This document shows, piece after piece, positions 1 to 64,000 of a stretch of 64,000 bases of DNA. The notes beneath the pieces are model-generated. The model saw only the letters and a program-made list of their open reading frames with translations. It searched no databases and was not told the origin of the DNA. This stretch comes from a virus, in IMG/VR virus record IMGVR_UViG_3300042515_001753, positions 62,001-126,000 of that record, one strand, 5' to 3'. The position numbers were made by a program, and so were the translations under genes. Position 1 is the stretch's first letter; each line of letters begins with the position of its first letter.

Positions 1-1454
1 TCAAGTTCTTTTGATTTTTTCTTCTCATACTGTTTTTTTGCCTCAATCATCTTCTCCTTATATACAACACGATCATTATACATTTTCTCCATTAGTTCTG
101 GAAGAAAACCACGAATGTCCTTACGGTACATAGCACCATTAGGGCAAACTGCATAATCCTTATACATATCAAAAGTAAGTTCCTGATTGAGAATTTTATC
201 CACGGTTACACTAGGATGCCTTTCTTCAACAAGTGTTTCGGGACTTACATTAAATTGCATAATCAAATGTGGATAAAGACTGTTTAAGTCAAAATTAACC
301 ACCCAATCATACTTTCCAGGAATTGGTTCTTTTACATAAGCTCCAGCATACTTGGAATCTTTATCAGTTTTTTCTTTCGGAGGAATTACAATATTCCTCT
401 GCTTAAGATAATTATAGATAATCGTATCCCACATTCTTACCTGAGAAAACACATCCTCATAGTTTACCTTACCATCATATGCCATAGTCAAGGCAAGTTC
501 AATCAGTTTCATCTTGTCTTCCAAACGGTCAACAAGTTCTACGTCAACGATGTTGTATTCTACAAACTTCTGCCAACCTTTAGTATAGAAGTCCTTAAAA
601 GTATCAAACTCAGAGTGATCCAGTTTTTTCTGATTGAGTTCTACGCTGGCAATATGATCTAGACGATAAGATTCCTGCGCTTTATAAGTGAATTTCTTAT
701 AAAGTTTAATGTAATCTAATTGACTAATACCACCAATATCATAGGAAATGTGCTTTCTTCCAGATATGTAAACTTCATCCTCAGTCACAAGACCCCAGGG
801 TGACATACGCTTCATCAATTTCTCACCCAAAACTCTATCCAGGCGACGAACGAGATAGGGAATATCATAAAGTTCACTGTTCCAACCAGTAATAACCTCT
901 GGAGTATTATCCTCAATCATCCACCAGTGAATAAAATCATTTAATAGACTATACTCATCAGAGAATCCTCGGTAAGAAACATTTGATTGATTATTATCAA
1001 ACTTACCCAATCCCCAAGTACGAATTTGTTTCGTATTATAGTCTTGAAGTGTAATGAGTAGTACTTCTTCTGCCGCATTTTCCACATCAGGAAATCCATT
1101 TTCGGATGCAACCTCAATGTCAATTGTGGTAAGTTTAATTTTACTAATATCAAACTTAATTTCATTTTCCGGATATTTGTCCGAAATATATTGATAGATG
1201 TACTTGTCGTTTCCGTAAATTTTAAAGTTTTGTACATCAGTATACTTCTTAATAAACTCTCTACAATCCCTTACAGAACCAGGTTGAATAGGTTCTACAT
1301 ATTCTCCCTGAAGTGTCGTATATTTGGTTGTTTTTTTAGACGGAACAAAAAGAGTAGGAGAGAACTTCTCACGGGTCATAAAATGTCTACCATTTTCATA
1401 ACCACGAACCAAGAAGTGGTCCCCAACCATTTGCACGTTTGTATAAAAATTCAT
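1..1454 (-). CDS. 43: DNA polymerase gp43, N-terminal part (runs off left edge)
   Basis: Replicative family B DNA polymerase with 3'-5' proofreading exonuclease, T4 gp43 type. The window holds about the first 484 residues; T4 gp43 is about 900, so the palm, fingers and thumb lie mostly outside. Seen in my translation: Exo I with DIE at residues 112-114 (the same numbers as the T4 exonuclease acids), Exo II as TGWNSELYDIPYL near 189-201, an Exo III-like YNIVD segment, and polymerase motif A as DLNSLYPHL near residue 390. The start ATG overlaps the stop of the upstream 84-residue gene (TGATG), so translation is probably coupled. It is the last gene of the unit that starts at the promoter near 2030. 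It works with gp45, gp44/62 and RegA encoded upstream. Confidence 0.96.
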   Translation of the reverse strand, partial: MNFYTNVQMVGDHFLVRGYENGRHFMTREKFSPTLFVPSKKTTKYTTLQGEYVEPIQPGSVRDCREFIKKYTDVQNFKIYGNDKYIYQYISDKYPENEIKFDISKIKLTTIDIEVASENGFPDVENAAEEVLLITLQDYNTKQIRTWGLGKFDNNQSNVSYRGFSDEYSLLNDFIHWWMIEDNTPEVITGWNSELYDIPYLVRRLDRVLGEKLMKRMSPWGLVTEDEVYISGRKHISYDIGGISQLDYIKLYKKFTYKAQESYRLDHIASVELNQKKLDHSEFDTFKDFYTKGWQKFVEYNIVDVELVDRLEDKMKLIELALTMAYDGKVNYEDVFSQVRMWDTIIYNYLKQRNIVIPPKEKTDKDSKYAGAYVKEPIPGKYDWVVNFDLNSLYPHLIMQFNVSPETLVEERHPSVTVDKILNQELTFDMYKDYAVCPNGAMYRKDIRGFLPELMEKMYNDRVVYKEKMIEAKKQYEKKKSKEL

Positions 1455-1708
1455 CAGGCAGTTAATTCAAGATACTTGTTAACGATTTCGGGAGTTGGTT
1501 CTGCGATTGTGAGAATACTATCAGAATGAATCATTAATTCGGTCTGATTAGTAACCTCGGGCCAGGGTTTCATATCATCCACACTAAAAAATTCATATGG
1601 ATTAATTAACTTACAATCAGGTTCACCAAGTTCGGATCCAATCTCAACAATTTCGGTAATTAAGATAGTATCAACCTTCAAGAGAAGACACTTCACATTC
1701 CTTTCCAT
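1454..1708 (-). CDS. Small Sm-like beta-rich protein, copy B
   Basis: Unknown function, 84 residues. It shares a pattern with the upstream gene (1671-2006) and with 16355-16762: an LL-x-I opening, an NP motif after a beta-rich stretch (LINPYEF), a conserved W, and a closing ILTIAEPTPEIVNKYLEL. The rhythm is that of a short five-stranded barrel such as Sm/Hfq, but this is inference from pattern only. The start at 1708 has a GAGGA ribosome site 7-8 bases upstream and lies inside the 3' end of the preceding paralogue (38-base overlap). Its stop overlaps the gp43 start. Position suggests co-expression with the polymerase. Confidence 0.75.
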   Translation of the reverse strand: MERNVKCLLLKVDTILITEIVEIGSELGEPDCKLINPYEFFSVDDMKPWPEVTNQTELMIHSDSILTIAEPTPEIVNKYLELTA

Positions 1709-2006
1709 TTACTTTTTCCTCATACATTTGTTTGATAGCCTCTACTGGTTCAACAATTGTCACAACCCAATCTAGACGAACTGGAATCTCATTATCACTT
1801 GTAAAGAGAATCCAGGAAGAAAATGTTACACTAACTGTACCATCTTCTGGTTCTATTGGTTCTTCTGTTAAGAAGATTGAATTGCTGATCTTCATTTTAT
1901 GCGGATTCGTGAACAAATATCCACATACTTTATCTTCAGAAATCAACTCCTTAATATCGGCAATTACTGATTCTCCAGATTTTAATAGAGCAATTTTTAC
2001 AGACAT
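1671..2006 (-). CDS. Small Sm-like beta-rich protein, copy A
   Basis: Unknown function, 111 residues from the chosen start. An in-frame ATG lies 18 bases further upstream at 2024, but the AGAGGA ribosome site sits between the two ATGs and serves the inner one at 2006, giving MSVKIALLKSGESV. It has the same pattern as copies B and C: a GES-like turn, TNPHKM, a conserved W in SSWILF, then VVTIVEP and a Y near the end. It is the first gene after a terminator and a near-perfect sigma-70 promoter, so it heads the transcript that continues into copy B and gp43. An RNA-binding or protein-binding barrel is possible but unproven. Confidence 0.75.
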   Translation of the reverse strand: MSVKIALLKSGESVIADIKELISEDKVCGYLFTNPHKMKISNSIFLTEEPIEPEDGTVSVTFSSWILFTSDNEIPVRLDWVVTIVEPVEAIKQMYEEKVNGKECEVSSLEG

Positions 2007-2027
2007 TTTTAGTTTTCCTCTCAATTC

Positions 2028-2055
2028 ATTATAGCATAAAAAAGGGAGGTGTCAA
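2028..2055 (-). promoter_or_regulatory. Sigma-70-type promoter for the gp43 unit
   Basis: On the minus strand TTGACA (2055-2050) and TATAAT (2033-2028) are separated by 16 bases, with a TG one base before the -10 (extended -10). Both hexamers match the host consensus exactly. The -35 box lies inside the hairpin of the hsp20 terminator, so the two signals share DNA. Confidence 0.85.
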
Positions 2056-2078
2056 CTGGTTTTTGCCAGTTACCTCCC
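2038..2078 (-). terminator. Intrinsic terminator after hsp20
   Basis: Arms GGGAGGT (2044-2050) and ACCTCCC (2072-2078), extended inside by AACTGG/CCAGTT, form a long hairpin. It is followed on the minus strand by six T residues (2043-2038). It ends the hsp20 transcript just before the next promoter. Confidence 0.9.
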
Positions 2079-2099
2079 TGCGGCAACGATATTCAATTA

Positions 2100-2107
2100 T
2101 ATTTATA
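2100..2107 (-). promoter_or_regulatory. Late-promoter-like box overlapping the hsp20 stop
   Basis: TATAAATA on the minus strand matches the T4 late promoter, but it overlaps the hsp20 stop codon and is followed within about 25 bases by a strong terminator. Use in vivo is doubtful. Confidence 0.4.
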
Positions 2108-2537
2108 GGTACTCTTTTCTGCTATGGTGTTCTGGAATAATCTTTCCTAGTCGAATGACAAGTAGTCCGTCTTCAAAGGTGACTTCTCGGACTTCGGTAT
2201 CGTCGGATAGTGTCCATGCTCTCTTGAAACTTCGTTGAGCCAGACCCTTGTGGACAAACGTCCTATCCGATTCTGTATCTGATTTTTGCCCCTCGACAAA
2301 AAGTTTTCCATACTCTGTGAAGACATTTACTTCCTCCTTTTTAAATCCTGCAAGTGCGATCTCTAAATGAGACTCTACATTATTTACCTGAATTAGATTG
2401 TAAGGTGGATAATTATTTGTAGTTTCGTGAAGATTAAATAGACGATCAAAATATTCGTCCATTCCAATACTATTGCGTGTAATCCTGTCCATCAAGGCAG
2501 GAAGATCCGCAGATGTGTATCTAGAAAGATTAGTCAT
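2103..2537 (-). CDS. hsp20: Hsp20 / alpha-crystallin small heat shock protein
   Basis: ATP-independent holdase chaperone of 144 residues, common in cyanomyoviruses and thought to protect phage or host proteins during infection. The alpha-crystallin domain spans about residues 45-135: YNLIQVNNVESHLEIALAGF, then KLFVEGQK, and FKRAWTLSDDTEVREVTFEDGLLVI near the end. The C-terminal I-x-I-type anchor is seen only loosely (LGKIIPEH). The start at 2537 has an AAGGAG ribosome site at 2551-2546. The gene stands alone: a regA terminator and its own TATAAT box lie upstream and a terminator follows, so it can be controlled apart from its neighbours. The leader can fold over the ribosome site (see findings). 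Confidence 0.95.
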   Translation of the reverse strand: MTNLSRYTSADLPALMDRITRNSIGMDEYFDRLFNLHETTNNYPPYNLIQVNNVESHLEIALAGFKKEEVNVFTEYGKLFVEGQKSDTESDRTFVHKGLAQRSFKRAWTLSDDTEVREVTFEDGLLVIRLGKIIPEHHSRKEYL

Positions 2538-2545
2538 TATAGTAT

Positions 2546-2561
2546 CTCCTTATAAAGCGAG
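2546..2561 (-). promoter_or_regulatory. Leader hairpin covering the hsp20 ribosome site
   Basis: On the minus strand CUC (2561-2559), a bulged G, CUU, a UAU loop, AAG and GAG (2548-2546) can pair, burying the whole AAGGAG ribosome site in a short, weak stem 8 bases before the start codon. The stem is small enough to melt over a physiological temperature range. Function is inferred. Confidence 0.4.
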
Positions 2562-2595
2562 GTTTGATTGTGTGGACCCCGAAGGCGTCCTTACT

Positions 2596-2601
2596 ATTAT
2601 A
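2596..2601 (-). promoter_or_regulatory. Putative -10 box for hsp20
   Basis: TATAAT on the minus strand, 14 bases past the T-tract of the regA terminator and about 60 bases before the hsp20 start. No good -35 hexamer is visible at 16-18 bases. Confidence 0.5.
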
Positions 2602-2615
2602 TATCAGTTCATAAT

Positions 2616-2638
2616 AAAAAAGGGAGTGTTGAACTCCC
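2616..2638 (-). terminator. Intrinsic terminator after regA
   Basis: GGGAGT (2622-2627) and ACTCCC (2633-2638) pair around a five-base loop, followed on the minus strand by six T residues. It closes the gp45-to-regA replisome transcript. Confidence 0.9.
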
Positions 2639-2645
2639 TACTGTA

Positions 2646-3086
2646 TTATTCGGTTTCTTCAACCTTTTTCCTTTTAGATCCAATATTATACTTGGTTTCC
2701 AGAATCCAATCTGCCTTTTCTTTATGAGGAAGAACTTTGATTTGATTTAATGGAGCAATATCCTGAACCTTACTCACATCAACTACTTCAACCAATCCCC
2801 AATCAGCAATTAACTGAACGATACGATTACGACGCTGAATATCATTTACAGTTAAGTTTGCGTGTTTGCCATCCAGAGCAAAAAGTTCCTTAAAGTGTGT
2901 AATAAAGTAACGACCTTGCTTATGAAGAATGTGACAACTCTGATAAAGTTTCTTCTCTTTTCTTGAGGCAACTCCAATACGAGTCAAAGTTTCACGAACT
3001 TTTAAGAAATCATCTGGTTCATTCAGAATGACTTCTATCATCATATCAGGCGACCATTGTATAATCGGTTCTTGAACGACACTCAT
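2646..3086 (-). CDS. regA: RegA translational repressor of early genes
   Basis: RNA-binding protein that in T4 blocks translation of early mRNAs, including its own and those of clamp and clamp-loader genes, by binding around start codons. It has 146 residues against 122 in T4. The extra length is an N-terminal lead of about 14 residues before MIEVILNEPDDFLKVRETL, which aligns with the T4 start, and a longer tail. Family blocks are clear: LYQSCHILHKQGRYFITHFKELF, DIQRRNRIVQLIADWGLVEV and a C-terminal KYNIGS. The start at 3086 has a GGAGGA ribosome site and overlaps the gp62 stop (ATGA). It ends the replisome operon just before a terminator. Confidence 0.96.
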   Translation of the reverse strand: MSVVQEPIIQWSPDMMIEVILNEPDDFLKVRETLTRIGVASRKEKKLYQSCHILHKQGRYFITHFKELFALDGKHANLTVNDIQRRNRIVQLIADWGLVEVVDVSKVQDIAPLNQIKVLPHKEKADWILETKYNIGSKRKKVEETE

Positions 3087-3466
3087 TTTGTTCCTCCAGT
3101 TTCAAATTTCGATTTAATAAATGTTAGTTGTTCTTTTGTTAGAATCCTCAAAGCCTGCTGTGCCTTTTCATTACTATAACCATAATAACGTTTGACAATA
3201 TCAAGATCTTTGATTGTATCTTTACGAAGCCAAGGAGAATATCTCCTCTTAACTCTCAGAATATTTATAAGAAAGTCATATTGCATTTTTTTAGGAAGAA
3301 AATGATACTGATTCAATTCATTCACAAACATAATACAATCAATTTCTCCGGAAAGACACCGATTGATAATATATGGCGCATACCCCTTCTCAGTTGAAGG
3401 GTCTTCATCAATCAGGTTCTTCTTTGTTTGATTGATCGAGTTCAACCAGTCCTTTAGTTCAGGCAT
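3083..3466 (-). CDS. 62: Clamp loader small subunit gp62
   Basis: Small subunit that with gp44 loads the gp45 sliding clamp. At 127 residues it is shorter than T4 gp62 (187), as I expect for cyanophages. Features include LKDWLNSINQTKKNLI at the N-terminus, YAPYIINRCLSGEIDCIMFVNELN (the family signature) and a lysine-rich C-terminus. The chosen start is the ATG at 3466, with GGAGG about 9 bases upstream; the codon before it is TTG. It overlaps the dam stop on one side and regA by ATGA on the other. In T4, 62 directly follows 44; here dam and a 51-residue ORF lie between them. Confidence 0.9.
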   Translation of the reverse strand: MPELKDWLNSINQTKKNLIDEDPSTEKGYAPYIINRCLSGEIDCIMFVNELNQYHFLPKKMQYDFLINILRVKRRYSPWLRKDTIKDLDIVKRYYGYSNEKAQQALRILTKEQLTFIKSKFETGGTK

Positions 3467-4361
3467 CAACCAATCCCTCCTTCTTCAATCTATCATAATT
3501 ATAACACCCATCAAAACTAAATTGTATCTTAGGACCTTTAGTATAATTGAACAACAAAAGTTCCTTTCGTTGTTTTTGGTCTCTCATATACTCACCAACC
3601 GAACGCATAGTATAAGTTAAATCAAACTCTGTGGCATTCCAGTTCTTGAATCTATCCTTTATAAGTTGGTCTGAATTATAACTCACCAATTGGTCCATAT
3701 CATTAGCATCGCAATCAGCAGCAAACTTATCGTGATCAAATCCTTTGTGCATTGATCCTTTGCGCCCATAGAGATTATCCTTAATATCATAAGGAGGGTC
3801 AAGATACATAAACGCACCTTTGTTTCCATCCATCAAATAATCATATGAATAATTAGTTATACGCCATTTCTCAATCAGTTTACAGTATTCTGGCAGTTTT
3901 TCAATTCCACGAAGACTGAAGTTGGCATTGGATGCTTGAGGAGAGAAAGAAGAACTTTCTGTGAGACCACTGAAAGAACACTTATTAATAATATAAAAAT
4001 CAACCGCACGATCAAGATTTGAACGTCCTTCTTCGTGTAATTTATCCTTACAATAAAGAAATAGATCCCTTGCTAATTCTGGGTTATTGTTTGCTAATTT
4101 TATTCCTTTAAGATTATCTTTCAGATCTGTTCCAAACATCTGAAGTTGCTGCCAGAAGTTTACCAGAGGTTCATAAAGGTCATTCACCCAAATATCCAAG
4201 AGTGGATACTTCTTTGTGATGTGAATTGCAACACTCCCACCGCCAATAAATGGTTCCCGAAACTCATCATAATTTCGTAGGTCTGGAAAGAAAGGGTCCA
4301 TCTTGACACAAGCACGGGACTTGCCGCCAGGGTATCTTAAAGGGGTCTTAAGAGACTTCAT
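3459..4361 (-). CDS. dam: DNA adenine methylase (Dam, D12 class)
   Basis: SAM-dependent N6-adenine DNA methyltransferase, about 300 residues from the ATG at 4361. Seen: TPLRYPGGKS (residues 6-15), the SAM-binding FREPFIGGGSV (about 34-44), the catalytic DPPYD (188-192) and YGRKGSMHKGFDHDKF, which fits the substrate-recognition and adenine-binding region of Dam. The usual DPFxG is here EPFIG. An upstream in-frame reading to 4400 exists, but it lies inside the previous small ORF and has no ribosome site. Expected target GATC, by family. The gene interrupts the 44-62 clamp-loader pair and overlaps both neighbours, so it is embedded in the operon rather than loosely inserted. Confidence 0.93.
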   Translation of the reverse strand: MKSLKTPLRYPGGKSRACVKMDPFFPDLRNYDEFREPFIGGGSVAIHITKKYPLLDIWVNDLYEPLVNFWQQLQMFGTDLKDNLKGIKLANNNPELARDLFLYCKDKLHEEGRSNLDRAVDFYIINKCSFSGLTESSSFSPQASNANFSLRGIEKLPEYCKLIEKWRITNYSYDYLMDGNKGAFMYLDPPYDIKDNLYGRKGSMHKGFDHDKFAADCDANDMDQLVSYNSDQLIKDRFKNWNATEFDLTYTMRSVGEYMRDQKQRKELLLFNYTKGPKIQFSFDGCYNYDRLKKEGLVDA

Positions 4362-4503
4362 AAGTTTTAGGATGAAAATTACAATACTCATTAAATACAA
4401 TCTTACACTCCTTATGAGTAAGATTACAATGCTCTGCTGCCTTTGGAAGATTCCACTTAGCAGTAAAAAGCATTTCCATCGCTTCTCTTGTTTCAGGTCT
4501 CAT
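4348..4503 (-). CDS. 51-residue HTH-like protein between gp44 and dam
   Basis: Small ORF with tight linkage on both sides: its ATG at 4503 overlaps the gp44 stop (ATGA), and its end overlaps the dam start by 14 bases. The translation begins MRPETREAMEMLFTAKWN and has LPKAAEHCNLTHKECKIVFNEY, which reads as a helix-turn-helix-like segment (helix, turn at HCNLT, helix), ending in FHPKTYEVS. I recall similar small proteins after gp44 in other cyanophages, so it is probably a real conserved gene. A DNA-binding or clamp-loader accessory role is inference. Confidence 0.7.
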   Translation of the reverse strand: MRPETREAMEMLFTAKWNLPKAAEHCNLTHKECKIVFNEYCNFHPKTYEVS

Positions 4504-5444
4504 AGGAACTCACATTCACACATAATTTCAGTTAGACAGGCAAGTAGATTTATCTCTTGGTCGGCAACAAATGCTGATTGATATTGATACTTTGCCACAA
4601 CCAATACTGCGGCAGCAATAGAAGGTCCATCAAGAACATCATACAAGGAGTCATAGATACGACGCAAAATTATATTGATGTCATTATCCAAATTGGAAAC
4701 AACCCACTTACGAACCTCGGCAAAGTTCTTTTCTTTCAGATACCTGTTTAGTTCATTTACGGAGATGTCCGAAAAAGATGCCAAAATACCCGAATCAATT
4801 TCACCACTAACAGAATATCTTTGACATTCGTTAGTGACCCTTCTGAAGTCTGGAAAGTGCTTGTTTATCAGTTCTGCAAGGACCTTCGGATCATATCTGA
4901 CGCCCTCCCTATCCAAGATGTTTTGTAGACGCTTGAAGAAGGATCCTGCCAACTTGGTCTTTTCTTTTCCTTTGATTGTGAAGTCAATGACGGCACATCT
5001 GGAATGGAGGGGTTCGATGATTTTGTTCTTGTAGTTGCAGGTAAAGATGAATCGGCAATTACCAGCAAATTCCTCAATAAACGCCCGTAAGAGGAGTTGA
5101 ACATCGTTGCTCGTGTTATCTGCCTCATCAATAATGATGACTTTGTGTTTAGCATCTGACGAAAGTGAGACGGTCGAAGCGAAGTTTTTCGCATTGTTTC
5201 GGACAGTATCAAGGAATCTACCCTCGTCGGATCCGTTGATGACATAACAATCTACTCCTAATTCATTACATAATGCCTTTGCCACGGTGGTTTTTCCTAC
5301 ACCAGCAGGACCACACAGAAGCAAGTTAGGCAGTTCGCCACTATTTAGAAAGTCTTGAAAGGTCTTTTTAGTTTGTTCAGGAAGAATACAATCTTCAATT
5401 GTTTTTGGGCGGTGTCGTTCGCACCATAAGAAATCATTTGTCAT
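4500..5444 (-). CDS. 44: Clamp loader large subunit gp44 (AAA+ ATPase)
   Basis: ATPase subunit of the sliding-clamp loader, 314 residues (T4 gp44 has 319). Walker A is GPAGVGKTT (45-53), Walker B IIIDEAD near 105, and the SRC motif with arginine finger appears as HSRCAV near 150. The C-terminal collar domain follows. The N-terminal LWCERHRPKTIEDCILP is typical of clamp loaders. It forms a 4:1 complex with gp62 in T4. The start overlaps the end of the 51-residue acidic ORF upstream, and the stop overlaps the HTH-like ORF downstream. Confidence 0.97.
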   Translation of the reverse strand: MTNDFLWCERHRPKTIEDCILPEQTKKTFQDFLNSGELPNLLLCGPAGVGKTTVAKALCNELGVDCYVINGSDEGRFLDTVRNNAKNFASTVSLSSDAKHKVIIIDEADNTSNDVQLLLRAFIEEFAGNCRFIFTCNYKNKIIEPLHSRCAVIDFTIKGKEKTKLAGSFFKRLQNILDREGVRYDPKVLAELINKHFPDFRRVTNECQRYSVSGEIDSGILASFSDISVNELNRYLKEKNFAEVRKWVVSNLDNDINIILRRIYDSLYDVLDGPSIAAAVLVVAKYQYQSAFVADQEINLLACLTEIMCECEFL

Positions 5445-5589
5445 AATTTATATAAAAAGAATCTTTTTCAAGAAAATGTATTTTATCGTGAATTGCGTGT
5501 AACGCATTCTGTTTTATTTCCCAGTGGTCTTCATCGTCATCAACGAGAATATTTACTATTGTTGCCACCTCTACTCTAATTGCTTTCAT
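5434..5589 (-). CDS. 51-residue acidic hypothetical protein
   Basis: Short ORF filling the gap between the 169-residue protein and gp44. Its ATG at 5589 overlaps the upstream stop (ATGA), and its stop lies 11 bases inside gp44. The translation starts MKAIRVEVATIVNILVDDDE and continues with a helix-like HWEIKQNALHAIHDKIHF. It has a mixed beta-then-helix look and is net acidic. I do not recognise a family. The overlaps at both ends and lack of internal stops support it as a real, translationally coupled gene. Confidence 0.6.
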   Translation of the reverse strand: MKAIRVEVATIVNILVDDDEDHWEIKQNALHAIHDKIHFLEKDSFYINYDK

Positions 5590-6095
5590 ACCCATTCTGG
5601 ACGCCTTTGTGGCATACGGAGATAATTATTGCTAACCCAAGGCTTGGATGCAATATACATCTTGTAAGCAGTAAAAGTGTCAATGCTTGTGTCAAATTTA
5701 TATTCATCGGGCATAGCACGAACAAATGGAGTTACATTAGTCAATTTACCCTTTGGAAATAAGTAATAAGCATCCAGAAGAGTATTGTAGCACGAATGAG
5801 TCTTTCCGTAACGAACAGAATACTCATCACAGAGATTCATACCCCACTTGATTAACCAGTAAGCATTATCAATTGATTCTGCTGCCCACCGAGTACAGGG
5901 GTGATTGCGGAAAGCACCTTTTTCAGTTGTATATGGAGTTCCATCTTTTTTAGGAAGAGTTCCATAATTATGATACCACTTGGATGCCACAATAGAAAGC
6001 ATTTGACACGCCTCTAAGGGCATCTTCGTTATATGTTTGTCAGGGAGACAAATTGCGGACTCTGCCGGAAATTCAGAAGTAACAAAAATATTCAT
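5586..6095 (-). CDS. Conserved phage protein with DKHxxKMxLE motif
   Basis: 169 residues from the ATG at 6095, which overlaps the upstream stop (TGATG). I do not know its function. The N-terminus MNIFVTSEFPAESA is followed by CLPDKHITKMPLEACQMLS, then NHPCTRWAAESIDNAYWLIKWGMNLCDEYSVRYGKTHSC and VTPFVRAMPDEYK. This arrangement (DKH, NHP, then Y-x-x-R-Y/F-x-K-x-H, then PxxMPDEY) recurs in phage proteins that I have seen only as hypothetical. The conserved His, Asp and Cys residues suggest an enzyme or metal site. It sits inside the replisome operon between clamp and clamp loader. Confidence 0.75.
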   Translation of the reverse strand: MNIFVTSEFPAESAICLPDKHITKMPLEACQMLSIVASKWYHNYGTLPKKDGTPYTTEKGAFRNHPCTRWAAESIDNAYWLIKWGMNLCDEYSVRYGKTHSCYNTLLDAYYLFPKGKLTNVTPFVRAMPDEYKFDTSIDTFTAYKMYIASKPWVSNNYLRMPQRRPEWV

Positions 6096-6499
6096 CAGAA
6101 ACAATATTTCTTAAGTTGATGAAGAACTTCCTCTGGTTTATCTTCTAGATAATATGCCTCTGTTTCGTAAATGGCATATGAACCAGTTGCCTTTACTGAC
6201 CTCATAACATCATTTAGTTTATACTGGTTCAGAGAAGCAGATATTCCCAACTTACCACCCTTACACGCCTGTGCTACATGAACTGCTTCGTGATATACAG
6301 TTTCATTTACATAATGCTTTACTGGACTAATTGTGTTTTTGATATTATCTAAACAAATTATAAAGTCTGGGGACTTTAGAAGTCCAAATAACTGCTTGTC
6401 TCTACAGACTGGAGCATTTTCTCTAACATTATAATTCTTTAGCATAATTTTGCTAATTATTTCCTGACCAGCAGGAGTCAAATAGAGTAGAAATTCCAT
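6095..6499 (-). CDS. Small HExxH metallopeptidase-like protein
   Basis: 134 residues from the ATG at 6499; the longer reading frame upstream runs inside gp45 and is not used. It contains YHEAVHVAQACKGG with a zincin-type HExxH at residues 70-74, followed by a Gly-rich stretch and, near the C-terminus, ETEAYYLEDKPEEV, which could supply the third glutamate ligand. It lacks a signal peptide or membrane segment, so it would act in the cytoplasm. It lies 16 bases after gp45 and overlaps the next gene. A peptidase role is inferred from the motif alone; it could be a non-catalytic relative. Confidence 0.75.
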   Translation of the reverse strand: MEFLLYLTPAGQEIISKIMLKNYNVRENAPVCRDKQLFGLLKSPDFIICLDNIKNTISPVKHYVNETVYHEAVHVAQACKGGKLGISASLNQYKLNDVMRSVKATGSYAIYETEAYYLEDKPEEVLHQLKKYCF

Positions 6500-6515
6500 A
6501 ATAAAGAAGAAAGAA

Positions 6516-7184
6516 TCAATTAAAAGTGCTGTCTGGTTCCAGAGCAATCCAGTAAGAAAGATTGTGCTTCGTGTTGGTAAATTGTGACAGAAGTTTCCTT
6601 GACACAACTACATTATAAGCACCAGAAACAATCTTACTGATGTTCTCAACCTTGAAGTTGAAAGTAAATTGTTCGTCAGTTTCACCCACAACGATGGAGT
6701 ATTCGTTAGAAGTATCATTCTTCTTGTCACGAACTACCAGACGAATCACACCAGCATCACCGATTGCCGAAATATCGGGCAACTGATAAACTCCTGCTGC
6801 TTTCACCAGTTTCTCCAGAGCACCAGTTTCAAGTTGGAAGCACACATCCTCAGAAGGAAGTTTGATTTCTTTTTCTGGGGGAGAAATGATTACGTTAGGG
6901 TCGGCATAGAAGTACTTGACCCTACGCTTACCTTCACGAATGGTAATATAAGAATTCTCAGTAAAATCAAGGTCTGGGTCCTGATGAAGACTCAAACCAT
7001 TCAGGAACTGATTCAGGTCATAAACCGCAAATTCACGGGGGAACTCTTCGGTAATTTCTGCCTCTGCCAGAATGTTCTTGGCAATAGAAATTGTACGAAG
7101 TTTATTACCCTGCTTGACGAGAATAGACTGATTGATGCCAGCAAAGTTCTTGAGAAGAGTCAGGGTATTGTCAGAGAGTTTCAT
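6516..7184 (-). CDS. 45: Sliding clamp gp45
   Basis: DNA polymerase processivity clamp, 222 residues (T4 has 228). In T4 it also serves as the mobile enhancer of late transcription through gp55. The start at 7184 gives MKLSDNTLTLLKNFAGIN, which aligns with the T4 start. An ATG at 7205 in the same frame has no better ribosome site. Blocks such as FAVYDLNQFLNGLSL, YFYADPNVIISPP and a C-terminal YWIALEPDST match the clamp family. It follows the DUF3310 gene and shares its consensus promoter at 7670-7698. gp55, its late-transcription partner, is also in this window. Confidence 0.96.
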   Translation of the reverse strand: MKLSDNTLTLLKNFAGINQSILVKQGNKLRTISIAKNILAEAEITEEFPREFAVYDLNQFLNGLSLHQDPDLDFTENSYITIREGKRRVKYFYADPNVIISPPEKEIKLPSEDVCFQLETGALEKLVKAAGVYQLPDISAIGDAGVIRLVVRDKKNDTSNEYSIVVGETDEQFTFNFKVENISKIVSGAYNVVVSRKLLSQFTNTKHNLSYWIALEPDSTFN

Positions 7185-7210
7185 AGTGTTTTCTTTCAGT
7201 TTCATAATAA

Positions 7211-7654
7211 TCAGCGATTGAATTCAGTAAGTCCATTATCTTTACGAGTATAATGCCCATCAAAGTGGAGAAGTAGCATAGCATAGTGAATGACTTTCAT
7301 CAAGTCACGCTTATTGCGACCATCCTTGTCTCCATAACGAGAACCATATTTGAGGATGTTTGCCTGACAGAAACCTGCTGCTAGCTTCTTTGCTGCCATC
7401 AGGTCAATAGTCTGAATATCGGCATAACCATCACTATCACCACAATAATGCCCGTGATAGGTAGTGGTCACATAATCCTCAACATCTTTAAGGATTTTAT
7501 CTTCGTTGTATTTCCAAAGATGATTTGTTTTATCAGTCATAGTAACAGGAGTTTTTGTAACATTAAGTATGCCAGTCTCACCATTCATAGTGAGATTGAA
7601 TTTATTGATAAGATTTTGTTCGTCTTCAGGTCCAAACATAAGGGGAGAAGTCAT
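7211..7654 (-). CDS. DUF3310-like protein
   Basis: 147 residues. The C-terminal half resembles the DUF3310 family of small phage and bacterial proteins: YHGHYCGDSDGYADIQTIDLM, GFCQANILKYGSRYGDKD and RDLMKVIHYAMLLLHF, with the family's pattern of an H-Y start, G-F-x-x-x-N-x-x-K-Y-x-x-R-Y-G-x-K and a final helix. The N-terminal 65 residues are not recognised. The start at 7654 has an unusually strong ribosome site (GGGGGAGG). It is the first gene after a perfect sigma-70 promoter and heads the replisome operon. The family is sometimes linked to nucleotide metabolism, but its function is not settled. Confidence 0.75.
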   Translation of the reverse strand: MTSPLMFGPEDEQNLINKFNLTMNGETGILNVTKTPVTMTDKTNHLWKYNEDKILKDVEDYVTTTYHGHYCGDSDGYADIQTIDLMAAKKLAAGFCQANILKYGSRYGDKDGRNKRDLMKVIHYAMLLLHFDGHYTRKDNGLTEFNR

Positions 7655-7669
7655 AATTAACCTCCCCCA

Positions 7670-7698
7670 ATTATATCAGAAAGGAAGGTCAATGTCAA
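7670..7698 (-). promoter_or_regulatory. Consensus sigma-70 promoter for the gp45 operon
   Basis: TTGACA (7698-7693), a spacer of exactly 17 bases and TATAAT (7675-7670) on the minus strand. It overlaps the last codons of cobS and lies 16 bases upstream of the DUF3310 start. It needs no phage factor on paper and should fire early. Confidence 0.9.
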
Positions 7699-8821
7699 TC
7701 TCCCTACCACCCCCAATAGTCAGTTCAAGAGTTTCAGAAGGCATTACAAAATCAGCATCAATCTTATCATACAGTTCCAAGAAGGCAGTTTTGGTTTCAT
7801 CATCAAAACGATTGATACAAACCTGAATTGCCTTTGCCTTATCACCAAAGATGCTGTAGGCACGGACGATATGAACCAGTCGGCGGGTGGAGATGATTTC
7901 CTCAATACCACCATCATAGAAGGTCTTACGGATTACATCACCCCAATCTGCCAATCGCTTGCAGAAATCATCAATCTCGGTAAGACCCAGAGATGCTGCG
8001 ATGCCCTGAAGGATGCGAATCTCAGTAGCAGCAGCAGGATATGGTTGCTCAAAGGTCACGCAGAACCGCTCTAGGAACGCTTCGTTGAGCACGTTGGTGC
8101 CGATGAACCTACCGTCCTCAGAACCCTTTCCTTTGGTGTTTGCGGTGGCAATCACGTTGAATCCGGGAGCGGGTTTGACGAACCGTCCGATTTTTTTCAG
8201 GAAGACACCCTTACCTTCAAGAATAGATTGAAGGCACAGGATTTTATTGGAAGCAAGGTCAACCTCATCCAAAAGCAATACGGCACCACGCTCAAGTGCC
8301 TCAATCACGGGTCCGTTGTGCCAAGCAGTTTCACCATTCACAAGTCGGAAACCACCAATCAAATCATCCTCATCAGTCTCAATCGTAATATTCACACGAA
8401 TCAGTTCTCGCTTCAGTTGAGCACACGCTTGCTCCACACTGAACGTTTTACCATTACCCGAAAGACCCGTAATGAATGTAGGATAAAAAAGACGAGACTG
8501 AAGAATTTTTTTAACGTCAGCAAAACTACCAAACTTGACGAAGGTATCATCTTTATCGGGAATAAGGTTTTGGTGATGTTCGGGAAGAACTGCAACATTT
8601 TGGAAAGAACGCTCAATCTCTTCTACACGCTCTTGAGTCACTTCAAGGTTCCATTTGCCACGAGAAGTTTTGTATTGTGAGAGTTTATTACTTACGGTTT
8701 GGTAGTTGAGCGAACGAGAGGCACAGAAACCCCTGAGGTCGCCAGAAGTAATTTCAGTACCATAGAGTTCTTTGATTGCTTCAATTAGTTGGGCGTCATT
8801 CACGGCAGTTTTGCGGGACAT
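7676..8821 (-). CDS. cobS: CobS-type MoxR-family AAA+ ATPase
   Basis: 381 residues, known in cyanophages as cobS after the cobaltochelatase subunit. The N-terminal 60 residues look like a small helical DNA-binding-like domain (AIKELYGTEITSGDLRGFCA). The AAA+ core follows: Walker A GLSGNGKT (119-126), DDLIGGF and WHNGPV of MoxR/CobS type, Walker B LLLDEVD (182-188), sensor region NVIATANTKGKG, and an arginine-finger area EAFLERFCV. By family it would power a metal chelatase or a VWA-partner remodelling machine. The gene for a large VWA protein lies two genes upstream, which fits a CobS/CobT or MoxR/VWA pair. It has a TATAAT box after a terminator upstream, and no strong ribosome site. Confidence 0.9.
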   Translation of the reverse strand: MSRKTAVNDAQLIEAIKELYGTEITSGDLRGFCASRSLNYQTVSNKLSQYKTSRGKWNLEVTQERVEEIERSFQNVAVLPEHHQNLIPDKDDTFVKFGSFADVKKILQSRLFYPTFITGLSGNGKTFSVEQACAQLKRELIRVNITIETDEDDLIGGFRLVNGETAWHNGPVIEALERGAVLLLDEVDLASNKILCLQSILEGKGVFLKKIGRFVKPAPGFNVIATANTKGKGSEDGRFIGTNVLNEAFLERFCVTFEQPYPAAATEIRILQGIAASLGLTEIDDFCKRLADWGDVIRKTFYDGGIEEIISTRRLVHIVRAYSIFGDKAKAIQVCINRFDDETKTAFLELYDKIDADFVMPSETLELTIGGGREIDIDLPF

Positions 8822-8854
8822 AATGTAGTTAGGTGGTTTTGTTTAACTGAAGTA

Positions 8855-8860
8855 ATTATA
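8855..8860 (-). promoter_or_regulatory. Putative -10 box for cobS
   Basis: TATAAT on the minus strand, 4 bases past the T-tract of the preceding terminator and 33 bases before the cobS start. No convincing -35 box is seen. Confidence 0.5.
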
Positions 8861-8864
8861 CAAC

Positions 8865-8889
8865 AAAAAAGAGGGTCGTGGGACCCCCT
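8865..8889 (-). terminator. Intrinsic terminator before cobS
   Basis: GGGTC (8873-8877) pairs with GACCC (8882-8886), with flanking partial pairing and a run of six T residues on the minus strand (8870-8865). It ends the transcript that carries the 64-residue ORF. Confidence 0.85.
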
Positions 8890-8899
8890 ATGGACGGTT

Positions 8900-9094
8900 T
8901 TAAGATTGGACCTGCTGGTTTCGCAGTTTATCTATGTACTCAAGACTCGCACAGTGACCCCTATAACCAGGATAATATTCATTCACCATAGCAGGAATAC
9001 CCATAGCAGTAATCGCACTGTCACACTTCACCCAAACTTCTTTGGTTTCGTGATTTACAACGTGTTCTAATCTCAATTTGTTAGTCTTCTTCAT
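8900..9094 (-). CDS. 64-residue hypothetical protein
   Basis: Short ORF beginning at the ATG at 9094, which lies 14 bases inside the end of the preceding capsid-targeted protein gene, so it is probably coupled. The translation reads MKKTNKLRLEHVVNHETKEV, then VWVKCDSAITAMGIPAMVNEY and YPGYRGHCASLEYIDKL. It has two cysteines and conserved-looking aromatic residues but no family that I recognise. A terminator follows 11 bases after its stop, which supports it as the last real gene of the unit. Confidence 0.6.
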   Translation of the reverse strand: MKKTNKLRLEHVVNHETKEVWVKCDSAITAMGIPAMVNEYYPGYRGHCASLEYIDKLRNQQVQS

Positions 9095-9641
9095 AAGTAA
9101 ATGTTTTGTTTTTGACTTTTGTATCAAACTCACCAGTTCTTCCTGGTTTCATTTTTCCAACTCCAACATTCTTACCTTTACCAGGCCAAGATGTTTTGGA
9201 TGTTCCTTTCAGTGTAGCAGATCCTCCTGGTTTGCGTTGAATCAGAACGGAGTCCTGATCATCCTTTGATGACCCTGATTTTACATTCTTTTTGTGCTTA
9301 AGTCCAGCCTCTGTGCCCAGTTTCTCAACTGTCCTCTTAAAGATTTTCTTACCCATTTTACCAGAAGAAACTACGTGAGATTTTTCACCCACTTTTTTCT
9401 CATCTGGAGTTCCTGGGTTTTCAGTATATCTTCCGGATACTTTTGTTGGACCTGGAAGACCGGCACCTCTAATTCTTCTTTCGGTTCTTGAAGACCTTGC
9501 TTTGTTTTCTGCTTTTGATTTGTCACCTCGCTGCCCAGAAAGAATTGCCATTCCACCCTTTTCAGACTTACTCATTACGCGAGTAAGAGAAGTCTCTTGG
9601 ATAGAATAGCATTCTACCATAAATTCCTGAAAGGTCTTCAT
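9081..9641 (-). CDS. Putative internal head protein with capsid-targeting N-terminus, DUF3293-like
   Basis: 186 residues, strongly basic. The start at 9641 gives MKTFQEFMVE, very close to the T4 capsid-targeting peptide MKTYQEFIAE, which sends internal proteins into the prohead and is then cut by the gp21 protease. The rest has AILSGQRGDKSKAENKARSS, a Gly/Pro-rich SGRYTENPG, then HVVSSGKMGKKIFKRTVEKLG and DSVLIQRKPGG, an order that recalls small DUF3293-type proteins. A late box of the CTAAATA type lies about 20 bases upstream. I infer a DNA-packed, possibly injected, internal protein. The domain match is tentative. Confidence 0.65.
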   Translation of the reverse strand: MKTFQEFMVECYSIQETSLTRVMSKSEKGGMAILSGQRGDKSKAENKARSSRTERRIRGAGLPGPTKVSGRYTENPGTPDEKKVGEKSHVVSSGKMGKKIFKRTVEKLGTEAGLKHKKNVKSGSSKDDQDSVLIQRKPGGSATLKGTSKTSWPGKGKNVGVGKMKPGRTGEFDTKVKNKTFTYEED

Positions 9642-9661
9642 TTTTATAAGCACTTTTTGAG

Positions 9662-9669
9662 TATTTAGT
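9662..9669 (-). promoter_or_regulatory. Late-promoter variant (ACTAAATA)
   Basis: ACTAAATA on the minus strand, placed just after the VWA gene and 20 bases before the start of the capsid-targeted protein. The same variant precedes gp20. Confidence 0.5.
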
Positions 9670-11840
9670 TAAGCAACCAATTCAATAAACTCACCAAGAA
9701 TCTTCTTATTCATTTTTTTAGAACTCAAAGACTTGACAAAAGCAGATTTAATTTGTGCCTTTGAGGCATCTTCGGCAACCTTGAACTCACTATCACTATT
9801 GAGAGCAGAGGAAGAAATACCAAAGTAAGTATGATAACCAGAAGTAGTAAGGGCAAAACTGCGCTCTTTCTTCCAGCGTGTCATTACTTTGTGATATTCA
9901 TCTCCAATATATCCGGTATAATTCCGAATAAAATGCCCGGCATCACGACTATCAAGAATACGCATTCCAATAAAATTCACGCTGGGAAACTTGTCACGGA
10001 GATTTCTGAGAAGAAGGTCCGTAAAAGATGTATTGTTATTCCAAGTATTTTCAGAAAACTTATAAACATTTCCAGTCTTACGGTCACGAAGGTAGGAATT
10101 ATCTTGAATGTAATGAGTTCCTAGAAAACTTTCCTTTTCCCAGTGTCGTTTGATTTCCCGATAATACTTCAGAGGAGCTGCTTCACCATCAGTCAGAATT
10201 ACACACTGGACTTTCTGAAGTTTATGTTCTTTCTGAAAATGTGGAAGAATTTGATGTAAGGCAACAAGTGACTCATTCAGTGGAGTTCCGGAAAGAGTTA
10301 GTTTATGGGGAGCAGAATACTTACAATTACCATAATTGGAGCGGTCATACTGTTTGGCAACCCGATAGATATTCTTGAGTTGAGTATCAAGAACCGAACT
10401 TTTTACCTTGCTGGTAAATAGGTTCAGAAGACCAAATGTATAATCAACCACGAGTTCATTCTCTTTACGAACGGTATGTTCTTTAGGAGTGATTACTTTA
10501 CCATCGGCATCATATGAAGACCTATAGTTCCAATCATTTGTAAAGGCATAAACCTCAAAAGGAATATTAACCTTATTGCAGAACCAAATAAGATTATAAA
10601 GTTGCTTGACAGTATCCATAAGAACGCTACTCATAGACCCAGACCAGTCCAGAATAAAAACCAGACCGTGATTTTTACCGGTGGCAAATGTGGTTACTTT
10701 CTTGAACAAATCCTCCTGATACTTATAGGTATGAAGTTTCGTACAGTCCAGAACACCAGTCTTAGAAACTGATGCACGGGCATAGGAGTCTGCTGCCTTA
10801 CGACACTCAAACTCTTTCACTAGATAATTGACTTCCTTTTGTGCCGAACGCTTGAAATCTACATAATCGGCATCTACTGCGGTAAAGATTCCACTATCTT
10901 CGTGAATATAGATTTGATTATTCCAAGTTTCTTTACAATAATCGTGAATAATTTGATTAGAAATAATCGCAGAATCTAGATTCAATTTAGGAACTTCAAT
11001 ATAATTAGTTTCTTGAATGTTGTTATTCACTAGTTCCTTAAGGTTTTCCTCAAGAGAACTCATAGTCTTCACCTCCGGTTCAGAGTGTTCCCCACCAGTT
11101 TGTTGAGTATTTTGGTCCTCAAATTTTTCACCTTGAGTTTGTTGTTCAGACCCAGAGGTTTGTTGCTTATCGCCATCACCTTCACCATCCTCTTCGGGAG
11201 AAAGTTCTTGCTGTTCTTCAGATTGGTCTCCCGCACCAGAACCAGAAGACTTTTCGTGATTATCAAGACTGGGGAGTTTGGTAGGTTCTTCTTGCTTTTG
11301 CTTACAGTAATCATAAAGAACCTTGGCAGCATCCAGAGTTTCATCAAAGGTTTCTGCCTTACCAATCATATCAACAATTTCTTGCTCCTTATTGGTAAAT
11401 TCAAGAGTCAAGAAATTACCAACCTTGAAGTAAAGATTTGCACGGTCGGCAAGATTATGTGTTGAAAGGTCATCATCACCAATCTGAAAGAAATCTTCTT
11501 CCTGAAGTTCCCGATAGGCACCATAGAAGGTCTTTGCCAATCCGGCATAACGGCGTTTGATGAGTTTCTCTACACGAGCATCCTCACATACATTCACAAA
11601 CTGCTGAGGAACCTGAACTTGCTCACTCCAGTCCTCATCAGGCGTATAAAGTGAATGGGATACCTCGTGGGCAACCAACATATCATAGACACAATTACTT
11701 GCCTTCTGCCACATAGGAAGCGTCAGAACCCGTGTATGAACATTAAAGCAGGCAGTCTCAACCTTCTTGTGTTCCACAATCAGGTCTTCCGTTGCCAGAA
11801 GACGGGCGAGCATACCTTTTACTTCAAAATTTACGGTCAT
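9669..11840 (-). CDS. Large HExxH and VWA-domain protein (CobT-like partner of CobS)
   Basis: 723 residues, often annotated as a peptidase in cyanophages. Three parts are visible. Residues 1-190 hold an HEVSH zincin motif (58-62) followed by VNVCEDARVEKLIKRRY. Residues about 195-270 form an acidic, low-complexity linker rich in Glu, Gln, Ser and Gly. The rest has a VWA domain with MIDAS DWSGSM near residue 400, GTPLNES and ILTDGEA. This is the layout of CobT-like chelatase subunits and of VWA proteins paired with MoxR ATPases. CobS, encoded two genes downstream, is the likely partner. It is preceded by a terminator and a TATAAT box. Confidence 0.88.
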   Translation of the reverse strand: MTVNFEVKGMLARLLATEDLIVEHKKVETACFNVHTRVLTLPMWQKASNCVYDMLVAHEVSHSLYTPDEDWSEQVQVPQQFVNVCEDARVEKLIKRRYAGLAKTFYGAYRELQEEDFFQIGDDDLSTHNLADRANLYFKVGNFLTLEFTNKEQEIVDMIGKAETFDETLDAAKVLYDYCKQKQEEPTKLPSLDNHEKSSGSGAGDQSEEQQELSPEEDGEGDGDKQQTSGSEQQTQGEKFEDQNTQQTGGEHSEPEVKTMSSLEENLKELVNNNIQETNYIEVPKLNLDSAIISNQIIHDYCKETWNNQIYIHEDSGIFTAVDADYVDFKRSAQKEVNYLVKEFECRKAADSYARASVSKTGVLDCTKLHTYKYQEDLFKKVTTFATGKNHGLVFILDWSGSMSSVLMDTVKQLYNLIWFCNKVNIPFEVYAFTNDWNYRSSYDADGKVITPKEHTVRKENELVVDYTFGLLNLFTSKVKSSVLDTQLKNIYRVAKQYDRSNYGNCKYSAPHKLTLSGTPLNESLVALHQILPHFQKEHKLQKVQCVILTDGEAAPLKYYREIKRHWEKESFLGTHYIQDNSYLRDRKTGNVYKFSENTWNNNTSFTDLLLRNLRDKFPSVNFIGMRILDSRDAGHFIRNYTGYIGDEYHKVMTRWKKERSFALTTSGYHTYFGISSSALNSDSEFKVAEDASKAQIKSAFVKSLSSKKMNKKILGEFIELVA

Positions 11841-11865
11841 CGGAGTTCGTTTGTCTTATGAACCT

Positions 11866-11871
11866 ATTATA
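11866..11871 (-). promoter_or_regulatory. Putative -10 box for the VWA gene
   Basis: TATAAT on the minus strand directly abuts the T-tract of the upstream terminator and lies 25 bases before the VWA start. The -35 region is not recognisable. Confidence 0.5.
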
Positions 11872-11899
11872 CAAAAAAAGAGGGTCTTGAGGACCCTCT
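11872..11899 (-). terminator. Intrinsic terminator before the VWA gene
   Basis: Perfect 8-base arms AGAGGGTC (11879-11886) and GACCCTCT (11892-11899) with a five-base loop, followed on the minus strand by seven T residues. It closes the unit of the 184-residue gene. Confidence 0.92.
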
Positions 11900-11927
11900 G
11901 TGTGCCAGTTTTGGAAGTGGTTTTTTA

Positions 11928-12482
11928 TTAGTTATGCTTTGGAGATTTGCCAATCTCATCAAATCTTTTTCTTTCAGTCTCTCTTGTAATGGCACTTACA
12001 ATTTTAGCAGACCTTTTCTTCTTTCCTTCATCACCAGTAGCAATTCCAGAGCGAGCAAGTTCCCCCGCCTTACGATACATTTTTGTTTGGGGAAGTTCTT
12101 TCTTCTCTTCGTCCAAAATACTCTGCTTCCACTCTTCACTCATATTTGCCATAATGACCAGAGCACTCTCATTAGTGTCGGCATAACCTTCGGAAACTAG
12201 GTGCTCAAGAATGGTGTCAAAAAGGTCTGTTTCCACTTCTTCAGGACGATATCCACCACTTGTTGCTGTTGGAGTTCCTCTTCCTTTACCAGCAGGAGCA
12301 ACAATCTTAGAAACTACTTTTCCAACGGGATTTGTTTTCATAAAATTAGCACCTTTCTCAAGAGCACCTTTTACAGCATCTTGAACATTCTCATCAAGTT
12401 CTTCTACTTCTTCTACAACTTCTTGAGGTTGATGAACCTGTAAATAAGCTTCATAAAGTTCTCTAACTTCTTGTTCTCTCAT
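11928..12482 (-). CDS. Cyanophage structural-type protein with EGYADTxESA motif
   Basis: 184 residues of unknown function. The acidic N-terminus MREQEVRELYEAYLQVH is followed by a Glu-rich stretch, a lysine/glycine-rich middle (GKVVSKIVAPAGKGRG), then LFDTILEHLVSEGYADTNES and ALVIMANMSEEWKQSILDE. I recall that last block as a motif that recurs in several cyanophage virion-associated proteins. The C-terminus is basic. A clear late box (TATAAATA) lies 20 bases upstream and a strong terminator downstream, so it forms a single-gene late unit. This fits a virion or head-assembly protein rather than a replication factor, although the neighbours are recombination genes. Confidence 0.7.
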   Translation of the reverse strand: MREQEVRELYEAYLQVHQPQEVVEEVEELDENVQDAVKGALEKGANFMKTNPVGKVVSKIVAPAGKGRGTPTATSGGYRPEEVETDLFDTILEHLVSEGYADTNESALVIMANMSEEWKQSILDEEKKELPQTKMYRKAGELARSGIATGDEGKKKRSAKIVSAITRETERKRFDEIGKSPKHN

Positions 12483-12501
12483 TTTTCCAAAACTTTCTAA
12501 T

Positions 12502-12509
12502 TATTTATA
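12502..12509 (-). promoter_or_regulatory. Late promoter for the 184-residue gene
   Basis: TATAAATA on the minus strand, 20 bases upstream of the start at 12482. It overlaps the stop region of the tiny basic ORF. Confidence 0.75.
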
Positions 12510-12639
12510 AAAAAAAACACTCCGAAGAGTGCTTTTTCTTAAAGGCTTTGAGTCGTGCCTTTGCCTGTCGGAGTGCCTGCGGTTTGAGTCTCCGCTTCTG
12601 CTCCTTGCGTGAATGGTGTTGCCAGTTTGGAAGTTTCAT
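12505..12639 (-). CDS. 44-residue highly basic protein
   Basis: Tiny ORF with a good ribosome site (AAGGGA) before the ATG at 12639. The translation starts MKLPNWQHHSRKEQKRRLKP, goes on with QALRQAKARLKAFKKKHSSE and ends CFFL. About a third of the residues are Lys or Arg, in a helix-like register, so nucleic acid binding is plausible. The last codons run through a GC stem, a TTCG loop and a T-tract, so the terminator is part of the coding sequence. A TTGACT/TATTGT promoter lies just upstream. It is not a family I can name. Confidence 0.55.
   Translation of the reverse strand: MKLPNWQHHSRKEQKRRLKPQALRQAKARLKAFKKKHSSECFFL
12509..12536 (-). terminator. Terminator inside the end of the basic ORF
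   Basis: CACTC (12518-12522) and GAGTG (12527-12531) with a CGAA/TTCG tetraloop, followed on the minus strand by nine T residues. T residues on the other side could make it bidirectional. Confidence 0.8.
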
Positions 12640-12660
12640 TTTCCCTTTGCTTATGAGAAC

Positions 12661-12689
12661 ACAATACTATCTATAATCACGGAAGTCAA
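12661..12689 (-). promoter_or_regulatory. Sigma-70-like promoter for the basic ORF
   Basis: TTGACT (12689-12684), 17-base spacer and TATTGT (12666-12661) on the minus strand, 22 bases before the ORF start. It is weaker than the other sigma-70 promoters here. Confidence 0.5.
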
Positions 12690-12711
12690 GAGGTCCAGTT
12701 GGGAAAGTGTC

Positions 12712-14427
12712 CTATACCTCACTTTTATATGAGAATCCATTTTTTTTCTCAAACTTAATCACACTATTAAATTTGTCCTCAAGTCCAGTCTTATGTGAAA
12801 TTACAAATACATTAGTATCCTTAATCACATAACGAATAATCTTAAGGAACTCATCAGTACCAAATCCATCAAGAGAACCATCAAACACCTCATCAAACAA
12901 AAGGATATTACAATTTGCAGAGTTCTTAACTCTTGCAATTTCTCTCCAAGCAAATACTAGAGCAAGATTAATTTTTGCCTTCTCACCCTCACTAAAAGAA
13001 CTATAAGAAAAGTTCTCGTGAATGGGTGACTTGATGCTCTCATTAAATTCTTCATCAAGATGGAAATTAATATAAAAATCCATCATCTGTAAGTAACGAT
13101 TCACCTGCTGATTTATGAACGGGAGATACTTTTTAATAATCTTCGTTTTTACACCATCATCCTTGAGTAAGGAATAGGCAAAATCATAATGAACGATTTC
13201 TTCTTTTTTATCCGAAAGGTCATCAAATGTTTTTTGAAGATTGTCTCTAAACTCTTCTAACTTCTCATTTTCAGTATTTCTATTTTTAAGTTGTTCGGTA
13301 ATAGTTTGAACTTCAGATTCAAGGTTTCGGATTTGTCTCTGACTGAGTGAAATCCGAGTATTGTTTTGAGAAATCTCATGGTTGAGTTTCGTAATCTCCT
13401 TTGATAGTGCTAGAAATTGACGCTCTCGTTCTTGTTCAAACTTCATAGTCTCCTCAAGTTCCTGAAAACCTTTCTGGAGTTCCTTTGCTTTATTTTGAGC
13501 GTCTGTAATTCTATTTAACCGAAACTCTTCCTCAATAGTTTGAGTACAAGTAGGGCATACCGTATTTTCACTAAAGAACTTGTGCTCTTTAGTAATCGTA
13601 GATACTTTCTGAGAGATTTTACCCTTAAGATTATTAAGTTTTCCTAACTTCTCTGCGGCACCAATAACTTCTTCTTGCTCTTTCGTATATTTGAAAATGT
13701 CTTCTTCGGTCTTGGCATTCTCGGTCATATAAGTACCAACTTCAGCATCTAAATCGGAAATTTTCCGTTTATTGGCATTTATATTGGCATTACCACGATT
13801 CTCAAGTTCCTCAATAAAACTCTTCTGCATTTCAACCTTGTCCTTAAGGTTTTGCTTCTTCAACTCAAGAGATTTTATTTCGTCCTTTTTAGTACGAATC
13901 TTTTCTTTGATAATAGTGTTCATCGTAGAGAATATCCGAATATCCAATAAGTCCTCAATTACCTCACGACGATTGGCAGTCGTAAGTTGCATAAAAGGCA
14001 CAAAGGTACTGGAACCCAGAATCACGATTTGGGTGAAAGATTTATAATTGACCTTTAGAATATTTTCTTCTAGTAATTTCTGATTAATACGGTCATCAGA
14101 TTCCTTATGAAGTTGTTTTCCATTTACTTCAATATCAAAGACATTTGGTTTGATTCCACGACGAACCAAATAATCACGACTATTGACAGAAAACTCAATC
14201 TCAACTAAACAATCCTTTTCGTTTGTTTGATTGATTAATTGAGGTTTGTTGATTTTGCGAAATGGTTTATTGAATAATACAAAAGTAAGAGCATCAAGTA
14301 CAGTTGATTTTCCTGCACCATTCGTTCCAATAATTAAGTTTGTATGATTCTTTTGGAAATCAATTTCTGTAAAATGCTGTCCGGTAGAAAGAAAGTTTTT
14401 CCATCGAATTTTTTTAAAGGTTATCAT
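12712..14427 (-). CDS. 46: Recombination endonuclease subunit gp46 (SbcC/Rad50-like)
   Basis: ABC-type ATPase of the gp46/47 nuclease that resects DNA ends for recombination-dependent replication. It has 571 residues (T4 gp46 has 560). Walker A is GTNGAGKST (34-42); a long coiled coil is split by the zinc hook CPTC near residue 291; signature and Walker B regions appear at the C-terminus as SFSEGEKAKINLALVFAW and ILLFDEVFDGSLDGFG near 500-520, with a following H-loop VISHK. The start overlaps the end of the DUF3110 gene by 14 bases. It partners gp47, encoded one gene upstream. Confidence 0.97.
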   Translation of the reverse strand: MITFKKIRWKNFLSTGQHFTEIDFQKNHTNLIIGTNGAGKSTVLDALTFVLFNKPFRKINKPQLINQTNEKDCLVEIEFSVNSRDYLVRRGIKPNVFDIEVNGKQLHKESDDRINQKLLEENILKVNYKSFTQIVILGSSTFVPFMQLTTANRREVIEDLLDIRIFSTMNTIIKEKIRTKKDEIKSLELKKQNLKDKVEMQKSFIEELENRGNANINANKRKISDLDAEVGTYMTENAKTEEDIFKYTKEQEEVIGAAEKLGKLNNLKGKISQKVSTITKEHKFFSENTVCPTCTQTIEEEFRLNRITDAQNKAKELQKGFQELEETMKFEQERERQFLALSKEITKLNHEISQNNTRISLSQRQIRNLESEVQTITEQLKNRNTENEKLEEFRDNLQKTFDDLSDKKEEIVHYDFAYSLLKDDGVKTKIIKKYLPFINQQVNRYLQMMDFYINFHLDEEFNESIKSPIHENFSYSSFSEGEKAKINLALVFAWREIARVKNSANCNILLFDEVFDGSLDGFGTDEFLKIIRYVIKDTNVFVISHKTGLEDKFNSVIKFEKKNGFSYKSEV

Positions 14428-14686
14428 TTTTAGGAGGAATTACAATATCATTAGTAGTAATTACGGCATACTTGTAGTTGTTATGCTTACAAGTCTTTAT
14501 GGCAAGTTCATCATCAACTTCCACGATTTCCATTTCTTTTTCGTAGTCTTCATCATACTCAAGCATCATAGCATACCGAGTGGCATCATCCTCTTCTTCA
14601 AATAAGAATAAAACCTTTTCTCCATATTGGTCTTGAACGGCATATGCCCCATCATCTTTACGACCCTTAAGAGTGAGAAGAAACAT
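14414..14686 (-). CDS. DUF3110-like small protein
   Basis: 90 residues from the ATG at 14686; GGAG in the last codons of gp47 serves as ribosome site. It shows the DUF3110 layout known from cyanobacteria: an opening FLLTLKGRKDDGAYAVQDQ, a strand, FLFEEEDDATRYAMMLEYDE, then MEIVEVDDELAIKTCKHNNY and a final VIPP. The family's function is unknown. The link to cyanobacteria supports the host assignment. Because it is wedged between gp47 and gp46 with overlaps on the gp46 side, co-translation with the nuclease is likely. Confidence 0.8.
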   Translation of the reverse strand: MFLLTLKGRKDDGAYAVQDQYGEKVLFLFEEEDDATRYAMMLEYDEDYEKEMEIVEVDDELAIKTCKHNNYKYAVITTNDIVIPPKNDNL

Positions 14687-14687
14687 T

Positions 14688-15728
14688 TTACTCCACTTCG
14701 CAAGCTTGTTTATAGAGGTCTTGGAATATACCTTTGATAGTACTCTTATCAAAGTCACATTCGGATTCATCAATATAACGATTCAGAATTGAAATTGTAT
14801 TCTCTTCTTCGTCAATTACAAAGTTTTCATTTTCCTGAATCTCAAAGTTTTCAACAATCTTCAGGTCTTGAATGCCAATCTTATAGAGTTTGTCAATAAA
14901 CTTCTCAAAATCTTTTTGCTTAGATTTCTTACGGACGATTACTTTGACAATCTTATTAGAATACTCAGAGGCATCAAAAGTCTGATGTGGAGTATCTTCA
15001 TAATAAATGTTATAGAATAATTTATAAGGATTATTGATTGGAGTATGTTCTAGAGTTTCGGTATCAAAGATATGAAATCCCCGAGTGTCATTTACATCCG
15101 TCCAATACATTTCATAAGGATTACCGAGATAGAACACAGTTCCATTATCAGAACGAGTGTGGTAATGACCAGAAAATACCTTTGTGAAGTTTGAAAAAAG
15201 ATTTGCTTCCAGTCCATGCTCCTCCATTACAAGATGTTTATTGACCCGAAACCCTTTGAGTTCAAGGTGCCCCATCGCAATCTTTGCCTTTGACTTCCGA
15301 ATAACTTTTAGAGTTTCATCATAGTTCTCACTACAAATCCAAGGAATAAAAGTCATATCAATTCCACCAACCTTCGTATTCGTTGGAGAACTATATGTCT
15401 TTATGTTTGGATAATCTTTGAGAAGTAGTTCTGGAGCATTAATTTCAGTAGAATTACGAAGAAAAATATCGTGATTACCCACAATCATATGGACTTGGTA
15501 CTTTCTAAGAGGTTCTAGCACTACTTTTTTAGTCCAATCAAGACCCCAGAAATCAATACTTTTACGATTATCAAAGGCATCGCCCATATGAATGACCGTC
15601 TCTACCCCGTGTTCTTCTAGAGCAGGGAAGAAAACATTATCGTAAAATAATTGAAAATAGTCGTGAAGATTTCTTGAAGCTTTTCTGGCGCTCCAGTGGG
15701 TGTCCGTTAAAATTGCAATACGGGTCAT
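14688..15728 (-). CDS. 47: Recombination endonuclease subunit gp47 (SbcD/Mre11-like)
   Basis: Metallophosphoesterase nuclease subunit of the gp46/47 complex, 346 residues (T4 gp47 has 339). Metal-binding motifs are intact: LTDTHWS near residue 10, MGDAFDNRK near 48-56, VGNHDIFL near 84-91, MGHLELKG and SGHYHTRSD around 155-195. The start overlaps the gp55 stop (ATGA). It is expected to act with gp46 at DNA ends, feeding UvsX/UvsY strand invasion; uvsY and uvsW are in the same cluster. Confidence 0.97.
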   Translation of the reverse strand: MTRIAILTDTHWSARKASRNLHDYFQLFYDNVFFPALEEHGVETVIHMGDAFDNRKSIDFWGLDWTKKVVLEPLRKYQVHMIVGNHDIFLRNSTEINAPELLLKDYPNIKTYSSPTNTKVGGIDMTFIPWICSENYDETLKVIRKSKAKIAMGHLELKGFRVNKHLVMEEHGLEANLFSNFTKVFSGHYHTRSDNGTVFYLGNPYEMYWTDVNDTRGFHIFDTETLEHTPINNPYKLFYNIYYEDTPHQTFDASEYSNKIVKVIVRKKSKQKDFEKFIDKLYKIGIQDLKIVENFEIQENENFVIDEEENTISILNRYIDESECDFDKSTIKGIFQDLYKQACEVE

Positions 15729-16246
15729 CGGTTTCCGTTTTTGTATTGAATAGCGTCTTTCATACTATTGTACTCTGAATTGTTCCCAGAAAGCAAGCCG
15801 TCATCAATTGTCATAACCTCATCATATCCGGTTCGTTCAATAATTTTATTTTTAATCTCCAATTGCTTCTTTTCTTTCTGAATTCTTCTCAGAAAGGCAT
15901 AATGAATAATTTGGGTAAAATAAGCAAAGGGATTCTGAGACCTTTCTGGATTGAAATTGTGAATGTACTGAACACAATTCTCTATTCCATCGGAGCACAT
16001 ATCCTCACGGAACATATAATTTACGAAATTAGGTTTATATGAAAGGTGAGTGGCAATCTTCAAGAAGCATTCTCCAATATAATCTGGAATTCTAGGTTTT
16101 CCTTCCCATGCACCAGACTTAGGAGGATACTTATCATACTTCTCAAAATACTTCTGTGCTGCCTTATCTACTTTAGTTCTATAAACAATAAGAGATTCTA
16201 ATAACTCTTTATTGTTCACATAATGTTCTGATTTCTTTTTAGGCAT
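15725..16246 (-). CDS. 55: Late-transcription sigma factor gp55
   Basis: Divergent sigma factor that directs host RNA polymerase to TATAAATA late promoters, in T4 together with gp33 and the gp45 clamp. It has 173 residues (T4 gp55 has 185). Recognisable parts are YIGECFLKIATHLSYKPNFVNY, the RNA-polymerase-binding-like MFREDMCSDGIENCVQYIHNF and NPFAYFTQIIHYAFLRRIQKEKK, which correspond to sigma region 2. The start is the ATG at 16246, with no clear ribosome site. It has its own extended -10 sigma-70 promoter, so it can be made before late genes. Confidence 0.95.
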   Translation of the reverse strand: MPKKKSEHYVNNKELLESLIVYRTKVDKAAQKYFEKYDKYPPKSGAWEGKPRIPDYIGECFLKIATHLSYKPNFVNYMFREDMCSDGIENCVQYIHNFNPERSQNPFAYFTQIIHYAFLRRIQKEKKQLEIKNKIIERTGYDEVMTIDDGLLSGNNSEYNSMKDAIQYKNGNR

Positions 16247-16276
16247 AGCATCGGACTTTTAGTATAAGTTGTAATT

Positions 16277-16306
16277 ATTATAGCACATACTGCAAGGGCT
16301 TGACAA
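16277..16306 (-). promoter_or_regulatory. Extended -10 sigma-70 promoter for gp55
   Basis: TTGTCA (16306-16301), 18-base spacer and TATAAT (16282-16277) on the minus strand, with TG one base before the -10. It lies 31 bases upstream of the gp55 start, in the longest gap of this cluster (108 bases). Confidence 0.85.
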
Positions 16307-16354
16307 GTATTGAAAAACCGTATAGACTAGGTTTGTCCCCGTTGAAGATAAGTC

Positions 16355-16762
16355 TTAGCTTTCTTTATTATCTTTAAAGAGATTCTCCAAATTCTTTCTT
16401 GCTTCCTCTACCGAAGATACATAACCCATCGTTGATGAAGGTTTAACTTCCCCAGCCGGTTTATATACTTCTATTGAATCATCTTTAAGATAATATTCAT
16501 ATAATTGTATTAACTTAGTATCTTTTGTTTCAGTCATAGTTATTATTTTATCAAGTTTAATCAAGAACATATCATCACTAGACATTTCTATCCAAGGTTT
16601 AATCTTCACATAAGAATCACCGGTAGAGGTTGTTACAGGTTTCATTACTACAGGATTTTGTAGAATAATAATTGGATCACCATCATTCTCATCTATCATA
16701 ATAAGCGATAGAATTTCTTCACTTGATACTAACTTTAAAATGCAATAAAATTCCTCTCCCAT
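16355..16762 (-). CDS. Small Sm-like beta-rich protein, copy C, with tail
   Basis: 135 residues, unknown function. The first 95 residues carry the same pattern as the two genes before gp43: LKLVSSEEILSLIM, LQNPVVMKP, a W in KIKPWIEM, then KIITMTETKDTKLIQLYEYYL. A further 40-residue charged tail (SSVEEARKNLENLFKDN) is unique to this copy. It starts 1 base past the uvsW stop, so it is in one operon with uvsW; the gp55 promoter lies downstream of it. An RNA- or protein-binding barrel is inferred only from pattern. Confidence 0.75.
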   Translation of the reverse strand: MGEEFYCILKLVSSEEILSLIMIDENDGDPIIILQNPVVMKPVTTSTGDSYVKIKPWIEMSSDDMFLIKLDKIITMTETKDTKLIQLYEYYLKDDSIEVYKPAGEVKPSSTMGYVSSVEEARKNLENLFKDNKES

Positions 16763-16763
16763 A

Positions 16764-18227
16764 TTAATCTTTAAGTGGTATATTTACAATATCATAATTA
16801 AAGTTTTCTTCATTATAAATCTTGATTCTTTCTATCAAGTGATTGAGTGTATAATTCTTTCTTGACTTGTAACTAATATCATCGGCAATATCATATAAAG
16901 TTGCCTTTACTTTGTTTTCTCCTTTTCGCAAGACTCTTCCGATGGATTGGAGATTTCGTATCCTTGATTTGCTAGGCGAAGCAAATATAACATTATGAAG
17001 ATTTCTGATATTGACACCAGTAGAAAAAGTGCCGTAGGAAGCAACGATGATTGCATTATTCTCTCTTTCGGTAATTTCTCTGACTAATTCTCGTTCTTCG
17101 GTAGCAACCCCACCATGAACAAAGAATATGTGTCTATTGTCAGTTTTGCTATTATTTATGAGTTCGTAAAGTGGTTGCCCGTGACCTTCTACTCTGGCAA
17201 AAAGAACAAGACTATTACCCTTTAAATCAAGAGCAAGATTTTTTATAAAGTTATTTCTCTTTGGGTGATTAATAATATACTGAACCTCATCCTCAAATAC
17301 TTCAAACCTGTGGGGAGGATGCTTCAATAGTAAAACCTTAATGTCCAATTTGGCAAGATGACCTTTCTGCATCAGTTCATCCGTCTTGATAATTTTATAT
17401 GAAGGTCCAAATAAACCTTCCAAAACCCACTTATGAGTTTGAGACCCATCAAGTGTTCCGGTGAATCCAAAACGGTATTTTGCATCACAAAGTTTCGTCA
17501 TTATAGATATTAATGACTTGGATTTAAATTGGTGTGCCTCATCTCCTACGACTACATTAAATCTGGAAAAATACTGCTTGGGAAGTTTGTAAATAGACTG
17601 CCAAGTGGTAATAATAACTTGGGAATCAGTTTCTCTTTCCTTACCAGCGTATATCTTGTGGCAGTATGAACCAACATCCCATCCATAATCTGCAAAATCT
17701 TTATACATTTGTTCTACAAGGGAAGTCGTCGGAACAACTACGAGAATATTTTGCTGCTTCTCAACGTAGTATCTCACAAGAGAATATATCATCAATGACT
17801 TTCCCGAAGCAGTTGGAGATATCAATAATTTACGATTATGTCTTAAGGCGTCGTATACTCCCTCAATTTGATAATCGCGTGGGGCGTGTCTACTGATTGC
17901 CGTCATATAATCCTTTACACCTTCCTTTGAGATGTTCTCATTTATCTCAAAAGGAAGACCATAAAACTTATTATTCGTGAACTCATAAGTATAATTGTGG
18001 TCCTTACAGAACTGAATTACCTTATCTAAAAGACCAATATAGATTTCTCTTGTATCTACACTAAACAAATAAATTTTTCCGTCCCACCACTTATTCTTAT
18101 AAGAAGGTGAAAATTTTGCATTAGGTACTTCAAATTGAAATGCGTCTTTCAATTCATAGTAGATATGAGGTTCTGCCTCTATTTGCAGATAAACCTCATT
18201 CTTTTTTGATATCACCAAATGAGACAT
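16764..18227 (-). CDS. uvsW: UvsW RNA-DNA and recombination helicase
   Basis: Superfamily 2 helicase that unwinds R-loops and branched DNA; in T4 it switches replication from origin to recombination mode late in infection. It has 487 residues (T4 has 503). Seen: an N-terminal nucleic-acid-binding domain with FSPSYKNKWWDGKIYLF, Walker A SPTASGKS near residue 136, DEAH (VVVGDEAHQF) near 230, GFTGTLDGS, and the C-terminal IVASYGTFSTGVNIRNLHNVI and QSIGRVLRKGE. An AATAAATA late-type box lies about 21 bases upstream, which agrees with late control of uvsW in T4. Confidence 0.96.
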   Translation of the reverse strand: MSHLVISKKNEVYLQIEAEPHIYYELKDAFQFEVPNAKFSPSYKNKWWDGKIYLFSVDTREIYIGLLDKVIQFCKDHNYTYEFTNNKFYGLPFEINENISKEGVKDYMTAISRHAPRDYQIEGVYDALRHNRKLLISPTASGKSLMIYSLVRYYVEKQQNILVVVPTTSLVEQMYKDFADYGWDVGSYCHKIYAGKERETDSQVIITTWQSIYKLPKQYFSRFNVVVGDEAHQFKSKSLISIMTKLCDAKYRFGFTGTLDGSQTHKWVLEGLFGPSYKIIKTDELMQKGHLAKLDIKVLLLKHPPHRFEVFEDEVQYIINHPKRNNFIKNLALDLKGNSLVLFARVEGHGQPLYELINNSKTDNRHIFFVHGGVATEERELVREITERENNAIIVASYGTFSTGVNIRNLHNVIFASPSKSRIRNLQSIGRVLRKGENKVKATLYDIADDISYKSRKNYTLNHLIERIKIYNEENFNYDIVNIPLKD

Positions 18228-18248
18228 TCATAAAATATCAGTTATGAG

Positions 18249-18256
18249 TATTTATT
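18249..18256 (-). promoter_or_regulatory. Late-type box before uvsW
   Basis: AATAAATA on the minus strand (NATAAATA class), 21 bases upstream of the uvsW start in the short gap after uvsY. Confidence 0.5.
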
Positions 18257-18259
18257 CGG

Positions 18260-18697
18260 TCAGTTGTACCCTGCCGTGAACTTATGCCAGTCTATAGCAT
18301 TCTTGATGGAGTAATTTCTATTCGTAATCATCTTAATCACTTCCTCAAGAAACTTAAGCATAACATCATAATATCTAATCTTTAAATCAATCTTAGACAG
18401 TCTCTCATCGGCGTCCATATGCCTCTGTATGGCATCCTTTTCCCTTACCTTATACGGAAATGGTTCTTCGGCATAGACCTCTGCTGTTGCCTTTCCCGTG
18501 TAGTAGTTATAGCGTTCCAACCTAACTCTGTTATGTGTTTCTCTTGCCTTTTCACGAAGAAGAGTGATGGTATTATATAGAGTATAATATTTGGAATGAA
18601 GTTGAGGTATTTTTAAAGATTCATCGTGTAAGTTATCGGGGTCTATGACAGAATCTCTTTGCCACATTTCCTGGATTTCATCAAGACTGAGGTTCAT
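18260..18697 (-). CDS. uvsY: UvsY recombination mediator
   Basis: Loads UvsX recombinase onto single-stranded DNA coated with gp32. It has 145 residues (T4 has 137). Shared blocks are the N-terminal LDEIQEMWQRDSVIDPDNLHDE, HSKYYTLYNTITLLREKARE, RYNYYTGKATAEVY, and the C-terminal LKIRYYDVMLKFLEEVIKMITNRNYSIKNAIDWHKFTAG in the T4 order. The start overlaps the preceding stop by ATGA. It sits with uvsW, 46 and 47 in a recombination cluster. Confidence 0.93.
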   Translation of the reverse strand: MNLSLDEIQEMWQRDSVIDPDNLHDESLKIPQLHSKYYTLYNTITLLREKARETHNRVRLERYNYYTGKATAEVYAEEPFPYKVREKDAIQRHMDADERLSKIDLKIRYYDVMLKFLEEVIKMITNRNYSIKNAIDWHKFTAGYN

Positions 18698-19248
18698 AGG
18701 GGTTGATTATTATTATCAAGAATATTATACACAGTATACTTGAAAGCTACGTCTGCTGTAAAGTACTGAATGTCGGTTTGTGTGGCATCAAACTCAAGAG
18801 AACTTAATGATACTGGGAATAAATCCTTGAATTTTACCACGGCAGTTGTATTATAATTACTGTTTAAAATATAAAGACTTCCATCACTAAATGCTCTTTT
18901 CGGATCCTGAGGTTGTGTTACGTCATTTACTATGGAGATTAAATCTTTATATTGTTGTGTTGTTTCTGGGAATCCAAGACCTGTCAACCAGTTATGAACT
19001 GCCATATAGTTCTCCATATCCTCATCAACCAAAAATCTTAAAGATAAATCACCATAGGTAATTTTATCACCAGGAACATCAATATCCTTTAAGTATGTTG
19101 GTTGAGTATTGAGTGATAATGTAATTTCTGGTATTCTTGCCGTATTGCAGAAAAAGGCAACTTTAGGTTCTTTTGCTAGTGAAAACTTAAACCCAACTGG
19201 TGATAGGAAGTTTCTATTATCAATTTGGTTGGGAAACGAACAGGACAT
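18694..19248 (-). CDS. 3: Tail-tube-like protein, probably gp3 tail terminator
   Basis: 184 residues. The pattern follows the gp19 tail-tube fold: an early FKFSLAKEPKVAFFCNTARIPEIT, then VPGDKITYGDLSLRFLVDED with an amphipathic helix (NYMAVHNWLTGLGF), and a C-terminal FKDLFPVSLSSLEFDATQ, matching the D-L-F-P-T-x-x-x-x-L block of the gp19 encoded at 25015-25605. In cyanomyoviruses the gene between gp23 and uvsY is the tail completion protein gp3, so I favour gp3; a second tube or baseplate tube protein (gp54/gp48 class) is the alternative. It begins just after the gp23 terminator. Confidence 0.7.
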   Translation of the reverse strand: MSCSFPNQIDNRNFLSPVGFKFSLAKEPKVAFFCNTARIPEITLSLNTQPTYLKDIDVPGDKITYGDLSLRFLVDEDMENYMAVHNWLTGLGFPETTQQYKDLISIVNDVTQPQDPKRAFSDGSLYILNSNYNTTAVVKFKDLFPVSLSSLEFDATQTDIQYFTADVAFKYTVYNILDNNNQPL

Positions 19249-19257
19249 TTTTATTTT

Positions 19258-19265
19258 TATTTAGA
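19258..19265 (-). promoter_or_regulatory. Weak late-type box before gp3
   Basis: TCTAAATA on the minus strand lies directly after the gp23 terminator but only 10 bases before the gp3 start, leaving almost no leader. Doubtful. Confidence 0.3.
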
Positions 19266-19267
19266 TA

Positions 19268-19293
19268 TAAAAAAAGGGACCCGAAGGTCCCTT
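19268..19293 (-). terminator. Strong terminator after gp23
   Basis: Perfect 8-base arms AAGGGACC (19274-19281) and GGTCCCTT (19286-19293) around a tetraloop that reads TTCG on the minus strand, followed by seven T residues. It ends the head-gene transcript after the major capsid gene. Confidence 0.93.
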
Positions 19294-19312
19294 GTGGAAT
19301 TGTGAGAAAGGC

Positions 19313-20683
19313 TCACATTAAATTGGCAACTTTGACTCTTCTGTAGTATACGTTAGAGTCGGTTGTGATAACACCAGGATTGGTGGTATCGGAACCCTTA
19401 GCGAATGGGTTAGCAACCATACCATAACGAGTCTTGAACCCGATTTTTGGTTGGAAGCTGTTCTCACCAACGGCACGAACCATTTGGAGAGGAACATAAG
19501 GGCAGTAGAAGAGACCTGCGTCATAAGGTGAAGAACCCTTATAACCGACAACGTAATACTGATTAGGAGCAACGTTTGCCGAATATGGGTCAATATAAAC
19601 CTTATACTTACCTTGAAGAACGCCAGCAAAGGTGTTGCCGGTGTCATCAACGTTCAGGTTAGCATTAAGTGCAGGGGTGTAATCGAGAACACCAGCCATT
19701 GCAAGTGCTGAAGCAACGTCAGCAGAGCAAACGATGGTGTTGCCCTTTCCTCTACGAGTTTGCTGTGCAATTGCGTTTGCATCGCGCTCGATTTGGAAGA
19801 TAAGACCCTTGAACTTCTCAACCGACCAACGACCGTTGGAGTCAACGTCGAGGTCAAAAGTACCAGCAGTAGCAGTATTTGCCTGAGCACCTGCCTTAGC
19901 ACTCTTGTAGATGGTTCTGATAACTTCGCGGTTGATTTCAGCAAGAATCTCAGTTGAGAGAATGTTTGCTAATTCCGCTTCAGCATTCAGACCGTGGATT
20001 GCCTTAAGGTCCTGAGCGAGCTCAAGTGAGTACTCAGCCTTCAGAGCGCGTGACTTAGCAGTAACGGTGATTTTCTCGATTGAGAAAGCCATCTCGTTGA
20101 ATGCCGAACCAGCACCACCAAGACCCTCAGAGTCTCCGGTATTCATCGCTGTGGAAACGTTATAGGTTCCTCCGTTATCGTTCAGAACGCTTGGGTTGGT
20201 TCCTGACTGAGCGGCAGTCGTACCAAAACCAACGTTACCCGATGGGAGAGTTCCTTCAGCGTTCTGAGCAGAGAATCTTGTATCTGCTTCGTTGTAGAAT
20301 GCTTCAGTTCCACTCTGGGTGGTGTAACGTGAACGCATCGCAAAGATAAGTCCAGTAGGACCGTTCATTGGTTGAACGCCACACAGATCATAAGCGATCA
20401 GGTTGGGCATTGAACGTCTGATTAGTGAAATCAGAACGGGGTCGAAACCTGCTACAGGGCTCGAAGCGTTTCCACCGAATCCACCGGACGAACCAGCAGT
20501 GTTTCCACTATTAGTTGGAGATTCGTAAAGAAACTCACGCTCTTCGCGGAGTTCTCTTTCTTGGTTTTCTAGCAGGATAGCGGTTACAGATCTACGATGT
20601 GCATCTTTGATCTGATCCATTCCGGAATAATCCAGGATTGGTGCCCACTTCTCCTGCAAATATTCTGCATTGAACATTTGCAT
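19313..20683 (-). CDS. 23: Major capsid protein gp23
   Basis: Main shell protein, 456 residues (T4 precursor 521). It starts MQMFNAEYLQEKWAPILDYSGM, with the prodomain-like EQxx-rich first 65 residues (LLENQERELREEREF) that gp21 would remove. HK97-fold landmarks follow: PVAGFDPVLISLIRRSMPNLIAYDLCGVQPMNGPTGLIFAMRSRY, a variable loop, an INREVIRTIYKSAKAGAQ helix and C-terminal FKTRYGMVANPF. The ribosome site is modest (AGGT). It ends the packaging-tail-head transcript, with a strong terminator 19 bases after the stop. Confidence 0.98.
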   Translation of the reverse strand: MQMFNAEYLQEKWAPILDYSGMDQIKDAHRRSVTAILLENQERELREEREFLYESPTNSGNTAGSSGGFGGNASSPVAGFDPVLISLIRRSMPNLIAYDLCGVQPMNGPTGLIFAMRSRYTTQSGTEAFYNEADTRFSAQNAEGTLPSGNVGFGTTAAQSGTNPSVLNDNGGTYNVSTAMNTGDSEGLGGAGSAFNEMAFSIEKITVTAKSRALKAEYSLELAQDLKAIHGLNAEAELANILSTEILAEINREVIRTIYKSAKAGAQANTATAGTFDLDVDSNGRWSVEKFKGLIFQIERDANAIAQQTRRGKGNTIVCSADVASALAMAGVLDYTPALNANLNVDDTGNTFAGVLQGKYKVYIDPYSANVAPNQYYVVGYKGSSPYDAGLFYCPYVPLQMVRAVGENSFQPKIGFKTRYGMVANPFAKGSDTTNPGVITTDSNVYYRRVKVANLM

Positions 20684-20730
20684 TTGTTTTACCTATTTGA
20701 AGTTTTTGTTTGATTGTTATAATTTAAAAA

Positions 20731-21903
20731 TCACAGTTTAGCGACTCTTCCTAAAGTCTGAAGGTATGATGCCATTCTCCCCTCAACTTGTGGTTGTTGG
20801 GACTGAACATCAGTACTTTCGGATAGGGTTTCCGAGTCATCTCTTTGAGTACCAGTTGTTCTGGTTGGGAAATAAGACTCCCTCAGAGTTACCAGTTTCT
20901 CACGATAGTTTGCTTCACTATCAAACTCAACATTTTCGGCAAGAGAAGCGAGTTTGTCCTTCTGAGAAAGTGCAAGACCCTCAGTGACATCTGCAAAAAT
21001 TACATCAGCAACCGACTCTGCTAATCTTCTATTCAGAGCAACATTTCTTTCAATTTGCTCGTTGAGTTTTCCTTCCATTTCATCAAGTTTATCTACCATA
21101 CTCTCGATTACATCATATCTATCTTCAGGGATTGTTACATAATGATCTTCAAAAAGACCCTTCATTCCTTGGAGGAATGATTCGGTCATTTCAGTCTTAA
21201 GACCGTGCTCAACTGCGAGTGCATTTTCAGAAATCCACTCATCAGCAACATACTCAAGGTATGCATCAACACGGTCAACAAGACCTTCTTTAATTACTTG
21301 AATTTCTTCTACAAGAGATTCCTCATAGGATGCTTGAAGTTCTTCTTTGATTTCAGCAACTTTTGAACGAATTGCTGTCTCAAAGATTGTTCTTGCTTTT
21401 TCTTGAAACTCTTCTGAGAGTTCTTCGCCAGCAAGGAGAGCATTAACATCTTCTTCGATGTCAAACTCTTCCTTCATTTCATCTTCTTCGTCCTCGTCCT
21501 CTTCATCCGCATCTTCTTCTTTAGGAGATTTTTTGCCGTTCTTTGACTTTGAACCTTCTTCTTTGTGAGATTCTTCGGCAACTACTTCTTCGTCTTCATC
21601 GACTTCTTCTCCATCAACAAGATCTTCATCTTCTTCCGTCTCTTCCTTTACACCTTTCATAGAATCTGCTGCAGATGCCTTAGCATTCACAACATCTCTA
21701 ACTTGTGCAAGAGTTGTATCCTTGAGTTTTGCCGAATCGTCATCGGGACGATAATTTTCGGGAGTAGGACCACCTAAATCTTCCCAAGAACCCGTTTGAC
21801 CGGGAGTTACAACAGGAGTTGCACTCTTTGAGGGAGTTTCGGCAGGTGTGGCTCCTTTGGTTACTACGTTTTCCATTTCTTGTAAATTTCTACCAACGGA
21901 CAT
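20731..21903 (-). CDS. 22: Prohead scaffolding core protein gp22
   Basis: Main scaffold protein on which the head assembles; it is cut to small peptides by gp21. It has 390 residues, longer than T4 gp22 (269), because of an acidic insert rich in Glu and Asp around residues 85-150. Coiled-coil segments follow (ARTIFETAIRSKVAEIKEELQAS, MVDKLDEMEGKLNEQIERNVALNRRL). Several I/L-x-E sequences could be gp21 cut sites. A TATAAATA late box lies 30 bases before the start. It sits between gp21 and gp23 as in T4. Confidence 0.95.
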   Translation of the reverse strand: MSVGRNLQEMENVVTKGATPAETPSKSATPVVTPGQTGSWEDLGGPTPENYRPDDDSAKLKDTTLAQVRDVVNAKASAADSMKGVKEETEEDEDLVDGEEVDEDEEVVAEESHKEEGSKSKNGKKSPKEEDADEEDEDEEDEMKEEFDIEEDVNALLAGEELSEEFQEKARTIFETAIRSKVAEIKEELQASYEESLVEEIQVIKEGLVDRVDAYLEYVADEWISENALAVEHGLKTEMTESFLQGMKGLFEDHYVTIPEDRYDVIESMVDKLDEMEGKLNEQIERNVALNRRLAESVADVIFADVTEGLALSQKDKLASLAENVEFDSEANYREKLVTLRESYFPTRTTGTQRDDSETLSESTDVQSQQPQVEGRMASYLQTLGRVAKL

Positions 21904-21932
21904 TTTTTTAGATCTGTGTTATAATCTATATT

Positions 21933-21940
21933 TATTTATA
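21933..21940 (-). promoter_or_regulatory. Late promoter for gp22-gp23
   Basis: TATAAATA on the minus strand in the 39-base gap between gp21 and gp22, 30 bases upstream of the gp22 start. Confidence 0.8.
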
Positions 21941-21942
21941 AA

Positions 21943-22593
21943 TTAAAGATTTCCTAAGAAATCTTGGAACAATTGAACCTTATGCTCCTGAAGAGTTTTT
22001 TCATCTACAAGAGTATTAATTCTGCTTTTTGTTTGTTCTGCGAGTCTTTCACGAAGAATACCTCCTTCCCAAACCCACTCCTTACCTTCCATAATTCCCT
22101 GAACAAAAGCGTCGGGAGCAGAAGGATCGGCAACAATATCAGCAGCAGTTGCGAGCATAAAATCTTCACCAACAATTTTATGACCTTCATTAGTTAGTTT
22201 AAGTGAACCGACACCACGAGAAGAAACACCCAGGCAAACGCCTTCACCGATAAGAGATTTTGCAATCTTACCCATAGGAGTTTCAAGAAGTTGTGCCTTA
22301 CCAATAAAATTGCATCCTTTTTGTTCTAAGGAAACAATTTTATGAGAAACACGGTCAAGATTGACGGTAGGTCCATCGGGATGACCAAGTTCTCCAAGAG
22401 CACGACCCTTTGCAACGAAAGATTCATTATATCTCGCTACCTCACGGGCAAGAGTTTGCATAGGATACATTCTACCATTACGGTTACAAATGTCACCTTG
22501 AAGGAAAACTCCCTCAATATACATTTTCTTTTCAGCACCTTTACCTTCGGTGATAAACTTAACTTGTGAGACTTCTTCTGTGATGAGTTTCAT
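21943..22593 (-). CDS. 21: Prohead maturation protease gp21
   Basis: Serine protease of the herpesvirus-assemblin type that trims head and internal proteins after I/L-x-E. It has 216 residues (T4 has 212). The N-terminus KMYIEGVFLQGDICNRNGRMYP is typical. Catalytic His is in GELGHPDGP (H71) and Ser in LGVSSRGVGS (124-125). It follows the 175-residue protein with a 2-base gap and precedes gp22. Proteins in this window with capsid-targeting starts (9081-9641, 31848-32162) are likely substrates. Confidence 0.96.
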   Translation of the reverse strand: MKLITEEVSQVKFITEGKGAEKKMYIEGVFLQGDICNRNGRMYPMQTLAREVARYNESFVAKGRALGELGHPDGPTVNLDRVSHKIVSLEQKGCNFIGKAQLLETPMGKIAKSLIGEGVCLGVSSRGVGSLKLTNEGHKIVGEDFMLATAADIVADPSAPDAFVQGIMEGKEWVWEGGILRERLAEQTKSRINTLVDEKTLQEHKVQLFQDFLGNL

Positions 22594-22595
22594 TT

Positions 22596-23123
22596 TTATT
22601 CGGTGACTAACTGAACGATTTCTGTGATACTAACATCTTGAGCACCTGATGCGGCAAGAGCACTTACCTTTACGCTTCTTGCAAGATTTGCATTAGTTAC
22701 GGTAATTACTCCAACAATAGATGAACTATTATGTGAGATTGTCACAGAACCATCTGTTATTGCAGTAATTAATTTATGCTCTGTATTAATTCCTGCTGGT
22801 TGTGCATTTTGAATGGTGACATAATCACCAAGTAAAAATGGATTTGATGCATTTTCATCAAATGAAATAACAGTTGATGCTCCTGTGGTAATTCCTGCGA
22901 TTCTTTGTCTTGCAATTCTTTCCTTCAATACTTCATTACCATAGGGACTAATTTGGAAAGAATTGATGGTGGAAACCGGATCTGAACCAGTCTCAACATA
23001 CACCGATGTTAATCCGGTAGATACTCTTATATATCCACTTTTAAGAGCAATAGGATTGCTAGTAGTGGCCGTAGATACATTGGCAGTTATTCTATTTACA
23101 TTTTGTACAACCTTAATTGCCAT
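22596..23123 (-). CDS. Conserved structural-type protein between gp67 and gp21
   Basis: 175 residues, function unknown. It begins MAIKVVQNVNRITANVS, has beta-rich, Thr/Ser/Val-rich sequence (GASTVISFDENASNPFLLGDYV, DGSVTISHNSSSIVGVITV) and ends QDVSITEIVQLVTE. It occupies the place of T4 gene 68 but does not resemble that short helical core protein. The start overlaps the stop of the gp67-like gene (TAATG). The place in the head operon suggests a minor capsid or neck component; this is inference. Confidence 0.75.
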   Translation of the reverse strand: MAIKVVQNVNRITANVSTATTSNPIALKSGYIRVSTGLTSVYVETGSDPVSTINSFQISPYGNEVLKERIARQRIAGITTGASTVISFDENASNPFLLGDYVTIQNAQPAGINTEHKLITAITDGSVTISHNSSSIVGVITVTNANLARSVKVSALAASGAQDVSITEIVQLVTE

Positions 23124-23290
23124 TACTCTTGGTCCTCTGTATTGTCTTTGTCACCAAACATCGATGCCGCAACATAAGGTCGGGCAGAATCAACTCTGTC
23201 CGATGCTTTTGCGTATAATATCTCTTTAATTCTGTCGGATACATCAGATGCTGAACCATCTGTTGCAATCAAATCGATAAGTTCTTCCAT
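23123..23290 (-). CDS. 67: Small prohead core protein, gp67-like
   Basis: 55 residues starting MEELIDLIATDGSASDVSDR, then KDILYAKASDRVDSARPYV and ending in an acidic GDKDNTEDQE. Its place directly after the portal gene gp20 and before gp21 is that of T4 gene 67, whose product is a short acidic prohead core protein. In other T4-like cyanophages this spot is annotated gp67. A TATAAATA late box lies 24 bases upstream, and its stop overlaps the next start (TAATG). Sequence similarity to T4 gp67 is weak at this length, so the call rests on synteny. Confidence 0.65.
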   Translation of the reverse strand: MEELIDLIATDGSASDVSDRIKEILYAKASDRVDSARPYVAASMFGDKDNTEDQE

Positions 23291-23314
23291 AAAAACAATT
23301 TATTATTATAAGAT

Positions 23315-23322
23315 TATTTATA
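23315..23322 (-). promoter_or_regulatory. Late promoter for gp67-gp21
   Basis: TATAAATA on the minus strand overlapping the gp20 stop, 24 bases before the gp67-like start. Confidence 0.75.
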
Positions 23323-24982
23323 TCTTGCCACCTTTAGGCTCTGGGGGAGGTTCCGGAGCAACCGCTTCTTGTGGAACTTCTTCTGGAACTCCTTCTGCTG
23401 GTGGAACTTCACCACCTTCTGGAATTGGATTGCCCATTTCATCAACAGCAGCATTAGGATCTGGAAGAATACCCTTTTCAATTTCATCATCAATTTGTTC
23501 ATCAATTTCAATAATTTCCGAATCAGTTTGGTGAAGAATCTTTTTGCGGACATATTCAGTTGAGAAGTATTTTCCAATATAGGGTTCCATCGTTGTAACA
23601 AGAGTTAAACGATTTGTGAGTAATTCTGCTTCTTTTAGTTCTGCAAAATGGTTGTCATATAAGAAATCATACTGAATATGATCGCTCATTGTTTCCCAAT
23701 CTTCTGGAGTTACTATGTTCTTTAACAGAAGTTGAGTACGAAGCATATCATTAAACATATTTGCAAAACGCTTTCTTAGGCGCCCGACAAACTTAGAAAA
23801 CTTAAGTTCGTCTCTTAGAATTTCTGATGAACGCCCCAGATTGAATCCATCACCACCACCAGCAATTCTTGATTCTGGAACTCCAAGTGCCCTATAAAGT
23901 TTTTTCTGGAAATATTCAATATCTGAAAGTTCGCCAAGATTTTGACCACCGGGTAGAGTTGTGATTTCAGTACCTCTACCGCCTTCTCTTCTTGGAAGCC
24001 AGAAATCCTCAAGCATACTCATATACTTGCGATCATCACGAACTTCACCAGTCTGTGCATCATAAACTAATTTATTGCGGTAACGACTCATCACCTCCTT
24101 GAGGTATTGCTCTGCTTTTACCTTTGGAAGATTGCCAACATCAATATAAAAAATACGACGCTCTGGTGCTCTGGATAATCTATAAATCACAAGAGAATCT
24201 TCAATCATTCTAAGTTGATTGAGTGCCTTGATTGCTTTATGAAGATATGAAAGGACGGTGCCCTTATTTCTATCGATTAATCCAGAAGTGCAATAAGTGA
24301 TGGAATCTCTAGCAATTTTTACCGCACCTTTAGCGGAAGACCCAAGCATACCAGATGGATAGTTTGTTGTTGGGGTGTAGATAAAATATTCTTCAATTTC
24401 CGGATATGTAACCTGATTTACGTTAAAATTAGTAAGTGCCGATAGATTTGGTCCAGCATTATTACTCGTCTTTTTTTCTTGACGAACGTGCTTCATCTTC
24501 ATAGGATCAATATATCTCAATTCCTGAATTCCATCTTCAGGTTTTTTAACATCAATAACTTTGAGATAAAATAATCTACCGTCAATATACCAATTTCTAA
24601 AAATTTCATGAGACTTCTTATCGAAGTCCATAATTTCTTTAATATATTTAAATTCGTCTCTTATAATTTTCTTGAGTTTATCACTTGCATTTAAGTTTGT
24701 TAATTCAATTTCTACTGGAGAATCGTATAAGTCACTTACAATCGCCTCATTCACAACATCCTCAATCGCTCCATCACATTCTGGGTGAAGAGACATCTCA
24801 CGATATCTTCTAATTAGATCATATTCAGTTCTATAAACACCTTCAATATCAATAGTTTGCCCATAAAAACCCGATTGAATATAATAATCAACCCCGTCCT
24901 CATTATTAGGAGGAACGGGGGAGACTATAGACTTGGATTTTTTTTCATTATCCTCAATTGAAAAACCAAAAAGTTTCGCCAT
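23318..24982 (-). CDS. 20: Portal vertex protein gp20
   Basis: Dodecameric portal through which DNA is packaged and on which the head is nucleated. It has 554 residues (T4 has 524). Family blocks include YRTEYDLIRRYREMSLHPECDGAIEDVVNEAIV, LYDSPVEIELTNLNASDKLKKIIRDEF, the GLIDRNKGTVLSYLHKAIKALNQLRMIEDSLVIYRLSRAPERRIFYIDVGNLPK core, and MLEDFWLPRREGGRGTEITTLPGG. The C-terminal 50 residues are a Pro/Glu-rich tail (EGVPEEVPQEA). An ACTAAATA late-type box lies 29 bases upstream. Confidence 0.97.
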   Translation of the reverse strand: MAKLFGFSIEDNEKKSKSIVSPVPPNNEDGVDYYIQSGFYGQTIDIEGVYRTEYDLIRRYREMSLHPECDGAIEDVVNEAIVSDLYDSPVEIELTNLNASDKLKKIIRDEFKYIKEIMDFDKKSHEIFRNWYIDGRLFYLKVIDVKKPEDGIQELRYIDPMKMKHVRQEKKTSNNAGPNLSALTNFNVNQVTYPEIEEYFIYTPTTNYPSGMLGSSAKGAVKIARDSITYCTSGLIDRNKGTVLSYLHKAIKALNQLRMIEDSLVIYRLSRAPERRIFYIDVGNLPKVKAEQYLKEVMSRYRNKLVYDAQTGEVRDDRKYMSMLEDFWLPRREGGRGTEITTLPGGQNLGELSDIEYFQKKLYRALGVPESRIAGGGDGFNLGRSSEILRDELKFSKFVGRLRKRFANMFNDMLRTQLLLKNIVTPEDWETMSDHIQYDFLYDNHFAELKEAELLTNRLTLVTTMEPYIGKYFSTEYVRKKILHQTDSEIIEIDEQIDDEIEKGILPDPNAAVDEMGNPIPEGGEVPPAEGVPEEVPQEAVAPEPPPEPKGGKI

Positions 24983-25011
24983 CTTATAAAGTATGCTTAC
25001 CTGTTATAGTT

Positions 25012-25019
25012 TATTTAGT
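25012..25019 (-). promoter_or_regulatory. Late-promoter variant before gp20
   Basis: ACTAAATA on the minus strand, 29 bases upstream of gp20, overlapping the gp19 stop region. Confidence 0.5.
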
Positions 25020-25605
25020 TGATATCTTCGCCACCCGCAGCAGGAGAATTACCCCTGACTGCTTCCCACCAGAGAACTTGCATTTCTACAGTAAATTCCT
25101 GAATGGCATCAGTTTCATATGCCAAATTGATTGGGCTGATATTTGTTGGGAACAAATCATAAAAATGATATGCTCTTAGAGTTGAACCATCACGATCTAA
25201 ATGATAAACAAATGCATCTGCCTGATATAGTGCAGGATCGGTGACTCCGGTGTTATCAGAAACACGGTTGATTACATTCATCCAGTTTTCAAATGCCGAA
25301 CGAATGGCAAAATCAGTATCGTTAATAACGGTAATCGTCCAAGTCTCAAAGGTACGGTCTCCTGCCAGTTTTAGAGTTCTTCCTCTAAAGGCAACTTCTA
25401 ATGGAGTTACCGTTGATCCTGGAAGTGCTGCAGTTTTGACTAAAAATCTTGATTTGTCAAGAACATTAGTGTCAGCGGGAGCAGCATCTGGGAATGAAAG
25501 AACAACCTCAAAGAGGTTACTTCTAGCACCACCACCAGACAACTTACTCTTGAAGTCTGTAATCTTCCTTAAAGGAGGTGGATTTAATTGATTTCTGGTT
25601 GCCAT
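25015..25605 (-). CDS. 19: Tail tube protein gp19
   Basis: Inner tail tube subunit, 196 residues (T4 has 163). The T4-like signatures are LEVAFRGRTLKLAGDRTFETW, TITVINDTDFAIRSAFENWMN, and YHFYDLFPTNISPINLAYETDAIQEFTVEMQVLWWE. The first 25 residues (PPPLRKITDFKSKL) are an extension absent in T4. The ribosome site is AGAGG. It directly follows the sheath gene gp18 with a 19-base gap. A paralogue with the same fold pattern is at 18694-19248. Confidence 0.95.
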   Translation of the reverse strand: MATRNQLNPPPLRKITDFKSKLSGGGARSNLFEVVLSFPDAAPADTNVLDKSRFLVKTAALPGSTVTPLEVAFRGRTLKLAGDRTFETWTITVINDTDFAIRSAFENWMNVINRVSDNTGVTDPALYQADAFVYHLDRDGSTLRAYHFYDLFPTNISPINLAYETDAIQEFTVEMQVLWWEAVRGNSPAAGGEDIN

Positions 25606-25624
25606 AGTTTTTAACCTCTGTTAA

Positions 25625-28060
25625 TTAAAAGTTGCCGATTACTTCTTCAAAATCAACACCAGTCTTGGTGGCAATAAAGGTAAGACCGATGAAGTTAATC
25701 GATCTTGCTGGTTTAATGTAGATGTCTGCTCTAAACTCATTAGCATCAATAACTGCTGCTGTGTTATTGGTTTCATCAGCAATTACGACATAATCAAAGA
25801 TACCTCTCTTTGCCTGAACATCACGCAAGAATGGTTCAATAGTATTTACAAAATTAGTTCTTGTAATTTCATCGTTAAACTCAAACAGTACATCTTTAGC
25901 GGCACGAGAAATAGCATCCTCAAGATAGATGAAGAGTCTGCGAACATTAATACGATCAAATGCCGATGTTCTTCCTAATCCGGTCTTATCACCGAACAGA
26001 ATAATACCCGCTCCCGGTGAGAAGATGATTGGATTGATTCTGTTAGTATAAAGACGATCTCTCTGAGACTTATTTGGCGTATAAGCAAGTTTGACGGCAT
26101 TTAAGATAGCACCTCTTGCGGTTCCTGCTGGAGAATACCAAGGGAAGTAATTAATGTCATTACGAGCACACAGACCAGCGATATCACCATTTAGGGGGGC
26201 ATATCTGTAAGTATTTGCAAATCTGTCGTACATATACTTGTACCCAGAATCAAATACTGCATAAGAAGAAGATGCTATAGGTGAGAAGAAACTAATTACA
26301 TTTCTGGTAATATCTTCTGGCGCTCTAACAGTAATGTCTCCTTCTGCTGGATTGTCTGCAAGAGCGGCACCTCTATATGGAGTAATAAAGGCAACTGCAT
26401 CCTTTCTAAGTTCGGCAACCGAGATGAGTTTATTTGCCAGTTCTTGTGCGGTTTCCTTTGCATAACCTGCAGATCCCATCAATAAGAAATCTACTTTGAT
26501 TTCTTCTGTGTTCTCAAATAAATCATATCCATCCTTAAGTTCTGCCAGAGTTGCAGTAAGAGCACCAGCAGTATTAAGATTGGTTCCGCCATCATAGTTA
26601 AGACCACCCGCTAATGTGTAGGTATTAGAACCTGCGGCACCAAAAATAACATTTTCTGCGGGTTGGTCCCATCCATTATCGGTTGTTAGGTCAAATTGAT
26701 TCGGATCATATCCTGTTGTGGTAAGTCCGGCAGGAGCACCGCCAGCAAAGATATTTGCAGAACCTGCGGCAATATACTTTCTCCAATAAGAAGTACTTCC
26801 GGCAGAAAACTCGGCATCAGTTGCCTTAGAAAGACCTAAGTGCTTCTCAAGAATTGTTCCGGCATTACCAGTAATAGTTCCTAACTCATCAATAAGTACA
26901 ACATGAACTTCATCAAATCTAGATCCTCTTGGTTCTGCAAATGCCGAAGTTCCGGGAGACTGTGCTATATTATTCCACTGGATTGTGGTTTTGATTTTAT
27001 CAAGGTTGATGTATTGTTGACTGAACCAATCAACTTCGCTGGTATAAGCAGCACTTCCTAGTGTATTTCCTGAACTATATGTTACGATACCAACACTTCC
27101 AGTTTCGGTAAAACAGTAAGTTCCATCTTGCTGATAATCAACAGGAGTTTCTGTATTTCCGGATGATACACGACTTAAAATCTTAACCGCAACTGAACCT
27201 GCACCAACCTCAGTAATAATTCCTTTTAGATAAGAACCGGTTAATGATACTGAACTTCCAGAAGAAGTATCGGTCTTTCCTGTAAGAGATTGAGTTACGC
27301 CATAACCAACTTGAATTGTGGTTCCGGTTGTTGTGGATGTGTAACTTCCAAAAGAAAGTTCTACATTAGTGAGAGAAATGCTATTTAATGATGCGGGACT
27401 AATGAATACTGTTCCGACTCCAATTGCGGTTACAGTTGTTCCGGACCCTATAATTCCAGTTTCTACTTTTAGAGTTTGCCCAACTGCAATACCGGTTGTT
27501 GTAATACCAGTAACAGATGTGGTGGTGATCCCAATATCCCCATCAGATGCTGTTGCAACTCCAACAAAAGTAGTATTTGTTACTGAAGTTGTAGATATAC
27601 CGCTTAAAATTTGGTCTGCCTTGGAATCAATAATTGCTACTTTAATTCCGTTTGCCCAAGAACCAGGATTTCTTGCTGCTACAGTAACACCAGTAATGGT
27701 ATTTTCATCATATCCAAGTTCTTCATAATTATCCAAACTCTTAATCTTAACGCTACTTGCAGTTCCAACAAAGGCATTTTTGGTGTTGGTGTCATCTGCT
27801 CTGACTACCTGTAATGAACCACCATAAGAAAGATAGGATGAGGCAACCATCCAACTTTCATAGTGCTTATCTGTGGAATAAGGTTCACCAAAAGTATTCA
27901 GTAGATCATTTTCATTCTCTACTAATGTTGGCGAATCTACAGGTCCTTTTGCGAATGGTGCAACAATTGCTCCTACTTTATTAGAAGCTGGTTGAACTCT
28001 ACCAGAGGTTAAGTCAACTTCCCTTACTACAATTCCAGGAGATGCTAAATTTAGCGGCAT
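25625..28060 (-). CDS. 18: Tail sheath protein gp18
   Basis: Contractile sheath subunit, 811 residues against 659 in T4. The N-terminus MPLNLASPGIVVREVDLTSGRV and the conserved C-terminal half (NPIIFSPGAGIILFGDKTGLG, NVRRLFIYLEDAISRAAKDVLFEFNDEITRTNFVNTIEPFLRDVQAKRGI) are clear. The extra length is a Thr/Gly/Val-rich insert around residues 150-300 with short repeats such as GITTTSVTGITTTG, probably a surface domain of the sheath. A TATAAATA late box lies 34 bases before the start. It follows gp17 as in T4. Confidence 0.97.
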   Translation of the reverse strand: MPLNLASPGIVVREVDLTSGRVQPASNKVGAIVAPFAKGPVDSPTLVENENDLLNTFGEPYSTDKHYESWMVASSYLSYGGSLQVVRADDTNTKNAFVGTASSVKIKSLDNYEELGYDENTITGVTVAARNPGSWANGIKVAIIDSKADQILSGISTTSVTNTTFVGVATASDGDIGITTTSVTGITTTGIAVGQTLKVETGIIGSGTTVTAIGVGTVFISPASLNSISLTNVELSFGSYTSTTTGTTIQVGYGVTQSLTGKTDTSSGSSVSLTGSYLKGIITEVGAGSVAVKILSRVSSGNTETPVDYQQDGTYCFTETGSVGIVTYSSGNTLGSAAYTSEVDWFSQQYINLDKIKTTIQWNNIAQSPGTSAFAEPRGSRFDEVHVVLIDELGTITGNAGTILEKHLGLSKATDAEFSAGSTSYWRKYIAAGSANIFAGGAPAGLTTTGYDPNQFDLTTDNGWDQPAENVIFGAAGSNTYTLAGGLNYDGGTNLNTAGALTATLAELKDGYDLFENTEEIKVDFLLMGSAGYAKETAQELANKLISVAELRKDAVAFITPYRGAALADNPAEGDITVRAPEDITRNVISFFSPIASSSYAVFDSGYKYMYDRFANTYRYAPLNGDIAGLCARNDINYFPWYSPAGTARGAILNAVKLAYTPNKSQRDRLYTNRINPIIFSPGAGIILFGDKTGLGRTSAFDRINVRRLFIYLEDAISRAAKDVLFEFNDEITRTNFVNTIEPFLRDVQAKRGIFDYVVIADETNNTAAVIDANEFRADIYIKPARSINFIGLTFIATKTGVDFEEVIGNF

Positions 28061-28094
28061 CTTTATTCTCCGTTATCCCGAATTATTCTAAAAG

Positions 28095-28102
28095 TATTTA
28101 TA
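28095..28102 (-). promoter_or_regulatory. Late promoter for gp18-gp19
   Basis: TATAAATA on the minus strand in the 63-base gap between gp17 and gp18, 34 bases upstream of gp18. Confidence 0.8.
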
Positions 28103-28123
28103 ATTTCCTTCCCTTTCAATAAC

Positions 28124-29845
28124 TTATCCATAATCCCACATATAAGACCGGTCACCATATTCATCTACACTCCAAATTTCTTGTTCCTGTATTCCGTTCT
28201 CTGAGGTGGCATTCATCCATCGGTCTCCGGTTTCTTGCTCTACAAATACTTCCATATCTTCTAACCCATCCGAAATAAATCCGAATGGTGCCATATCTTG
28301 ATCAATTTGGTTTTTTTGTTCCTCATATATTCTTTTACGAATATCATTATCCGTCATCTCCTTAAAATAGTCCTGAGCCACTAACCAGGAAAAAATGACA
28401 AGACACATTACCAAGTCGTCATTACAACCTTCTTCTGCTTCAAATGAATTATGTTTTTGGGCAAATGTGGTAAGTTCACTAATGATATCATAGTCACTAA
28501 TGAATAGTTTGTCATCTTCAATCAGTAGTTTTAAGTTGGAGCAACCTAATTTTTTAACTGCTGCAGTTGTTCTAACTCCAAGTTGAGATTTTTTACCACT
28601 AAATCCAGACCCAACTAATTGCCCTGCCCTACCTCTCATAGAGCACATTAGAATATTATCATATTCCAAATCATAGTGAAGAATATTGGCAACCTGATCT
28701 CCAATATCATTTACTTCTACAAGTAACCAGGCATTATCATATCCTCTTGCCACCTCATTAATGATACTGGGAAACAGCATCGGTTTAATTTCATTATTTT
28801 TGTATTTTGCGACCACCTTATAGGGAAAGTTTGTAATGTCAAAAACCACGAATGCCGAATAGTCGTTTCCTATTCCACGAGCAACATCAACCGTAATTAA
28901 ATAACTGTGGTCTTCTATTGGATTTTCATAAACATCAAGACCTTTGCTTCTTTTTATTGGGTCATCATAGACTAATATTTTCAGTTTGCTTGGATTGATA
29001 AGTGTTCCTACCGACCCCAGAAACTCACAAAGATGCTCTGCCCTAAACTGTTCTTCGCTAGTATTAGCAATTGTCTGTGCTTTCCATTCCTCATCTCTTC
29101 CCGGAACTTCGGACCAGTGGACCTCTGTTGCCACAAATGAGTTCTTACCACGCTCTGCATCGTGCCACATACGGTAGAAATGATTCATACCTTTGGGTGT
29201 GGATACTACAATAACCTTGGTGGACTTACCAGATGAAATTGTCGGATATACAGATGCAAAGAAATCGTCGGCAATATGATTTGGAACGAATGCAAATTCG
29301 TCCAAGAAAATAATATTAAAACTCATTCCCCGAACAGCAGATGCAGAAGTTGATGCCGCAATAATTTTTGACCCATTTTCCAATTCTAATGAACCTTTAT
29401 TCCAAGATACAATTCCTTGTTGCATCCATTTTGGAAGATTCTCATAAGATAATTGTAGTCTACTTAAGATTTCTCTTGATGTTGATGCCTTGTTTGCCAG
29501 AATACCCACATTTACGTTGTCATTAAAAACAATATAATGCAATAAGTATGATACTACCGTTGTCGTTTTGCCAACTTGGCGTGGCATCTTCGCTATGTTA
29601 AATCTGTTCTTATGAAAGTTGCTGACCAATCTCTCCTGAAAGGGCCACATATTAAACTTAACAAGACCATCATCAACATTAACAATCTTGATGTATTTCT
29701 TGGCAAAATAAACAGGGTCTTCCTTACAAGTTAAGAACTCAATAATTTGTTCTTCAGTAAATTGTATTGGAGTATTTGCTCTCTTTAGATTTGGATTGGA
29801 GAGATATGCGTCCCCTATCTTTAGTTGAATGTCTTGAATATCCAT
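28124..29845 (-). CDS. 17: Terminase large subunit gp17
   Basis: DNA packaging motor and nuclease, 573 residues (T4 has 610). ATPase: Walker A MPRQVGKTT (87-95), Walker B IIFLDEFAF (178-186), coupling motif STPKGMNHFY. Nuclease: first Asp in TVDVARGIGNDYSAF (D320), VEVNDIG, and a final acidic NDDLVMCLVIFSW, the RNase H-like set. Two bases separate it from the structural gene upstream. Its small partner gp16 is encoded four genes upstream, so three extra genes split the usual 16-17 pair. Confidence 0.97.
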   Translation of the reverse strand: MDIQDIQLKIGDAYLSNPNLKRANTPIQFTEEQIIEFLTCKEDPVYFAKKYIKIVNVDDGLVKFNMWPFQERLVSNFHKNRFNIAKMPRQVGKTTTVVSYLLHYIVFNDNVNVGILANKASTSREILSRLQLSYENLPKWMQQGIVSWNKGSLELENGSKIIAASTSASAVRGMSFNIIFLDEFAFVPNHIADDFFASVYPTISSGKSTKVIVVSTPKGMNHFYRMWHDAERGKNSFVATEVHWSEVPGRDEEWKAQTIANTSEEQFRAEHLCEFLGSVGTLINPSKLKILVYDDPIKRSKGLDVYENPIEDHSYLITVDVARGIGNDYSAFVVFDITNFPYKVVAKYKNNEIKPMLFPSIINEVARGYDNAWLLVEVNDIGDQVANILHYDLEYDNILMCSMRGRAGQLVGSGFSGKKSQLGVRTTAAVKKLGCSNLKLLIEDDKLFISDYDIISELTTFAQKHNSFEAEEGCNDDLVMCLVIFSWLVAQDYFKEMTDNDIRKRIYEEQKNQIDQDMAPFGFISDGLEDMEVFVEQETGDRWMNATSENGIQEQEIWSVDEYGDRSYMWDYG

Positions 29846-29847
29846 AA

Positions 29848-31845
29848 TTACCTACTAACCTCTTCCCAGTCCATAGAACCAACTACAGTATCACCACCAC
29901 CATTAGAAGCAATAACAAGAGTAATTTCAAAAGGTGTTGATGTTAGTCCATTTCTTTCTAACTGAAACTTAAAGAGTGCTTCTCGGGGTATATCAATTTG
30001 AGTTGATCCTTGATTTGAAGCAGTAAAAAATCCACTCGCAAGTATTCTTCCACCAGTATGAGAAGTTCCAGTAATGTTATAATTCACAGCACTATCATCA
30101 CCAGCACTTACCCAATCTCCTCCCCCAGTAGTGCCAGATGCTCTAATCTGCCAATTATAGGCACCTGTATCGATTGGCATTGCCGAAAGTGCCGTGATAA
30201 TTGCAATCGCATCTAAATTATTTGGTGATGTTTTGAGTCTTATACTTACGATAGGATAAAATGTTCCAGCAGTTGTAAGAGTTCTTGGGGTGGTGATTGG
30301 TGTTCCTACTGCCTGCTGTAATCCATGAAGATTATAACCACCCTCCGAAATTACTGAAGAACAAATCTGTTTGAGATTACTTGTACTTGTGGTTATTCCA
30401 GTATTAGCAATCTCATATCTTACTGGAAGTGATGCTGTTGTGATATAAGTTGATTCAATTATGTTTGCGTGATGAAATGTATGGCAGTGAATGAATGCTC
30501 CGTCAATTACAAAACCTATTCTTACGGAACCAACACCCAACCATTCAATATCCATCCATAAGATTTGTGCTTTGGATGAATTTAATGTAAAACCAGAAGG
30601 ACCTGTACCGTCTAATTTATCAACATTCCAGTCTTCCTGTGCAACTCTTGTCGTTGTTCCAAGAGATAAACTTTTCTCTACAAAATATGCAGTATCCCCA
30701 TCAACCTCAAAATACATTCCATTATCAGCACCAAAATATCCAACTCTTTGACGAAGATTTGTTTTCTTGGGGTTCATTACAAATGTATTCAATACCAGCA
30801 AAGACTTTCCTGGTTGATATGCGAATACTTTTGTTGTTTCTCTAGTCACAGAACAACCAGCAGTAGTTCCAATTCCAATATTAATCAAACCCTGTGCGGT
30901 TACAAATCCAACTGTAGAACCAGTTCCTACAACTAAACTACTCCAGAGATTATTGTCCCTATATCTGTGAGAACTATCAAAAAGTGTGAGTGGGTTTGAT
31001 ACTCTTAAACGACCAAATGCATCACTTGAAGTTGATGGAAGTGTAACAGATGCTGATGATGTTGTAGAAATTGATACTGTTCCCGTAACTGGTAGGGGAT
31101 TACTAGAACTTACAGGAGCACTATTAAGGTTGAGTGATACTTGCCCTGTTGTTCCAATTCCTACTGTTCCTTGAACTGTAACAGTAGAACCAATACCTGA
31201 TACTGCGACTGTTGTTACTGGATTGGTTATGTAGAATGAAGTGTTAGAGATTGATACTGTATTAGCAATTGATACTGTTCCACCAACAGTTACTGTTGTT
31301 ACTGGATTTAAGACATAAAAAGAAGTATTGGATATAGAAACTGTATTTGCAATAGAAACAGTTCCACCAACAGTCACAGAAGTAACTGGATTTAGAACAT
31401 AAAAGGAAGTATTAGAGATTGATACAGTATTCAGTAATGTGGAAATGCCAACTGGAAGATATGAAAGATTTAGATTTTGTGCAGTTCCAATACCAATAGG
31501 CATATATGGAATACCTTCGTCTTCTAAAATACCACTTGAACCAACTTCTGTGATGTGCGTATGAACTGGGTCTTGTGGAGTACTTGTGACTGATACTGTT
31601 GTTCCTACATTTACATCACCAGTAATCGTAATATTGGAAGAACCTAATGATACTGGAAATGGATTGTTGAATGTGACTGGAGAACCACCTTGATTAATCG
31701 CAACAAATCCAGTTGTTCCAATACCTACTGGAAATCTATTTGTTTCACTTACAACTTCTCCATCTTTAGTCGCAATCATTGGGACTTCAAAAAGACTTCT
31801 TTCTTGATTCAGAAAGTCCTGCGTATTCTTATTAAACTGTGCCAT
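29848..31845 (-). CDS. Repeat-rich virion structural protein between gp16 and gp17
   Basis: 665 residues. The N-terminus MAQFNKNTQDFLNQERSLFE is followed by a low-complexity Thr/Val/Ser/Gly region (about 35-280) that includes three 28-residue repeats at 139-217 of the type NTVSISNTSFYVLNPVT. The C-terminal 370 residues look globular: SDAFGRLRVSNPLTLFDSSHRYRD, QRVGYFGADNGMYFEVDG, WMDIEWLGVGSVRIGFVIDG, and a final FQLERNGLTSTPFEITLVIASNG. Such proteins are found in cyanophage virions; a fibre or decoration role is plausible but not shown. It may bind a surface through the beta-repeat stem. Confidence 0.8.
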   Translation of the reverse strand: MAQFNKNTQDFLNQERSLFEVPMIATKDGEVVSETNRFPVGIGTTGFVAINQGGSPVTFNNPFPVSLGSSNITITGDVNVGTTVSVTSTPQDPVHTHITEVGSSGILEDEGIPYMPIGIGTAQNLNLSYLPVGISTLLNTVSISNTSFYVLNPVTSVTVGGTVSIANTVSISNTSFYVLNPVTTVTVGGTVSIANTVSISNTSFYITNPVTTVAVSGIGSTVTVQGTVGIGTTGQVSLNLNSAPVSSSNPLPVTGTVSISTTSSASVTLPSTSSDAFGRLRVSNPLTLFDSSHRYRDNNLWSSLVVGTGSTVGFVTAQGLINIGIGTTAGCSVTRETTKVFAYQPGKSLLVLNTFVMNPKKTNLRQRVGYFGADNGMYFEVDGDTAYFVEKSLSLGTTTRVAQEDWNVDKLDGTGPSGFTLNSSKAQILWMDIEWLGVGSVRIGFVIDGAFIHCHTFHHANIIESTYITTASLPVRYEIANTGITTSTSNLKQICSSVISEGGYNLHGLQQAVGTPITTPRTLTTAGTFYPIVSIRLKTSPNNLDAIAIITALSAMPIDTGAYNWQIRASGTTGGGDWVSAGDDSAVNYNITGTSHTGGRILASGFFTASNQGSTQIDIPREALFKFQLERNGLTSTPFEITLVIASNGGGDTVVGSMDWEEVSR
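31195..31431 (-). repeat. 84-base in-frame tandem repeats
   Basis: Just under three direct copies of an 84-base unit (28 codons) encode SISNTSFYVLNPVT-type segments within the 665-residue structural gene. Copies 1 and 2 are almost identical in protein; copy 3 drifts to FYITNPVT and VAVSG. The units differ at many third-codon positions. Confidence 0.85.
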
Positions 31846-31847
31846 AA

Positions 31848-32162
31848 TTAATCAGTCCAAGTTAGTCTTTCTGGTTGATATCTTTGTGAGTTCTTAATTT
31901 TTAAAGAATTTGTTGTTTGGGGGTAAATGTTATGTACAATTGCTCCAGGATATTCTCCCTGAAGTTGCTCCGCAAGTTCATTTTTGTTCAACATCTTGCC
32001 TTCAACTTCTAATCTATACATTTTACCTTCCCAAACTATATCTGCGGTAAAAGACTCTCCAACGGGTTCTGATTGAGATTCTGAACCATTCATATAAAGA
32101 TTGCCGTTGAAATTTCCAGCAATATTAACACTTTCTGAAATAAACTGATTGAAGGATTTCAT
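31848..32162 (-). CDS. Small protein with capsid-targeting N-terminus
   Basis: 104 residues. It starts MKSFNQFISESVNIAG, close to the T4 capsid-targeting peptide MKTYQEFIAEA, including an I-x-E followed by a small residue where gp21 would cut (after E9). The mature part would be small and beta-like: FNGNLYMNGSESQSEPVG, FTADIVWEGKMYRLEVEG and LNKNELAEQLQGEYPGAIVHNI. I know no function. One base separates it from the DUF5661-type gene upstream and two from the 665-residue gene downstream. I infer a packaged internal head protein. Confidence 0.7.
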   Translation of the reverse strand: MKSFNQFISESVNIAGNFNGNLYMNGSESQSEPVGESFTADIVWEGKMYRLEVEGKMLNKNELAEQLQGEYPGAIVHNIYPQTTNSLKIKNSQRYQPERLTWTD

Positions 32163-32163
32163 T

Positions 32164-33642
32164 TTAGTTACAGTTCCACTTTCTTAGGGATAATGTCTTT
32201 CTTGTTGGACGACCTTTTTCATCTTTCGTAGGTCCAGGCATTCCACTCATACGAGCACAGAATGATTTTCTGCGTTTTGCATCCTTAGAACCGGGTTTTA
32301 ATTTTGATGGTTTAGTAGTAACGGCAGTTTGCAATTTTGAACCTGGATTTTCTTTTCTATAAGATGCAACTCCTGCTGCGTTTAAACCACCTTCGGGATT
32401 TTTACCTTCCTTTCTTTGCCAAGCAGCGGATGCTTCATTCAGACCAAAATCCTCCCTCCAATTAGAATATTCATCATTAGATTCCTTAACCTTAACGCAG
32501 TTTGGATATCTTTTACCAAACATAGTCTTCATACCTTTTTTCTTATAACCTTTCCAACACGCCTCATCCATTGACCCTTGAACATTATGCTCACCACTAT
32601 CTAGGTAGTCGGCAGCGGCATCAATATAATCTGCTGCCTTTGTAATTTTTGATTGAACCCACGCCTCAATATTACCCTCACCATTCAGTTTGCCACGAAG
32701 TCTTTTGGCAGCAGAAATAATTGTAGAAAGTTCAGACCTTGCCATAGAATATTCGTGGTCTGGTTCCTTAGACTCATTAGCAGGATGTACCTGAGCAATA
32801 CTAAACTTCATCTGATTTGGAGATAATCTAGAAGGTAGTGAAAACATATCCCAGTACTTGGGACCATATCTGCATACATCTCTAGTCTCATCTTTCTCAC
32901 ATTTGGGGCAATATCTCATACCCATTTCTTCTGAAATAGAATCTTTTGGTGATAGATTTATTGATTCTGATTTATTTCCCCAATTAGCGGCACCAACCTT
33001 GCGACATTTTACAAGTGCTCCGGAAGCATATGCCGAAGGCCAGACAGAATATCTTGACTTTACTTTAGTATAACAAGCGTCTTTTGTGCCGCTTCCTTTA
33101 CCTTTAACATCTGATTCTTCGTTCATTTTCTTTTTGGGGGTATCTGTTGAAACATAAGTTGGTTTGGCAGCACCAGATTTTTCTGGTTGATTTGGGTCTG
33201 CGGCACTTTTTCTTCTTTGGGCAGATATTCTTTGAGATTTAGTCATACTTGCTCTTTTATCCGAAGAAACACACTTGGGTGTTTCATCTTCTTCACCTTC
33301 TTCACGGGCACAAGGTTCTCCGGAGATTACTTCAACCCAACCAGGCTTTCCTTTTTTACCTTTTGATTTTGATTTGCCAAACCAATCACGAAGACTCTCT
33401 TTCACATCCTTAAAGTTTTTATGCTCTTTTCTAGCATCAGACTCCATCTTTTTCAACTTAGTGTAATAATCTGGAAACTCATCAAGATGTTGGAGAGCAA
33501 TATCAGCAGCAAGATCTTTATCCTTAGTGTGCTCCTTTTCAATAGCAATACCCATCTTAAGTTGATTTCTTACAAAAGAAATATCCTGACGATGCTTTTT
33601 CGCAATACTTTCAACCGTCTGGTGGGGTTTTAATTTAGGCAC
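32164..33642 (-). CDS. Mosaic DUF5661-type, Cys-rich protein
   Basis: 492 residues started by GTG at 33642. Residues 10-70 fit DUF5661: HRQDISFVRNQLKMGIAIEKEH, then ADIALQHLDEFPDYYTKLKKME. After this come repeated short Cys/Lys/Arg-rich modules: GEPCAREEGE with PKCVSSDKRASMTKSQRISAQRR, DACYTKVKSRYSVWPSAYASG with ALVKCRKVG, a CPKC-type pair at YCPKCEKDE, CWKGYKKKGMKTMFGKRYPNC and a C-terminal PGSKDAKRRKSFCARMSGM block, in the style of DUF6321-like segments. The protein is basic and looks assembled from modules. Zinc or DNA binding is inferred. A TCTAAATA late-type box lies 23 bases upstream. Confidence 0.75.
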   Translation of the reverse strand: MPKLKPHQTVESIAKKHRQDISFVRNQLKMGIAIEKEHTKDKDLAADIALQHLDEFPDYYTKLKKMESDARKEHKNFKDVKESLRDWFGKSKSKGKKGKPGWVEVISGEPCAREEGEEDETPKCVSSDKRASMTKSQRISAQRRKSAADPNQPEKSGAAKPTYVSTDTPKKKMNEESDVKGKGSGTKDACYTKVKSRYSVWPSAYASGALVKCRKVGAANWGNKSESINLSPKDSISEEMGMRYCPKCEKDETRDVCRYGPKYWDMFSLPSRLSPNQMKFSIAQVHPANESKEPDHEYSMARSELSTIISAAKRLRGKLNGEGNIEAWVQSKITKAADYIDAAADYLDSGEHNVQGSMDEACWKGYKKKGMKTMFGKRYPNCVKVKESNDEYSNWREDFGLNEASAAWQRKEGKNPEGGLNAAGVASYRKENPGSKLQTAVTTKPSKLKPGSKDAKRRKSFCARMSGMPGPTKDEKGRPTRKTLSLRKWNCN

Positions 33643-33654
33643 TTTAGGAAAACA

Positions 33655-34077
33655 CTATTCTTTATTATTTAGAAAACCTTGCTTCAGTATTTTTGAAAGT
33701 TCAGAAGTTGAACCAATAAAAACAGCATTATTAGTTACATTATTTGAAACTTTAGTATTATCTTCCTCAACATCTTTCAGTTTTTTCTGTAGGTCTATGA
33801 GTTTATCAGTCGTATCAGCAACACTCTTAATTAGTTGCCCCGCCACTTCATATGCTCTTGGACTTCCACCATCACCAGCAAGTTCCATAATTCCATTAAT
33901 TGCCTCCTGACCTTTTTCAATTAATGAATATAGATTTGCTCTTGTATATTCATAATCTTTTTTTATATCATTATTCTGTGTCGGAATAATATCAATTGGT
34001 GTGATAGACTTTTCTACCTCAACAATACTACTTTCAATATTCAGTGCTTTATCCAAATCTTCATAATTATTTTTCAT
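33655..34077 (-). CDS. 16: Terminase small subunit gp16
   Basis: Recognises DNA and regulates the gp17 motor. It has 140 residues (T4 has 164). The layout matches: an acidic N-terminus, a central coiled coil (KKDYEYTRANLYSLIEKGQEAINGIMELA, GSPRAYEVAGQLIKSVADTTDKLIDLQKKLKDVEE), and a C-terminal NNAVFIGSTSELSKILKQG, which corresponds to the T4 NATVFMGSPTELMDE block. It follows gp15 with a 6-base gap. Confidence 0.93.
   Translation of the reverse strand: MKNNYEDLDKALNIESSIVEVEKSITPIDIIPTQNNDIKKDYEYTRANLYSLIEKGQEAINGIMELAGDGGSPRAYEVAGQLIKSVADTTDKLIDLQKKLKDVEEDNTKVSNNVTNNAVFIGSTSELSKILKQGFLNNKE
33666..33673 (-). promoter_or_regulatory. Late-promoter variant before the DUF5661 gene
   Basis: TCTAAATA on the minus strand near the gp16 stop, 23 bases upstream of the GTG start at 33642. 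Confidence 0.4.
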
Positions 34078-34083
34078 AATATA

Positions 34084-34884
34084 TCAAATATCTCTTTGTT
34101 GAGTTGGACTATATGTTTTAGCATCGCCATATGTTTCAAAAGTTTCATTAAATCCAAAATCGTCATCCGGACCTGCGTCAATTGGGTCTGGAACAAGAGT
34201 ATATCTCATTTCTCTCTTGGCAGTTGTAGTATCAGTACTCGTATATAAATCAACTTGAACCTTACGAATGAGACCCTCTGTACTATCAGAAATTGGTCCG
34301 AACAGATAAGTTTTGGCAGTAAAATTTAAAGTATATATTAGGGTTCTCCGAGTTGAATAATCTCCTTCATAATCATCGGTAAAAGATACACTATCTAAAA
34401 CCACGGGAATATCTCTTTTTTCTCCGATAGAATCTACCAAATCTACTGTTAGATTGAATGATGGTTGAAAACTTGGAAGAATCTGTTCTACTATCTGCAG
34501 AGCATCATCTTGCAACTTCGTCATAATATTTAATTGAAACCCAATATTATATGGAACGGGCATATAAACTTTTTTTACAGTATCACCATTACCGCAAGTT
34601 TTGAATGTTTGAGTTACATTTGCCTTTCTTGTAGAATCATACTGAATAGAAGTCATTTCAAATGATATTCGGGGGAGAGTAATCTGAATTGCCTTATTCA
34701 ATTCCGATTGCTGCTCAATCCTGGCCAGAAACTTTTGCATAGGTCCATATCCAAGAGGAACCTTCATCTGACTGATTGCTACATCAGATGAATTTTTATG
34801 TTCTATGTAAATATCATTAAAAAGAGTTCCAAATGCAGTAACGGTCTTTCTAATAATTTGGTGATAAAAATAGGTCCCTAGCAT
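34084..34884 (-). CDS. 15: Tail sheath stabiliser / completion protein gp15
   Basis: Caps the tail and joins it to the neck. It has 266 residues (T4 has 272). It starts MLGTYFYHQIIRKTVTAFGTLFNDIYI and contains VPLGYGPMQKFLARIEQQ, ITLPRISFEMTSIQYDSTRK, YNIGFQLNIMTKLQDDALQIVEQILPSFQPSFN and DYSTRRTLIYTLNF, in T4 order. A TATAAATA box lies 37 bases before the start, so gp15 begins a late unit with gp16. Confidence 0.95.
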   Translation of the reverse strand: MLGTYFYHQIIRKTVTAFGTLFNDIYIEHKNSSDVAISQMKVPLGYGPMQKFLARIEQQSELNKAIQITLPRISFEMTSIQYDSTRKANVTQTFKTCGNGDTVKKVYMPVPYNIGFQLNIMTKLQDDALQIVEQILPSFQPSFNLTVDLVDSIGEKRDIPVVLDSVSFTDDYEGDYSTRRTLIYTLNFTAKTYLFGPISDSTEGLIRKVQVDLYTSTDTTTAKREMRYTLVPDPIDAGPDDDFGFNETFETYGDAKTYSPTQQRDI

Positions 34885-34921
34885 TTTTTATACCCGATTA
34901 TCCAATCATTATCGTATTATA

Positions 34922-34929
34922 TATTTATA
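34922..34929 (-). promoter_or_regulatory. Late promoter for gp15-gp16
   Basis: TATAAATA on the minus strand in the gap after gp14, 37 bases upstream of gp15. Confidence 0.78.
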
Positions 34930-34932
34930 GTA

Positions 34933-36339
34933 TCAATAAGAACCAAATGGATTAGATTCAGAAAAATCTAAAATAGATTCTGCTTCGGTTTGAATCTGCA
35001 AATTATCTCCGTAATTATCATAAGGATTCCAATTGCTATAAGTATTTACCGAATATTGAGCATTAGAAATTGATCCTGTAATTGTTTCACCAGGGAAAAA
35101 TCCATTAGGAGTTACATTATTAACAAAAGAAACTTTAAGAGTTTTTGTATCAAAATCCCAAGATTTAACTCTTGCTGTTGTACCAGAGTTAGATCCTGTT
35201 ACAATTTCGTTAAAGATATAGGTTCCAATTCCACTTAAAATTGGTGGTGCATCAATAACAACTTGAGGGGCAATAGTGTATCCTACTCCAGGATTTGTAA
35301 TACTTATAGAAGATACAGACTGAGCAGTTCCAACCACTGATGATATTGCAGTTGCAGTTACTCCAGAACCAACATTTCCTACAATACTTACATAAGGTGC
35401 CGTTGAATATCCAACTCCACCAGTCCATTGCAGATCTTGGTAGAGATCTATGGAAATAACACCAAACTGTGAGGTTTCAATTCCGCAGGTGGCAGCAGCA
35501 CCGACACCATTTCCAATAATTGAGATATTTGGAGCAACAGTATAACCAGTACCAGCATTAGTCAATACTATCTGTTTTATAGCGTAAAATCCAGATTTCA
35601 ATTCTGCAATTGCTTCTGCCGCCGCATTTGTTCCTCCCAAAGGTGCAGAAGATATGCCGATAGTTGGAGGAGAGGTATAACCATATCCATCATTATTCAA
35701 GGTTATTTCTCTAATATAACCAGTTCCAATGGTTGCTAATGCTGTTGCAGGTATTCCAAGTCCAATTAAATTCAACGTTGTTATATATCCTTCATCTTGA
35801 ATTTGAGTATCAATTTCATCAATAGAAGTGTCAATAACTTCATCCTCATACTCAAACAATTCACATCTTAACTCATAAACATATAATTTACCCAACTGAT
35901 AAAATGGTTGTTCGTGCTCTACAAATTTAACCTCAAATAATCTTTGTCCTAGGGGAAAATATACTAAATCTCCTTCTCTAGGTCTGGATGATAAAACAAT
36001 TTCTTCATCACTTTCTGTCTCTAAAAAAGGAGAAATAAAATCCTCAAACCTTTCTTTGGAAATAATTAAACTTAAATCATCCTTTAAACTCATTCCAAAT
36101 TTAGTAAGAATATCTCCTTGCCCACTATATCCCTCATAATTATTCACATATGCTTCTAGTGCAAAATTATCATCAAACTTAGATGATGAAATTTCTCTTA
36201 AAATGGTTTCTCTTCTTACAAATTTTCTAGGGATATAAATTACTTCTACCCCATAAATCCTCAACTGTTCGTTGATTAACTCTTGGACAAGTCTTTGTTC
36301 ATTTGGTGAACCTTGAAGAAAGAAAGGATTTAGTGCCAT
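34933..36339 (-). CDS. 14: Neck protein gp14, enlarged by GxGY repeats
   Basis: Neck protein that with gp13 joins head and tail. At 468 residues it is far longer than T4 gp14 (256). The N-terminal 185 residues are the gp14 core: FFLQGSPNEQRLVQELINEQ, EVIYIPRKFVRRETILREI, YEGYSGQGDILTKFGMSL and SRPREGDLVYFPLGQRLFEVKFVE. From about residue 200 four beta repeats follow (LNNDGYGYTSPPTIGIS, LTNAGTGYTVAPNISIIG, GGVGYSTAPYVSIVG, ITNPGVGYTIAPQVVI), then a short tail. The same repeat is found in the gp7- and gp8-like proteins. Confidence 0.93.
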   Translation of the reverse strand: MALNPFFLQGSPNEQRLVQELINEQLRIYGVEVIYIPRKFVRRETILREISSSKFDDNFALEAYVNNYEGYSGQGDILTKFGMSLKDDLSLIISKERFEDFISPFLETESDEEIVLSSRPREGDLVYFPLGQRLFEVKFVEHEQPFYQLGKLYVYELRCELFEYEDEVIDTSIDEIDTQIQDEGYITTLNLIGLGIPATALATIGTGYIREITLNNDGYGYTSPPTIGISSAPLGGTNAAAEAIAELKSGFYAIKQIVLTNAGTGYTVAPNISIIGNGVGAAATCGIETSQFGVISIDLYQDLQWTGGVGYSTAPYVSIVGNVGSGVTATAISSVVGTAQSVSSISITNPGVGYTIAPQVVIDAPPILSGIGTYIFNEIVTGSNSGTTARVKSWDFDTKTLKVSFVNNVTPNGFFPGETITGSISNAQYSVNTYSNWNPYDNYGDNLQIQTEAESILDFSESNPFGSY

Positions 36340-36341
36340 TA

Positions 36342-37184
36342 TTATCCAATAAAATCGTAGGGTGGTAATTCATAATCAAGAGCCATTCTTTGTTTTATAT
36401 CCGCCAATTCTCTTTCAGCATCTTCATATAATTCTCTACCATTCAGTTCAATTCCTCCGGGCAACTTGACTCCTCTAAATTTAATTAAATTTTGACCCCA
36501 CTGTCTTTTCATAGTGGCAGTTAAATATTTTTTCAAGAAACTATCATTATAAACATTAGTAAAGGTATTTGGATCTAAAATTCTATAACAATCAATTACC
36601 AAAAAATTACCTACTTGCTGCGCTCGCCAATCAATATCCAAATACATTCTATTTTGTCTTTTATTAAATCTAATTTGTTTATCCGTAGTTAGTAGAAAAT
36701 CAATATCTTCAAGATAAGATTTAACCATAGAGTATTGTAATAAATCAACGGAGTTAAAATAATATAAATCATTCAAAAATAACTGATATTTGATGCTGAA
36801 CATCCCACCAGAAATAGAACTGGTGTCAAACTTAAATATTTTTTCTATTCCAATTATGGAATCTGGTACTTGAATAAAATTTGATGTTTCGTAAAAATTA
36901 GAGGTTATAGTTCCCAATCCACTTACATTTGTTGATGTTCCAGTAGTTGTAACTATCCCAACACCATTGGTTGTGGCAGAACCTCTATTAATATCTGCCT
37001 GTGTCAATTGATATTTTAAATACATTCTTTCTACGCCATCAAAGTGCCTCTCCTGGAAGTACTGTAGGGCATCATCCACTAAATCATCTATTTGGTCATC
37101 GGCAAGGTTAATCTCCAGTACAGGAGCACCTAGGCGTCTTAGGCAATAGTCTATGAGATCTTGTCTACTTGCTGGTTTAGACAC
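36342..37184 (-). CDS. 13: Neck protein gp13
   Basis: Neck protein forming the ring under the portal. It has 280 residues (T4 has 309). Typical text: MSKPASRQDLIDYCLRRLGAPVLEINLADDQIDDLVDDALQYF, FIQVPDSIIGIEKIFKFD, MVKSYLEDIDFLLTTDKQIRFNKRQNRMYLDIDW and KKYLTATMKRQWGQNLIKFRGVKLPGGIELNGRELYEDAE. The start is GTG at 37184, overlapping the previous TAG (TAGTG) and served by GGAGGA. Two bases separate its end from gp14. Confidence 0.96.
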   Translation of the reverse strand: MSKPASRQDLIDYCLRRLGAPVLEINLADDQIDDLVDDALQYFQERHFDGVERMYLKYQLTQADINRGSATTNGVGIVTTTGTSTNVSGLGTITSNFYETSNFIQVPDSIIGIEKIFKFDTSSISGGMFSIKYQLFLNDLYYFNSVDLLQYSMVKSYLEDIDFLLTTDKQIRFNKRQNRMYLDIDWRAQQVGNFLVIDCYRILDPNTFTNVYNDSFLKKYLTATMKRQWGQNLIKFRGVKLPGGIELNGRELYEDAERELADIKQRMALDYELPPYDFIG

Positions 37185-37900
37185 TAATAGGTTCCTCCAT
37201 CTATAACACTAGACCAGGTTGGTATTCCTGAATTGTCAGTTGTAAGTATATAGTTAGTTTCTGATATTGCCGATGAAGTAGTACCGGTAGAAACTAACCG
37301 ATCATTTAAATCAAAATATGCAACACCATAAGGTTGTCCTATCGGATAATAAATTGATTGTCCTACTGTAAGGATTCCAGTAATATTTGCATTACGAGCA
37401 GTAAATTCATCAAATACTAAATCATCACTGATATAAAGATCGCCATCAATATAAACATTATTTTTAAAGGTTGTAACACCTACAAAAGTAGAGACACCGG
37501 AAACATAAAATTGGGATGCATTAACAATACCAAGTGTACTAATTCCGGTTGAATTAATATTAGTTAAAGTAGAGTTTACACTATTGAGTGTAATAATACT
37601 ACCAATTCCAGTTACGTTAATGTTACGAGCAGTAAATTCATCAAAGAAAATGTCATCATTAACATATAAATCACCATCAATATAAACATTATTTTTAAAA
37701 GTTGTAACACCTATAAATGTAGATAATCCACTAACGTTAAGAGATGTAACTGATGCTATGCCACCAATTACATTTTCTGCAGTAAAGGCAAGTCCACCAG
37801 CAGCTCCAGAAACGCTAGATACAACTTTAACTGTATTTTGCTGACCTACCCTAGATTTTATAGTATTTTGTTGTCCAACTTTTACTCTTATATCGGACAT
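37184..37900 (-). CDS. Structural protein with duplicated fibre-like module
   Basis: 238 residues. The N-terminus has a short repeat, KVGQQNTIKSRVGQQNTVKV. Two 43-residue copies follow (57-99 and 134-176) of a module containing VTTFKNNVYIDGDLY and FDEFTARN. A C-terminal TSSAISETNYILTTDNSGIPTWSSV looks like a fibre tip or attachment end. Similar VTTFKNNVYIDG text is known from cyanophage fibre-like virion proteins. Its place before gp13 suggests a neck or whisker fibre. Both ends overlap neighbours. Confidence 0.78.
   Translation of the reverse strand: MSDIRVKVGQQNTIKSRVGQQNTVKVVSSVSGAAGGLAFTAENVIGGIASVTSLNVSGLSTFIGVTTFKNNVYIDGDLYVNDDIFFDEFTARNINVTGIGSIITLNSVNSTLTNINSTGISTLGIVNASQFYVSGVSTFVGVTTFKNNVYIDGDLYISDDLVFDEFTARNANITGILTVGQSIYYPIGQPYGVAYFDLNDRLVSTGTTSSAISETNYILTTDNSGIPTWSSVIDGGTY
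37373..37732 (-). repeat. Duplicated 129-base module in the fibre-like gene
   Basis: Copy A (37604-37732) and copy B (37373-37501) encode the 43-residue VTTFKNNVYIDGDLY modules. Long stretches are nearly identical at the DNA level, so the duplication looks recent or is maintained by recombination. Confidence 0.85.
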
Positions 37901-38244
37901 TACCTAGTTACTCCTTCTCTTACGAGAACCATTCCTTCAATGACGCGATTTTTGATTTGAGAAACATCAGTAATTACAACATCATAAACATATCTTCCGG
38001 GTTTTATAGATAATGTTTCTTCGGACGATAATGATATTAATATTTTACCACTAGTAGATGGTTCTTCAATTGAAGATGTAAAAGTTATGGCTGTAGAACT
38101 ACCAGCCCACTTTCTCATCTGAGCATCAACTTCATAATTGTTCAAATTTAGTGGAGAATTGTTATCAGATCCCTCTAAAGTAAAGGACTGACTAAAATCA
38201 GAACCAGAATTGATGACTAAGTTATTAACGTATACTGCTGCCAT
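37900..38244 (-). CDS. Small structural-type protein before the fibre-like gene
   Basis: 114 residues starting MAAVYVNNLVINSGSDFSQSF and containing LNLNNYEVDAQMRKWAGSSTAI and LSIKPGRYVYDVVITD. The order (unstructured-free beta sandwich with a Y-x-x-x-A-x-x-R and a P-G-x-Y-x-Y-D-V) is that of BppU-like N-terminal domains in baseplate and neck proteins. It begins a late unit: TATAAATA lies 23 bases upstream. The start of the next gene overlaps its stop by one base. Confidence 0.75.
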   Translation of the reverse strand: MAAVYVNNLVINSGSDFSQSFTLEGSDNNSPLNLNNYEVDAQMRKWAGSSTAITFTSSIEEPSTSGKILISLSSEETLSIKPGRYVYDVVITDVSQIKNRVIEGMVLVREGVTR

Positions 38245-38267
38245 CTATCTTTTTTAGCTCTACAATT

Positions 38268-38275
38268 TATTTATA
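38268..38275 (-). promoter_or_regulatory. Late promoter for the neck gene unit
   Basis: TATAAATA on the minus strand, 23 bases upstream of the start at 38244, overlapping the stop of the 56-residue ORF. Confidence 0.8.
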
Positions 38276-38441
38276 TCTTACTCATAGTTGCTAAAACTTC
38301 TTGCTGCCTTAAGTATAATTTGCAGTAAAGTTTTGAAAAATTTTTTAATTCCTCAACACTTAATTCGTCTATAAATCTAGAATGTTTTTCATATTCAAAC
38401 AATTTATTGATAGTTTTCAATTCAATATCATTCGGATCCAT
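38271..38441 (-). CDS. 56-residue helical hypothetical protein
   Basis: Short ORF that starts within the last codons of the 66-residue gene (14-base overlap). The translation begins MDPNDIELKTINKLFEYEKH and continues with SRFIDELSVEELKNFSKLYC and KLYLRQQEVLATMSKI. It is predicted all-helical and charged, and I recognise no family. It is the last gene of the baseplate unit; the next late promoter overlaps its stop. Confidence 0.6.
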   Translation of the reverse strand: MDPNDIELKTINKLFEYEKHSRFIDELSVEELKNFSKLYCKLYLRQQEVLATMSKI

Positions 38442-38628
38442 TTAGCAATTCTCTCAATAAAGATTTAATTTCGCCAATATCTTGTTTAATCATATCCAAT
38501 TCTTTTTTTTGAGATTCTCTATTATTAACTATATTGAGATATTGATTATATGCGACAGAATCGCAATTAACAATAGCTCCGCTATTTTCATCCCTATAAA
38601 GATTTGTATGCCCCTTTACTCTAATCAT
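38428..38628 (-). CDS. 66-residue conserved cyanophage protein
   Basis: It begins MIRVKGHTNLYRDENSGAIVN and ends in a coiled-coil segment (ESQKKELDMIKQDIGEIKSLLREL). I recall this VKGHxNLYRDExxGAIxN opening plus coiled coil as common in T4-like cyanophages near structural genes. The role is unknown; a small virion or assembly factor is likely. The start overlaps the stop of the 2452-residue gene by ATGA, so it is coupled. Confidence 0.75.
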   Translation of the reverse strand: MIRVKGHTNLYRDENSGAIVNCDSVAYNQYLNIVNNRESQKKELDMIKQDIGEIKSLLRELLNGSE

Positions 38629-41600
38629 CTTACAGCAATCGTCCTAAGTTCTTTAATTCTTGGTGGATATGCCTGATTAGTTCCGGACATTACAATTTTA
38701 ATTACATATCCATTAAACAATCCAAGATTGTTTGCGGTAAATTCATATTCTTTGAATTGATTATCCAAACTAGAACTTACGAAAGAATCAGGTTTTCCGT
38801 TATTTAGAGAAGAATCAACTACCGAAAGTCCGGATGCCGTAGATGTAAGATTATCATAACCAGGAAATAGTTCAAATGATTGTTCAACTTCAGAAGAATC
38901 TGGTCTAGCCAAACTGTACAGAACTCTGAAATCAGCAGATTCGTGACGATATGCAGATAAAATAACTTTAAGAGAGGTTGCTGGTTGTACCAGATTTACT
39001 GCTCTTGAAACATACACTACTGCGTGTGGATCATCTAGTATGGAATTAGATCTTCCATCTAATGCATAATCGGAAACTGGACTATTTAGACGATTGGAAA
39101 TAAACTCGGTAAATGCAGTATCTAAAAATATTATGGGTGATATATTAGAATCTGTTGTACTTAGAGTTATTCCTGTTGTAAATGATTTATTTCTAGGTAA
39201 ATTATTAAGATATTCCGTTTCATTCTCTTTAGAACATACGAGTCTCACAGTTTTTAGTGTATTTAATGCATTCAACTGAACTGGTTCAAATCCATTATCC
39301 AAGAATGAAGTCTCATTTCCACTTACACTTGTTCCAGAAACAGATCTAATCACAGCGGAAACTGATGTCGAAGATCCTGGAGTAATGATGTCATATGTTG
39401 GCACCACGGAACTATAAAGAATATTTTCAGTTGCAAGAACTTTAGAACCTCCTAAGTTTGCTTCGGAGGTAAATTGCAGTTGGGGCATTCCTGCAGGAGA
39501 TCCATCACCACTTCTATCTACTCCATTTGCAGTTCTATCAATTTCCAAATAATAACCATCCAATCCGATATCTAAATCACTAATATCGTGAGTTGTATTA
39601 ATTCTGCGTAATGAAACTCCATTTAATTCATACTTATACATTAAACTATTGATACCATGATCAATTGAAATAGTAGAATCAATACCCCTGGTAATAGTAC
39701 CCAAGAATCCACTACCAATAGACTCATACTTAATTATTTCGTTTCCAATTTTTGCATATCCAGGATTAGATCCACTTACGGAAACTCCTTCAAAAGTTGC
39801 AAAGTTTGAAGTATCTCCAATTGCAACAGAAATTGTTGTTGATGTTGAGGTTAGAGATGAAGTAATTGTAACTGGTGCAGTACTAGATTCTGTATCATAA
39901 ACTCTAAGTTTATTTGTATTTCCATACATTCCGTGATCGAAATGTTCTACTCTTACATAATTTCCAGAATATTGATTAGTTGAAGGTGCAAAATTTCTAA
40001 TTACAGTACTTGCAAGAGAAACTATTGTATTGGAATTATCATAGTAATTTAATCCACCACCAACTGTAAAAGTATCCCCTTGAATATTTTCCAAGTATAG
40101 TGTATCCACTCCAGTAATTGATGAAATTGTAATTCTTGCATCACGTCCACGCACTGAAGTTCCAGTACCTACTGTAGAAGTTACAATACCAACAACATCT
40201 CCTACCGCATATCCATTTCCTAAATTTGCAGTTGTTATTCCAGTAATTGTTCCATTAGTGGCAGTAATATTCAACACAAGTCCAGAACCATTTCCAGTAA
40301 TATTATAAGTACTTACATTAGAATCCGTAACATAATTACTTCCACCCGTAGTTAATCCTACTGTTACCACTGCACTCCCTGTTCCACTTACATATCCATA
40401 AACATAATTCTTTGTTCCATCTACAATTTTTCTACCATTACTTAAATTTGAGATTACTGATGAATCTGTTGTTGTGGTAATTCCTAATGAACCAGTTCTG
40501 GGTAATGTTGTTAATGGATTATTTTCTAATGTCTGAACATATCCATTACTTTCATCCAATGTTGGATTATAGAAAAATGCTGTTCCTGGTTGATTTTCAA
40601 TAAATTGTGCCTTATAAAGTTTAAATTTAAGGTCCTGATATTGGTTTGCTGTCCATATGGATCCATTTTGGGATTTAAACAGACTTCCCATCGCAAACTG
40701 TTTTGAATAAGTGACGGCACTAACATCTGGAAGATCTTTTGTATTAACAGTTTTTTCTCCCATGACCGCAGTCCACATCTCATACTGATCACTATTTTCT
40801 GAAATAATTACAACAGCATATTCTCTCCCAGGTGGAAGATAAATTGGCTCATCAAAAGTAACTTTAGTGGCAATAGAAGCATCTGAAGAAACATTTACTT
40901 CACTTGGTCTTAATGTAACCGAATTTCCAATAACAATCCTTGTGGGTGTTCCCAGTTCTACAGTTCTTATTTCAACTTTTACCGTAGCATTTCCACTATC
41001 TTTTTTGGCAAAGAATAAATCAACGGCAGTTAAAAAGGCACCATTAGAATCATCAGTTGCCAATCCTTCTCTAGAAGAATCTGGAGCCTCTATATTTCCA
41101 CCAACAACAAAAGATTGTGCAAGAGGGTCTACAAATCTCTGGATAGTTGTTCTAGTATGAGTGTTTATCGTTGTTACTGAAGTTGTTGTATTTGTTGTAA
41201 GATTAGTGGATGTTTTTGTTGTTAGATTTTTAGTAGTTGCCGTAACAGTATTTTCCCACTGTTCAAGCGTACCATCAGAATTGAAGTTTGTTTCGGCAAC
41301 TGAAGTATCTGAACTTCCTGGAAGACCTGGATCGTTTGTTGAACTTGAACTCAACTTAAATGTTTTAGTTCCAGTAGAAATTCTTACAGTTGGAGTTGGG
41401 ATTGTATTTGGATTTCTTAAATAAAAGGTTCCAATCAAGTCTCCAAAATTATCAGAAATAAGTCTTAAATCACCAACAGTTGCCACAGCACCACTAGTCT
41501 GACCAACCAATTGCATACCCTTAAGTAAATATCCAGAATACTTTCCTTGAGCCTCTTCTGATAATGAAACAGTATCAATATTCAAAATTTTTGATGATTG

Positions 41601-44600
41601 ACTATATCCAGATGCTATGGATTCGGTTCTAATATATGGGTTAATTGTATATGTAGTGGATGGTGCATTATATGGACCATACTTATGATTTGGTGTTGCA
41701 ACTCTAAATGAAATTAAATTATTACCACCAAATGTTCCCACAACGGTTTCCCCAACCACAAATGCTTTAGATGGGTTTGATATTTCAATTAATTTTGGAA
41801 TAAAATCAACTCCACTATTTCCATCAAGAAACTGATAAAATTGTGTAGATGGTTTGATATTAGATGCAGAAAATTGAATATTTCTGGATCTCATAAATGA
41901 TTCCTTAGATGAAGATATTAATACATTTCTTATCGTTGTATCAGTATTGCTTGTGGTATCAAAATTTTCAGTTGTTGAAATAGTAGAAGTAGTATTAGTG
42001 GCAGTTGAGGACGTTACAGTATCAGTTGAGGACGTTACAGTTCTATTACCTCCTCCCCTTATAGTTGGCAAATTAACAGTTTTACTCGTTTGAGTATTAA
42101 TCGGTGTTAGAGTAACAAAAACATCACTTGTTAAATTGTTAGTAAGCGTTCTACTAGAATTTAATGTTATGTCAATATTTTTATCTGGAAGTTGAACTGT
42201 TCTCACCCAATTGTCAATTTCCGGACTTAACTTAATATCACCACTATAAACAATTACATTAAACGGATTTACATTTTCAACTGTTGTTGCAAATGCTTGT
42301 TCTATCCATCCAGTAGATTCATACTTTAAAGTTACTGCTTTTCCTGTTTTTACAACATTTGGATCTAGTAACTTAAAATTTTCCGAAAAATCTAAATTTT
42401 CATCAGTAACTGCAGATTCGGGTGCAATTTGTGATTTAAGTGAATTTCTACTAGTAATCGGTGTTATTTCATTTGTGGATGTATTAACTCTAATAGAAGA
42501 TAATCCCCTATTAATGAAGGAATAATTTTTAAAATCATCTACAAAAAATCCACTCTTAAATCTATTATTGCCATCAGCATCTTGAATTTGTAAAGTCTGC
42601 GTATTTACTTCAAGTAAAGACAATGAAGTAACTCTCTCTAAGTTTTCTACCCTATCTTCAATTAAACCAATATCTCTCATTGTATATCTTCTATTATCCT
42701 TTAATGTCACTACTGCATTTGCTGGATTATAAAGATATGGTGGTAATTTTATGGTTGCAATTTCCATTACCGCATCATTTTTATCTGGCGCCTTAGGGGT
42801 ATTTGAAGATATTCCTTTTTCTAGAATAAAGTTTTTATTCTTATCAAGATATAATTTATCAATTCTTGCTAAGTAATAATCGTAACCAAGTAGTGAACTT
42901 TCATTTGGTGATAAAATGCGTGTGGGTTCTAAAGTTCTTGATGAGAAATCAAATGGGGAAGAACTAGCTGAGGTAAAAATTGAAACTCTTGGTCTAAAAT
43001 CTAAAGTATCAGAAGATCTTACAGATCTTGGTCCAATGAAAGGAACATCATGTGTAAATCGGTCTTTGTCATAACTTAACACAGTAAATACATCGCCACT
43101 ATCATTAGAAGGAATCGAATAATAGTCAAATACAACTAAAAGTTGTTTTGATGGCTCTGTAGTGTTCTTATTCCTAACAATTTTAGAATAGTCGTAATAT
43201 TGATCTTTCTGCCCTTTATCAAGTCTATATGAATTGGTAATATCTTTATACTTTCCTGGAGTTATTGCTTCAATTTCTGTAGTTATATTTGATTCTTCGA
43301 ATGTAACAGTTTCCAAATCTTCAAATCTTTCTGAATTTAAATATACTACACTAAGAATATTGGAAGATGGACTTGAAACAACTCTTGCGATAGATTTACT
43401 ATTATTTCCTAAAATATTTTCACCAATAATAGCATTTGTCGATACATTAGCACTAGCGCCAAATTGTATCTGATCTAAGGTGGGTGCTGAAGAATCAAAT
43501 GACTCATAAACTGAAATAATTTTTACCACATCTGGGTAATTTAATGATATTTCCTCATCTTGAACTCTTAGTCCATAAAATTGATTGTATGTAAGACCAT
43601 CCCCAATTGAAGAACTAATACCAGTTCCTGATTGTGGATACTTCGATCTTGCTACAGTTAAAGTTTTACTTTTATTATATGTTTTTACTTTGCTTTGAAT
43701 TCCATTTTTAACTAATGTGACATTTACGACAACATTTGACTGAGAAGCGGACAATCCACTGATAGTTACCGTATTTCCACTCAAAACAAATTGATCCGAA
43801 GTTACAGATCCGATACTGCCATCATTATAGTGTACTGAGTATCTTTCTTCATCAAATGTTGTAAAAAATGCACTAGTAATACCAGCAACTGCTGACAAGT
43901 TAAATGTTAATACTCCATTAGAATCAGTAGTTTCTCCTGTTATTTGTTCAGAAATTGTTAGTAATGAATCTGAAAGATTTACTGAAGAAACATTAGGATC
44001 TGGTAACTGTGCATATAGGAATCCAGAATTCTCATTTCTTATTACTGGTGCTCCAATGAAAATATTATTATAAGTTCCGTTTGTAACTGAACCAGAATAT
44101 ATTCCAGAAACTCCAGGAGTTGTAGTAATAGTTAATGAAGTACCTTCAGGAGAAACTGCTGTTACTCTGTTAAATGACTCATCTCCTGTGGTAGTTTGAT
44201 ACCTAATAATTGAATTAACTTTTATGCCAGTGAAAAATTTTCCAGGACTTACTACAGTATTTCCTCCGCTGATAGTTACTTGAGTCACTCCATTTGGAAG
44301 TCTAAATCTTTCAAGAAAACAATCGGCGGTAAAATCTACTGGAAGACCAGATACTGCAGTTGTTTGTTTTACAGATTTAATATCTTCGGTTGAATATGCA
44401 GTTACGGTTTTGATAGTTCTTGGAAAATCAAGACCATTGATAATCAATTGTTCTCCAACTGAAAATGTTCCGGAAGTTTGTCTTAGGCTGATTGTATCAG
44501 ATGCTCCACCAGCAGAAACTGCATATCCACTAGCGCCGCTACTTTTTCCCCTTACAAATGATGTTGCTGGTAATTCTGTACTTGATATTGTGGAATTTAG

Positions 44601-45983
44601 AACAAGAGTTGTATAAGTTTGAATATCATAAAGATACAGATCCCAATTAGTGATATCATTACTATAGGCAGCATCAGTTAAACTAAAACTATATACTCGT
44701 GCATTACCAATTATGGATCCGGTAGAATTGAGTTGATTATATAAATCTATTGCGTATTTTGGTTTTGGTGTTCCAGATACATTATTTACTCCTATAATAT
44801 TTCCCATCTCAAAGGGAATATTTACATTTGGAATAGATTTAGTATCTCTCGGTTTATCAACATCAATAATAGTTGTTGAAATTTTTTCTATATCATATCC
44901 CCTTACATAAGCCTTTCCTGGGGATATTTTTAAACACATCAAGTCTTCTGATGGTGTGTTTTTTTGTTCAGTAATTTCTGTATTAAAAAACAAACCGTTA
45001 TTACCCAATCTATCATTTAAAGAATTATTTACGGACAGATTAAATGGCTCTACAGTATAATCACCAGATTCATCATAAGTTCTTTCTGCCATATAATCTT
45101 TAATTATATCATATTGACTTTTTTGCTCAATTATTTTAATTTTTCCATTTTCAACTCTCAAAAGTTCAACAAAATCAGTATCATTAATATCTGATATTAA
45201 TTTCTTTGTTAGAGTTAAATCAATCTTAAATCTATCTGCTCCAGGTGCTGCGTAGTTTGTAAATCCTTTAGAGGGGTCGTATAATGAACTGTCATCCCCA
45301 GCATTGAGAATTAATTCGTCAATTTTTAGACCAACCCTATATGAAGGTGTATTTGTATAATTATCTAAAATTATGGTTTGTTTAGATACATTAACAAAAT
45401 AACCTCTAATAAAATAAATTCCATCACCAATAGATGCTGAAGAACCTACAGATGTTGCGTTCAATAGTATTAATGATGCAAATGGAGTTCCTGCATTAAT
45501 AGTAGTGTTGCCATAAGTTATATTTTCTTCTGCAACTAATGATTCTCCATCTTCAAAAGGATTAAACTGAAAATTATTATCAGAATCCAAATATTTTACA
45601 TATATTGTTAAATCCTCTACATTTTCTCCATCAGGGAGCGCGACAAATTGAATTATTGCTGTTGTTCCTGATATTTGCCCTGTTATTTTTTTGCCAATAA
45701 AATTATTAATATAGATAGAAATATCAACCCCAAAATTAGTTGGATTAAGTTTTACGGAATTGAAATTTCCATCATAGGCAATATTTCCAGGAATAACTAC
45801 CGATCCCTCTTTAAATATATGACTTCCAAAAGACTTTACCTGATCCTGCAAAATAGATTGAAGAGTTGTTAGCTCTCTTGCCTGTACTGGATATCCTGGT
45901 TTAAACAAGACTTTATAAAAATTCTTTTCAGAATCAAAGTCATCATAATATGGATTGATGTTTAAATCTGTTTTCTGTGTCAT
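38625..45983 (-). CDS. Giant DUF4815-type baseplate/tail protein
   Basis: 2452 residues. The N-terminal 350 residues fit DUF4815: PYYDDFD, FKPGYPVQARELTTLQSIL, SFGSHIFKEGSVVIPGN, GIYFIRGYFVNVSKQTI and ISPGKAYVRGYDIEKIST. A long, mostly beta, Ser/Thr-rich body follows, with ILEKGISSNTPKAP, MRDIGLIEDRVENLERVTSLSLLE (coiled coil near 1125), VDPLAQSFVV and a GxGY element (LGNGYAVGD). The end VIKIVMSGTNQAYPPRIKELRTIAVR is conserved-looking. In cyanophages such proteins are virion components placed after gp8; a peripheral baseplate role, taking the place of T4 gp9-gp12, is inferred. Confidence 0.85.
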   Translation of the reverse strand: MTQKTDLNINPYYDDFDSEKNFYKVLFKPGYPVQARELTTLQSILQDQVKSFGSHIFKEGSVVIPGNIAYDGNFNSVKLNPTNFGVDISIYINNFIGKKITGQISGTTAIIQFVALPDGENVEDLTIYVKYLDSDNNFQFNPFEDGESLVAEENITYGNTTINAGTPFASLILLNATSVGSSASIGDGIYFIRGYFVNVSKQTIILDNYTNTPSYRVGLKIDELILNAGDDSSLYDPSKGFTNYAAPGADRFKIDLTLTKKLISDINDTDFVELLRVENGKIKIIEQKSQYDIIKDYMAERTYDESGDYTVEPFNLSVNNSLNDRLGNNGLFFNTEITEQKNTPSEDLMCLKISPGKAYVRGYDIEKISTTIIDVDKPRDTKSIPNVNIPFEMGNIIGVNNVSGTPKPKYAIDLYNQLNSTGSIIGNARVYSFSLTDAAYSNDITNWDLYLYDIQTYTTLVLNSTISSTELPATSFVRGKSSGASGYAVSAGGASDTISLRQTSGTFSVGEQLIINGLDFPRTIKTVTAYSTEDIKSVKQTTAVSGLPVDFTADCFLERFRLPNGVTQVTISGGNTVVSPGKFFTGIKVNSIIRYQTTTGDESFNRVTAVSPEGTSLTITTTPGVSGIYSGSVTNGTYNNIFIGAPVIRNENSGFLYAQLPDPNVSSVNLSDSLLTISEQITGETTDSNGVLTFNLSAVAGITSAFFTTFDEERYSVHYNDGSIGSVTSDQFVLSGNTVTISGLSASQSNVVVNVTLVKNGIQSKVKTYNKSKTLTVARSKYPQSGTGISSSIGDGLTYNQFYGLRVQDEEISLNYPDVVKIISVYESFDSSAPTLDQIQFGASANVSTNAIIGENILGNNSKSIARVVSSPSSNILSVVYLNSERFEDLETVTFEESNITTEIEAITPGKYKDITNSYRLDKGQKDQYYDYSKIVRNKNTTEPSKQLLVVFDYYSIPSNDSGDVFTVLSYDKDRFTHDVPFIGPRSVRSSDTLDFRPRVSIFTSASSSPFDFSSRTLEPTRILSPNESSLLGYDYYLARIDKLYLDKNKNFILEKGISSNTPKAPDKNDAVMEIATIKLPPYLYNPANAVVTLKDNRRYTMRDIGLIEDRVENLERVTSLSLLEVNTQTLQIQDADGNNRFKSGFFVDDFKNYSFINRGLSSIRVNTSTNEITPITSRNSLKSQIAPESAVTDENLDFSENFKLLDPNVVKTGKAVTLKYESTGWIEQAFATTVENVNPFNVIVYSGDIKLSPEIDNWVRTVQLPDKNIDITLNSSRTLTNNLTSDVFVTLTPINTQTSKTVNLPTIRGGGNRTVTSSTDTVTSSTATNTTSTISTTENFDTTSNTDTTIRNVLISSSKESFMRSRNIQFSASNIKPSTQFYQFLDGNSGVDFIPKLIEISNPSKAFVVGETVVGTFGGNNLISFRVATPNHKYGPYNAPSTTYTINPYIRTESIASGYSQSSKILNIDTVSLSEEAQGKYSGYLLKGMQLVGQTSGAVATVGDLRLISDNFGDLIGTFYLRNPNTIPTPTVRISTGTKTFKLSSSSTNDPGLPGSSDTSVAETNFNSDGTLEQWENTVTATTKNLTTKTSTNLTTNTTTSVTTINTHTRTTIQRFVDPLAQSFVVGGNIEAPDSSREGLATDDSNGAFLTAVDLFFAKKDSGNATVKVEIRTVELGTPTRIVIGNSVTLRPSEVNVSSDASIATKVTFDEPIYLPPGREYAVVIISENSDQYEMWTAVMGEKTVNTKDLPDVSAVTYSKQFAMGSLFKSQNGSIWTANQYQDLKFKLYKAQFIENQPGTAFFYNPTLDESNGYVQTLENNPLTTLPRTGSLGITTTTDSSVISNLSNGRKIVDGTKNYVYGYVSGTGSAVVTVGLTTGGSNYVTDSNVSTYNITGNGSGLVLNITATNGTITGITTANLGNGYAVGDVVGIVTSTVGTGTSVRGRDARITISSITGVDTLYLENIQGDTFTVGGGLNYYDNSNTIVSLASTVIRNFAPSTNQYSGNYVRVEHFDHGMYGNTNKLRVYDTESSTAPVTITSSLTSTSTTISVAIGDTSNFATFEGVSVSGSNPGYAKIGNEIIKYESIGSGFLGTITRGIDSTISIDHGINSLMYKYELNGVSLRRINTTHDISDLDIGLDGYYLEIDRTANGVDRSGDGSPAGMPQLQFTSEANLGGSKVLATENILYSSVVPTYDIITPGSSTSVSAVIRSVSGTSVSGNETSFLDNGFEPVQLNALNTLKTVRLVCSKENETEYLNNLPRNKSFTTGITLSTTDSNISPIIFLDTAFTEFISNRLNSPVSDYALDGRSNSILDDPHAVVYVSRAVNLVQPATSLKVILSAYRHESADFRVLYSLARPDSSEVEQSFELFPGYDNLTSTASGLSVVDSSLNNGKPDSFVSSSLDNQFKEYEFTANNLGLFNGYVIKIVMSGTNQAYPPRIKELRTIAVR

Positions 45984-45991
45984 TTTTTTTT

Positions 45992-47536
45992 TTAGAATTC
46001 CAGGATAATTTTAATGTCTTCTTTTTGCCTAATGTCTCTTGTTACCAGGGGTCTATTATCAATATAAATTATATCTCCTGTCTTTTTATTTATCTCAGGA
46101 TTTGCAAGACCTGCTGTAAAAGTTACTCCTAAATCTATAACTTTATTTCCAACAGTAACTTTATTTGTTGGGGTGAGAGAACCAAAACTAGTATCAATAG
46201 ATCCTGCAAATGGACTGATAGGATTTGCCGAAGATTCAAAATTATAAACTTTAGAGTTATCATTTCGGTCAGTTTGATCTAAACTATTTCCAAAAAATAA
46301 AGATCTATCTTGAAAATATTTTAATACCTTAGTTTCACTATCATATGAAGCCACATAACCTCTTGCAGTTCCATTGGTTACAGTTTGAGTCATTTCTTCT
46401 CCGATAACTGGAGTTCCAGTAAAACCTGAAGTTAATTTAATCGCCCCTAGAGATGAATATTGATTTTCCGTAAAGATAACAGTATCAGATGAAAAAGTAG
46501 TTGGATTTTTTATAATTCCAACTTGAGCAAATTTGGTATCAGTTGGAAAATCTTTTGTTGAGTCATCAAATCTGGCATATACTAATACTTTATCTGTTCC
46601 TAATTCAGTATAAATGTCATATCCATGCCCGTTTGATGGGGGAATGATTGGTATTAGTTTTGCTGGATTTGGAAGACTTCCACCAGGACGAAGACTTCCC
46701 AAGTCAACGATTCCCCAAGTATATCCAAATCCACCTGCAACAATTTGAGTAGATACAATAGATCCACTACTATTGACTGTTATAGAAACTCTACCACCAG
46801 ATCCATCACCAAGAATATCAACAACACCAGAACTATATCCACTTCCTCCATTTTGAATATATACTTTTTTGATTTGATTTGGGTTTGTATCTCCAGAATC
46901 CCCATTTTCTCTTACACTTATAATCTGAGAATCTGTTGATGTTGTCCAATCATTTGGAACAACAACATATTCTGTTGAATCAAACTTTACAATATCACTT
47001 GGAGAGACTGAAAAGAGATATTTCCAAATATAACCATCTCCACTTATTCCAGCTGCAGATGGTTCTAAATCTGTAAATGTAGGTTCATCTTGAGATTTAT
47101 TTCCCTTTAAATTTGTACCAGAAGAACCATTATCTATACAAATATAAACTCTAAAATCACTATTAATTACATAATAATTTGAGTCATATAACCTACTTGA
47201 GTTTGAATTTGGTGTTGGATTCTGAATGCTATAATCGTGTCTATACATCTCATAAGATGTATTGGAAGTCCAAGTAACCTTTCTTATGAGTCTTCTAATA
47301 TTGCTAGACGTAACTTTTTTACCAAATAAAGATGTATCTCTATAGTGACTTAAATATTCTAAATTATCAGTTGGATTTGGAGTATCATCATTCCAAGTAG
47401 TAGTTCTTCCAAATCCAACTTGTGCAGGATTATCTAAACCCAAAAAAACATAATAAGAATTACTACTATCTACAACAGAGTCTATAAAATTGCTCGCATT
47501 TAATATTCTAAATTGATCTGTTACGATTGCTGCCAT
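45992..47536 (-). CDS. 8: Baseplate wedge protein gp8, enlarged
   Basis: Wedge subunit, 514 residues against 334 in T4. Family text: FRILNASNFIDSVVDSSNSYYVFLG, SSRLYDSNYYVINSDFRVYICIDN, GDGYIWKYLFSVSPSDIVKFDSTEYVVVPNDW, and the C-terminal GDIIYIDNRPLVTRDIRQKEDIKIILEF, matching T4. The extra length in the middle includes two repeat-like elements, VYIQNGGSGYSSGVVDILG and GGFGYTWGIVDLG. A TATAAATA late box lies 18 bases before the start. It follows gp7 as in T4. Confidence 0.93.
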   Translation of the reverse strand: MAAIVTDQFRILNASNFIDSVVDSSNSYYVFLGLDNPAQVGFGRTTTWNDDTPNPTDNLEYLSHYRDTSLFGKKVTSSNIRRLIRKVTWTSNTSYEMYRHDYSIQNPTPNSNSSRLYDSNYYVINSDFRVYICIDNGSSGTNLKGNKSQDEPTFTDLEPSAAGISGDGYIWKYLFSVSPSDIVKFDSTEYVVVPNDWTTSTDSQIISVRENGDSGDTNPNQIKKVYIQNGGSGYSSGVVDILGDGSGGRVSITVNSSGSIVSTQIVAGGFGYTWGIVDLGSLRPGGSLPNPAKLIPIIPPSNGHGYDIYTELGTDKVLVYARFDDSTKDFPTDTKFAQVGIIKNPTTFSSDTVIFTENQYSSLGAIKLTSGFTGTPVIGEEMTQTVTNGTARGYVASYDSETKVLKYFQDRSLFFGNSLDQTDRNDNSKVYNFESSANPISPFAGSIDTSFGSLTPTNKVTVGNKVIDLGVTFTAGLANPEINKKTGDIIYIDNRPLVTRDIRQKEDIKIILEF

Positions 47537-47554
47537 ATTAATATTTTTTTTAAG

Positions 47555-47562
47555 TATTTATA
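47555..47562 (-). promoter_or_regulatory. Late promoter for gp8
   Basis: TATAAATA on the minus strand overlapping the gp7 stop, 18 bases upstream of gp8. Confidence 0.78.
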
Positions 47563-50500
47563 AGAGTTTTGGAAGTGCTCCTGTTTGTCTAATTCCAATT
47601 CCCCTTCTTTGAATCGTTGCAAAGGTTGTTAATCCAACATCCACAGTATTTCCGGTTACTCCTATTGAAATTGGAGAACCTGACCTACTAAATCCAGACA
47701 TTCTACCCCAAGAATATTTACCAACAGGATTTGATATACTTCCAGAAGAAGAGAGTCCAGTCGTAGATGTGGTTGATAATATATTACAAGTAATGATTCC
47801 AACAGTACCACTAGAGGAGAACTGATGAATGTAGTAAATATTATCTATAAAAGTTGTTCCAATTCCAACCACCGCAGAATTAGAAGTATTAATAGAAGTG
47901 ACTCCCTTCCCAACTCTTGTATCAAAGATATAAATTGGATATCCAGTAGATAGACCTGTAAATGATGAAGAATTTAAATGGAATTTAAGTGCCAGTGGAT
48001 TACCTCCACTACCTGTTGTGGTTGTAATTCCTGTAATAATTCCAGAGAATCCGTTAATTAAAGTAATATTTGAAATTAATTCTACTGCTCCACTTGCATT
48101 AGTGGAAATTCCATTGACAATTAAAGAACTAAAAGGTTCTGGACTAATAGTATTATCATACTCAAAGAATTCTGCATTATCTACAAATATTTGAGTATCT
48201 GTGGTTGAAAAATCTTTAATAATCTTAGCGGTTGGATAAATTAAAGACTCAATAGAATCTCTAGTTTTATAAACGTCTTCTCCGTTAATTTTCCTATCAA
48301 CTTTTTGCTTAATCCAACTTAATGGTTTATTATTTTCAGAGTCAACACCTTGGTTTGAATATAAATTAGTTTCAAACTTATCGGAGAATGATAAATCAAA
48401 TACTATTCTCTTGTCTTGTGTTATTGTTCCTGGAATTGAATTATTTTTAAGAACTTGTACAGTATCACCTCTTTTTAAAGTTTCATTAATTGAATCATTT
48501 ACAATAACATCAACACCATCAGTTCCTTTATAGAAGAAAATTGCAACATTATCCTCTGGTCTTGGAGCAGTTGTAAATATGAAACTAGTTCCGCCATCAA
48601 ATTGATATGCAACTCCAGGATCTTGAATTACTCCATTTATAACAATTAATAGTGCATTTGAAAGATTTACTTGAGAACCTTCTGAAGATTCAAAACTCAA
48701 TAATTCATTATTATAATATAGTGGGAATCTTGTTCTGACTCCATCCTGATAATTTTTTATAGAATCTATATAATCAAACTCACCAAACTGCCAAGCAGCA
48801 AAAGAATCTGAAAATGTATCAACCACAGTCAATTGGAACTCTGATAATGGAGATGCCAATCCTTTAGCAGTCACCAATCCAACTGGTTTAAATACATCTC
48901 CTCTTCGGAACGAGTAACCCTGTCTTGAAATACTAAATTTAGAAACTTCAAAGTATGTTGATCCTATTCCAGTTGTAGAACTTGCTCCAACTTCGACATT
49001 AAGTAAAAGACCTATTCCAGTATTTGTTGTTGCTCCAACTCCTAATCTAGATACTCCGATTACATTTAAATTTTCATATGAAGGTTCTGATACAAATACT
49101 TGAGGATTCGTATACCCCGTACCTCCTCCAACAACGGCGAATGATAAGACGCCGCCCGCTCCAACTGTTGCCGATATCGTCGCTGCTGCTCCTGTGTGTC
49201 CATTTTGATATACTGAAACTCCTACGGAAACAATACCATTGTATCCAGAACCAAGATTATCGGTAGTTCCTAGTCCAACAGATACTATACTACCCCCTGC
49301 CCCAACTACGGCAGTTACTGCTGCTCCCACAAGAGGTGCATATCCAAGACCAGTAGAAGAACCCAAGGAAACAATTATTCCTCCTCTAGGGGTTTGGTTT
49401 TGATTTACATCAAACTCCGAAGTAATAATATTAAGATTATCTGGATCTCTAATTCCAGAGAATACCACACTAGATATTCCTGAAACAGTATTTTCAATAA
49501 TACTAAAATTATTTTCTGGGTTATTGAGAGTTGTTGGAGTTTGGAAAACACCATTTATGAATAAAATTCCATTTCCTCCACTGGTTCCCAACCCTACAGT
49601 GTTTGCCCCACCGACAGTTAATGTAAAAGTTCTACCAATACCTGTAAATTGACTTGAAATATCGTCATATAGTTGATTTGATGTATAATCATTTCTCAAG
49701 AAAACTCTTCCGGTAAAATCGGAAGTTTCAAAAGTCAAATTACTAGAATCTTTAATTATTTGAGGATTTCCTCTTGGAGATTCTGCAAAGAAAATATCAC
49801 CATCAACAATATTATAAGATCCTTTATAAATTCTTACTGAAGTAGAATCTGTGTGAGTCGATGCCGATGACCCAACAAATCCTCTAGTGACTTCGACTAA
49901 ATTGATATTTCCACTATTTGTAATTGGTCCAACATTGGTTGTTCCCAATCCAACATTAATTATTCCCATATATTCATTATCAATTTTTAGAATATCTTTT
50001 GGTATAATTGTAGATATTCCACTCAAGGCAAATATTGAAGAACCTGCACTTATTTGTCCACCATTATTAAGCAAAGTGTATGATATTGGAGTAAATAATA
50101 ATGGATATTGAACTATATTATCAATAGTAATTAGTGCTTTTTCAAGTTTTTTATCCATTTCTAGTTGATGTGCATTACCGCTACCATATGAAGTAAATGT
50201 AACTGCAATTCCAGAAATAGCATTAGACTTAGTTGTTGCTAATTTAAATGTACTATCTGACAATTTGATGACATATACCTCTGAAGGTAACAATGTCGGA
50301 CCAGCACCAATTTCCATTGCACTAGCACCAACTCCAATAAATGTTGATTTTGGTGTATAGATAAGTTCTTCTAAGTTGCTGAAAAAATGGTTTTGTATAG
50401 TAAATATTCCCGTTGATGGATCTAAAATTGTTGAATTTGTAGGATTAAATCTTTTTGCAAAAATTTCAATTCCATTGGATTTTAAATTAAAATTATTTCT

Positions 50501-53500
50501 ATTAATTCTATTTCCATTAATTGCATTATACTGCTCAATATCAATCGATTCTTCTATTGTTCCATAACTTAAACTTGGAGCAGTATTTTGTGTATCTAAA
50601 GTTGTATACAAGCACTGATTAAATGCTAAAATATTAACCTCAGAAGTTACTGATGGTTCTGGATAAAATTTTAGTATGAAATTACTACCAGAATATTCTC
50701 CACCAAAAGTTCCAATTCCGTTTGTACTTCCGACAGAAAGAAAAGGTGATTGTTGAACATAAATGTTAGTTTCATCCTGCACTAACATTATTTGATGAAG
50801 AGCACTTGTTGACCCAACACTTACTTCTACTAAAGATTTGACTGCATTAAAATTAGTTTTATTCAGTGATATTACAGTTGATGCTGAAGAAACTGTAGAT
50901 GAATAAGTTGATTGATATATAGCACTCCTTTCATTTCCTGGTATTTGACCTGGAGATATGAATCTATATGTATCTGCACCCACAGATGTTGTTCCAAACC
51001 CAACAATCTTTGATCTAACATTTACTGAATTTGGGGAATTGTTAATATAGTTTAATGATAAAACTCCAGAAGAAATGCTTGCACCAAATGAGCCTATGTT
51101 ATTTCCAGAATAATAATTGCTTAAAAATTCAGAATCAAAATAATATTCTGATATATAAGTGTCTGTCCCATCGTGGTTCAAATATACTTCAACAAAGTTC
51201 ATTTGATTTGTTACTGAATCAATAATCTGAATATTTGAATATAATGAAGAAAATTTATTTGCCTGTACGGATATAATTGAAGTTTGTATTCCAGTTGTCG
51301 CAGTTCTATTTGAACCAGTTAAATTGATAAATCCAACAGAAGTTGTTCCAATTCCTGGCAAAACAGAATTAAAATTGCTATTAATTAATTTAATATCATA
51401 ATCAATATTGAATGGATCTTTTGGAACAAATCTTAAGTAATTACTATCATCTACATCATCTGTAATTAATATAAATTCTCCTATAGGTTCTCCAGAAATA
51501 TGCGTAAGTCCAACTCCAGCGTTGACTAGTGTTGATTTTTCAGCCAAAAATGAATTACTTCCATCATTCAGTAAAACTAATTCCGTTAATTGAATTTCGG
51601 TATTGTCCAGACTGGAAACCCTGACCAATATATTATCATAAGATACTCCAGTATTTAATTCTAGTAAATTAATAAATTCACTTGGATTTCCATCAGAGTC
51701 GGAAAATTGACGATTTATGTCATCTATTTTTAAAACTACATTACTTCTACACTCAATATAATCAGTTAATTTTTTATTTTTTAATTTTAAAAACTTTGAA
51801 GAAGTTCCAACTAAATCAATATCTTTTACTAAATCAAAATCATAAATTGTATCTACTCTATTTTCCTCTATTATGTCATAAAGTATACTTATATTATTAT
51901 TGGAAGTTACAACATCAAAGTTTGCAGTTGATGTAATTCCAGTATCTGCAAAATTCTTCAATCCACTTGTATGAACTAAACTATTAACTGGTGTTCTTAA
52001 TTCTTGATATGTAATTGGACTCTTTATAGTATAGGAAAGATTTTGATAATAATCATTATCAGCAACAACTTGATTATCTTGATCCAATTTACCAATATCA
52101 TTAGACCATCCAATATTTTTTTCAATTGAGTAGTCAACCTTAAATCTACCAATACCAGATTCAATTTTATCTATTGTCGCTACATTTCCAGATTCTTTTC
52201 CTACAATAATTTCCCCAACAGACAAATCATAAGTTCCAGATACTTTAATAAATGAATTTTCATAAGAGGAAATTTCTAAATCTCTCTCAGTATTATTTGA
52301 GATTAGTTTTTCTCCAATAATAAACTCAGATTGAATTTGTGTAACATTAAATATGGGATAATCTGTGCTTTTTATAATATTTCCAACAGAATCCTGAATT
52401 GTTTTTGCTATCCCCGTATTTGTGGTTAATCCAGAAATGTTAATTGTTACTGAATCAAGAGTTCCAGCATTACTATAGTTATTAATCGTAAAGAATTGAT
52501 ATCCATAATCTTCAGAATTAAATCCAGTCCCTTCAGTGCTAAATTTTTGAATTCCTTCTACAAATACTTTATCTCCACTAGAAAATGGGAAGGCGGAAAA
52601 TCCTAAAGTTGGTGTTGTTATGAAGCAAGTAAAAATTCCACTTGAAGAAGATTGAACTTGTTGAATACTAATTCCATTAGTATTATTGGTGGTGAATAAT
52701 TGTACCGTTGTTTCTGGAAGACCCTTTGGTTGTTGTATGATATTTACAGAATCAATAGAATTTCCGGACAGTTTTGCTTCTAATATTCCACTATCAATTT
52801 GTTCACCAGTGCTTGAATCCACAATTATTACTGATGGCGCATCAGTATATCCTTTTCCACCATCTGTAACTGTAATAATACCAATTGTATTTGAATTTTT
52901 AATTGTAATTAGTGGAGATATTAATGCAGTTGGTTGTAAAGTTTTATCTGATGAATATTGAAATCCTTCATTAATGATTCTTACTTCTTTTGCATTACCT
53001 ATGGACGTTGATTTTGGAGTAATGTAGGCATCTTTTCCATCGATAGAATTAGATCCTACAAATGTGGGAAGTTTTTTATATCCAGAACTACCAGAAATAA
53101 TATTAATTTTATTAATAGAACCTTTTGCTGATAATGATGTTGTGGTGTATTGCAATTTATCACACTCATTTTGAGTATATGATAATTTTTCCGGTTTTTC
53201 TGATAAAGAAATGCTAAATGTTGTTGACCCTACGCCAGAAATTGTATAATTGGAATTGTATATACTATTCACAAATAATATTTCAGAATAATTACTCACT
53301 TCTTTGTCAGAAGTACTAATATATCCGGATTTTTCTAAATTGTAGTATAATTTAGTTGGTAGATTTTCACTATAATTGATAGTTGAAGAAGCATTAGTAG
53401 AAACTCCAATGGTTCCTATACCAGATAATGTAAATAAGTCGGATGATGGAGTTGAAATAAACTCATTATTATATTGATTATCATAATAAAGTTTAAATTT

Positions 53501-56500
53501 ATATCCCACTAAAGAACTATCGGATAAGTTAAATACTAAGTTATTATTTTTAAATGATTTAATTTGTGGATTTATTAATGAAATACTTTGACTCGACCCA
53601 CCAGTACTGGAGATATTTACAGTTGTTGGAGGAACAGTTTTAGAATCTACATATGTTTCAGAAAGTTTTATTATATTTTCATTAACTCTATAAACATAAT
53701 AAAATCCAGTTGATAATCCGGATGCAACTAAATTGGATGAATATAAAACCTTATCTCCAGTTTTTAAGTTATGTGAATTAATTGAAATAGTATTTGTTGT
53801 AGTATTAATTGCCGTTGAACTAAATCCAATTGGATTAATTAAAATATTGTCAGTTATTAAATCTCTTTTGATATAAATTGATGTGGAAGTTCCAATCCCT
53901 ACAGAAAGATTTGGTTCGATACTTAAACTAATAACATCTCCACTAGAAAGTTCGTGAGAAGTTGATACTGAAACAGTAGACTTAACTCTTTCAACTTTTC
54001 CAACTATCTGTGGATATACACTTTCAAATGAATACTTATCATTATCACTACCATTAGTAATAAAAAATACCTCAGAAGAGTTGAGTGTGGTTTTTATTCC
54101 AATAGTATTAATATTCTTATCAGTTACATATACATTTTGAGGTAAATTAAATTGAGTTCCTGTTGGTGAAGTAGAAACTGCAATATTTGAACCATTATTT
54201 GTAAATGTTACTAGTTGATTATTTGTAAATGGATGATTCTCAATATAAATTCCCTGTGTTGGGACAATTCTGGTAATATTAGAATCTCCAAATTCAAATG
54301 TTAGTTTATTTGTAATTCCAGGTGTAGTACCAATTCCTACTGATTGTACTGGATTAAAAAACACCTTATTATTTACATTAGACTCAAAGTAATCTATTTT
54401 TTGTGAAATAGTAAATGAATCTGGAATAAAGTTTATTTGAGTAGTTGCCGTATGAGATACTCCAGTAGATCCTCTTTGTACTTTAAGTATATTAAGGTTT
54501 TCATATACTTCAAGCACCGATAGTGTTTCACTGCCTATTCTAATACTACTTCCTACAGATACCCTTGTTGGAAGTTGAGTAATGTAAATCTCAGTTGTGA
54601 ATCCAGATGTTGATGAGGGAACATCCTTAAGAACATTTGAGTAATAGGAAGATACTCCAATCTTATATGAATTATTTAACTTGGATAGATTGGTCGAAAA
54701 TCCCGAAATCACAACAAAATCATTATTGGAAAAATTATGATATGGTTTAATGGTAACCTTTACTTCTTCTCCGTCATTATATGTAAAAATAGAATTCTCA
54801 TAAGTTTCTACTGAAGTATCTATTTTTGTAATATCTTTTCCTTCTATTGAAGAGACTCTTGCTACTAATCCACCACCAGAAGTATTGGCACCATCAAAAT
54901 TTAAAACATCATTAACTTTATAATCGGATCCGGAATTAATAATATCAAATGCATTTACAAATCCTTCGGATACTGATTCAACAATTGACTCTTGGTTCGT
55001 AATTTCATTAGTCTCTGTTATAAAATCATTTTTTGCATAATCATCAGACACTTTATATGGTAGAGTATTTCTAAGTAAATTTGAGTTATTAAAATCAAAT
55101 GTTTGATTTAAAGTAGAATTTTCATTTAAAGTATTAGATCTATATTTGTTTCCTACAAAATAGGGAAATATTGGGGTCAAAAAAGTGTCAAGAGTTGCAA
55201 AATATGCATATACTCCATTTGGAAATTCTGGCGTTCTTCCAAATCTTCCATTATTTTCATCCAAGTCTCCAGAATTTGTATACTCATAATCTTCAACAAA
55301 AAATCCTGATGGAAATGAAGGTCTATCGACAACATTGGAAGGATTTAGTGCATATCCAGATTCTAACAATTTAGGAACAGAGTTTGAATCTTCCGAATCA
55401 AAATATCCATATGGTCCATATATTGGATTTCCATCATATGCCCATCCGATTATATTAGATACTTGCAGACCATTATCACCAAATGAATTTCTTAAATTTT
55501 CAAAATATCCACAAACAGAATACTGCAATTCATTTTCAGATTCTATTAAAATCTCATCACCAATCTTTAAGTTATTATTGACAGTTAGAGATCTAATATT
55601 AGCATTTAGAATTGCATTAGAACCTGCAGATTTTACTTCAATTATTGTAGAATTGGTGGAGTATCCAATTCCTGGATTTATTATCTTAATATCTGTTATT
55701 TTTTGGTTAGTAATGACTGGTCTTAAATCTGCTCCGGACCCTACACCAGTTAAATCAGTTACAATCAAATCGGGAATTGAATAATAATCAACACCACCAT
55801 ATTGAATATTTACAGAATTAATTTGACCGTTGGTGATAATTGGTTTTAATTTTGCCTCACTTCCGGTTTTTATTGTTATTAATGGTCTTCTTTCAAGATT
55901 TATAATTGTGGATCCATATCCAACTCCACTTTCATATAGATACACATCTATAATACTGCCTTTAACAATTGGAGATGCTACAAGAGATTGAATCTGTTGA
56001 CTTGTAGTACCAAATCCAACAGGGGTATATTGTATAGAAACAGAAATATCAGGATAACTAAAATATTGATATCCAGATCCAATAGAAGAAAATTTAATAT
56101 AATTTTTTCTAGTGTAGTTTGATATGTCAGTTCCACCAATTCCAGCATCACAAAGTCTAAAAGAATCATCATTATTTTTCAATACATAATATTGAGATAA
56201 TGTTGAAATTCCAATTGTAGATGTTTGATATTGATAAGTTACAAGTTCCCCGTCATTAAATCCGTGGTTTTTAAAATTAATTGTGTTGTTGGATGTAGAT
56301 ATTCCTGCCGAAGAGACAATTAATTCTCTATTCGTGTATCCACTACCACCATTTAATATTTTAATCTCTGATATGGTATTTTTAAATGATGCGGTAGAAA
56401 ACTTATGAATTCCTGCAGTATTAGTTCCACTAAAAGATACTGTATTGATTCCGGATAAGTAATCTGAATTAGTTTGATAGAGTCTGATAGTTCTATTGTT

Positions 56501-59131
56501 ATCAATTTTGGAATAATATGTTGCATTATTTACTAAAGTTAAATTTGTAGACCCAATACCAATTGGAGAATTTCCATTAGAATTGTAAACTATTAATTCT
56601 CCATTACTTAAATTGTGATCCGTTAAAAACGACAATTGATTTGTGGTTGAACTAATTCCTCCGGAATTTGTTGACAACCTGGCATCAAACAAAATATCTC
56701 TCTTTCTCTTTGTAATAATAGGTTCTAATACACAACCAGACCCATTACCGCCAGTTATACCAATAGATACGATTGTATTGATATCATAGTCTTGAGAATC
56801 AATATAAACTTTTTTAATTGACCCACTAACTACTGGACGAACTAATGCTGTAGATCCAGTTCCGGAAGAAACCGATATTAGCGGAGGATTAATGACATCA
56901 TATCCAATTCCACCATTTAATACACTAATAGATTTTAAGGGACCATAGTATACTTTATCATTAGATTTGTAATTATTAATTTCTACACCATTAATTAACA
57001 TTCCAATTGAACCTGGAAGTGTTAATTCTCCAGTTCCGGTATCGATATTTTCAGATAATGGAAATTTTTTAAATAATTTTTGAGCTCCAATTATGTTAGA
57101 TTTTTGAGAATATAATGTAAATCTATGAGTTTGATTAACAAAATTTGAATCTGAGAATGTTAAGAAATCATTAGTTCCAACAAATGATAATGATGAATAT
57201 AGTCTTATTTTATTGGAAGGATTTAGAACTTGCACATAATAATCTCCAGTATCTAATCCAACAATAGGTGTTCCTGATGGTTGGTAGTAGACTCTATCTC
57301 CAGTAATAAATGGAACAGGGTTTTGAAATACTATGCTTGTATAGTTATTATCTATTTCATCGGATATCTCTAGTGCAACTGATGATTTAATATCTTTTGT
57401 TATTCTGTATGTAAAATTTCCATTATATCCATCTCTACCTGAAGGTAATGAGTTAGAAGCTACATATGCATACTCATCATCAGTATATAAATTTTGAATA
57501 TCGGATAAAATAACATTATTTCCAAACTGTATTGGAACAATAGTGCTATTTGCGGTATTAATTTTTCTTCTTAAATCATATTTTGCTTCATTTTCTGGAG
57601 AAAATACCAAATTATCAATAATAACTCTATTTTGTGAAAATATAATGTCCGAAACATATGCACCCGAGGATGACACTACAGTAGTACTATCTCTTTCTAA
57701 AATTTCAACTTCATCCCCGATTTTTAAACTAGACCTGTCAATAGGACTTGTAAGGGTAAAGTTGCTGATATTTTCTATTTCATATCTAGATCCCGTATTG
57801 TATATCCAGGAATTTGCAAAAACTTCTTCGTATGTCTTATTTTGCTGTGGATTTTTAATTAAATCTCCAATATTTTTAACTGAGATTATTTGCCCTTCAT
57901 CCAAATTCAAAGTATCCGATACTTGAACAAATTTGGATAATACTCCAGTAAGTCTCAACTCAACTTTTTTGTTTAGATCTCCATCTTCATAACCATAATA
58001 AATTTCATCAGATCTTATATCATCTGTTGAGAAAATCTCAGATATAATTCCTGTACATCCAAAAAACTGATTAATACTTTTGCTAGTATAAGTAATTGTA
58101 TTGTTTCCAGATATGATTGTTCCTTGTTCTGGGAATCCTATTGTAGAATCTACTGATATTACTGATGACCCAATAGTGACATTTTTTAGACTTTTTGTAT
58201 TTGGGGTAATTGTAAAATTTCCAAGAACAGCAGAAGTATCATTATATCCAACAAAAAGTGAAATTTTAAAATATTGTACATTATTTCTAGTAAATGGTGC
58301 TATTTCAGAAATTGAGGCACTAGTACCATCATCATTAAATTTTTTAATTGTTTGACCTAGTAATTTAGAAGGATTTCCAGAAATTCTTTCTGCAATTACA
58401 ATTTCTCTTCTTATAAATTCTGCCGAAGATGGTTTAATTAAAAAATTCTCTAAATTTACTACCTGAGGAGTTACTCCATATAAAACATTAAATAAAATTC
58501 TAAATGATTCATCAGTTCCTTTTGCCTGATAAAAGGATCTTGCTTCTTTTATAAAGTTACCAACATTTAAATCTGATACAAAATCAACGTCTTCTAGACC
58601 AGGAGTAAAAGTATACTTTATTTTTTTATAAAATTCTTTTAGGAATAAAGAACTTAGATTTTGTACAGAAGAACCTTCATTATGGGATGCAGATACCGAT
58701 TCCGAAAATACTAACTCCTCTTGATTCGAATCTGAATGATAATTAGTAACACCACTAAATCCACGAACACATCCAGTAAATGTATTTGTAGTTATTCCAG
58801 TATATGTAATAATTTCATCATCAATTTTTAATAATCCATAAGTTTGAGGAAATCCTTTAGTGGAAGTAACTGTAACAATTCCCGAAGAAGATGAAATATT
58901 GGTAGATAGTTCGGTAGATCCTACAATAACTTCTGGAGTTAAATTATCTAACTTCAGATATTGGTCTAAATTTTCTGCAATATCAACTACGCCACTTTGA
59001 TATTCTTGAGAAATATAATATTGCTTTAAAAATTCTGCCGTATTTGGACTCTCATCCAAAATAAAATTTGGAAGCTGATTTTCAATAACTTGCTGAACCT
59101 TAACTCTAGATTCGAACCCAGTCTGTATCAT
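47558..59131 (-). CDS. 7: Giant gp7-like baseplate wedge protein
   Basis: 3857 residues against 1032 in T4 gp7; the longest gene of the window. The first 270 residues match the conserved C-terminal part of T4 gp7: TAEFLKQYYISQEYQ, KEFYKKIKYTF, IKEARSFYQAKGTDESFRIL, FNVLYGVTPQVVNLENFL. The remainder is a string of beta modules: at least eight GxGY repeats (such as VLNGGIGYDVINPPLISV, VTDGGKGYTDAPSVIIV, VVGGGTGYTNPQVFV), a YHYH-type domain near 1220-1335 (GWAYDGNPIYGPYGY, LDENNGRF, TPEFPNGVYAYFAT) and a conserved end (GKYSWGRMSGFSRSGSPISIGV). No stop interrupts the frame. The place between gp6 and gp8 fixes the gp7 call. Confidence 0.88.
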   Translation of the reverse strand: MIQTGFESRVKVQQVIENQLPNFILDESPNTAEFLKQYYISQEYQSGVVDIAENLDQYLKLDNLTPEVIVGSTELSTNISSSSGIVTVTSTKGFPQTYGLLKIDDEIITYTGITTNTFTGCVRGFSGVTNYHSDSNQEELVFSESVSASHNEGSSVQNLSSLFLKEFYKKIKYTFTPGLEDVDFVSDLNVGNFIKEARSFYQAKGTDESFRILFNVLYGVTPQVVNLENFLIKPSSAEFIRREIVIAERISGNPSKLLGQTIKKFNDDGTSASISEIAPFTRNNVQYFKISLFVGYNDTSAVLGNFTITPNTKSLKNVTIGSSVISVDSTIGFPEQGTIISGNNTITYTSKSINQFFGCTGIISEIFSTDDIRSDEIYYGYEDGDLNKKVELRLTGVLSKFVQVSDTLNLDEGQIISVKNIGDLIKNPQQNKTYEEVFANSWIYNTGSRYEIENISNFTLTSPIDRSSLKIGDEVEILERDSTTVVSSSGAYVSDIIFSQNRVIIDNLVFSPENEAKYDLRRKINTANSTIVPIQFGNNVILSDIQNLYTDDEYAYVASNSLPSGRDGYNGNFTYRITKDIKSSVALEISDEIDNNYTSIVFQNPVPFITGDRVYYQPSGTPIVGLDTGDYYVQVLNPSNKIRLYSSLSFVGTNDFLTFSDSNFVNQTHRFTLYSQKSNIIGAQKLFKKFPLSENIDTGTGELTLPGSIGMLINGVEINNYKSNDKVYYGPLKSISVLNGGIGYDVINPPLISVSSGTGSTALVRPVVSGSIKKVYIDSQDYDINTIVSIGITGGNGSGCVLEPIITKRKRDILFDARLSTNSGGISSTTNQLSFLTDHNLSNGELIVYNSNGNSPIGIGSTNLTLVNNATYYSKIDNNRTIRLYQTNSDYLSGINTVSFSGTNTAGIHKFSTASFKNTISEIKILNGGSGYTNRELIVSSAGISTSNNTINFKNHGFNDGELVTYQYQTSTIGISTLSQYYVLKNNDDSFRLCDAGIGGTDISNYTRKNYIKFSSIGSGYQYFSYPDISVSIQYTPVGFGTTSQQIQSLVASPIVKGSIIDVYLYESGVGYGSTIINLERRPLITIKTGSEAKLKPIITNGQINSVNIQYGGVDYYSIPDLIVTDLTGVGSGADLRPVITNQKITDIKIINPGIGYSTNSTIIEVKSAGSNAILNANIRSLTVNNNLKIGDEILIESENELQYSVCGYFENLRNSFGDNGLQVSNIIGWAYDGNPIYGPYGYFDSEDSNSVPKLLESGYALNPSNVVDRPSFPSGFFVEDYEYTNSGDLDENNGRFGRTPEFPNGVYAYFATLDTFLTPIFPYFVGNKYRSNTLNENSTLNQTFDFNNSNLLRNTLPYKVSDDYAKNDFITETNEITNQESIVESVSEGFVNAFDIINSGSDYKVNDVLNFDGANTSGGGLVARVSSIEGKDITKIDTSVETYENSIFTYNDGEEVKVTIKPYHNFSNNDFVVISGFSTNLSKLNNSYKIGVSSYYSNVLKDVPSSTSGFTTEIYITQLPTRVSVGSSIRIGSETLSVLEVYENLNILKVQRGSTGVSHTATTQINFIPDSFTISQKIDYFESNVNNKVFFNPVQSVGIGTTPGITNKLTFEFGDSNITRIVPTQGIYIENHPFTNNQLVTFTNNGSNIAVSTSPTGTQFNLPQNVYVTDKNINTIGIKTTLNSSEVFFITNGSDNDKYSFESVYPQIVGKVERVKSTVSVSTSHELSSGDVISLSIEPNLSVGIGTSTSIYIKRDLITDNILINPIGFSSTAINTTTNTISINSHNLKTGDKVLYSSNLVASGLSTGFYYVYRVNENIIKLSETYVDSKTVPPTTVNISSTGGSSQSISLINPQIKSFKNNNLVFNLSDSSLVGYKFKLYYDNQYNNEFISTPSSDLFTLSGIGTIGVSTNASSTINYSENLPTKLYYNLEKSGYISTSDKEVSNYSEILFVNSIYNSNYTISGVGSTTFSISLSEKPEKLSYTQNECDKLQYTTTSLSAKGSINKINIISGSSGYKKLPTFVGSNSIDGKDAYITPKSTSIGNAKEVRIINEGFQYSSDKTLQPTALISPLITIKNSNTIGIITVTDGGKGYTDAPSVIIVDSSTGEQIDSGILEAKLSGNSIDSVNIIQQPKGLPETTVQLFTTNNTNGISIQQVQSSSSGIFTCFITTPTLGFSAFPFSSGDKVFVEGIQKFSTEGTGFNSEDYGYQFFTINNYSNAGTLDSVTINISGLTTNTGIAKTIQDSVGNIIKSTDYPIFNVTQIQSEFIIGEKLISNNTERDLEISSYENSFIKVSGTYDLSVGEIIVGKESGNVATIDKIESGIGRFKVDYSIEKNIGWSNDIGKLDQDNQVVADNDYYQNLSYTIKSPITYQELRTPVNSLVHTSGLKNFADTGITSTANFDVVTSNNNISILYDIIEENRVDTIYDFDLVKDIDLVGTSSKFLKLKNKKLTDYIECRSNVVLKIDDINRQFSDSDGNPSEFINLLELNTGVSYDNILVRVSSLDNTEIQLTELVLLNDGSNSFLAEKSTLVNAGVGLTHISGEPIGEFILITDDVDDSNYLRFVPKDPFNIDYDIKLINSNFNSVLPGIGTTSVGFINLTGSNRTATTGIQTSIISVQANKFSSLYSNIQIIDSVTNQMNFVEVYLNHDGTDTYISEYYFDSEFLSNYYSGNNIGSFGASISSGVLSLNYINNSPNSVNVRSKIVGFGTTSVGADTYRFISPGQIPGNERSAIYQSTYSSTVSSASTVISLNKTNFNAVKSLVEVSVGSTSALHQIMLVQDETNIYVQQSPFLSVGSTNGIGTFGGEYSGSNFILKFYPEPSVTSEVNILAFNQCLYTTLDTQNTAPSLSYGTIEESIDIEQYNAINGNRINRNNFNLKSNGIEIFAKRFNPTNSTILDPSTGIFTIQNHFFSNLEELIYTPKSTFIGVGASAMEIGAGPTLLPSEVYVIKLSDSTFKLATTKSNAISGIAVTFTSYGSGNAHQLEMDKKLEKALITIDNIVQYPLLFTPISYTLLNNGGQISAGSSIFALSGISTIIPKDILKIDNEYMGIINVGLGTTNVGPITNSGNINLVEVTRGFVGSSASTHTDSTSVRIYKGSYNIVDGDIFFAESPRGNPQIIKDSSNLTFETSDFTGRVFLRNDYTSNQLYDDISSQFTGIGRTFTLTVGGANTVGLGTSGGNGILFINGVFQTPTTLNNPENNFSIIENTVSGISSVVFSGIRDPDNLNIITSEFDVNQNQTPRGGIIVSLGSSTGLGYAPLVGAAVTAVVGAGGSIVSVGLGTTDNLGSGYNGIVSVGVSVYQNGHTGAAATISATVGAGGVLSFAVVGGGTGYTNPQVFVSEPSYENLNVIGVSRLGVGATTNTGIGLLLNVEVGASSTTGIGSTYFEVSKFSISRQGYSFRRGDVFKPVGLVTAKGLASPLSEFQLTVVDTFSDSFAAWQFGEFDYIDSIKNYQDGVRTRFPLYYNNELLSFESSEGSQVNLSNALLIVINGVIQDPGVAYQFDGGTSFIFTTAPRPEDNVAIFFYKGTDGVDVIVNDSINETLKRGDTVQVLKNNSIPGTITQDKRIVFDLSFSDKFETNLYSNQGVDSENNKPLSWIKQKVDRKINGEDVYKTRDSIESLIYPTAKIIKDFSTTDTQIFVDNAEFFEYDNTISPEPFSSLIVNGISTNASGAVELISNITLINGFSGIITGITTTTGSGGNPLALKFHLNSSSFTGLSTGYPIYIFDTRVGKGVTSINTSNSAVVGIGTTFIDNIYYIHQFSSSGTVGIITCNILSTTSTTGLSSSGSISNPVGKYSWGRMSGFSRSGSPISIGVTGNTVDVGLTTFATIQRRGIGIRQTGALPKLL

Positions 59132-59132
59132 A

Positions 59133-61022
59133 TTACGCTCTTATTAAATTCCCGTTTGAATAACTTGATGTGTAATAGTCTCTGGTAAATAATGTACCGG
59201 ATATTTCATCACCAGAGGCAATTACATCTCTTACCATATTTATTGTGCTTTCTGAAATACTAAAATTTAAATATAAATCTTTTAGTCCTATAACATCATT
59301 TGATTCAGGAAATGCTTGTATTTCAATAATATTGTTTTCCTTAGATGTCGATATAATATTTACGGTTCCTAATTTAATTTCACCCTTTTCATAATCAACT
59401 GTTCCGGCAGATTTTATAACAACTCTTATAGTTCCATCACTTAAAGGTTTTACTATTGACAATATTCCGGTTTTTCCGTCAGTATTAGGAACATCCGTTA
59501 GGTATACTGTATCCGAATCTATTGAAATTTTAAATCCTGTACTTTTAATATTAAAACCATCAGAATTAATATGAAACTTATTTCCAAAGCATAATTCATA
59601 TTGAGCAAACTGGTTTATCATTGCCATCAAATCTCTTCTAATTCTAACCTTAGTAATATTAGAAGTTATAGAAGTATCACTATTGTCAATTATTTGAAGA
59701 ACCTTACTATACTTAAATCTTCCACCAAATGAATTAAGATCTATAGAATTTGAGTACTCTGTTAGTGAATTTACTACTTTTGTTTTTAGTGATTCTACTG
59801 CAGATACTTGAGAATAGTTATAATAAATTGATGAATCAATCTCCACATATAATATTTTAAGATCAATTATTTTTTGATTAATTCCAGAAATAGTATATTG
59901 CTTTAATTTATTAATAATTTGTTGTTTGTTAAAATCAGAAACAAAAGTTCCATTTTTTGGTTTAATAATTATCGATACCGTACCAAATTCCGGAGGTTCT
60001 AATTCTTCACCACCAATAATAGCAACCGATTCTGTATCCGGATATATTTTTTTTATAATTGCCTCATAATCTCTTGATGTTACTGCTCTATATTGAGATG
60101 AATATATTCTTGGTGCAAAATATTTAACAGAATCTATAGATTCTATATCAGAACCATTTTGAGATGGTTGATTTGTTACGACAGAGACTGAACCTATGTC
60201 AATTGTCGCGTTACTTGCATTTCTAACACTTCCAGAAAAAGAAAATGAAGAAGCGCCATTACCCTCTTCACCATCAGTAACAATATAATTTACCGTGATT
60301 ACTGCATTATTTTCTAATTTTTGCCCGATAAGACCATCGCCAAAAAGTAATTCATATTTTTCATCCTGAACTTCTTGTAATAGATAGATTCTTGAAGACG
60401 AATTTACTTCGAGAATATTATCAACAGAAGAATATTCTACTCCAAGATCACTATCATTAATTCCTTTCACATAAACGGAAATAGTTGAGGTGTCTATGAA
60501 TGGATTGTTTAATATAAATCTTTGGTCCAGAGATCCATCCACCACAAATTGTTTTGTCAAGAAGGTTCCTTGATAAATGTCAATATTATTAAAGGATGCT
60601 GTTCCTCCAACAACATTTGATGATATACTTTCTGGAATTGAAAATGTATATGATGTATTATCAACGGACCCTACACACACCAGACCTGCCTGTAAGGTGA
60701 GTGTGGGAGTATTTGCGGCAGTAGATATGTCAAATGATACCTGTGCCTTTGCTGCCGTCCTGGAACGAGGTACATATCCAATATTTCTTGCCAGTGAAAC
60801 GACATTTTCACGAAGAGTTGCCGAATCCAAAAAGGATTCATTCACAATCATGTTTGAGTTGAATGCCGTAATATAGGTATTATACGCCAGAGTATCTATT
60901 AATACCGAAAAATTAGACCCTTCAAAGTCAAAATCCGTGAATGTGGAGTTGGCACGGAGATAATCCTTGATAGAGGTCTTTATCTGATCAAAATCTAGAT
61001 TTGTAAACTTAGTAAAAGGCAT
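59133..61022 (-). CDS. 6: Baseplate wedge protein gp6
   Basis: Forms the inner ring of the baseplate. It has 629 residues (T4 has 660). Typical text: the N-terminal FTKFTNLDFDQIKTSIKDYLRAN, DFEGSNFSVLIDTLAYNTYI, NSNMIVNESFLDSATLRENVVSLARNIGYVPRSRTAAKA, LLFGDGLIGQKLENN, and IYSSQYRAVTSRDYEAIIKKIYPD of the J-like wedge family. One base separates it from gp25 and one from gp7, so the wedge genes form a tight unit. Confidence 0.97.
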   Translation of the reverse strand: MPFTKFTNLDFDQIKTSIKDYLRANSTFTDFDFEGSNFSVLIDTLAYNTYITAFNSNMIVNESFLDSATLRENVVSLARNIGYVPRSRTAAKAQVSFDISTAANTPTLTLQAGLVCVGSVDNTSYTFSIPESISSNVVGGTASFNNIDIYQGTFLTKQFVVDGSLDQRFILNNPFIDTSTISVYVKGINDSDLGVEYSSVDNILEVNSSSRIYLLQEVQDEKYELLFGDGLIGQKLENNAVITVNYIVTDGEEGNGASSFSFSGSVRNASNATIDIGSVSVVTNQPSQNGSDIESIDSVKYFAPRIYSSQYRAVTSRDYEAIIKKIYPDTESVAIIGGEELEPPEFGTVSIIIKPKNGTFVSDFNKQQIINKLKQYTISGINQKIIDLKILYVEIDSSIYYNYSQVSAVESLKTKVVNSLTEYSNSIDLNSFGGRFKYSKVLQIIDNSDTSITSNITKVRIRRDLMAMINQFAQYELCFGNKFHINSDGFNIKSTGFKISIDSDTVYLTDVPNTDGKTGILSIVKPLSDGTIRVVIKSAGTVDYEKGEIKLGTVNIISTSKENNIIEIQAFPESNDVIGLKDLYLNFSISESTINMVRDVIASGDEISGTLFTRDYYTSSYSNGNLIRA

Positions 61023-61023
61023 T

Positions 61024-61425
61024 TTATCTCGTTGCCTCTAGTATGAATGAATATTCTTGAGTTGGAAATTCTTGTCCTATAATATCAAAAATAATTGTTA
61101 CATTAAATGTATTGTCATCCGGAATAGGATCTACTTGAACTATTACATTATTAACTCTTGGTTCAAAGTTATTAATGGATATTTCAATTTGACTTTGTAT
61201 TACTGATGCAGTACCAAAATCAACAAATTCAAATAAACTTTTTGTAATATCGGACCCTAATAGAGAATTGAAGAATCTTTCTGTCGGAATAGTTTCTACA
61301 ATATTTCTTACAGATCTTCGAATTGCGTTTTCATTTTTTAATATAGGCAGATCCTTTGTCACGGGATGTGGTTCAAAGGATAAACTGATATCTTTAAATG
61401 ATCTGGATATCCTTTGAATTGCCAT
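61024..61425 (-). CDS. 25: Baseplate wedge protein gp25
   Basis: Lysozyme-unrelated wedge protein that clamps the wedge to the sheath start. It has 133 residues (T4 has 132). Family text: ISRSFKDISLSFEPHPVTKDLPIL, ENAIRRSVRNIVETIPTERFFN, LLGSDITKSLFEFVD, and INNFEPRVNNVIVQVDPIPDDNTFNVTIIFDI. A TATAAATA late box lies 19 bases before the start; it probably drives the gp25-gp6-gp7 unit. Confidence 0.96.
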   Translation of the reverse strand: MAIQRISRSFKDISLSFEPHPVTKDLPILKNENAIRRSVRNIVETIPTERFFNSLLGSDITKSLFEFVDFGTASVIQSQIEISINNFEPRVNNVIVQVDPIPDDNTFNVTIIFDIIGQEFPTQEYSFILEATR

Positions 61426-61444
61426 CGAACAAAAGTTTTTTATT

Positions 61445-61452
61445 TATTTATA
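61445..61452 (-). promoter_or_regulatory. Late promoter for gp25-gp6-gp7
   Basis: TATAAATA on the minus strand just after the stop of the 58-residue ORF, 19 bases upstream of gp25. Confidence 0.8.
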
Positions 61453-61453
61453 T

Positions 61454-61630
61454 CTACTTCCAAGAAGAACCATAGTTTGGTTCTGTTCCATATGTCCAGT
61501 CATCATAGTCTTCATCATTACGAATTTTTTCGTGTAGTTCAACCTGTTTTTTTAGATTGTGTTTTGGTGCAATGTCATAAACAACTTCTTGAATAACTCT
61601 TTTTTGATTGTCGTCAGATTCGAATAGCAT
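61454..61630 (-). CDS. 58-residue hypothetical protein
   Basis: ORF with a full AGGAG ribosome site (61641-61637) before the ATG at 61630. The translation starts MLFESDDNQKRVIQEVVYDI, goes on APKHNLKKQVELHEKIRNDE and ends DYDDWTYGTEPNYGSSWK. It is acidic with an aromatic C-terminus. I recognise no family. The ribosome site lies in the stem of a leader hairpin, so translation may be controlled. Confidence 0.65.
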   Translation of the reverse strand: MLFESDDNQKRVIQEVVYDIAPKHNLKKQVELHEKIRNDEDYDDWTYGTEPNYGSSWK

Positions 61631-61632
61631 TT

Positions 61633-61681
61633 GAAACTCCTGTTTTAATGAATAAAACAGAACTTTTATGAAGGAGGTTTC
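61633..61681 (-). promoter_or_regulatory. Nested inverted repeats in the leader of the 58-residue ORF
   Basis: Inner stem CTGTTTTA (61640-61647) and TAAAACAG (61653-61660) is perfect over 8 bases with a five-base loop. Outer arms GAAACTC (61633-61639) and GA-GTTTC (61674-61681, one bulged G) can pair around it. On the minus-strand RNA the AGGAG ribosome site falls inside these stems. It could be a weak attenuator or a translation control element. Confidence 0.45.
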
Positions 61682-61697
61682 TATCTCCTATTAGTAT

Positions 61698-62024
61698 TTA
61701 ACGATTTACTTCACGAAGATTATAATTATCGGAATTTAGATATTTTAATAACTCAATTGCAACTAATCTAGGATTTCCTTCACCGCAAGTATAGACATCA
61801 ATTGCTATACAACCATTTTCAGGCCAGGTGTGACAAGATACATGACTTTCTGAGAGGGCAATGACGATTGTACATCCTTGTGGAAGAAAACAATGGGAAA
61901 AAATGTTTAAAATAGTCATATTTGCCCGACTAATACCCTTCTCCATTGCTTCTTGAAGAGATATTACATCATTTAAGAGGTCAAATTTAACATCATACAC
62001 CTCTAAAAGGAGATGAGTTCCCAT
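61698..62024 (-). CDS. speD: S-adenosylmethionine decarboxylase proenzyme
   Basis: Pyruvoyl enzyme that makes decarboxylated SAM, the aminopropyl donor for spermidine. It has 108 residues from the ATG at 62024 (MGTHLLLEVYDV, as in bacterial short-type SpeD); a TTG 15 bases upstream extends the frame but is not needed. The self-cleavage and active-site block is intact: LSESHVSCHTWPENG, with cleavage expected between E59 and S60 and S60 becoming the pyruvoyl group; H65 and C80 (IDVYTCG) match the other catalytic residues. Spermidine could balance packaged DNA charge or alter host physiology. An AATAAATA late-type box lies about 35 bases upstream. Confidence 0.95.
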   Translation of the reverse strand: MGTHLLLEVYDVKFDLLNDVISLQEAMEKGISRANMTILNIFSHCFLPQGCTIVIALSESHVSCHTWPENGCIAIDVYTCGEGNPRLVAIELLKYLNSDNYNLREVNR

Positions 62025-62059
62025 TGAATACTGTTCCAATTATTATTCTAGTAAAAAGT

Positions 62060-62067
62060 TATTTATT
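62060..62067 (-). promoter_or_regulatory. Late-type box before speD
   Basis: AATAAATA on the minus strand (NATAAATA class), about 35 bases upstream of the speD ATG, near the stop of the 211-residue gene. Confidence 0.5.
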
Positions 62068-62698
62068 TCTTCTCTAAGTCAACAATTTCGTACATATAAT
62101 GATCTGATGTTTCCAGTTTTCTCTTATTTTCTACAGAATAAACTGTCATATCAATCTCATAACCAGGATTTTTATCGATCCTATTGAATGTCCAGGCATT
62201 ATCATACCAAATAATGCGATTGTTTGGATATGCATAGTAATTTCCTGTTTCAACTTTAAATAAATGAGCACACTTATGCTCCGGAGTCTCTGAAAAATTT
62301 AAATCGGGTACTCCTTTATTCTCCCAAGACCAGTCGAGAGTAAACATGTAAGTTCCTAATACTTTTTTTCCGTCCGGACGAATGAGTTGTGCATCTAAAT
62401 TTGCAAGTCTGTGCCTTCTTTGAACATCAATATAAGGTGAAAAGCAGTCCCAATACATAATGTCTTCTAAGGGTTCTATTTCTGCATTCGAATCCCAACA
62501 AAAGGCATGTAAAGGTCTTCTAGTCCAATTTACACCATTCTCTAAGAATGCTTCGAAAAGAGGTACACGTTTTTCTATACTTGCCACAGAGTGAACATCA
62601 CATTTAGTTACTTCGCCATGACCTTTATTCTGATTATAAAGAAACTCATTACGAATGTAACAAGACCAATCTGGTAAACTATGATTTAAGTAAGCCAA
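62063..62698 (-). CDS. Conserved unknown protein with TTG start
   Basis: 211 residues starting at TTG (62698): AYLNHSLPDWSCYIRNEFLY. AGAGGA lies six bases before the TTG, and the next in-frame ATG is far inside, so TTG is the likely start. It overlaps the end of the SET-like gene by 13 bases. Blocks: KCDVHSVASIEKRVPLFEAFLENGVNWTRRPLHAFCW, MYWDCFSPYIDVQRRHRL, GTYMFTLDWSWE, HKCAHLFKVETGNYYAYPNNRIIWYDNAWTF. It is aromatic-rich and probably globular. I recall similar proteins in cyanophages, all without a function. Confidence 0.78.
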   Translation of the reverse strand: MAYLNHSLPDWSCYIRNEFLYNQNKGHGEVTKCDVHSVASIEKRVPLFEAFLENGVNWTRRPLHAFCWDSNAEIEPLEDIMYWDCFSPYIDVQRRHRLANLDAQLIRPDGKKVLGTYMFTLDWSWENKGVPDLNFSETPEHKCAHLFKVETGNYYAYPNNRIIWYDNAWTFNRIDKNPGYEIDMTVYSVENKRKLETSDHYMYEIVDLEKK

Positions 62699-63063
62699 TT
62701 CATTTCCTCTTGTTGGTATGTGTTAAGTAGTTCTTCGTCTTTAGAAATGTCTTTAGATGCGTACCAAGATCCATTTTCATAATTATATTTTACATTTTCA
62801 TTATAAAGTGTATGATTAATATAATATGCACCATAAGTTTTGTTGAGATCACAATCAATCCAGAATCCTTCATCATCATTAAGAGTGATTGATTTCACTC
62901 TACCGTGAATGTTATCTGAAATCGAATTCCAAGATATTTTTATTTTTTTATTTGATTCAAATATGACTGTTCCTTTTGGAATATCCACTAAAGAAAAAAC
63001 ACCTACTCCAGCACAGACTTTACTAGGTGCTAGGTAGGTGTAGAGTGTTAAATCAGGAGTCAT
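62686..63063 (-). CDS. Small SET-domain-like protein
   Basis: 125 residues. The order is that of a minimal SET domain: KVCAGVGVFSLVDIPKGTVIF (the G-x-G-V-F and D-I-x-x-G-T opening), YYINHTLYNENVKY (NHxxxxN, the SAM and pseudoknot motif), then SKDISKDEELLNTY (D-I-x-x-x-E-E-L-x-x-x-Y, with the catalytic-type Tyr). SET enzymes transfer methyl groups from SAM to lysines. There are no pre- or post-SET cysteines. Activity and target are unknown; it could methylate a host or phage protein. It overlaps the following gene by 13 bases. Confidence 0.78.
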   Translation of the reverse strand: MTPDLTLYTYLAPSKVCAGVGVFSLVDIPKGTVIFESNKKIKISWNSISDNIHGRVKSITLNDDEGFWIDCDLNKTYGAYYINHTLYNENVKYNYENGSWYASKDISKDEELLNTYQQEEMNWLT

Positions 63064-63066
63064 CCC

Positions 63067-63210
63067 TTATCCCTGACCTCTATATCTTTTACGAGCTTTA
63101 TTACGAGACGTAGCAGAATACTTAGTATGAGCACCACAACCTTGCTTGGTCTTCTTGGGAAGAGATTCGATTACCTGCTTTCCACCACCCGATGATTTTT
63201 TAATTGCCAT
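63067..63210 (-). CDS. 47-residue basic conserved cyanophage protein
   Basis: ORF with AGGAG before its ATG at 63210, which overlaps the previous stop (TAATG). The translation starts MAIKKSSGGGKQVIESLPKK and continues TKQGCGAHTKYSATSRNKAR, ending KRYRGQG. It is very basic and Ser/Gly-rich. I recall closely similar short proteins in many T4-like cyanophages, always hypothetical. It resembles a ribosomal-protein-like or nucleic-acid-binding tail. Confidence 0.72.
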   Translation of the reverse strand: MAIKKSSGGGKQVIESLPKKTKQGCGAHTKYSATSRNKARKRYRGQG

Positions 63211-63374
63211 TAATTTTCTCCTATAATTTCAGTTTCAATTTCATTTGGATTTGGAGAACCTGTCTGATAAAATTGTTCCGACAGATCCTCCATAGTATTA
63301 AAGTATTCTTCTTCTGTAAGATTGGAATAAATTTTACGACCCTTACAGATTATATTGTAAGATTCGTTAGACAT
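63210..63374 (-). CDS. 54-residue conserved cyanophage protein
   Basis: ORF starting at 63374, coupled to the stop of the glycosyltransferase-like gene (TGATG) and to the next start (TAATG). The translation begins MSNESYNIICKGRKIYSNLT and has EEEYFNTMEDLSEQFYQTGS followed by PNPNEIETEIIGEN. The L-T-E-E-E-Y-F-x-x-M-x-D-L-x-x-x-F-Y-x-T-G-x-P pattern recurs in cyanophages. Function unknown. Confidence 0.7.
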   Translation of the reverse strand: MSNESYNIICKGRKIYSNLTEEEYFNTMEDLSEQFYQTGSPNPNEIETEIIGEN

Positions 63375-64000
63375 CAAATCACTCTTGTCTTTTCGTGACC
63401 GACTCTAATACGAGGATCGCACCAAATTTCAAATCCTGCTTCCTTTGCATCCAAACAGAATGATACATCTTCTCCACACATATCCTGAACTTCTCCGGAT
63501 TCAAAGACTTGCATCTTGGGAGCAAACCAGGGATACTTCATTTCGGAGTGTTCAAATACTCCGTGCTTAATCAGTAACCAACCAAATCCTGCATAATCAA
63601 CGGTGAATGGTTTACGACGCTTTGAGATACTCTCAACAGTTTCGTGATTCATAACTCCACCATTATTACGGAAGTCATCTTCTTCCATCCAGTGAGCGAC
63701 TGATGTGGTGTGCCCATCTTCTGTTGCATACCATCCCGATGCGATATCCCTATCCATCAGAACAAGTTGCCAGAATTTTTCAGTATTAAAGACAATATCA
63801 GAGTCAATCCAAAGTTGCCAATCATACTTAAGTTTTCCATCCCAAGGAAGCTGGTCAGGTCCACGAAGAACATTTGCACCAAGGCACTTGCATCTTGCAA
63901 AGTTTACCATCGATGAATAGTCTTGGGAGATTTGAATACTTGCACCGTTCTGTACAAGATCAAAACATAATTGAACAAAACTCTTTAGGTAGGCATATGA
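63374..64000 (-). CDS. Glycosyltransferase-like protein, C-terminal part (runs off right edge)
   Basis: At least 208 residues; the frame is open to the window edge, so the start lies outside and the internal ATG at 63910 is not the start. GT-A-type features: NFARCKCLGANVLRG, LKYDWQLWIDSDIVF with a DSD metal-binding triad, DRDIASGWYATEDGHTT, DYAGFGWLLIKHGVFE, and GEDVSFCLDAKEAGFEIWCDPRIRVGHEKT at the end. This is the layout of small phage glycosyltransferases that modify sugars or virion components. The acceptor is unknown. Confidence 0.8.
   Translation of the reverse strand, partial: SYAYLKSFVQLCFDLVQNGASIQISQDYSSMVNFARCKCLGANVLRGPDQLPWDGKLKYDWQLWIDSDIVFNTEKFWQLVLMDRDIASGWYATEDGHTTSVAHWMEEDDFRNNGGVMNHETVESISKRRKPFTVDYAGFGWLLIKHGVFEHSEMKYPWFAPKMQVFESGEVQDMCGEDVSFCLDAKEAGFEIWCDPRIRVGHEKTRVI

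Follow-up and report, generated by a model that had tools for sequence, protein, structure and literature searches.

The locus and its genomic setting

The stretch of DNA analysed here (the window, 64,000 nucleotides) covers bases 62001-126000 of a viral record of 233,886 bases, which belongs to a marine-type, T4-like cyanophage near Synechococcus phages S-SRM01 and S-SKS1. The gene under study is flanked on one side by a large CobT/peptidase-like gene and on the other by a CobS/MoxR-type AAA gene (Table 1). It is preceded by a late-promoter-like box, and its product combines a T4-like capsid-targeting sequence (CTS), a predicted prohead-protease site and a domain of the S-adenosylmethionine (SAM) lyase family. 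The protein is strongly basic, with a computed pI of 10.08 and 41 lysines and arginines against 21 aspartates and glutamates. A preliminary description made from the DNA alone had placed the open reading frame correctly in strand, start and length, and had rightly called its cargo very basic. Relatives of the gene occur in at least 533 IMG/VR stretches; the scan returned 283 to 533 relatives for each of the three main queries and 30 for the P-SSM2 type. No cellular homologue was confirmed among the genome contigs searched, and neither PADLOC nor NCBIfam gave a match for the SAM lyase.

Table 1. Features of the CTS-SAM lyase gene and of related genes; positions are those of the window unless a contig or locus is named.
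Feature	Position	Strand	Remarks
CTS-SAM lyase gene	9081..9641	-	186 aa; ATG at 9641, stop at 9081; relatives share the start residue
Capsid-targeting peptide MKTFQEFMVE	9612..9641	-	Codons 1-10; from conservation in relatives, S-CREM2 virion proteins and shuffle control
CYSIQE, ending in predicted site IQE/TSL	9594..9611	-	Codons 11-16; putative cut after E16, between 9594 and 9593
SAM lyase domain, Pfam PF23780	9090..9545	-	Residues 33-184; from Pfam and AlphaFold/Foldseek
G70	9432..9434	-	Aligned with T3 G55 and Svi3-3 G56; packs on ribose (PMC7877911)
Y72	9426..9428	-	Aligned with T3 Y57 and Svi3-3 Y58 (PMC7877911)
E86	9384..9386	-	Aligned with T3 E68 and Svi3-3 E69; essential glutamate (PMC7877911)
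Q129	9255..9257	-	Aligned with T3 Q94 and Svi3-3 Q104 (PMC7877911)
TAAATA late-promoter-like box	9662..9667	-	Starts 26 nt before the ATG
Large CobT/peptidase-like gene	9669-11840		One flank of the CTS-SAM lyase gene
CobS/MoxR-type AAA gene	7676-8821		Other flank
Likely prohead protease gp21	21943..22593	-	Beside scaffold and capsid genes; proposed processing enzyme
Second CTS-headed ORF	31848..32162	-	104 aa, MKSFNQFISESV; phrog_1742 (unknown function)
CTS-headed NMNAT/cytidylyltransferase-like gene	G000:52506-53825	-	Same genome, outside the window; 439 aa, MKSFFQFISEAT
Small basic CTS-headed protein, P-SSM2	L004:8507-8764		Directly downstream of the SAM lyase gene

The late-promoter-like box is shared by much of the family: of 200 distinct regions preceding the genes of relatives, 138 have TAAATA in the expected interval, compared with about 3 for random places in the same loci. 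In cyanophage S-CREM2, 29 of the 52 genes for virion proteins have an [AC]TAAATA box upstream, against only 23 of the 167 others (p=5e-9). The motif is imperfectly specific within the window, where uvsW and an Hfq/Sm-like gene have the box and gp23 does not. The T4 late promoter is TATAAATA. Since the box resembles it, the CTS-SAM lyase gene looks late, unlike the T3 SAMase gene, with sequence serving as a proxy for expression.

The window also holds a gene for a Dam-like DNA adenine methylase (3459-4400, minus strand), itself a SAM-dependent enzyme. S-CREM2 has such a methylase too, and in both S-CREM2 and S-H34 the methylase gene is near the SAM lyase gene.

The targeting peptide and the predicted cleavage site

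The capsid-targeting sequence of T4 is MKTYQEFIAE, with which the first ten residues of the window protein agree at seven positions. Among the 205 distinct relatives of full length, 178 have a CTS-like start, in which K2, T3, F4 or Y4, F7 and E10 are conserved despite synonymous codon drift. The canonical peptide is absent from the other 27, among which the SSL/TSL-type sequences retain an [IL]xE site; the different N-termini of this minority (MKHAKD..., MLQRREY...) still keep the cleavage glutamate.

Downstream of the peptide, E16 is invariant in an alignment-column count over 206 distinct sequences (206/206), even though the spacer between the CTS and the site ranges in length between 0 and about 9 residues. 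The large majority of sequences have I, L, M, V or F two positions before this glutamate, and the pattern hydrophobic-x-E/[ST]SL occurs in 187 of 205 relatives. Family members come in a short form, MKTYKEFMQE/SSL, in which the site follows residue 10 with the spacing of the T4 CTS, and in a longer form, MKTFQEFMVECYSIQE/TSL, to which the window protein belongs. The conserved glutamate is thus most likely part of a T4-type prohead-protease site, and the predicted cut would be made by the product of a gene elsewhere in the window that we take, from its sequence and position, to be gp21.

The cargo domain

Pfam gave a single match for the window protein, to S-AdoMet_lyase (PF23780), with E=3.3e-6 and 27.5 bits, 0.5 bit under the cut-off of 28. 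The same family matches 15 of 15 aligned members (best 7e-23), and relatives score above the cut-off at 32.6-81.5 bits. The preliminary description had called the cargo DUF3293-like. This resemblance is real but secondary: PF11697 matches 5 of the 15 members weakly (best 9.2e-5, those seen singly below the cut-off) and has no match to the window protein itself in the Pfam search, so DUF3293 was dropped as the family name in favour of SAM lyase.

An AlphaFold model built with 48 family sequences (pLDDT 71.5, moderate confidence; pTM 0.66) was compared with the PDB by Foldseek. The top match is the T3 SAM lyase (8bb1; E=1.9e-4, probability 1.00), the second and third are Svi3-3 (6zm9, 6znb), a further T3 SAM lyase structure (7ock) follows them, and all of matches 1-7 are one or the other enzyme. 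Searching PDB chains by sequence, with either the protein or its profile as query, gave no match, and fold comparison alone recovered these relatives. Likewise, hhalign of the single sequence with T3 aligned 20 columns only, while a profile of five T3-type enzymes aligned over the whole domain and paired G70, Y72, E86 and Q129 with T3 G55, Y57, E68 and Q94. By the same column count, none of these four residues varies among the 206 distinct sequences, even where identity falls to about 30%. Their Svi3-3 counterparts bind SAM, and replacing the glutamate (T3 E68Q, Svi3-3 E69Q) abolishes in vivo rescue activity (PMC7877911). By modelled fold and ligand residues, then, the cargo is a SAM lyase of the T3 SAMase/Svi3-3 family, with the activity predicted from this relationship. 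The earlier suggestion of an anti-defence effector gains from this assignment, as SAM lyase is a recognised anti-restriction enzyme.

Both phrog_2226 and the record of T3 gene 0.3 (NC_003298) carry the label 'SAM-dependent methyltransferase', although T3 gene 0.3 encodes a SAM lyase. This is apparently a misannotation, and one that is spreading to other phage records.

Virion presence of the orthologue and of CTS-headed proteins

In S-CREM2 the orthologue is gp6, which matches the full length of the window protein at 42.6% identity. Mass spectrometry of virions purified on CsCl detected gp6 through 19 unique peptides, with a coverage of 26.3% (PMC10665884, Table 3), so that packaging of the window protein is, by analogy, well supported. 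The authors of that study proposed that the encapsidated SAM hydrolase protects entering DNA from restriction, and cautioned that CsCl-purified virions may hold abundant contaminants (PMC10665884).

To relate the peptide to virion presence, the N-termini of the 219 translated S-CREM2 genes were compared between the 52 virion proteins and the 167 others. The strict motif, MKx[FYLI]xxF[ILMVF]xE, heads gp6, gp13, gp14 (kinase-like) and gp154 (cytidylyltransferase); all four are virion proteins, and the motif is found in 0 of the 167 undetected proteins (p=0.003). It occurs at these 4 gene starts and nowhere internally in 52,383 residues, and shuffled N-termini give an expectation of 0.004 matches. 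A looser, post hoc test adds gp12 and gp136, both in the virion (6/6, p=1.4e-4); gp12 was counted only here because its CTS-like stretch begins at residue 17, at a CTG codon. In S-CREM2, CTS N-termini predict presence in the virion. Gp12 (L002:2769-5378) is annotated as Cas9/Csn1; Pfam gives no support to this label, and the sole match is to phrog_3561, of unknown function.

S-SCSM1 served as the second mass-spectrometry test, as the RefSeq names of S-SM1 no longer mark the detected proteins. Here the strict motif stands at two gene starts, one of which is flagged as virion (gp91, NMNAT) and one not (gp30). The latter, of 106 residues (MKTFKQFMSESV), is encoded between two flagged genes and is the orthologue of the second CTS-headed protein of the window; the exception is genuine, and mass spectrometry may have overlooked so small a protein.

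The same peptide on other cargo

The second CTS-headed protein of the window was found in 135 cyanophage records. A third, in the same genome but outside the window, is the NMNAT-like MKSFFQFISEAT protein, whose relatives have been detected in virions of S-CREM2 (PMC10665884), S-SM1 (PMC3037559), S-SCSM1 and S-CBWM1 (PMC9602691). A short region that follows its CTS, RVGLQGDGHGGWYDRRTNEFVAKTEGGKLKFY, recurs in the S-CREM2 virion proteins gp12 and gp14. Near the SAM lyase gene of another virus, an open reading frame (L041:1006-1455) joins MKTFQEFIAEA to an ADP-ribosyltransferase-like sequence (YHGTS...GF...) with a weak PF18760 match and a TAAATA box 24 nt upstream; its product is a candidate second injected enzyme, to be compared with T4 Alt. 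In P-SSM2-type loci (L265, L266, L271, L272, L275), a small basic CTS-headed protein starts where the SAM lyase gene ends, and the two CTS proteins therefore appear to form one unit.

These cases suggest that T4-group cyanophages load unrelated enzymes into the head by means of one interchangeable N-terminal peptide, delivering at DNA entry a metabolic and counter-defence kit that the peptide by itself would make recognisable in genome sequences, a generalisation to which we give an even chance. The proposed members of the kit are the SAM lyase, the NMNAT-like nucleotidyltransferase, an APH/protein kinase-like protein, the ADP-ribosyltransferase-like protein and the small basic proteins.

Proposed mechanism and alternatives

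The best explanation of the gene, with a probability of roughly 0.7, is that it encodes a CTS-loaded SAM lyase that is injected and acts at DNA entry against SAM-dependent restriction. We infer the cleavage, the injection, the enzyme activity and the identity of the targeted defence, and the steps would run as follows. The gene would be transcribed late, and the MKTFQEF N-terminus would carry the product into the prohead core, where the prohead protease most likely cuts after Glu16. The mature basic enzyme (predicted pI 10.3) would stay bound to packaged DNA and enter the next cell together with it. There it would split SAM into methylthioadenosine and homoserine lactone, and the loss of SAM would starve SAM-dependent restriction (enzymes of type I and some of type III, and BREX-like methylases) during the minutes that precede phage gene expression. 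Because internal proteins arrive with the DNA, SAM could drop ahead of any action by host type I or BREX enzymes; a SAM lyase expressed early after entry could not lower SAM as fast as an injected one.

This agrees with the preliminary description, which had seen a basic anti-defence effector targeted to the head by a T4-like peptide. The resemblance of the peptide to the T4 signal is borne out by its identity, its conservation among relatives and the S-CREM2 control, and the orthologue has been found in purified virions, where the description had proposed to look. The whole reading draws on this orthologue, on the association of the CTS with virion proteins, on the identification of the SAM lyase, on the invariant E16 and on the late-type box. 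Against it stand the contaminants that CsCl-purified virions may hold, the unflagged gp30 of S-SCSM1, the 27 relatives without the canonical CTS, a Pfam score for the window protein just under the cut-off, and the Dam-like methylase of the same phage, whose own need for SAM the reading does not explain.

Four alternatives were weighed. Of these, the one that survives best, while still unlikely, is that the SAM lyase is made late and acts in the same cell, for instance by blocking methylation or host use of SAM, with its virion presence due to carry-over and MKTFQEF an unrelated helix. The T3 SAMase does work inside the infected cell without packaging, and carry-over was raised by the S-CREM2 authors themselves (PMC10665884). 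However, the CTS motif in S-CREM2 is found only on virion-detected proteins, unrelated cargo is headed by the same peptide, and T3-type SAM lyases are encoded by the first early gene and have no peptide, whereas a late-type box lies upstream here.

Somewhat less probable is a basic internal head protein for scaffolding or DNA condensation in which the SAM lyase fold is structural only. A pI of 10.1 and many lysines would suit such a role, as in the charge-balancing internal proteins of T4, but the four ligand residues are invariant to about 30% identity, which argues against a structural relic, as this should lose them. The proposal that the substrate is SAM-AMP, a signal of type III CRISPR systems, rather than SAM, as for the phage enzyme AcrIIIB4, is improbable. 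SAM-AMP lyases have this fold together with its Glu/Gln pair, and one is known from a phage (PMC12255297); yet the T-loop cysteine (C66) and tryptophan (W64) are absent from residues 73-86 of the window protein, TENPGTPDEKKVGE (PMC12255297), which makes SAM the likelier substrate, and the Gly and Tyr align with those of the SAM enzymes T3 and Svi3-3. Chance resemblance to the CTS, conceivable for a peptide of only ten residues, is very improbable and was rejected because the peptide persists in 178 of 205 relatives through synonymous drift and the S-CREM2 shuffle control expects 0.004 matches where 4 are seen.

An injected SAM lyase of this kind would, if the preferred reading is true, be a broad counter-defence: before any phage gene is expressed, it would remove a cofactor on which many restriction and methylation systems jointly depend. 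The internal proteins so far known from T4 inhibit a single family of nucleases. The targeting peptide also offers a reason for the repeated, unexplained presence of metabolic enzymes in cyanophage virions, and for viruses that are very abundant in the ocean it allows virion cargo to be predicted from sequence.

Comparison with known systems

SAM lyases, the CTS-bearing internal proteins of T4 and the S-CREM2 virion enzyme are already known. In the literature searched, no paper was found that connects these three, describes a signal and site running through the whole family, or notes that cargoes of different kinds share the peptide. Other anti-restriction proteins carried in the head, phage P1 DarA/Hdf among them, have a similar function, with unrelated proteins and targeting. 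To our knowledge, the T4 internal proteins have no sequence similarity to the window protein outside the peptide.

Like the window protein, T4 Ip1-Ip3, which are CTS-targeted and injected, are small and basic, begin with MKT[FY]xEF and have a proposed anti-restriction role; they differ in being protein inhibitors of GmrSD type IV nucleases, whereas the window protein is predicted to be an enzyme that removes a cofactor (PMC3012670, PMC12373910). S-CREM2 gp6, annotated as 'SAM hydrolase (virion protein)', shares with it a CTS-like start (MKDFDSFLEE) and the invariant residues, and differs by additional sequence at its C-terminus (414 aa); the study that describes gp6 does not mention a targeting peptide, a cleavage site, a late promoter or a family for it (PMC10665884). 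The T3 SAM lyase (gene 0.3) and Svi3-3 have in common with the window protein the fold and the four ligand residues. The T3 enzyme lacks a targeting peptide and comes from the gene that is expressed first after entry, whereas the window protein appears to be made late and packaged.
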